Virus record (IMG/VR): IMGVR_UViG_3300020404_001728
Location: 1-25,753 of that record
Length of the DNA stretch: 25,753 bases
Direction: 5' to 3' (one strand)
Origin: a virus
Notes under the pieces: model-generated
Databases searched by the model: none
What the model was told of the DNA's origin: nothing
Seen by the model: the letters and a program-made list of their open reading frames with translations, nothing else
Program-made: the position numbers and the translations under genes
Shown here: positions 1 to 25,753 of the stretch, piece by piece
Numbering within the stretch: position 1 is the first letter of the stretch
Layout: every line of letters starts with the position of its first letter

Positions 1-1058
1 GCTATCTTATCTAACTCATCTGATTCTAATAGATATTGTCTTTCTAAGTAATCTCTGATTAGTTGGTTTTGGAAAGTTTCATCTTTAACGTTACCAACAA
101 TGTTTTTGTTTACCTTTTGATTTGTTTTTAATTGTCCAATTGTATCGGTTCTTGTTACAGTAACTTCAGCAACCTTAAATAATTTCTTAAGTTCGGTGAT
201 ACATTTCTTCATATCACTAGCTTCCGTTTTAGTAAATCTTAAACGTAATCTTGGATACTTTGGAAGTTTAGTTCCAATCTCATCATATACCCATTGTGGT
301 ATAACTCCATTTACAACATCAACAGTTAAAAACCCATAATCATTTTGAATATGGTGTTCGGTGAAGGTCCGAGTGGGAACATCCCACAATAAGTAACCAT
401 GATTTTCGAGTAGTTCTCCATGATTCTGTTGAATCATCGAACCTGCGTAGGCAACCCACTCATATCCTTCTCCAAATGTTTGTCTTTTGTGTATATCTCC
501 TAAAAGGGCCATATCATATCCATCAAACATATCTACTTGAAATGAGTTGGATGATACGGTATAACCGATATCGGTTTGTGCTTTGTTTACTGGTCCATGA
601 AATAAAACGATTTTATTTTCTCCATCAACGGTATCTCCCTTAGGCCAATTTTCCTTGTTATCCAATATAGAATAGACAACGAAAGTAAGGTTATGGATAT
701 TATAGATACCAGTATCACGAAGATAATGAATTCTATCGTTGTTAAGATTTTCGATAATAGGTGTGAGTACATCTAGTCTGTGTGAGTTATTTAAGTTACA
801 ATCGTGATTACCTGTGATTAACACAGTTTCTCTTAACTTCGCACACTCGGTGAGAAACCAAGATATTTCGTGTACGAGTTCGGGTGACATCTCTGTTTTA
901 GCATGAGCAATATCACCAGCTATATAAATGAGGGAATCCTCAATTTTATCTTCTTTTACTTGTTTTAGGAATTTTTTGAATACCAATTTGTATTCTTTGT
1001 GCCGTTGTAGATTACGAATATGTAAATCTGCAAGGTGGTAAACTTTATTTATTATCAT
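1..1058 (-). CDS. SbcD/Mre11-like recombination nuclease subunit (T4 gp47-like), 3' end beyond window
   Basis: This is a metallophosphoesterase-fold nuclease, the catalytic subunit that pairs with an SbcC/gp46-like ATPase in phage recombination and DNA-end processing. The first 352 codons are visible and no stop is reached before position 1. T4 gp47 is about 339 aa, so little is likely missing. The metal-binding motifs appear in family order: DLHIRN near residue 10 (D-x-H), a GDIAH segment near residue 50 (G-D), GNHD near residue 83, and GDIHKRQ near residue 180 (G-D-x-H). The ATG at 1058-1056 overlaps the TGA of the primase gene as ATGA, which implies translational coupling. The partner ATPase gene would be expected just beyond the left edge. 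The family is seen directly from the motifs; the gp47 role is inferred from family and neighbourhood. Confidence 0.93.
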   Translation of the reverse strand, partial: MIINKVYHLADLHIRNLQRHKEYKLVFKKFLKQVKEDKIEDSLIYIAGDIAHAKTEMSPELVHEISWFLTECAKLRETVLITGNHDCNLNNSHRLDVLTPIIENLNNDRIHYLRDTGIYNIHNLTFVVYSILDNKENWPKGDTVDGENKIVLFHGPVNKAQTDIGYTVSSNSFQVDMFDGYDMALLGDIHKRQTFGEGYEWVAYAGSMIQQNHGELLENHGYLLWDVPTRTFTEHHIQNDYGFLTVDVVNGVIPQWVYDEIGTKLPKYPRLRLRFTKTEASDMKKCITELKKLFKVAEVTVTRTDTIGQLKTNQKVNKNIVGNVKDETFQNQLIRDYLERQYLLESDELDKI

Positions 1059-1996
1059 AAACCTTTTAATTTTTGTGATATAATATCACCGAAACCAGTT
1101 TCTTCTGATTCTTTTAATTTACTGTTAACTTCCGAGAACCCCATATCGGATGCATCTTTATTTGTGGGTTTTATATTTTTTGTATCTATTCCTTGGTTTT
1201 GGAATTGTATTGTATATTTTAATGCCTGGTCTTGTGCATCTTCATCTAAGAGAATATTAATATCTTTAACATTATTACCATATATACTATCATTAAGCTT
1301 TTTTGGAACAAACTTACCAAGTAAAGGAATTGCATTTCTCTTCACAGCCATTGCATCAAAAACTCCTTCTACTAAAGTAATTGGTTCATCCCAATTAATT
1401 TGATTTTCAAACATTATAACATTTTTAGAAACCGGCGGATTCTTATACTTAAACTTTTCTTCATCGAATACAGAACGTGCGATGAAGTAATTGAGTCTAT
1501 TATCAGAATCATAACTCGGAATAATAATACGATTGGCATAATGGCCACCATCACAATAACCAATATTATATTTAATAATATCTCCACGAGTGATACCTCT
1601 TCTTTCAGCATATTTCTTTACCTTTCTAAACAAAGGATTGATACCCTTTGGTTTTTTTAGAAGTGATTGAAACTCACTAGGTAACCTCAATTCTACCTTT
1701 TCATCTTCAGTATCATTGTTGTAAACAACATAATCATCACCATAAATTTCATATAATTTTCTCAGTTTACGAGAATCTACATGAAGTCTTTTTAATAATC
1801 TATTTACTCGTTTACCTTTTGCATCACATACCCAACAATGCCATTGCTGTGTTTGTATGTTTATTTGCAATTTCTTTTTATGATGATGACAAAATGGACA
1901 ATAGTGTGCCTGTTCATCGTTTTTTAGCGATGTACCAGGACCTAAAACATCATCCAATATTGTTATAACAGATTGTTTTTCGTGATGTGAAAGCAT
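1055..1996 (-). CDS. DNA primase (T4 gp61-like, zinc finger plus TOPRIM)
   Basis: A 313-aa primase that would lay RNA primers for lagging-strand synthesis with a gp41-like helicase. An N-terminal zinc ribbon is visible with Cys33, Cys36, Cys54 and Cys57 (CPFC...CWVC). A TOPRIM catalytic core follows, with the acidic motif LVEGVFDA near residue 208 and the Asp-x-Asp type motif ILLDEDAQD near residue 250. T4 gp61 is 342 aa, so the length fits. The gene sits directly before the SbcD/gp47-like nuclease (4-base overlap), a replication/recombination pairing. No clear Shine-Dalgarno sequence precedes the ATG, but a one-mismatch copy of the window's promoter motif lies 17 bases upstream. The alternative is a DnaG-type phage primase; the small size favours gp61. 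Confidence 0.92.
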   Translation of the reverse strand: MLSHHEKQSVITILDDVLGPGTSLKNDEQAHYCPFCHHHKKKLQINIQTQQWHCWVCDAKGKRVNRLLKRLHVDSRKLRKLYEIYGDDYVVYNNDTEDEKVELRLPSEFQSLLKKPKGINPLFRKVKKYAERRGITRGDIIKYNIGYCDGGHYANRIIIPSYDSDNRLNYFIARSVFDEEKFKYKNPPVSKNVIMFENQINWDEPITLVEGVFDAMAVKRNAIPLLGKFVPKKLNDSIYGNNVKDINILLDEDAQDQALKYTIQFQNQGIDTKNIKPTNKDASDMGFSEVNSKLKESEETGFGDIISQKLKGL

Positions 1997-2013
1997 AATT
2001 AGTCAATAAAACA

Positions 2014-2024
2014 ATGTAAATATA
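2014..2024 (-). promoter_or_regulatory. Putative promoter element before the primase gene
   Basis: Sense strand reads TATATTTACAT, one mismatch to TATATTTATAT, 17 bases before the primase ATG and between the GIY-YIG gene and the primase. It is one of seven such sites in the window. Confidence 0.5.
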
Positions 2025-2035
2025 CGAAAAATATT

Positions 2036-2530
2036 TTAATTATCCAAGTCTTTTCTAAAGAATTTTCCTAATAAATTATCATTTAACGCCATTTCATCAC
2101 CCAAAACATCATGTGAAAACTGTTCTTGTAACTCATAGTACGTTAAAGCCTTCTTATTTTTACAAAATTTAAGGATTTTTAACTCTAATCTATCATTTAT
2201 ATCATCTCTCCTATCTTCAGTAAGAGCTTGTTCATTAGTATGAAACCACAATTGTACGATAGGATTAGAAGAACGATACTTTTTCCAATCAGATTCTTTC
2301 TCTACCATTTCGTACCTTTTCATTCTTTTATCTTCAAGTTTAGCAATTTCCTTTTTACCAAATTTTCTTTTTCTAATAGAAACTACTTGTTTTTTTCCGA
2401 TATAGTACTGGCCAGTTTGACCATTTGTTATTTTGTAAATAAACCCAAAAGTATCTTCGGGCATATCTGATAATTCTGTTATTACTCTGCCGTTATATGT
2501 CCAGCTCATAGTTAAAAATTTTGAAATCAT
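2036..2530 (-). CDS. GIY-YIG-like nuclease-fold protein
   Basis: A 164-aa protein with the hallmarks of the phage GIY-YIG group. GFIYKI occupies residues 29-34 and YYIGKK residues 42-47. Then come a basic stretch, a DWKKYRSS segment near residue 80, a YYE motif whose Glu133 would be the metal ligand, and an NDNLLG motif (Asn150/Asn152) near the C-terminus. These fit the single-domain Seg-like nucleases common in T4-like phages. The segment between the two core motifs and the helix is unusual, being very Lys/Arg-rich. I take the ATG at 2530 because GAGAGG lies 7 bases upstream; an in-frame ATG at 2509 (MSWTYN) is possible. The 5' end overlaps the sulfotransferase gene by 38 bases in another frame. 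Function is unproven: homing endonuclease, repair nuclease or anti-host nuclease are all possible. Confidence 0.75.
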   Translation of the reverse strand: MISKFLTMSWTYNGRVITELSDMPEDTFGFIYKITNGQTGQYYIGKKQVVSIRKRKFGKKEIAKLEDKRMKRYEMVEKESDWKKYRSSNPIVQLWFHTNEQALTEDRRDDINDRLELKILKFCKNKKALTYYELQEQFSHDVLGDEMALNDNLLGKFFRKDLDN

Positions 2531-3068
2531 TTGAGTACCTCTCTTCTACCCAATTCTTTACATCCTTATCGTTGTAAATATGCTTATAAAAGTCATGTTG
2601 ATTTAGATTGGGATGTTTATCATAAATTGAGTTACGATTATGATGTGGTATTGAGTGACCATCTTTACCAACGTAATCCATTACAAGATTAAAATCATTG
2701 ATAAAGTTTTCATATCTGCCGATAAATGTTACCTTTTTATCTTCAGTACTTCCATTTTGTATAAACCAATATTGGGGAAAGAAAACATAATCATTCAAAT
2801 CCATGTTTTCTATAAATTTATTAATACTCATCCAACCATTTATTCTTGTTTGATGGTAATATGCAGATGCAAATCGAGTATAAGGATTTCTTACAAAACA
2901 CATAATGTGGTAATCCTTTATATTTTCAAATTTTCCAATATGATTGTGTGCTTTGGTAACGTATTCAGTACCTTTTACTTTGTGTAATACTGATGTAATA
3001 GATGTGCCACCAGTTTTAGGTATATGAATAAACCCCCACTTTTTAGAACGATTTATCAGTAAACTCAA
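2493..3068 (-). CDS. PAPS-dependent sulfotransferase family protein
   Basis: A 191-aa protein of the cytosolic/Golgi-type sulfotransferase fold (Sulfotransfer_2-like), which moves a sulfuryl group from PAPS to a hydroxyl, typically on a glycan. The 5'-phosphosulfate loop is IPKTGGTS (Pro17 to Ser23). The 3'-phosphate-binding segment is VRNPYTRFASAYY, with Arg60 and Ser68 as the expected contacts. The order and spacing of both motifs are right, and the length is short but complete for the family. There is no ATG before the P-loop. The best start is TTG at 3068, with no Shine-Dalgarno sequence, 10 bases after the stop of the 62-aa gene, so translation may depend on coupling. The substrate is unknown. 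It lies between structural and replication genes next to a GIY-YIG gene, a typical cargo position. Confidence 0.85.
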   Translation of the reverse strand: MSLLINRSKKWGFIHIPKTGGTSITSVLHKVKGTEYVTKAHNHIGKFENIKDYHIMCFVRNPYTRFASAYYHQTRINGWMSINKFIENMDLNDYVFFPQYWFIQNGSTEDKKVTFIGRYENFINDFNLVMDYVGKDGHSIPHHNRNSIYDKHPNLNQHDFYKHIYNDKDVKNWVEERYSNDFKIFNYELDI

Positions 3069-3078
3069 ATTAAGTATT

Positions 3079-3267
3079 TTATAGTTCTATTGTAGAAGAG
3101 TATGGTGTTTGATTTAATTTACCACCTCTAGCTTGTTTAAGAGCCTTTTCATCTTTAGATAATTCTTTCAAGTCGAAATCATCTTTAGATATAGGAGTCT
3201 TATCAGCTCCTGTTCTTGGAAGCTTAGAAAAATCTGATTTATCGTATAAGTCTTTAATTGAAGCCAT
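3079..3267 (-). CDS. Small hypothetical protein, 62 aa, probably virion-associated
   Basis: A short hydrophilic protein rich in Lys and Asp, with a C-terminal stretch ARGGKLNQTPYSST that resembles tails of small proteins in other marine T4-like phages, by my recollection only. There is no membrane segment, signal peptide or Cys. The start is well supported: GAGG lies 9 bases before the ATG and an exact TATATTTATAT element lies 21 bases before it. It begins a transcription unit that runs into the sulfotransferase and nuclease genes. Function is unknown. Confidence 0.7.
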   Translation of the reverse strand: MASIKDLYDKSDFSKLPRTGADKTPISKDDFDLKELSKDEKALKQARGGKLNQTPYSSTIEL

Positions 3268-3288
3268 AATTATTTTCCTCGTTATATA

Positions 3289-3299
3289 ATATAAATATA
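3289..3299 (-). promoter_or_regulatory. Putative promoter element before the 62-aa gene
   Basis: Exact TATATTTATAT on the sense strand, 21 bases before the ATG, in a 54-base gap after the 439-aa gene. No conserved -35-like block precedes it. Confidence 0.6.
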
Positions 3300-3321
3300 G
3301 TATTTTTTAGTTTAACGATTT

Positions 3322-4641
3322 TTATAAATCTATTCTAACAATAAAATTAACATCCATATCAGGATATTTTTTTATTGGTTTTGGTAATTTAGCGGTTGCA
3401 ACTAAATCTCCCTTATCATTATATAATCCAATCGTTGTAATAAAAGTTGTTAAATATGAACCAGTTGGGTCTGTTAATGCCTTTGAATAATAATCATCCC
3501 AACTACCAGTAACATAATCATTAGTTACAGAAGATGTAACTGAACCTGTATAGTGTGGTACTCTTGATATATCATCTACAAATTTTATTGTTCTAGTTCT
3601 TCTTCTTCTTGCAAGTGCAAATCCATTATCTTCTTCAAATTCATACGAACCACTCAATGTTACATTAACTGCTGATGGATTCTGTGAATAGTTAAACTCA
3701 CAATCACCTGCTTGAACTAGTACTTCTAATTCATTTATAGTTTTAGTAGAACGATATTCTAACTCATAAGTTGAAATATCTTCCAATGTATCATCATTGT
3801 GAACATCATGAGTAGTTATTGCTATTAAACCATCTTGATATAAAACATTACCAAATTGTAATGGTTTTAATTTTGATGTTAAGAAGTTTAACGGTTCTGT
3901 AAATTGTATAGTACCTTGTGTTCTTATATCAGAAGAACCACTAATATATTCACCACCAATATCATTTGTAAACATATCCCATCTAACAAGCCTTCTAACA
4001 TCTGTATCACCTTCAACTGTTAGAGTCATATCACAATCACCTTGTAAATCTAAATCAGATGATAATAAAATTGATTCAGTAACAGAGGTATCAGATACTC
4101 TTAGATAAACTCCTCTATCTAAATCACCATTATTACTTAATGAACCAGTTCCAAATGAACCAAAATCTGCATCTAAGAATTGATATTTTTTTCTAGTACC
4201 TACTAAGTTTCCTTTTTTATCATCAACAATAACTGAACCAGATGATAATTGTGGAGAGGTAAATTTAACCGAACCTGGTTTTATTCCATCTCCAACTCTA
4301 CTTTGGGTTATTGGTATTAAAAAAAGAGTTTCATCGATTCTTCTTTCATTTGAAAAATCAGACATATCGGTAATTGCACCAAACATATTTATTAAACCAT
4401 TATCAGTAAAATACTTGTGTTTGATAGATTGGTACATTGGATACTTATGAAATGATGCAGTTATAGAACCACTTACAGTTCTTTCAAACTCATCAGATTC
4501 AAACAATCCACTACCTGTGTGAAAATCAGATGTTTTATCGTATATCTTTAATACAGGATATTCCGCATGAGTTGCGTTGAATTTCTTATAGACTTTGAAC
4601 TGTCTATTAGATACATTTGATTTTGGAATATTCTTAAACAT
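3322..4641 (-). CDS. Structural protein of 439 aa, sharing a C-terminal module with its upstream neighbour
   Basis: A Ser/Thr/Asp-rich beta-type protein without recognised catalytic motifs, probably a virion or tail-appendage component. Its last part (FNYSQNP..., then TTFITTIGLYNDKGD, LVATAKLPKPIKK and an acidic end) aligns by eye with the C-terminus of the 410-aa protein encoded just upstream (FNFSNNP..., TYITSIGLMND, AVAKTSQPIEK), so the two share a domain. The reading frame is open to an ATG at 4674, but I choose the ATG at 4641. That start has GAGGAG 7 bases upstream, and the upstream ATG would lie within the terminator/promoter segment. The gene has its own promoter element and is insulated from the 410-aa gene by a terminator, so it may be expressed differently from it. 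Confidence 0.8.
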   Translation of the reverse strand: MFKNIPKSNVSNRQFKVYKKFNATHAEYPVLKIYDKTSDFHTGSGLFESDEFERTVSGSITASFHKYPMYQSIKHKYFTDNGLINMFGAITDMSDFSNERRIDETLFLIPITQSRVGDGIKPGSVKFTSPQLSSGSVIVDDKKGNLVGTRKKYQFLDADFGSFGTGSLSNNGDLDRGVYLRVSDTSVTESILLSSDLDLQGDCDMTLTVEGDTDVRRLVRWDMFTNDIGGEYISGSSDIRTQGTIQFTEPLNFLTSKLKPLQFGNVLYQDGLIAITTHDVHNDDTLEDISTYELEYRSTKTINELEVLVQAGDCEFNYSQNPSAVNVTLSGSYEFEEDNGFALARRRRTRTIKFVDDISRVPHYTGSVTSSVTNDYVTGSWDDYYSKALTDPTGSYLTTFITTIGLYNDKGDLVATAKLPKPIKKYPDMDVNFIVRIDL

Positions 4642-4654
4642 ATATTTCTCCTCT

Positions 4655-4665
4655 ATATAAATATA
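4655..4665 (-). promoter_or_regulatory. Putative promoter element before the 439-aa structural gene
   Basis: Exact TATATTTATAT on the sense strand, 13 bases before the chosen ATG and immediately followed by the GAGGAG ribosome-binding site. It lies right after a terminator hairpin, which is strong support for a promoter, because the gene would otherwise be poorly transcribed. The implied leader is very short. Confidence 0.65.
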
Positions 4666-4672
4666 TGGAAAC

Positions 4673-4698
4673 AAAAAACCCCACTCGTGGTGGGGTTT
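4673..4698 (-). terminator. Intrinsic terminator after the 410-aa structural gene
   Basis: On the sense strand AAACCCCAC pairs perfectly with GTGGGGTTT around a 5-base loop (CACGA), and the right arm runs into TTTTTTGT. It lies 18 bases after the stop of the 410-aa gene. This is a classic rho-independent terminator in the direction of transcription. Confidence 0.9.
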
Positions 4699-4716
4699 AT
4701 TAGAGGTTAAGTTCTA

Positions 4717-5949
4717 TTAGAAGTCAAGTTTTACTTTAATTAATACTTCTTTATCAAATGATTTTTCAATTGGTTGTGAAGTTTTAGCAACTGCCAACAT
4801 CTCATTAGCATCATTCATTAATCCGATTGATGTAATATATGTTCTTGGGTCTTGTTCAAAAGAAGATTCTCTGAACGTACCATCTGAACCTGTTGTGAAT
4901 GTTGGGTTGTTAGAGAAGTTAAATTCTCTATTCTGTGCTCTTACAAAGTAGTGTGATGTAGAAAGATTTTCTACTCTTCTTGCTTGGAAATCATCTCCAC
5001 CTTTAATCATTTCATGTAATAAGAAATGATTTCTTCCTTCATAATCAAATCCTTTGTATAATTCAGCTCCACCAGTAGAACCACTATCAATTGAATCACC
5101 AACAGTAGCATGAATAGCTGCAGGATTAAATACGATAATACCTTGGTCAGGATAGAATAATCCAAATCCTTGTCCAGCGGCAACACCACTAGAGTAATTT
5201 TCTGCAATTGTTGCATCATTTTCAGTTCCTAAGTTAAGTGAACCACTAACGATATTAAATACTCTACCAGCTTTTCCTACTGAATCAGAAAATTTCTTTC
5301 CACTATCATCAATAAATCTGTGTGAACCATTAGAACCACTAAGTAGTATTTCTAAGTTACCTGCATCTACTGATTCTTTATAGCGGGCACGAGCTATATT
5401 AACCACATAGATATCTTCAGAGTCAACACTTGCTCCAGATGAAGATGCAAATGAGAATAACTCATCATCTTGTTCTAGTAATATTTGTCTGTATTGAGCA
5501 TAAGTTGCTTTAGTTGCTTGTAATGAGTTATCATCGTTTGCCAATGATACTGAACCACTACCATATTTGTTACCAAATGCAACCGAATATTGTACTTCAG
5601 CAGATGCATCTGTTGCTGGGTCTGTTGAGTAAACATTCACATAGTATTGTGTTGAAGCAGCTGTTTGAGCTGATGATGTAAAGAAATTGGATAGAGAACC
5701 TGTATCACCAGTCCAAAGACCAGTTGTTACTGTTTCTACCTTTCCTTGTACAGTATCAAACTCACCGAATCTTTTGTAGATTCCAGTAGAAAGATTCCCA
5801 CCTTGAGCGGCAATCTTATCACCACCAGTTAAGTACTGATTGATGATTTCCGATAATTGTTCAGAAGTAACTTCACCATTCTGTGCCGATAGGTATGCTG
5901 CTAAATCAGATGATAAGTTTACTCCTGCTTGTCCTGTTATTTGTGCCAT
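4717..5949 (-). CDS. Structural protein of 410 aa, probable abundant virion/tail protein
   Basis: A Ser/Gly/Ala/Thr-rich protein with no Cys-based or catalytic motif and no signal peptide. N-terminal residues 1-60 (AQITGQAGVNLSSDLAAYLS...) look helical; the rest looks beta-rich. The C-terminal ~75 residues match the C-terminal module of the 439-aa neighbour. It follows the 209-aa structural gene by 13 bases and ends in a strong terminator, so it closes the long structural transcription unit. AAGGA lies 11 bases before the ATG, the same arrangement as at the 1912-aa gene. Candidate roles are a fibre or appendage subunit; I cannot assign one from sequence. The low aromatic content and small-residue bias fit an assembled virion protein. 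Confidence 0.8.
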   Translation of the reverse strand: MAQITGQAGVNLSSDLAAYLSAQNGEVTSEQLSEIINQYLTGGDKIAAQGGNLSTGIYKRFGEFDTVQGKVETVTTGLWTGDTGSLSNFFTSSAQTAASTQYYVNVYSTDPATDASAEVQYSVAFGNKYGSGSVSLANDDNSLQATKATYAQYRQILLEQDDELFSFASSSGASVDSEDIYVVNIARARYKESVDAGNLEILLSGSNGSHRFIDDSGKKFSDSVGKAGRVFNIVSGSLNLGTENDATIAENYSSGVAAGQGFGLFYPDQGIIVFNPAAIHATVGDSIDSGSTGGAELYKGFDYEGRNHFLLHEMIKGGDDFQARRVENLSTSHYFVRAQNREFNFSNNPTFTTGSDGTFRESSFEQDPRTYITSIGLMNDANEMLAVAKTSQPIEKSFDKEVLIKVKLDF

Positions 5950-5962
5950 CTTTTATTTATCC

Positions 5963-6592
5963 TTATTTTGGTTGTACATAAGTAACTGTTACTGGTATAG
6001 TTTGTGAACCACCAGTCTCATTACCATATACAGTAATTGTTGTTTTTACAGTTGCTGTAATATTTGGGTTTGGAATGAATGTAAATCCTATTCCAGTTTC
6101 TATTGCTGCGGTTGTTGTTATTTCATCACCAAGTGCCAGAGGAATTGTACCTGATGTTGCCGCTAAACCAGTACCAACAATTGAACCTGCATTCTTGTTA
6201 GAAAGAATAACAGTATATCCTGACTGTTGATTTCCACTTGGTGAAGTTGTTGGTGTCAACGAAACTTGACCAGAATTTTGGTTTACCGAAACTGAAGGAA
6301 TACCAAATTCTACTTTTGGGATTTTCTTAGTTCCTTTTGGTAAAGTTACCAATTTATATTTTAATGATTGAGTTTCATCTGGTGAAGCTTCTGTGATTGG
6401 AATCGCTTTGATAGCTGCATCATAGAATGCACTTCCTTTAGGATGTGCTGGTTCGTACAATGAATAATCAATCTCATCATCACCCAATGCAAACTTTGTG
6501 ATGTCTAGTCCACCACCATTAGCAAGTAGTTCTCTACCCTTTCTTGTAAGGATAGCATCAACTGTGATTTCTGCGTTATCTAAATATGCCAT
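5963..6592 (-). CDS. Tail/virion structural protein, 209 aa
   Basis: The N-terminal segment (LDNAEITVDAILTRKGRELL, then ITKFALGDDEIDYSLYEP) is a conserved block that I recognise from structural proteins of marine T4-like phages, although its exact position in the particle is not known to me. Residues from about 105 on form a Thr/Ser/Gly-rich beta-sandwich-like domain, consistent with an Ig-like fold. The start is firm: AGAGG precedes the ATG and an exact copy of the promoter motif lies 26 bases upstream. The gene begins the unit that also contains the 410-aa gene. It is unlikely to be an enzyme. Confidence 0.78.
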   Translation of the reverse strand: MAYLDNAEITVDAILTRKGRELLANGGGLDITKFALGDDEIDYSLYEPAHPKGSAFYDAAIKAIPITEASPDETQSLKYKLVTLPKGTKKIPKVEFGIPSVSVNQNSGQVSLTPTTSPSGNQQSGYTVILSNKNAGSIVGTGLAATSGTIPLALGDEITTTAAIETGIGFTFIPNPNITATVKTTITVYGNETGGSQTIPVTVTYVQPK

Positions 6593-6618
6593 AATTTTTT
6601 TCCTCTATGTTATTCAAT

Positions 6619-6629
6619 ATATAAATATA
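6619..6629 (-). promoter_or_regulatory. Putative promoter element before the 209-aa structural gene
   Basis: Exact TATATTTATAT on the sense strand, 26 bases before the ATG, in the 59-base gap after the 1912-aa gene. No terminator hairpin was seen in this gap, so read-through from the giant gene is also possible. Confidence 0.6.
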
Positions 6630-6651
6630 ACTATTTTTAATTTTATTGTTT

Positions 6652-9600
6652 TTATTTTTTGTTAACCTCTAAAATTGGTTCACCTTTTCCTCTTGCAGTA
6701 TCAGCAACCTTAAGAACATTAGGGTTCGTACAGAAAGTTTCTACTGGTGAACGTCTATCTAAAGTAGTATTCGATGTTTGTCTTGAACGTCCAAACAAAC
6801 CTCTCTTTTTACCTAAATTAGAACCTGGTAATTTACCTCCATTAGAATTTGCTCTAGATGCTGATATTATATTACCACCTGAAGGAGCTGGGTCACCTGG
6901 TTCATTAAATACTACTACTTTTCTTTCTTTTTGTATTTCTACTATTTCATAATCAGGTTCTACCTTCCAAACAAGTTTACCAAATCTAAATCCTTTTCTT
7001 CCTGTTCCAGCAACAGGCCTTCTTTCTTTTACAGTAAATCTTTCGGTAACAACCCAAACTTGTTTTCTTTCTTTTATCAATGTACCATTACCATCTAACC
7101 TAGTGATATTAGCATATCCATTTTGTGCAAATATACCAGCCAATCCGTTTTTAAGATTTCTTGGGTCTACTCCAACTTGTTCTTGACCTTCTGTTTCAAA
7201 TTGTCTTAAGATTTGTTGTACTTTAAGAACATCTGTTATTCTACCATCACTAAAGTCAGCTGAACTAAATAGGTTTGGAACTCCTCCTCCCATTCTAGCA
7301 TTATAACTAGGAATACCAAAACCAAATCTTGGTCTAGCTCCTATCATTCTACCTTCTCTTCTAAAGAAATCACTTCTGAATCTTAATCTTTGTAGAGCCG
7401 CAATTCTTGGGTCTAATCTTTTTACATTTTCGGAACTCAACTTAACTTGTTTCTTTAAGTCAATCTTAGGTTGTCTTATTCTAGCAAGAACATCTTCTGC
7501 AGATGGTTTTCTGTGTTGATATTTACTTCTCTCAAGTATATGTGGTTCAATTAATAATCCACTAGATACAATGGCTCTTGCAGGTACAAGAGTTTCTAGT
7601 GTTTGGAATAATGATTGGTCTATATATCTTACTAACTGAATATACTCATATAAATTAAGAGTGAATCTTTCAAAATAATAATTTCTAAGTGTTTTTAGTT
7701 GTTGATACTCTGCTTTATATCTATCTGATGGGTCACCTATGTAATCATCTATTTCAAACTGACCTAGTGATTTCATTATATCTGTGTTAATCTCTTTTAT
7801 TGGAGAGAAAAACAATCCTAGTTTATTAGAATCAATAGGAGAAGTATCAAATGATTTTTTAGTTGAACGTTCTCTATAAGAAAGTGTTAATCCATTTTCT
7901 ATATCTTCATTTACACCTTCTTGTGTTTCAAATCTAAATTTATTACCAACACCAAATCCACTTGAAGGAACATTTGCTGTTACAGTTCTTTCATATGTTG
8001 TATAGTGATATGGATAAGTACTATTACTATCAAAGTTAGATGCAGTTACAAATGGAACTACATATGATTCATTTATAGATACGTTTTTAATTGCAGTATC
8101 TGCATTTCTATCTTTAGGATATTCAAAATCTAAACGAAGAAGTAAATCTTCTGTTGAAGATGAATGATGATTTCCATCAATTGCATCTGGCATCAATGTG
8201 TGATTATCTATTCTAGATTCACTTAATGCAGTTGTCCAATATCTTAATTCATCAATAGAACCAGTCATTGTAGAACCACCAATAGTTAATTGGTTATCTA
8301 ATTCCCAAGAACTAGTTGGTACATTATGAACAGACATAGAAACAGCATTTCTAATTCTTTCATTGAATCCTTCTTTTACATATACATCAAAAGAACCAGT
8401 TCCTATATGTTGTACAACTATTTGATTATATTCTTCATTAAAGAAAGGAATATTTTCTGTTGATGAACTTACTAAGTTAGAACCACTTATATATTGTAAT
8501 TCTACCTTACCTATATTTCCTGTTTGATATTTAACACCCAAGTTCCAACCAGATGAAGATATAAATGTTTGGTCTTGTTTCTGTTCAGTATTAAGTCTAA
8601 TTTCAACTGTTTGTGGGTGTTCTGATGTTTCTGTATATTCTTTCCATGGTACTAATATGGATTCAGTACCTGTCATATTAATTGCAGCAGTTCTATCTTC
8701 GAATGAGAATTTACTAACACCTCCATCTGCATTTCTAGGTCCTCCAAATTCAAGAACTGTTAACATTGATGATGGTACACCATAACAAGCCAAGGCTGCT
8801 TTTACTGCTCTACCAGTACCTTTGTGTTTTAGTAAGTAAGGTAAGTTATTAAGTAATCTTCTCCAAACTTCATTTTGTCTATCTTTACCAGTCATTGAAC
8901 GAACCGAAGTTCCATCTTCAGTTGTTCCAAATGCATACTCCCATAGTGCTTGTGCACTCGCACCCATTTTGGAATCCCAACCTAGAGATTTTAACATAGA
9001 TGATAATAAAGCATCTTTTATACCATCTTGATATTTGTGTTCTAAGTTCTTAGATTGAGCTAATGATTTTGTGTAAGACCATAGTACATCAAAGTGATTA
9101 CCAATCATATTGAAGAACATTTTGAATTCTTCATTATCTGTACTATTTTTTACATGATTTGGTAAATTATTTACTAAGTAATCTTTATTATAGTAATCAT
9201 ATTGTTGGGCAGATAGTGTTATACCATTTAACCAATCAGTTGCTTCACTAGAATCAGAGGAAGATATATAATTACCACCAGCACCAGGATATGTTAATCC
9301 ATCTAAAGATGAACTCGTATATAAAAACTCTTCAAATCCATCAAAGTTATCTGAAACTTTTTGTTTAGATGATTCTTGTTGTTCTATTTCTTTTTTAATT
9401 CTAACTGAACCTGTATAGAAAGAACCTGATTTAAGGTTTTCTATTTTATCATCATAGAATTCTAATAATTTTATTTTGTATAAGAAATTGTTTACTCTTT
9501 CTTCTGCAGATGAATATTTTACAAAATTATTCCATGCCCAAGTTGAATCACCATCTATAAGAACAGAACCACTTGTTTCTAATGAAGAACTTGCATAAGG

Positions 9601-12390
9601 TATTTTTAGTGTTTTAAGTGAGAATCCACTACCACTAACAAATTGGCTCATTAGATTAGTTGATGTTGTTGAACCACTTGCGACTAAATCATCATACAAT
9701 TGGAATCCAATTGGGTCACATATACCTTTTCCAAAGTTAGGAGATAATTCTATACACTCTTTTAGTTCTTCATTTACTAAAGTAATCTGTTCTATTATTG
9801 GAAGAGATTGTATTTTTGAAATCCAAATTTGTTGGTTTGGTTCAACACTTCTAGGTAATGGTTCATACATTTTAAGAACTAATGTTTGTTCTTCATGTAT
9901 TTTTTTGTTAACTATTTGAGGTACAAATTCTCCTTCATCATTTTCTACATCTTGAACAACATCTTTATATTTTCCAAATGTTTCATAATCAGTACACCAT
10001 GTTGCAATAAGTTTATTATCTCCATCACCAAAGTGCATTAAGTGAGTTAGGAATTTGGAGTTATCTTGTGCAAGGGCAGATGAATCAAATTGATGACATA
10101 TTGCCTCTGATATATCTCTATGTACGTCTGCTCTACTAAGAATTAAGTCTCCTTTATCAAACGCAATTTTTATAGATTCAGTTTTACCTTTGAATACTTC
10201 ATCTCCCTCTGAGTTGTATGGGCAGAAATATAAATCAAAGTATATCCATTCATCAGTATCTTCTAATGATTCTCCTGCTTGTTTTAATATCTTTCCAATA
10301 TTAAACTCTTGAGAACCCATAGCAGGTCCTTTTTTTAATATTTTATTTTTATCATCTACTTTACCGATATAGATATCAATATAGTTTGTATTGATTGATT
10401 CCCAATTTACAGAAAAATCAATATCATATCCCTTGAAATCAGCTCCTCTAATTTGTTTAGGATAATCAATTCTTGTAATATCTGGTCCTGGTAATAATTG
10501 TTTTTCAACAACAATAACAGGAATTTGTTTAGCTTCACCAGTACCGTTTATATTAGAATCTGGCTGTAACCAAACTTGGTATGAACCTGGTCTATCAAAA
10601 TCACTTGGTTTTAAGACAAGTTTATCTGAATGTGTATTTTTTCTAAATCTTCCTTTTATTTTTATATTAACCCAATCTGCATTTTTGGTTGTATATGGAA
10701 TTGTCAATTCCTTATCAGCCGCATCTCCTATGTTAATATAAACAATATCTTCAGCTACTTGTATTATTGGTTTTGTATAACCAGGTGCAGATTCTCCACT
10801 TGTTCTAGTTTCTGTTACAACATATGATTCTAAAGTATATGATGGACTAGGTGCTGGTTTGGGCTGAGTCTCAGGTTCAACCGCAATTTGTCCTTTTGTA
10901 ATAGTAACTTTAAGGTTATAATCTGTTTTTAGTTTTAAGTTTTGGAATGAAAACAAATGCTGATTCTGGCCTCCTGCTGCTTTTGTATCATTTTTTTGTT
11001 CTGCTATTTTTTTACCACTACCAACTTCATATAATGTATATTGGTGATTGTAAAGTGCAGTTGAAGAGGTTGGAGTGAAATTTATAAATGTTGCAGTATT
11101 TGAAATGGTTGTTTGTCCACTACCCTCTACTGTTGTTTGTTTACCACCAAAATCAATAGTACCAGTGATTCCCATTGGTAAATCATGTGTAACATTAATC
11201 TTACTTGTGTTATCAACATCAGGTTCTGGTTTAGGTGCCTGAGGTTCATATGTGAACATTATAGTTGTAGAGGTAGCAGTTGGTTTAAGAGTTTTAATTA
11301 TCTTACCATTAAGTGAAATATCAACCCAATACTGCAGTAAAGCAGGCATTCCATTGAAAGTAGAAGCAGATGTTGCCATCTTTGGAACTACTCTTGTTTT
11401 AATTCTATAAACTTCTTTAGCCTTTCCATACTTTTCTTCTTTAGCACCAAGAGTTCTTGCAGTTAAGTAATCTTTTGCATTTGCTCTATGTGAAACAGTA
11501 TATTGTGTTTTTTCACCAGTATCAGTAAACCTTGCACCTCTTGCTGCACCTGGAGTGAAATTGAAATGAATATTTGTAGAATAATCTTGAGGAGGTATTG
11601 GTCTTGGCTCAGGTAAATCTACTCTTGGTTCATTACCAACTTTAACATCCCTACCACCACCAAAATTAATAATTTGTTCCTCAACTAAAGTTGGCTTATT
11701 ACCCAATTGATTTATAATCTGTGTTTCAACATTATCATCAACTGAAAAAATATTATCTCTAATTAGATTAGCTTGGGTATTATATTGTTCTACTAGAACA
11801 GCCATTGGTTGTAGTGCTTCATTGGCAGCAATTAAAGCTCTATCACTTGCTCCACCTCCACTAACAATTGGTGTAGAAACGTTTGCAACTACTTCATCAT
11901 CAAAAGCATTATCAGTAGGTAATCCTCTTACTACTTTTGGAACAGGCCTAGGGGTTGCTTTTGGTTTAGCAGGTGCTGGTGGTTCTGTATTAGGTGAAGT
12001 ATTTATAAATGCATTTTTTACAGCCTGAGAACCTCCAAAACTAACTATATTATTATAAACTGATGGTGCAGCATTACCTCCAGTTGCAACTGGTGCTGGC
12101 CTAGGTGTAAATCTTGGTGTTGGACGTGGTGATGAATTAAACGCCGGAGGTAAATCCATTCTTCTGTTAAAGTTCGTACCAATAGGTACTCCACCACTAG
12201 TTGGACCACCTCCCATAAGATTGGCCATATTACCACCACCTACTGAGTATGCGGCTGGTGATAATGAAGCAGGGGAGCCTCCCCCAATACCTCCCATTGC
12301 AGAAGTATCGTACCAACTAGAGCCGTTCCAAACAAATGAACCAACTTGTTGCCCTACTCTTCTTCCAGAAAATGCTGGTTTTCTTGCCAT
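6652..12390 (-). CDS. Giant baseplate/tail protein, 1912 aa, with LamG-like domain
   Basis: The longest gene in the window. Residues 1-130 are Gly/Pro-rich low complexity. About 130-270 is a linker, and about 270-760 looks like a series of Ig-like beta domains. Near 1165-1215 there is a conserved block (RRLLNNLPYLLKHKGTGRAV, then a LACYGVPSS segment). Residues 1240-1400 form a LamG/concanavalin-like domain, whose signature GSIDELRYWTTALSESRI is near residue 1377. Near 1560-1625 lies a block with LVRYIDQSLFQTLETLVPARA. The C-terminus is basic and low complexity again. By position downstream of gp25, gp6 and the fibre-like genes, it may do the job of the T4 gp7 wedge protein, but that is inference; LamG domains usually bind glycans. 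AAGGA lies 11 bases before the ATG, and the gap to the upstream gene is 3 bases. Confidence 0.85.
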   Translation of the reverse strand: MARKPAFSGRRVGQQVGSFVWNGSSWYDTSAMGGIGGGSPASLSPAAYSVGGGNMANLMGGGPTSGGVPIGTNFNRRMDLPPAFNSSPRPTPRFTPRPAPVATGGNAAPSVYNNIVSFGGSQAVKNAFINTSPNTEPPAPAKPKATPRPVPKVVRGLPTDNAFDDEVVANVSTPIVSGGGASDRALIAANEALQPMAVLVEQYNTQANLIRDNIFSVDDNVETQIINQLGNKPTLVEEQIINFGGGRDVKVGNEPRVDLPEPRPIPPQDYSTNIHFNFTPGAARGARFTDTGEKTQYTVSHRANAKDYLTARTLGAKEEKYGKAKEVYRIKTRVVPKMATSASTFNGMPALLQYWVDISLNGKIIKTLKPTATSTTIMFTYEPQAPKPEPDVDNTSKINVTHDLPMGITGTIDFGGKQTTVEGSGQTTISNTATFINFTPTSSTALYNHQYTLYEVGSGKKIAEQKNDTKAAGGQNQHLFSFQNLKLKTDYNLKVTITKGQIAVEPETQPKPAPSPSYTLESYVVTETRTSGESAPGYTKPIIQVAEDIVYINIGDAADKELTIPYTTKNADWVNIKIKGRFRKNTHSDKLVLKPSDFDRPGSYQVWLQPDSNINGTGEAKQIPVIVVEKQLLPGPDITRIDYPKQIRGADFKGYDIDFSVNWESINTNYIDIYIGKVDDKNKILKKGPAMGSQEFNIGKILKQAGESLEDTDEWIYFDLYFCPYNSEGDEVFKGKTESIKIAFDKGDLILSRADVHRDISEAICHQFDSSALAQDNSKFLTHLMHFGDGDNKLIATWCTDYETFGKYKDVVQDVENDEGEFVPQIVNKKIHEEQTLVLKMYEPLPRSVEPNQQIWISKIQSLPIIEQITLVNEELKECIELSPNFGKGICDPIGFQLYDDLVASGSTTSTNLMSQFVSGSGFSLKTLKIPYASSSLETSGSVLIDGDSTWAWNNFVKYSSAEERVNNFLYKIKLLEFYDDKIENLKSGSFYTGSVRIKKEIEQQESSKQKVSDNFDGFEEFLYTSSSLDGLTYPGAGGNYISSSDSSEATDWLNGITLSAQQYDYYNKDYLVNNLPNHVKNSTDNEEFKMFFNMIGNHFDVLWSYTKSLAQSKNLEHKYQDGIKDALLSSMLKSLGWDSKMGASAQALWEYAFGTTEDGTSVRSMTGKDRQNEVWRRLLNNLPYLLKHKGTGRAVKAALACYGVPSSMLTVLEFGGPRNADGGVSKFSFEDRTAAINMTGTESILVPWKEYTETSEHPQTVEIRLNTEQKQDQTFISSSGWNLGVKYQTGNIGKVELQYISGSNLVSSSTENIPFFNEEYNQIVVQHIGTGSFDVYVKEGFNERIRNAVSMSVHNVPTSSWELDNQLTIGGSTMTGSIDELRYWTTALSESRIDNHTLMPDAIDGNHHSSSTEDLLLRLDFEYPKDRNADTAIKNVSINESYVVPFVTASNFDSNSTYPYHYTTYERTVTANVPSSGFGVGNKFRFETQEGVNEDIENGLTLSYRERSTKKSFDTSPIDSNKLGLFFSPIKEINTDIMKSLGQFEIDDYIGDPSDRYKAEYQQLKTLRNYYFERFTLNLYEYIQLVRYIDQSLFQTLETLVPARAIVSSGLLIEPHILERSKYQHRKPSAEDVLARIRQPKIDLKKQVKLSSENVKRLDPRIAALQRLRFRSDFFRREGRMIGARPRFGFGIPSYNARMGGGVPNLFSSADFSDGRITDVLKVQQILRQFETEGQEQVGVDPRNLKNGLAGIFAQNGYANITRLDGNGTLIKERKQVWVVTERFTVKERRPVAGTGRKGFRFGKLVWKVEPDYEIVEIQKERKVVVFNEPGDPAPSGGNIISASRANSNGGKLPGSNLGKKRGLFGRSRQTSNTTLDRRSPVETFCTNPNVLKVADTARGKGEPILEVNKK

Positions 12391-12393
12391 CTT

Positions 12394-14874
12394 TTATTGT
12401 TCCTTAAAATTTACATCAATTTTTGAATAATCTACCATATCATATCCACTTATATCTCTTATAACTGCACTTTGAGGTATCTCATCAGACATAACACCTT
12501 GGAATACTCCATCACCATATTTAGTATCTTTATATTCAAAACTATATATATTTAATCCACTTAGTGATTCACCAATTTTATTTATGTTTTTCTTTAATCT
12601 TCTATCACTAAAGGTCATTTTTGTATAACTTTCAAAATTAGCTTTGAAGTTGTGTGTTAATATACCATTCGCATAATAAGTATGTTTACCATCTAGTGTT
12701 AGAAGAAATACATCATCTTCTCTTACTAAGAACATACTATTTAATTCTATTTCTTCTTTTTCTCTTGTTAAAAATATATCACCCAATTCTAATTCTAATG
12801 TAGTTTTTATTTGCCACTCATCATCTCTTTTTATAAGGTGTTTGTGTTCCTCACTACATTCTAACAATCCATCATTAATTGAATAAACTGCTCTATCTGT
12901 AAGGTGTTGGAAATCTATTACCTTAAATTCAGAATAATCATATTTTTCAATATCTTTACCCTTCCAATTATCTTCTACTTTATTCCAAGATGATAATGTT
13001 TTTATATCTAATCCTTTTATGGATTGTCCTACTTTAATATCTTGAACATTTATCATTGTACCATCAGCTGCTTCTATTTTTGTATCGGCAACAAGACATC
13101 CGCCTCCACCTCCACTACCAAATCCACCTCCAGATGAACCTCCTCCACCTTTTGGTTTAGTATATCCACACTTTGGACTATTCTTAGTCATAGTAGGCAT
13201 ATTACTTTTAACTCCACAATTACCATCAGCATAAGCTACAGCTCTAGTAGTTCCAGCACAAGTATCTTTTATAATAGTACCAGCCGCTGGACATACTTTT
13301 TTTGGTGGTGGTTTTGCCACACCAGCTTGAGTGAAAGTAATAGATGCCGATAATCCAGATGCATCTCCTGTTCCTCTACAAGTAAACGAACCAGTTCTTG
13401 TTGGTCCAGTATTTTCTTGAACTCCAAGTGTTAGTGTTCCTCCGAATCCAGTTCCAGTAGAATCACCATTTACTGAACACCAACTTGGGGGGCTACAACT
13501 TACTCCAACTTTACCTCTACATTTACTTCTTGCAGGTGACTTAAAGTGGTCTCCATTCCAAAAAACATATCCACCTTGTAATCTAGTTTGTGCACCCTTA
13601 GTGAAGCTTCTATCTCCCGAGGTTATATGAATACTCATTCCACTTTTGTATGATGAACACGAACCACCAGTTGGAGATGGAGGACTTCCTCCACCAGATG
13701 GTTTTGGCCTTGGTTTAGGTATGGGTACTGGTATCGGTTTCGGCGGTGGTGGAGGTGGTGGTACAGGCACTTTTCTGTATTTAGTTACCTGAATCGAATA
13801 TGTACACTTATCATCCACAGTTGCCAATTTATTATAGTTTTTAGCTTTAGGGTCTCTACATCCTCTTATTGCGGGTTTCTTTTCTGTTGGAGATTCTGCA
13901 TAAAACTCTCCATCAGATTTAACTGTTCTTAATATTTTATCAACCTTATCTAAAGTTTCTTGTTGTGCTCTTGTTTTAATTGTCTTTTGAAAATCTTGAT
14001 TTGGTAAATGATAATCTACACAATTTTCTGCAATATCACACAATTGTTTTATTATTCCTTTACTATTAAAGTTTACACCAAACTTATCACCAGTTGGTTG
14101 GCCAAATGTTGATTGGTCTTTAATATTAAAATATCTATTGTTTCTAAAGTTATCCATTGATTTATCAAAAGATAATTTTACTAAACTTAAAAATCTTTCA
14201 AAGTTATCAATTTTGAATTCTTTTTCTATTAACTTAATATAGTTTTTACCATCTGCTACTTTACCTCTTAGTTGTAACATTTTAGTTACAATACTGGCTA
14301 CATCGAATTGTTCAGAAAACTCATCTAAGAATAAAACTATATCGGCAAAGAAATCATCACCACTAGTAAATGTTTGATATCTTAAATCTAAATCTTCATT
14401 TGGCTGTCCAGTCGATTCATCTATTACTGGTAAAACTCTAACTTCTGTTCTAGATGGTGATATTTCATGTATCCATGCTCTATCAAACATTCTATCTTCA
14501 GAACCCAATCTTCTGTTTAGTAAAGCAACTGATGTCTTAAATACACCTTGTGAATACCCAGCTTCTTTTATTAATTTCTCAACATCTATAAAAAACTCTT
14601 CTGCCTTATTTCTTTTTAGATTAAACTTTGTTTTATCAGCTTTACTAAAATATTTTTTAATGTTAGAATCTGTATATGATATATATCTTACAAGTTTTCC
14701 ATTTGAAGATTCTTGTGGTAGGGCGTTATCATTTGAATCATATAATATGAATTCAATTAAATCACCAACATCGAGACCAAAGATACCTCTACGAACTTCT
14801 CTTTCGAAAATTTCTCTATCTTTTTTATCAACTCGATAGCCTTTTTTTTCTTCTATGTTTTTGAAATCTTTCAT
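12394..14874 (-). CDS. Tail protein with Hint (hedgehog/intein) domain and C-terminal S74-type chaperone
   Basis: An 826-aa mosaic. Residues 1-300 are a structural domain with an EISPSRTEVRVLP motif near 140, known to me from marine phage tail genes. Cys339-Cys357 bracket a CRDPKAKNYN...DDKC calcium-loop-like motif. Residues 367-395 are a Pro-rich rod. About 400-520 is a Cys-containing beta domain. About 525-575 is a small Cys module ending in KCGY, of a type seen in tail fibres. A Gly-rich linker follows. Residues 593-742 are a Hint domain, starting at Cys593 (GCLVADTKIEAADG), with a SEEHKH block-B-like motif and ending ANGILTHN (His741-Asn742). The next residue is Phe, not Cys/Ser/Thr, so splicing is unlikely and cleavage more plausible. 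Residues 756-826 begin with SDRRLKKNI, the S74 peptidase/intramolecular chaperone signature, but lack the long terminal helices. The protein is a probable tail spike or fibre that matures by self-cleavage. Confidence 0.88.
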   Translation of the reverse strand: MKDFKNIEEKKGYRVDKKDREIFEREVRRGIFGLDVGDLIEFILYDSNDNALPQESSNGKLVRYISYTDSNIKKYFSKADKTKFNLKRNKAEEFFIDVEKLIKEAGYSQGVFKTSVALLNRRLGSEDRMFDRAWIHEISPSRTEVRVLPVIDESTGQPNEDLDLRYQTFTSGDDFFADIVLFLDEFSEQFDVASIVTKMLQLRGKVADGKNYIKLIEKEFKIDNFERFLSLVKLSFDKSMDNFRNNRYFNIKDQSTFGQPTGDKFGVNFNSKGIIKQLCDIAENCVDYHLPNQDFQKTIKTRAQQETLDKVDKILRTVKSDGEFYAESPTEKKPAIRGCRDPKAKNYNKLATVDDKCTYSIQVTKYRKVPVPPPPPPPKPIPVPIPKPRPKPSGGGSPPSPTGGSCSSYKSGMSIHITSGDRSFTKGAQTRLQGGYVFWNGDHFKSPARSKCRGKVGVSCSPPSWCSVNGDSTGTGFGGTLTLGVQENTGPTRTGSFTCRGTGDASGLSASITFTQAGVAKPPPKKVCPAAGTIIKDTCAGTTRAVAYADGNCGVKSNMPTMTKNSPKCGYTKPKGGGGSSGGGFGSGGGGGCLVADTKIEAADGTMINVQDIKVGQSIKGLDIKTLSSWNKVEDNWKGKDIEKYDYSEFKVIDFQHLTDRAVYSINDGLLECSEEHKHLIKRDDEWQIKTTLELELGDIFLTREKEEIELNSMFLVREDDVFLLTLDGKHTYYANGILTHNFKANFESYTKMTFSDRRLKKNINKIGESLSGLNIYSFEYKDTKYGDGVFQGVMSDEIPQSAVIRDISGYDMVDYSKIDVNFKEQ

Positions 14875-14877
14875 TTA

Positions 14878-16164
14878 TTATCTTTTATTCTTTCTAATCT
14901 TCCAACTCATCGAACTACCATTAGCAGTACTACCATCATCATATTTTACAGATATTGTAAAGTTTCCTGAATAATCTTTAGCACTGTTAAACATATTACT
15001 TCTATCTGGTTCGGGTTTGTTTCTACCACCAATTTTTTTATTCATGTAGATTTTAACATCAGTTTTTGAACCCTTTGCAATACTAACACTTTGTGATGTT
15101 CTTGGTTTACCATTATCTGTTCCAAAACCAAGTGGACCATATGAACTTAATCCACCAGTTACTCTCATACTTACTTGAGTAATTTTAGCACCACTATCTT
15201 TTAAGTTTTGTACTGTTAATGTTGCTATTTTACCTGGCTTTGGATTATCTACTGAAGTAACCCATTCAATATCATATGAATTTGATGGTACATCTGACTT
15301 TACTCCATAATAAGATTCACTATCACTTAATGGTTCTAATCCAGCCGCTGCCGCCGCTGTTTCTGCAGCCTGACCAGATAACTGTGATTCTAAGGCTTTT
15401 TGTTGATTTTCTAATGCCAATCTTTGAGCTTCGGCCGCCTTCGCCGCCGCCTCCCTTTGTGCCGCTGCGGCCTCTGTTTGTACTTTAAGTGATTCAACCC
15501 CAGCCTGAACTTGTCCTTCTAAACCAGATACAATCTTTCTTAATGAAAGAAGTTCTTGTCTTAATACATCTTTTTGAGCAACCAAACCTTCTACTTGTGC
15601 ATTTAATCTAACTCTCTCGTTTGCTTCTTTAGTTGATTTTATAATAGCAATTGTAAGTTTAGCTGCCACTTCTTTATATCTATCAGTTGATTGTTGTAAT
15701 TGATTATCTACTATAGCTTTACTAACTTGTACTGCATCTACTTCTACTAGAGCAGCTTGAAGTTCTGCGGATAATCTTGCATTTTCACCCTCTAGTCTAC
15801 TAATTTCTTGAGTGGCCTCTGCCAACTCTACAAGAGCCTCATCATACTGTTCTCTTAAATCATCATATACTTCTCTAGGAACAACATCTGGTCTTGGAGG
15901 GCCTTCGGGTTTTACTAATTCATCAATTACAGTATCAACGGCTTTTTTAAGTTGGTCCTCTTTATATGCTGGTTTTTCTATGAAAGAAGTAATCTCTCCA
16001 TCCCTATCACCCTTCATGTGGTCATATGGTTCATCTGAGCCGGTTATAAAGGTTGGTGAACCATCTATAAACGTATGGGTTTTAGACGTAGAATCTTCAG
16101 AGACTATAGCCCTAGAGCCACTCTTTACAAGTTCATCAAATCTAAATCTATTTTCTAAAGCCAT
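14878..16164 (-). CDS. Coiled-coil tail protein, 428 aa, with C-terminal Ig-like domain
   Basis: Residues 1-90 form a short N-terminal domain. About 95-270 is a long heptad-like coiled coil rich in Ala, Glu, Gln and Leu, including an Ala-rich stretch (KAAEAQRLALENQQKALESQ) encoded by DNA of locally much higher G+C (15340-15480). About 290-428 is a beta-rich domain with conserved-looking Gly/Ser pattern, resembling an Ig-like or carbohydrate-binding fold. It sits between the DNRLRE-like gene and the Hint/S74 gene with gaps of 1 and 3 bases, so it belongs to the same assembly group. A trimeric fibre shaft or baseplate connector is likely. No catalytic motif is seen, and the exact role is unknown. 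Confidence 0.78.
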   Translation of the reverse strand: MALENRFRFDELVKSGSRAIVSEDSTSKTHTFIDGSPTFITGSDEPYDHMKGDRDGEITSFIEKPAYKEDQLKKAVDTVIDELVKPEGPPRPDVVPREVYDDLREQYDEALVELAEATQEISRLEGENARLSAELQAALVEVDAVQVSKAIVDNQLQQSTDRYKEVAAKLTIAIIKSTKEANERVRLNAQVEGLVAQKDVLRQELLSLRKIVSGLEGQVQAGVESLKVQTEAAAAQREAAAKAAEAQRLALENQQKALESQLSGQAAETAAAAAGLEPLSDSESYYGVKSDVPSNSYDIEWVTSVDNPKPGKIATLTVQNLKDSGAKITQVSMRVTGGLSSYGPLGFGTDNGKPRTSQSVSIAKGSKTDVKIYMNKKIGGRNKPEPDRSNMFNSAKDYSGNFTISVKYDDGSTANGSSMSWKIRKNKR

Positions 16165-16165
16165 T

Positions 16166-17227
16166 TTATCTTTCTACTGTAAACGTTAAATCTTTATCTG
16201 AAAAATATTCTACAACACCATTTCTTTCGGTTTTTACTTCAATATAATAATCTCTTTCTGTTTCAAAGTTTATAAGATTAAGGTTAAAGTAATTACCATT
16301 TGAATCACAAGATACTTTAGTGTAATCACCAAATGGAAGTATTACCTCATCTGTTTGTATATCTTTTATTTGATAATACGTTGTAGATGGTAAAAAATAT
16401 ACATCTGTATATGCATACTGATTTGAATAAGTTTTAAGAGGATATTTTTCTCTTCCAAAAACTCGTATCTGTGGTTTACTTCCTTTTTTGTATTTTGTTT
16501 TTAATCTCTTAAATGTTACATGAATATCATCAGATGTGAGTTCTGTTAGTGAACCAGTAGAAAAAGATGAATCATCCCAACCTATTCTAAGTTTTGGTTG
16601 GTAAATTGTATTTGTCTCTTTGGAGAAAAACTTTAGTTGACCGTAATCATTTACATCATTCTCCAATGATGATGTATATTTTAGAATAAATCCTTCATTT
16701 GGTAAATCACCACTAATCCAAGTATCAAGTGTTCCTTTAACATCCATTGAAATATCAGATGTTTCATATGAAAATGATTGAGATGAAAAAGAACCAGTAA
16801 ACCAAATACCACCCTTTCCATTGAAAGAACCAGTTGTATCTGATGAATGGTTTTCTTGACTCATCCAATCTTGACCAGTTCTACAACTATCCCATGTTAC
16901 ACCATCAGTTGATATTTCATCAAATCTAGTTCCTATACCCATATCCCATGATTGAGATACTGCATATGCATAGATTGTATAATCTGTTGGTATTTCACTT
17001 GATTCACATTCTCTTAAAATAAGTTCAACAGCACTTGCAGTTATTTCTCCACTTGCTATTGATTGAGAAATTGAGTTAGTATCAAATTTTATTAACGAAT
17101 GTGATATATCTTTAAGATTACCATAATATGTTTTTGATATCTCAAGTATCTCATCTCTTCCTGTATTCTGAGATGGTTGTTGTAAGTAAATAGTTGCATC
17201 TTTAGATGCTGTTACGAAATGATACAT
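16166..17227 (-). CDS. DNRLRE-like baseplate/tail protein, 353 aa
   Basis: The N-terminal half (residues 1-200) has the pattern of DNRLRE-type beta-sandwich domains. It opens with ASKDATIYLQQPSQNTGRDE, then a LIKFD strand, later YTIYAYAVSQSWDMGIGTRF, and Trp-rich segments, features also seen in carbohydrate-binding or adhesin modules. The C-terminal half is a second beta domain ending in a YIEVKTERNG strand. There is no signal peptide and no catalytic signature. Its ATG shares a base with the stop of the gp6 gene (TAATG) and is preceded by GGGGAGGG, a strong ribosome-binding site, so it is translationally coupled to the wedge protein. The position suggests a wedge- or fibre-attachment protein. 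Confidence 0.75.
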   Translation of the reverse strand: MYHFVTASKDATIYLQQPSQNTGRDEILEISKTYYGNLKDISHSLIKFDTNSISQSIASGEITASAVELILRECESSEIPTDYTIYAYAVSQSWDMGIGTRFDEISTDGVTWDSCRTGQDWMSQENHSSDTTGSFNGKGGIWFTGSFSSQSFSYETSDISMDVKGTLDTWISGDLPNEGFILKYTSSLENDVNDYGQLKFFSKETNTIYQPKLRIGWDDSSFSTGSLTELTSDDIHVTFKRLKTKYKKGSKPQIRVFGREKYPLKTYSNQYAYTDVYFLPSTTYYQIKDIQTDEVILPFGDYTKVSCDSNGNYFNLNLINFETERDYYIEVKTERNGVVEYFSDKDLTFTVER

Positions 17228-19263
17228 TATACAACCCTCCCCTTTATATCTTTACCAGGATACTTCAACTCAAATACACATGGGTCTAATGATGGGTAAA
17301 CCATTTTACCTTTAGTTGCATTACTAATATTGTATTTGTGTTTAGAGTAAACCCCACCACATTTATTAACTATTTCACATTTTGGTACAGATAAAACACC
17401 CTCTACTCCTGCAATTACTAATTCTAATTCAGAAATATTAATTGGTTGATTAAATGCCCAATCATCAATATTAAAATATTTTTCTATTTCAGTTATACAT
17501 TTCAACATTACTTCTCTTTTATTGTAAGAGTTGTAAACCATTATTTCAAAATCAACACCTATGTTTATTACAAACCCATCTAATAAGTTTATACCATCGG
17601 TTAACAATCTAAATTCTGATAAATATGTTTTAACATTTTCTTTAACTGCTTTATTTAATGAAGTTAAATTTTTACTTGAATTATATCCAAGTAAATATAA
17701 GTTTATAGCAAATGGATTATTTTTTTCTTCTTGTCCTGTTTTACCAACTAAAAATCTTTGTAATTCTGTTTTGATTTCTGTTTCGGTTTTTTTATCACCA
17801 GTATTTAGTTTCTCAACCAATCCTGCAAATTCCTCAAGAGAATCAGGATTATTTAGTATAGAACTAGGTGAGTTATTATCTAACTCTCCATCAGGTGCAC
17901 AGAATGCTTTCGCAACTCCACCAAACTTAGGAGGAAGTGCCAACGCTCTAACTTGATAATCTTTTCTTGTTACTGCTCTGTTTTGTGAACCGAAGTGTGC
18001 AAGTGCATTTTCTCTAATCTCATCAATAGTTTCCGAACCCCTACCACCACTAGCTGGTATTTCATTTTCTGCAGCTATTGAGTTCTTAACAGTTCCATAC
18101 ATTTGAAGTTCATCATCATCAAACAAACTCAAATCCTCATCGAATTCCATTTTAGTAATTCTTTTTATAGATGCTTTAGATACATTTGCCTCAACACCAC
18201 CACCAACTAGATATCTAACAGATAATGTTGTATTAGATGGAGCCTGACCGTATGATTTAGATTTTAAGAAATTAGCTGGGTCAAATGATGCACCTAATCT
18301 ATCTATTGAATTATTTAATCCTAATCCTACATTCTTGAAGTTTGGTAAAAATGTTTCATCAGATGAAGTTGAATTACCGGCCCCAAATACAATTGAAGTT
18401 GTGTTGTTAGGATTTACTTGTCTAACGAATCTACGAGATGTTTTAGTTACTCTCAATATACTAGGTACTGAATCCTTAAACTGTGCCAAATCACCATCAA
18501 ACTGAGATGTATTTGGATAATCAGTATAAACCATTTCTTGAGCAAGATAAGGAACTTCATACCACTTGTTTCCATTTGAATCTCTTACATCATATATTTG
18601 TATAATGTTAGTATCTGCCAATTCTATTTTATCAAATTGTTTAGGTGAACCAAACTGTATGTTAACTTCTTTTTCTTCTGCCGAAATAGCATTAACAAAC
18701 TTTCTTATTAAATAAAAAGTAGGTTCTTGTAATGCATTTCTCTCATACACAGAAACTTCTCTTTCAAACTCATCATTAAAGTCAACAAGTTCTGTTGTTC
18801 TAAATATAACTCCTGTATCAGATGTAAGTTCCATTCCTTCTTTTATTCTAAGTAAATATCCTTCATCCATTTCGAATCTATTATCACCTTCATATAAATT
18901 ACCACTTGCTTTCCTTTTACTTGGAGTAAGTTGATAAACAGCAACTTTAGTTAATGCAGGTGAGGTAACTTTTGGTTTGTATCCTAGAAAATTTGCAAGA
19001 GCAACAACATTGTCTTTATCCTCTGCTGTGTGTATCATTGATTCTTTTAATGTATCATCAATGTAATATCCAAGAACATCTCCTAAGTAAGATGCCATTT
19101 CTATGAACATCATACCTGGTGATGATTCATTAAAATCAGAATACGTTGTAGGGAAATATGTTTTGGCGTATTCAATTAAGTTATTTCTGAACTCACCAAA
19201 ATCTTTATTAAGATACTGAATGTTCTTTCCTAAATTTTTTCTATTTGTACTGTTTAATGCCAT
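17227..19263 (-). CDS. Baseplate wedge protein, T4 gp6-like
   Basis: A 678-aa protein matching gp6 in length (T4 gp6 is 660 aa) and in the diagnostic N-terminus: LNKDFGEFRNNLIEYAKTYF, then SPGMMFIEMASYLGDVLGYY and IDDTLKESM. The central-to-C-terminal part contains GRGSETIDEIRENALAHFGS followed by AVTRKDY near residues 405-440, the conserved baseplate J-like core shared with other contractile tails. gp6 forms the ring that ties the wedges together around the hub and holds gp25. It lies 4 bases after gp25 in the same operon, the usual pairing. An AGGA ribosome-binding site precedes the ATG. I am confident in the family. Confidence 0.95.
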   Translation of the reverse strand: MALNSTNRKNLGKNIQYLNKDFGEFRNNLIEYAKTYFPTTYSDFNESSPGMMFIEMASYLGDVLGYYIDDTLKESMIHTAEDKDNVVALANFLGYKPKVTSPALTKVAVYQLTPSKRKASGNLYEGDNRFEMDEGYLLRIKEGMELTSDTGVIFRTTELVDFNDEFEREVSVYERNALQEPTFYLIRKFVNAISAEEKEVNIQFGSPKQFDKIELADTNIIQIYDVRDSNGNKWYEVPYLAQEMVYTDYPNTSQFDGDLAQFKDSVPSILRVTKTSRRFVRQVNPNNTTSIVFGAGNSTSSDETFLPNFKNVGLGLNNSIDRLGASFDPANFLKSKSYGQAPSNTTLSVRYLVGGGVEANVSKASIKRITKMEFDEDLSLFDDDELQMYGTVKNSIAAENEIPASGGRGSETIDEIRENALAHFGSQNRAVTRKDYQVRALALPPKFGGVAKAFCAPDGELDNNSPSSILNNPDSLEEFAGLVEKLNTGDKKTETEIKTELQRFLVGKTGQEEKNNPFAINLYLLGYNSSKNLTSLNKAVKENVKTYLSEFRLLTDGINLLDGFVINIGVDFEIMVYNSYNKREVMLKCITEIEKYFNIDDWAFNQPINISELELVIAGVEGVLSVPKCEIVNKCGGVYSKHKYNISNATKGKMVYPSLDPCVFELKYPGKDIKGRVV

Positions 19264-19267
19264 AATC

Positions 19268-19699
19268 CTATTCCGCTATTTCTAATGAGACTTGATTTGT
19301 ATCAATTGATTCACCAACTCTAAAAGTTAAGTTCAATGTTGCTCTATGTCTATCTTTCATCTCATCGGTCATATCTATTTCTATTTCTTCAATCGTAACA
19401 TAAGGTAACCAAAAACTTACTGAGTTTGTTATTTCCTTTTGAACTGATGTTTCAAAATCAGTTGTCATAGGTTCAAACAATAACTCATGTAAGCCAGTAC
19501 CAAATTCTGGTTGCATGATTCGTTCACCCTTTCTTGTTTGTAAAAGGTTTCTAATGTTAGCCGAAGCAGCATCTACCAAATTAAACGTTGACTTAAAAAG
19601 ATTTGCACCCAACCTAACAGGATAATCTAACCCATAGGCATGATTATCAAAATCAGAATCAGTATCTTTTACAATACGTTTTGGTAAAACATATGACAT
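19268..19699 (-). CDS. Baseplate wedge protein gp25 (GPW/gp25 family)
   Basis: A 143-aa protein (T4 gp25 is 132 aa) with the family core: IRNLLQTRKGERIMQPEFGT, then GLHELLFEP and a C-terminal beta strand segment (ATLNLTFRVGES). gp25 binds the gp6 core bundle, and its EPR-like region nucleates the sheath; here the equivalent segment is MQPEFGTGL. AGGAG lies 9 bases before the ATG, and the next gene, gp6, follows after 4 bases. The assignment is firm from sequence and gene order. Confidence 0.96.
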   Translation of the reverse strand: MSYVLPKRIVKDTDSDFDNHAYGLDYPVRLGANLFKSTFNLVDAASANIRNLLQTRKGERIMQPEFGTGLHELLFEPMTTDFETSVQKEITNSVSFWLPYVTIEEIEIDMTDEMKDRHRATLNLTFRVGESIDTNQVSLEIAE

Positions 19700-19712
19700 T
19701 GTTTATCTCCTA

Positions 19713-20300
19713 TTACCTCTTAAACTTTTTTACTAATGCCGAATTATCTCTATTTAGAATTCTATCTAAACCAGGTAATCCAGTTTGAACTCCTAATCCA
19801 CCCTGTCTACTTCCTTGAGTTGGTAAATCCCCATATCCCATTTTGGCAGCCATTGAATGTTGCAGGTTCGGTGGTACACCTCCTCCCATCGCAACATCTG
19901 TTGAATCAAATGTAACCGTTTTATCTAATCCTTCATTTACTGGTTGTTGTGGTAAAGTATCTAGTACAGATTTTGCTCCACCTCCACCAGCTCTTTGAGC
20001 TTTTGTAAACGGTTTTGTATTATTCAATACCTCATTTATTTTTTCATTTCTTGTGAATTTTTTCTGAGGTGTTTTTGTTCTTTCTTTTTTTAGAACCTCA
20101 TCTACTTTTGCAAATGGGTCTACTTCTTCTGATATGGTAGATAAAGATAAATTTTCTTTATTACTCATATTATTTATTCTACGAGAAACCTCTTCCTCTA
20201 ATATTTTAGGAAAAGTTTTCGTTAAGAATGCCTCGTGCTTTTTAGCAACTTCGGCCTCTACGATAGTTTTTATTACTTTTACTAGTTTTTTTGAATCCAT
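19713..20300 (-). CDS. Hypothetical tail-module protein, 195 aa
   Basis: Residues 1-60 are a charged helical segment (KKLVKVIKTIVEAEVAKKHE, with VSRRINNMSNK further on). The rest is flexible, Gly/Pro/Lys-rich and low in hydrophobics, ending LDRILNRDNSALVKKFKR. No known domain is recognised. It lies 13 bases upstream of gp25 and likely takes part in baseplate assembly, perhaps as an unstructured connector or assembly factor; this is inference from position. I choose the ATG at 20300; the frame stays open two codons further to a TTG at 20306. No Shine-Dalgarno sequence is visible, but an exact promoter motif lies 24 bases upstream. Confidence 0.72.
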   Translation of the reverse strand: MDSKKLVKVIKTIVEAEVAKKHEAFLTKTFPKILEEEVSRRINNMSNKENLSLSTISEEVDPFAKVDEVLKKERTKTPQKKFTRNEKINEVLNNTKPFTKAQRAGGGGAKSVLDTLPQQPVNEGLDKTVTFDSTDVAMGGGVPPNLQHSMAAKMGYGDLPTQGSRQGGLGVQTGLPGLDRILNRDNSALVKKFKR

Positions 20301-20324
20301 TATCAATTGTTTTCATTTATCTTA

Positions 20325-20335
20325 ATATAAATATA
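20325..20335 (-). promoter_or_regulatory. Putative promoter element before the gp25/gp6 unit
   Basis: Exact TATATTTATAT on the sense strand, 24 bases before the ATG at 20300, in the 56-base gap after the 337-aa gene. It would drive the 195-aa, gp25, gp6 and following tail genes. Confidence 0.6.
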
Positions 20336-20356
20336 TTAATTTAGTTTTTATAGATT

Positions 20357-21370
20357 TTAAGTACAGTCATTACAACATAACTTTCTTTCTTTTTCCAATT
20401 CTTTTTGTAATTGAAATAAATTTTTAGCAAATATTTCATTTGCATCTGGTTGAATACTAGCAAGATTTCCAACTGCTTGTATGGCTTCAGAATAAAATCT
20501 ATCCATACCTAATTGGTCTTTTTCTGCTTCTGCTTGTAGAATCATATCTGCCTTTTCTAGTATATCATCACTACCCGCCAACTTCTCTCTCAACTCCTCA
20601 TCAATAGCATCTGCTGGAAATGAAGTATCCAATCCTAACCTATCAGCATCTTTTTCAGTTTCAGTTTTGAATCCTATTCTAGTTTTGTCTCGTATATCAA
20701 AATCTGTATTTCCTTTTTCTAACGGCCCTTTTGCAATATTATCATTTGTGTTTGGTGCATCAGTTGAACTATTTTGAGACTTAGTTATACCAAACATAGG
20801 AACATCAGGAATATTATAAGCCTGCCAATTGACTACACCAGGTGCAGGTATTGGTGATGGTGCCGATGGATATAATGAAGTTGTCATAAACATTCCTTGA
20901 ACAGTAAATAAATGTATTTTAGCAAACATTGTAAATGCACTTAAAAATGTAAGACATGAAGTAGTCGGTATTTCAAATGGAACACTAGGCCATGTACCAG
21001 GATTCGTAACCATTCCAGATTGCATAAAAAGATTTTGGATTGAACCAGGTGCTGGTATTGGATATGTTGGGAATGGAACAATAGTCGCACCTGTCCAATA
21101 ACCTTTAACTGCATTTCCAATATCTTTTATAAATGCATGTCCACTTGGTGTAGTAGCGGTTAAAGCTGTCATATGACTAAGATTCATTAGGGTAGTCATT
21201 AAAGGTATATTTCCCATCATAACTGGTTCTTTACCAATCATAACACCTCCCCTTCTCATACATGAATCATACTCAGTAACAAACTTAACAGCATATTGAG
21301 CTGGTGTGTTTATTGCCAGAGGGTTGTTCATGTACAATAACATATTTACTTTGAACAAAGTCCACGACAT
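20357..21370 (-). CDS. Hydrophobic Met/Cys-rich protein of the baseplate module, 337 aa, function unknown
   Basis: Not recognised. Residues 1-215 are unusually rich in Met, Pro, Thr and aromatic residues, with two copies of a PIPAPG motif (near residues 104 and 174, each after a Pro/Tyr-rich run) that suggest an internal duplication. Cys residues are scattered (SCMRRGG, TSCLTF). Residues 215-337 are an acidic, helical segment ending in KLCCNDCT, a possible metal- or disulfide-forming tail. There is no signal peptide. GGAG lies 8 bases before the ATG, and the gene starts 3 bases after the spike-like gene, so it probably acts with the hub or spike. A hub or tube-tip component is possible, but nothing in the sequence proves it. 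Confidence 0.75.
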   Translation of the reverse strand: MSWTLFKVNMLLYMNNPLAINTPAQYAVKFVTEYDSCMRRGGVMIGKEPVMMGNIPLMTTLMNLSHMTALTATTPSGHAFIKDIGNAVKGYWTGATIVPFPTYPIPAPGSIQNLFMQSGMVTNPGTWPSVPFEIPTTSCLTFLSAFTMFAKIHLFTVQGMFMTTSLYPSAPSPIPAPGVVNWQAYNIPDVPMFGITKSQNSSTDAPNTNDNIAKGPLEKGNTDFDIRDKTRIGFKTETEKDADRLGLDTSFPADAIDEELREKLAGSDDILEKADMILQAEAEKDQLGMDRFYSEAIQAVGNLASIQPDANEIFAKNLFQLQKELEKERKLCCNDCT

Positions 21371-21373
21371 AAT

Positions 21374-22642
21374 CTACTCCGTAAAGTTTTTAGTTGATTT
21401 CGCATCTTTAAGTTGCGATTTGATTTGATTAAATACTGCTTTATTAAGTGGTGCAGGTGCAGTTGGCCCACATGGAGTTTTGAATACTTGTTGATTTATT
21501 GCATCTATAAGTTGTTCTAATAAATCAACTAACTTAGCACCTCTAATCAAAGGTTCTTTTTGTCCTGTTCCTCCATTACCACTATCATCTGTATTTAATC
21601 TTATTTGGCCATCGCCAGTTCCTACAAAGAAAGTACTGTTATTTCTATCCATTGTTAGATTAACGTTTCCTCCGAAATCTAATTCAGCACCAGCTTCTCC
21701 ATTATCAATCTTAAATACACCATCTGATATGAATCCATAATCTCCTTTAGAGAAAAATAACATCTCTGCAGCTTTAGATGATATAACAATTCTTTCCGAA
21801 TTGATTAATATTTGGTCATTACCTTCATAATCAGGTAGTTCATGTTTTATAGGATTTGTTTCAAAGTTAGAATTACCCTTTTCATCAACAGTACCAGGTT
21901 GAAATGGGATTCTATATTTATCACCTCCCATTAGAATGATAGAACCATCCTTATTTACATCTTCTTCAGTTACATCATTAACCTCTAAATCATTAATAGA
22001 TGCATCGTTTTGTCTATTACGAATGATTATAGTTGGTGAAAATAAATTTTCACTATTATTATATCCACTAAATCTAATTGATTGGCCAAACCTAGATTGT
22101 ATTATTCTATCTCCTTCATACAATCTTAACTTATGTACACTTTCAGGTGAAAAGTATTCCCCCAATTCAGATTCTCTCTCAGAACTATTTGAAGTGGCAG
22201 TACCTGTTTGAGAAGTTTCTGAGTATGCACCACCTCCTCCACCTGAAGAATCTGATTTTTCTGAAAGTTTTTCTTCAGCATTAACTCTAGCGTTTCCGAT
22301 ATTAATATTAACACTTGGGATTCTTTTATAATAATCAGTACCAGCAACAGATATAAGTTGAACTGTTTCTCCAATTATAGGAACACCCTCATCTGGAACT
22401 AATGGTAAATATAAAGGAAGTTGTTTCTTGTTTACAGAAAAATCACTCATCTTCCTAATTCTAGCTGCTCCAAGATAAGCATCTACTAGTTTAGGATTCG
22501 ATTCTCCTGATGAGGTTTCTACGATATTCTCATCATCACCATCTAGTATTATATGTTCAACAATACCAGTATCAACATTTCTACCTGCAATACTGAAACT
22601 AGATGCTCCTTGATATTGTTGTGATATTGTTTTTCTACCCAT
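21374..22642 (-). CDS. Baseplate central-spike-like protein, 422 aa
   Basis: The region around residues 60-125 fits an OB-like beta domain (PLVPDEGVPIIGETVQLISV, then YYKRIPSVNI). A Gly/Ser linker follows near 135-160. Then comes a conserved block (FGQSIRFSGYNN, then FSPTIIIRNRQN), and a beta-rich repeat region with Asp/Gly turns from 240 to 360. The C-terminal helical tail contains LVDLLEQLIDAINQQVFKTP, then CGPTAP, and ends TKNFTE. I recognise the middle and tail as typical of marine T4-like central spike proteins. Unlike T4 gp5, no lysozyme domain is present, so the cell-wall-cutting function must lie elsewhere or be missing. The ATG overlaps the upstream stop as TAATG. Confidence 0.82.
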   Translation of the reverse strand: MGRKTISQQYQGASSFSIAGRNVDTGIVEHIILDGDDENIVETSSGESNPKLVDAYLGAARIRKMSDFSVNKKQLPLYLPLVPDEGVPIIGETVQLISVAGTDYYKRIPSVNINIGNARVNAEEKLSEKSDSSGGGGGAYSETSQTGTATSNSSERESELGEYFSPESVHKLRLYEGDRIIQSRFGQSIRFSGYNNSENLFSPTIIIRNRQNDASINDLEVNDVTEEDVNKDGSIILMGGDKYRIPFQPGTVDEKGNSNFETNPIKHELPDYEGNDQILINSERIVISSKAAEMLFFSKGDYGFISDGVFKIDNGEAGAELDFGGNVNLTMDRNNSTFFVGTGDGQIRLNTDDSGNGGTGQKEPLIRGAKLVDLLEQLIDAINQQVFKTPCGPTAPAPLNKAVFNQIKSQLKDAKSTKNFTE

Positions 22643-23052
22643 TACTTACCTACCTTTTGTTTCAGCTCTTCTATTTCGTGAGTGAGTTCATCAACCTTAT
22701 GGTCTTGTTCATCAACTACTTCTTTTGCAGTATCTTCTATTTCTTTTAGTAGTTGTTCTTTTTCATCATCTGTTAAGAATCCGGTATCACCATCTACTTT
22801 ATCTTTTGATGCTATTATTCTCTGTGCAATTGCAGCCATCTTGATTAGTGAATCATCGTTCTTAACTGATGTATCAACTAAATCTTTTATGATTGGCCCA
22901 ATCACTGCCATATCCCCAGCATGTCTAATTACCTTTTTCATTTCAGCAATTAGTTCTGAGATTCTTTGTTTCTTGTTTTGTTGGTTATCATAGATATCCT
23001 TAAACAATCCACTTAAGTCTTTACCAGGAAATAATTCAAAATTTGTACTCAT
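22642..23052 (-). CDS. Coiled-coil protein of 136 aa, unknown function
   Basis: Strongly helical and acidic, with two likely coiled-coil stretches at residues 20-45 (NQQNKKQRISELIAEMKKVI) and 95-134 (LLKEIEDTAKEVVDEQDHKV and the following heptads). There is no Cys, signal peptide or membrane segment. It is the first gene of the baseplate unit, coupled to the spike-like gene by a TAATG overlap, so a chaperone or assembly role for the hub or spike is a reasonable inference. No good Shine-Dalgarno sequence precedes the ATG. A one-mismatch promoter element lies 21 bases upstream. Confidence 0.72.
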   Translation of the reverse strand: MSTNFELFPGKDLSGLFKDIYDNQQNKKQRISELIAEMKKVIRHAGDMAVIGPIIKDLVDTSVKNDDSLIKMAAIAQRIIASKDKVDGDTGFLTDDEKEQLLKEIEDTAKEVVDEQDHKVDELTHEIEELKQKVGK

Positions 23053-23073
23053 GATTATACCATATTATCTTGT

Positions 23074-23084
23074 ATATAAATATG
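23074..23084 (-). promoter_or_regulatory. Putative promoter element before the coiled-coil/spike unit
   Basis: CATATTTATAT on the sense strand, one mismatch to the common motif, 21 bases before the ATG at 23052. It follows the 30-aa gene. Confidence 0.55.
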
Positions 23085-23101
23085 GTAAATCAAAAAAGTG
23101 G

Positions 23102-23194
23102 TTATTTATCCATCCATTTGAAGAGTCTATTCATAATAAACCAGAATCCTATTAGAATTCCAATTACCTTAGATAACATAAATAAATTTTCCAT
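23102..23194 (-). CDS. 30-aa membrane peptide
   Basis: A short open frame (MENLFMLSKVIG... ending KWMDK) with one hydrophobic helix (IGILIGFWFIM) followed by Arg/Lys residues, so an N-out or simple single-pass membrane peptide. It lies between the terminator of the holin-like gene and the promoter element of the coiled-coil gene, and no other gene fills this space. No clear Shine-Dalgarno sequence is visible. Its start region (AATATGGAAAAnTTATTT) closely repeats the sequence at 23518-23535 near the holin-like gene. It could be a lysis accessory or a chance frame; confidence is limited by its size. Confidence 0.45.
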   Translation of the reverse strand: MENLFMLSKVIGILIGFWFIMNRLFKWMDK

Positions 23195-23207
23195 ATTGGG
23201 GTTTAGT

Positions 23208-23234
23208 AAAAGACCCCACCGAAGTGAGGTCTTT
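23208..23234 (-). terminator. Intrinsic terminator after the holin-like gene
   Basis: On the sense strand AAAGACCTCAC pairs with GTGGGGTCTTT (one G-T wobble) around a TTCG tetraloop, followed by TTTTAC. It starts 22 bases after the stop of the membrane-protein gene. Confidence 0.9.
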
Positions 23235-23256
23235 AATCAATTGATTTCAATAATCC

Positions 23257-23490
23257 TTATTTTTTCTTAAGGATGTGGTATAGAATAAAGGCACCTACTA
23301 ATCCAAGTAAACCTTCACTACTCAATCCGCCTAAAATACCCATAATGTTTTCCACTACCGAGTTCTCAGGCCAGAATGGTATCGCCATTCCTTTGAATAA
23401 TACTTCAAGTACTACCCCAAGAGCGATGATACTTATACCGATTTCTGTTAGTGATTTAGCCCAATCGCCAATCTTATTTAGAAATTCCAT
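23257..23490 (-). CDS. Two-helix membrane protein, holin-like candidate, 77 aa
   Basis: A small membrane protein. Residues 1-14 form an amphipathic start (MEFLNKIGDWAKS). A first hydrophobic helix lies around residues 15-33 (LTEIGISIIALGVVLEVLF), then a short loop with PFWPENS, and a second helix around residues 49-73 (IMGILGGLSSEGLLGLVGAF and onward), ending in the basic tail LKKK. The two helices, small size and Lys-rich C-terminus fit class II holins, but no endolysin is next to it, so this is only a candidate. AAGGAG lies 6 bases before the ATG at 23490. The frame also stays open to an ATG at 23532, which would add 14 residues (MEKLFSLIKAKENY); a dual-start arrangement is conceivable. A terminator follows directly. 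Confidence 0.75.
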   Translation of the reverse strand: MEFLNKIGDWAKSLTEIGISIIALGVVLEVLFKGMAIPFWPENSVVENIMGILGGLSSEGLLGLVGAFILYHILKKK

Positions 23491-23640
23491 ATAGTTCTCC
23501 TTTGCTTTAATTAATGAAAATAACTTTTCCATATTCCAAAACGTAGGACTGTCCGAGAAATAACTATAAGAATTTGATAATTAAAATACCCAATATATAT
23601 GAAATCGTTAATTAGAGGTGTTTATCAAGAAAATATATAT
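23491..23640. other. 150-base gap between terminator and holin-like gene
   Basis: Very AT-rich. It contains the possible 14-codon upstream extension of the holin-like gene (23532-23491) and the ribosome-binding site. No copy of the TATATTTATAT motif is seen, although the gene lies behind a terminator and needs a promoter. A segment with ATATATAT (23593-23600) is a weak candidate. No further gene is seen. Confidence 0.5.
23518..23535. repeat. 18-base near-repeat (copy 1; copy 2 at 23180-23197)
   Basis: The plus-strand sequence aaataacttttccatatt matches aaataaattttccatatt at 23180-23197 at 17 of 18 bases. In both places the sense strand carries AATATGGAAAA at a possible start codon. This could reflect duplication of a translation start region or AT-rich chance similarity. 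Confidence 0.45.
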
Positions 23641-23666
23641 AAAAAAAACCCACCGAGTGGTGGGTT
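23636..23666 (-). terminator. Intrinsic terminator after the secreted-protein gene
   Basis: On the sense strand AACCCACC pairs perfectly with GGTGGGTT around the loop ACTC, followed by an unbroken run of T residues. It lies 5 bases after the stop of the 111-aa gene. Confidence 0.92.
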
Positions 23667-23671
23667 CTTGT

Positions 23672-24007
23672 TTAGTTTATTACTAAGTTTTCCTTTTGAT
23701 TTGATTCTAATTGAGCAACAATTACTCGTGCTCTAATCTCCTCATAGTAATATTTTCTATCACCATTCGGTTGAATCCAAACCAATTGATTGTTTTCGTA
23801 TTCAGCTTTTGCAAAGTTACTTTTCCATAAACCATGTCTTAGCCACTCACCATCTTTCATAATGAACTGACCTGTCTGAATATCGTCTTTGAATTGTTTC
23901 GTTTCTCCTTCTTGAGTTTGGGAGAAAACTGAGGTACTGCTTAGTAGTGCTAGAGAAAGAATACACACTAATTGTACCATTCTTAAATAAAATATATTTG
24001 TTTTCAT
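23672..24007 (-). CDS. Secreted protein of 111 aa with signal peptide, function unknown
   Basis: An N-terminal signal peptide is visible: Lys near the start, a hydrophobic core (VCILSLALLSSTSVF), and an FSQ site near residues 29-31 of the kind common in Bacteroidota. The Cys in the core is not in a lipobox. The mature part is hydrophilic with a GEWLRHGLWKS segment, then YENNQLVWIQPNGDRKYYYE, resembling short beta-hairpin repeats, and ends in a helix with a VIVAQLESNQ segment. I choose the ATG at 24007 because GAGG is then 9 bases upstream; an ATG two codons earlier (24013) would be too close to it. The gene stands alone between a promoter element and a strong terminator, so it is probably made at a distinct time or level. 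A periplasmic or surface effector, such as lysis or superinfection exclusion, is possible but unproven. Confidence 0.78.
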   Translation of the reverse strand: MKTNIFYLRMVQLVCILSLALLSSTSVFSQTQEGETKQFKDDIQTGQFIMKDGEWLRHGLWKSNFAKAEYENNQLVWIQPNGDRKYYYEEIRARVIVAQLESNQKENLVIN

Positions 24008-24024
24008 AAGCATCTTCCTCTTTA

Positions 24025-24035
24025 ATATAAGTATA
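24025..24035 (-). promoter_or_regulatory. Putative promoter element before the secreted-protein gene
   Basis: TATACTTATAT on the sense strand, one mismatch to the common motif, 17 bases before the ATG at 24007. It is directly preceded by three 11-base repeats. Confidence 0.55.
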
Positions 24036-24037
24036 TC

Positions 24038-24070
24038 AATGTTAAGAAAATGTTAAGAGAATGTTACCTA
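24038..24070. repeat. Three 11-base direct repeats upstream of a promoter element
   Basis: On the plus strand aatgttaagaa, aatgttaagag and aatgttaccta follow one another without gaps (sense strand TTAACATT or near-copies every 11 bases). The period equals about one DNA helical turn, and the array ends 2 bases before the promoter element, so it could be an operator or activator site. The last unit covers the stop codon of the carbamoyltransferase gene. Confidence 0.55.
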
Positions 24071-25753
24071 AAGTATCTTTTTCTTAATAATGTAGTTGTG
24101 AATCACGAGAGTATCCATCTCACAATCTAGGAAGGTTTCTATTGCTGATTTGGGGTCTAACACCATAGTTTGGTCTTTTAAGTTAAAAGAAGTGTTTATT
24201 ACAATTGGATACCCATTATCGTTACTAAGTTGTGTTAGTAGTTTATATAAACGATTGTGTTGTTTATGTTGTAACGATTGAATTCTTGCAGAACCATCAA
24301 CATGAGTTATTGCAGGAAGTTTATCTCTATACTCTTCTTTAACTTTGATAACCTGATTCATGAAAGGAACATCTTTAGTATATTCAAAGTATTTAGATTG
24401 TTCTTCTGCTTTTACTATTGGAGCAAATGGTCTGAATCCTTCTCTCTTTTTAATAATACTATTTAATTTATCTTTCATCTGTGGGTCACATGGGTTTGCT
24501 AATATAGAACGATTACCTAATGCTCTTGCACCAAATTCCATTTTACCTTCAAACCAACCTACTACATTTCCTTCTGTAATTTCTTTTGAGATAATTGGTA
24601 TTATTTCAGAATGAGTTTTTGTTTCATACCATACATCACCTTCAAAATCTAATAATGTTTCTTTAACAACATCATTAGTATAGTGAGGTCCTAAATATGG
24701 AGTTTTGTTATCTGGTCTATGTTGACCATTTCTAACATGATACAAATGTAATGCAGCTCCTATTGCTGAACCAGCATCAGATGGAGCTGGTGGAATCCAA
24801 ACATTCTTAAAGTTTGTTTTTTCCAATATCTTTCCATTGGCAGTTCCATTATAAGCACAACCTCCACTTAAACATAAGTTGTTAGATGAACGAACTGCAT
24901 ATAATCTATCTACCAATCTAAAGAATAGAAATTCATATTCTTGTTGTAAAGTTGCCGCTAAATCTTTATGAGGTTGGTTTAGATTATCTTCAGGTAACCT
25001 ATTTGGTATTCCAAATAGTTTTCCCAAGTTTTCATTAAACATATGAGTATCTGACCAATCATATGTAAAGTACTTCATGTTAAACTCAAACCCACCTTCT
25101 TCAGTTAAGGTATATAGTTTCTTAAATTTATTAGTAAACTTTTTTGGGTTACCATATGGAGCCAATCCCATCACTTTGTATTCACCTTCGTTTGGTTTGA
25201 ATCCTAAGAATGCAGTAATTGTAGAATATAACATTCCCAACGAATGTGGAAATTTAATGTTTTGTACTTTTGTAATTTTATTTGCTTCAGCATAATACAT
25301 AGAAGTAGTTACCCACTCACCAACACCATCTACTGTTAGTATAGATGCCTTATCAAAAGGTGATGTATAAAATGCATAAGAAGCATGAGAAAGATGATGG
25401 TCTCCATAAAATATTTCAATATCAGCATGAGTTATATCTACAAGTTGATTTTCGAATCTACTATACTTTAGTTTGTTTCTTTTTATTATACTTGTACGAT
25501 TGAAGATTTGAGATAGTGGTCCTCTCTTAACTGATTTTTCTATTCTATCTATTTTGTATTTGGGGTTATCATAAAAGGAAACAGCTTCAATGTTAATTCC
25601 TTTGATATTAAATTCTTTATACAACCAATTGATTGTATTAATAGGAAAAGATGAATCGTGTTTTATACCTGTAAATCTTTCTTCTTCACAAGCTCCTAAA
25701 ACTTTTCCATCTTTGATTAATGCGGCTGCACTATCGTGATATCCACAACTTAT
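24068..25753 (-). CDS. NodU/CmcH-family carbamoyltransferase, 5' end beyond window
   Basis: 561 codons are visible, open to the right edge. The true start lies outside the window, because the family N-terminus is already under way at the edge (CGYHDSAAALIKDGKV, then CEEERFTGIKHDSSFP). The YrdC-like/Kae1-like core carries the metal motif DHHLSHASYAF (near 25400), an ILTVDGVGEW strand, and the phosphate-binding LCLSGGCAYNGTANG (near 24860). The C-terminal domain shows GWFEGKMEFGARALGNRS (near 24530) and FRPFAPIV, and closes with VINTSFN. The family moves a carbamoyl group from carbamoyl phosphate, via carbamoyl-AMP, to a hydroxyl. Members occur in marine T4-like phages, and one group has been linked to carbamoylation of 5-hydroxymethylcytosine in phage DNA. 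That role here is inference; a glycan or small-molecule substrate is also possible. Confidence 0.93.
   Translation of the reverse strand: MSCGYHDSAAALIKDGKVLGACEEERFTGIKHDSSFPINTINWLYKEFNIKGINIEAVSFYDNPKYKIDRIEKSVKRGPLSQIFNRTSIIKRNKLKYSRFENQLVDITHADIEIFYGDHHLSHASYAFYTSPFDKASILTVDGVGEWVTTSMYYAEANKITKVQNIKFPHSLGMLYSTITAFLGFKPNEGEYKVMGLAPYGNPKKFTNKFKKLYTLTEEGGFEFNMKYFTYDWSDTHMFNENLGKLFGIPNRLPEDNLNQPHKDLAATLQQEYEFLFFRLVDRLYAVRSSNNLCLSGGCAYNGTANGKILEKTNFKNVWIPPAPSDAGSAIGAALHLYHVRNGQHRPDNKTPYLGPHYTNDVVKETLLDFEGDVWYETKTHSEIIPIISKEITEGNVVGWFEGKMEFGARALGNRSILANPCDPQMKDKLNSIIKKREGFRPFAPIVKAEEQSKYFEYTKDVPFMNQVIKVKEEYRDKLPAITHVDGSARIQSLQHKQHNRLYKLLTQLSNDNGYPIVINTSFNLKDQTMVLDPKSAIETFLDCEMDTLVIHNYIIKKKIL

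Follow-up and report, generated by a model that had tools for sequence, protein, structure and literature searches.

A BIL-like Hint domain with a lysine-bearing stub and a short S74 extension, predicted at the C-terminus of a phage tail-region protein

Hint domains are known from inteins, from the processing domains of Hedgehog proteins and from bacterial intein-like (BIL) domains. BIL2 of the Tetrahymena BUBL1 locus (6Y75 and 6TMM) is a eukaryotic example that sits between ubiquitin-like domains. As its structure providers describe in a section of their paper (PMC8616854), BIL2 carries out thioester chemistry with lysine acceptance, whereby the activated C-terminus is joined to a lysine side chain through an isopeptide bond and can be conjugated to different substrates; an RGG motif is reported in part of a further article (PMC9200820). 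For BIL domains without a nucleophile at +1, cleaved products predominate but not exclusively, according to an excerpt of PMC7664689. A review states, in the passages on A-type BIL domains, that these can cleave their C-terminus and cannot ligate their flanks, and it describes BIL domains from variable regions of bacterial proteins that are not conserved (PMC7765530). Among the best-ranked matches in the open-licence literature, as far as their accessible parts go and with subscription papers mostly outside this scope, we found no described role for a Hint domain at the end of a phage tail protein.

Here we describe P0001, a tail-region protein of an uncultivated phage whose C-terminus appears, from its sequence and a predicted fold, to hold a BIL-type Hint domain with a lysine-bearing stub, extended by a short S74 piece. 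BIL2 is the best fold match and second-best profile match of the P0001 Hint domain and is of similar length; unlike BIL2, P0001 belongs to a phage tail region, and its reaction with lysine is putative. The best profile match is the A-type BIL domain of Clostridium thermocellum (2LWY), which shares the His-Asn end and the lack of a +1 nucleophile. Unlike the BIL domains of variable bacterial proteins, that of P0001 lies in a tail-region protein, between a glycine run and a lysine stub. The Hog domain of Hedgehog (1AT0) is likewise a C-terminal Hint domain that activates the part preceding it. For the S74 piece, the profile matches are S16 gp37 (6F45), the GA-1 neck appendage (3GUD) and MyRF (7DC3), with the SDxxxK dyad. 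MyRF runs on into a C-terminal helix, alpha4, which does most to drive trimerisation, and it must be trimeric for cleavage to be activated (PMC8326128, in part); the S74 piece of P0001 stops before this helix. Small S74 domains on low-complexity proteins appear in a section of a jumbo-phage review (PMC7824862).

Gene context and domain layout

The window, meaning the whole stretch of DNA analysed, spans 25,753 nucleotides (positions 1 to 25,753 of IMG/VR virus record IMGVR_UViG_3300020404_001728). The first-pass annotation, made from the letters of this DNA, had described an 826-residue tail protein at 12394-14874 and had given no strand. The ORF listing and translation confirm that this ORF is real, with an ATG start on the minus strand (12394..14874). 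Just downstream lies a 1912-residue protein whose laminin-G and phage-tail matches fall short of their cut-offs, and two baseplate wedge proteins are encoded nearby, at 17227-19263 (PHROG E 1.7e-23) and at 19268-19699 (E 3.1e-18). Because of this gene position, a tail or baseplate role of P0001 is likely. PADLOC returned nothing.

All features of P0001 lie on the minus strand. Residues 1-370 form a conserved N-terminal region (13765..14874), which is 67-95% identical between the window and seven relatives; it gave no convincing PHROG match and no PDB match, and its family is not assignable. A proline-rich linker separates this region from a BACON domain, a putative binding domain (residues 461-517, 13324..13494; Pfam PF13004, 28.6 bits, cut-off 25). 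Next in the sequence come a Gly-rich hinge (residues 576-592, 13099..13149), which ends in GGGGG right before Cys593, and the Hint domain (residues 593-742, 12649..13098), supported by profile, alignment and predicted fold, with Cys593, Thr598, His677, His741 and Asn742. A stub (residues 743-755, 12610..12648) carries Lys744 at +2, and a short Peptidase_S74 piece of the ICA type (residues 756-826, 12397..12609), with the dyad Ser756/Lys761 and without the alpha4 helix, ends the protein. The residues previously assigned to the Hint domain, from Cys593 to His741-Asn742, and to an S74 motif 14 residues on were verified letter by letter. A second contig (L002), 87% identical, has the same Hint-then-S74 order, and for this reason the order is not likely to be an assembly artefact, as judged from sequence.

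Fold and catalytic residues of the Hint domain

Pfam PF14890 matches the Hint domain weakly (10.9 bits, cut-off 35.8). NCBIfam TIGR01443, the intein C-terminal region, matches residues 725-742 at 20.1 bits, above its cut-off of 15.6, so the profile check proposed for this protein came out positive by TIGR01443 and not by PF14890. Pfam alone would overlook this domain.

We built a Hint profile of 48 rows, comprising the window, seven family members and 40 other phage Hint domains that were found by a DNA pattern (a glycine run, Cys, and Thr at +5). His-Asn was required when these 40 rows were chosen, and the search pattern already contained the glycine run, Cys and Thr; the structure alignment excluded L144 (no clear His-Asn end), near-identical rows and L221 (from the window's family). 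Only Cys593, Thr598, His677, His741 and Asn742 are invariant across the 48 rows, and the invariance of His677, the block B histidine, was built in by neither pattern nor row choice. Against solved structures, the profile ranks 2lwy (E 4.3e-27) and 6y75 (E 5.1e-24) above all inteins.

An AF2 model of the Hint domain alone, from the same 48 rows, has a mean pLDDT of 89. In Foldseek it matches BIL2 with E 5.6e-10 and TM 0.74/0.81; the top matches are Tetrahymena BIL2, the gp41-1 intein, the DnaB intein and the Clostridium BIL domain, with Hedgehog lower. At E<=0.001 there are 64 PDB chains, and the best 50 of the 64 are inteins, BIL or Hedgehog domains. VIA aligns the model with BIL2 at Z 19.2 (DnaB inteins within 1), over 142 residues with an rmsd of 2.0; the Hedgehog Hog domain reaches Z 16.8, with 132 residues aligned and an rmsd of 2.1. 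The first-pass annotation had staked its reading on a structural match to the Hint fold, and the predicted fold does match BIL2, Hedgehog and inteins.

The domain has the features of the HINT superfamily: a predicted horseshoe fold, Cys at position 1, the block B His and a C-terminal His-Asn. Its His-Asn end, followed by Phe743 at +1 and no Cys, Ser or Thr, is that of an A-type BIL domain. A nucleophile at +1 is found in 0/8 members of the window's family (which have F, Y, Y, R, Y, I, N and A) and in three of the 19 collapsed families of the first stub set described below. On sequence and model, the P0001 Hint domain is therefore of the BIL kind. The earlier proposal of a bacterial intein-like or Hog-type domain holds in its first half; unlike Hog, P0001 keeps His-Asn and a stub, and only that 13-residue stub and the S74 piece follow the Hint domain, with no sterol-recognition region.

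Canonical class 1 inteins have Cys, Ser or Thr at +1, and because Phe743 is a non-nucleophile, canonical splicing is not expected. The previous statement that Phe 'rules out' normal splicing is too strong in view of the non-exclusive cleavage noted for such BIL domains in the cited part of PMC7664689. The intein-like fold and C-terminal motif would suit an ordinary intein that splices tracelessly out of a host gene, but Phe at +1, the family-wide lack of a nucleophile there, the lack of conservation of the part after the Hint domain and the size of the domain (150 residues, in which a homing endonuclease would not fit) leave this explanation a negligible chance.

The Hint domain itself looks active and is probably self-processing, judging by its sequence. 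Between the window and L002 its dN/dS is ~0.22 (Fisher P 5e-5), with fewer amino-acid-changing than silent differences per site. It could instead be folded and stay unprocessed in the virion, with Hint domain, stub and S74 piece remaining as display or docking domains. The processing of P0001 is a prediction from sequence and model, and the same protein can lack the Hint domain (L009), which fits such a role. We nevertheless regard it as unlikely: the invariant residues are the catalytic ones, His677 among them unaided by the search; selection acts on the Hint domain; and, among the matches listed, none of the 94 Hint ORFs of the second set below stops at His-Asn, all stubs having at least 3 residues, as Asn cyclisation needs.

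The S74 piece and the Hint-S74 order

Pfam PF13884 matches residues 756-787 (24.2 bits, cut-off 22; model positions 1-37 of 58), so the S74 part of the proposed profile check is also borne out. Ser756 lies 14 residues after Asn742, and Lys761 completes the SDxxxK dyad. The piece is 71 residues long, ends 70 residues after Ser756 and has no long terminal helix in the model, as had been read from the sequence. A combined Hint and S74 model from 23 rows had pLDDT blocks mostly of 24-54 over the Hint domain and 76-90 over the S74 piece; with this low-confidence model, S74 chains were absent from the matches listed by Foldseek and VIA. An S74 profile built from 21 relatives gave, at E<=1, three solved matches, all S74-type: S16 gp37 (5e-6), the GA-1 neck appendage (9e-4) and MyRF (0.013), the last being weak and without the dyad region. 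Selection also acts on this piece, with a dN/dS of ~0.20 between the window and L002 (P 0.003).

Relatives of the S74 piece were found at 79 IMG/VR loci, one of them in a Hint gene (L030, on the contig of L002); the other 78 have no Hint domain in the same frame, although in two of them (L039 and L048) the frame has an open 5' end. Most frames are ~260-440 residues long and often rich in Ala, Gln and Gly ahead of the S74 piece, and a few are of the long type (for example L101, L106 and L107). Several of the phage matches that bear an annotation are named as ejection, DNA injection or internal virion proteins, and others as hypothetical, S74-domain structural or tail fibre proteins. There are 66 distinct relatives, and 32 of them lack the RLKKNIN search seed. 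Ser, Asp and Lys are retained in each of the 32, none of which lies in a Hint gene, and all end 70-78 residues from the Ser, Ser counted; the Lys was part of the motif-locating pattern, though every locus showed it, and a second search seed favoured near relatives. The short S74 form thus exists without any Hint domain. Because unrelated phage proteins commonly end in a short S74 piece, the Hint domain did not cause the shortening, and the idea that the S74 piece is short because Hint cleavage had taken over the release role is not supported.

The proposal that the S74 piece acts as a chaperone while a trimeric spike folds, and that afterwards it is cut off by itself or by the Hint domain, fares little better. 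Ser756 and Lys761 are present and all 32 distinct relatives examined retain the dyad, with which some S74 cleavage may still occur. Against this stand the absence of the alpha4 coiled coil, which MyRF needs for trimerisation and cleavage in the cited part of PMC8326128, and the presence directly upstream of a Hint domain, not a beta-helix. A classical chaperone role is unlikely because the S74 piece stops before the MyRF-type trimerising helix needed for cleavage.

The family of P0001 points the same way. Eight distinct relatives have a complete C-terminus (L002, L003, L004, L005, L006, L009, L011 and L019; L010 equals L006, L021 shows the stub of L005, and L007 and L008 are cut). Six of the eight (L003, L004, L005, L006, L011 and L019) have a Hint domain with a 6-35-residue tail and no S74 piece, which also counts against the chaperone; L009 has neither domain and no stub; and L002 alone has both. 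In the fragmentary records of 12 relatives, an S74 match occurs in a separate frame of 2576-2623 residues in three, a further point against a chaperone within P0001; eight records hold no S74 match, and the record of L002 holds the tandem S74 match itself. Taking these points together, we consider an S74 chaperone of this kind very unlikely.

The first-pass annotation had also suggested looking for the same Hint-S74 order in other phage tail genes. Across 349 records (window included, with several overlapping loci of one contig) and at least 102 further loci, both profiles fall in one frame only in the window and on the contig of L002, and within this scope a common architecture is not supported. 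A DNA-pattern scan for His-Asn followed by the S74 motif found 0 stretches with the codon CAT; the window's His is CAC, a form outside the reach of this pattern. Another such scan found at least 120 stretches, 10 in frame and none with a Hint domain; the contig of L002 is absent among the matches listed by it. A Hint-S74 pair scan of genome contigs, with peptides from the Hint domain alone, gave 67 stretches and no relatives. Four loci that resembled Hint-S74 by coverage (L022, L023, L024 and L027, from Lak phage, Salicola phage and faecal-phage matches, with a Vibrio phage Kuja match left out) proved on reading to be frames with an intein or Hint domain and no S74 piece. Within the records and loci covered, the tandem looks like a rare domain shuffle. 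The 13 codons between the two domains are saturated with changes between the window and L002.

Lysine in the stubs behind phage Hint domains

Lys +2 is kept in 8/8 aligned members of the window's family and is the sole invariant residue after Asn742. Stubs behind C-terminal phage Hint domains are 3-38 residues long among the matches listed. A first set of 121 Hint frames comprised 45 C-terminal ones (stub no longer than 40 residues), 51 N-terminal ones, 14 others and 11 without His-Asn near the profile end. Of the 45 stubs, 27 were non-redundant and 26 of these carried a lysine, against 12.0 expected. Two rows were then dropped, L023 (Lak phage, +1 Ser, no Lys) and L036 (a doubtful Hint domain, which had Lys), leaving lysine in 25/25 stubs with 11.4 expected, a post hoc figure. 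Alanine was mildly enriched in this set (17/25 against 11.8 expected, P 0.02), which was not repeated in the second.

The second set drew on 102 new loci and held, among the matches listed, 94 Hint frames. Of these, 40 were C-terminal and ended in a stub, eight had longer tails, three were N-terminal, one ran off the contig and 42 had no His-Asn near the profile end, some of them contig-cut. From the 40 stubs among the matches listed, we took the 19 that were non-redundant and independent of the first set as the test sample. In the preset test on these matches listed, 19/19 stubs contained lysine against 7.9 expected (0/200,000 draws), and R, A, D, E, G, S and T were not enriched in the stubs. 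By manual count over both sets, 6/44 stubs among the matches listed have Cys, Ser or Thr at +1. Redundancy was limited at 80% over the last 70 residues, and at 85% for N-terminal Hint domains, so relatedness is limited and not removed.

We compared these stubs, among the matches listed, with control ends matched for a close downstream gene (Lys in 44/44, 20.3 expected) and for a Shine-Dalgarno-like core (19/19 against 8.8); the excess was also seen in stubs without a close downstream gene (16/16, 6.7 expected) and without such a core (11/11 against 5.1). Overlap with a Shine-Dalgarno sequence or a close downstream gene is thus insufficient as the whole cause, the matched controls keeping the excess. 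Among the matches listed, lysine is penultimate in 24/44 stubs, against 6.2-8.0% of control ends, and in 20/28 stubs with a close downstream gene as opposed to 4/16 without; this position was noticed after the preset test and is descriptive. Because penultimate lysine is concentrated where a gene follows closely, its position may be partly a translation effect of the next gene. Among N-terminal phage Hint domains, 20/22 non-redundant ones have a lysine within 20 residues after the domain, mostly in a Gly-rich stretch, with 11.7 expected from their own lysine content (counts alone). Since its place varies among stubs, the lysine is not a fixed catalytic position, and it could instead serve as a signal for sorting or assembly or keep the protein soluble.

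Plain A-type BIL cleavage, in which hydrolysis and Asn cyclisation free the Hint domain and the stub with the S74 piece, would leave a mature protein of residues 1-592, the lysine serving otherwise. It agrees with the catalytic residues present in P0001, with the predominance of cleavage in BIL domains without a +1 nucleophile (PMC7664689, in the part cited) and with the review passage that grants A-type domains cleavage and no ligation (PMC7765530). It leaves unexplained why lysine is present in 44/44 non-redundant stubs among the matches listed and why Lys +2 is retained in an otherwise unalignable stub. We consider plain cleavage quite possible.

The reading that we favour, tentatively, is an active BIL-type Hint module whose thioester goes most likely to an amine, with Lys744 as first candidate and the S74 piece as passenger. 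Cys593 would attack the Gly592-Cys593 bond, so that residues 1-592 are held as a thioester, and Asn742 would cyclise and free the part after the Hint domain. Since the stub offers a lysine and position +1 no nucleophile, an amine would be the most likely acceptor of the thioester. The outcome would be an isopeptide bond linking the tail protein either to the stub (with the S74 piece) or to a neighbouring protein through one of its lysines. The S74 passenger would most likely be a docking or interaction piece, not a folding chaperone.

By analogy, BIL2-type chemistry suits the phage design, in which a glycine run precedes Cys1 and the His-Asn end has a lysine soon after it but mostly lacks a +1 nucleophile, and for this reason we place lysine acceptance roughly level with, and slightly above, plain hydrolysis, with modest confidence. 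The lysine stubs and BIL2 lend weight to the earlier idea that an activated C-terminus could become linked to another molecule, the joining itself being drawn from that analogy. Since BIL2 is reported with lysine isopeptide bonds, lysine acceptance in phage tails becomes a concrete hypothesis. Counted against it are the no-ligation statement in the A-type BIL review (PMC7765530, in part), the varying lysine places, the tie of penultimate lysine to close downstream genes, the Hint-less L009, the Hint frames without His-Asn (42/94 among the matches listed) and the alanine excess of the first set.

A bolder form of the favoured reading is that phage tail proteins carry a self-contained, ATP-free conjugation device, in which a BIL-type Hint domain behind a glycine run activates the C-terminus of its own protein and passes it to a lysine, yielding isopeptide-linked tails. 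The acceptor lysine would belong to the stub or to a neighbouring protein, either of the virion or of the host surface, and in this phage the S74 piece would be re-attached as a branch; we hold this to be somewhat unlikely. Phage tail proteins may be cut or covalently linked in this way, and the lysine stub makes the joining of an activated C-terminus testable at one residue. Should the lysine act as acceptor, phage tails would bear a system that conjugates proteins without an enzyme, which would be relevant to how virions assemble and adhere and to tools for protein ligation; if it does not, the consistent C-terminal lysine signal still calls for explanation.

The tail proteins of phage NCTB and Erwinia phage vB_EamM_Y3 likewise have a C-terminal Hint domain and a short lysine-bearing stub after His-Asn; they differ from P0001 in having collagen-like repeats (read by eye) in place of BACON and no S74 piece after the Hint domain. 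Their depositors had already annotated both with 'contains intein domain'.

S74 and Hint domains in relatives of the tail protein

In the records behind three loci encoding relatives of the window's 826-aa tail protein (L003, L006 and L021), the Hint protein itself lacks S74, and S74 is matched strongly (E 7e-17 to 3e-19) in a separate open frame of 2576-2623 aa. A further relative, L009:6001-7767, has no Hint; the place of this domain is taken by a different C-terminal sequence.

Hint domains in other phage proteins

Phage proteins of ~1250 residues, encoded at L111, L114, L125, L157 and other loci, carry a Hint domain close to the N-terminus. This domain is flanked on each side by a glycine run, with a Lys within the second run. 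Four other loci (L131, L433, L437 and L443) encode apparent tandem Hint domains, in which His-Asn-Lys is followed by a short stretch and then by the Cys that starts the second Hint. The Hint-bearing tail gene of phage NCTB (L351) adjoins a small separate gene, L351:6492-6953, annotated 'intein domain protein', whose product ends in HN-KVD.

Many phage proteins (L148, L185, L207, L360 and L366, among others) combine a Gly run with a Hint-like C-terminal domain that has no His-Asn end, several of them closing with motifs such as NVNILNA. These domains possibly undergo processing on the N-side only.

Other frames of the window

Further frames, all on the (-) strand, were read by eye only. Positions 2036-3068 hold two of them, one GIY-YIG-like and the other sulfotransferase-like. 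A third, at 24068-25753, is carbamoyltransferase-like and is cut by the window end.
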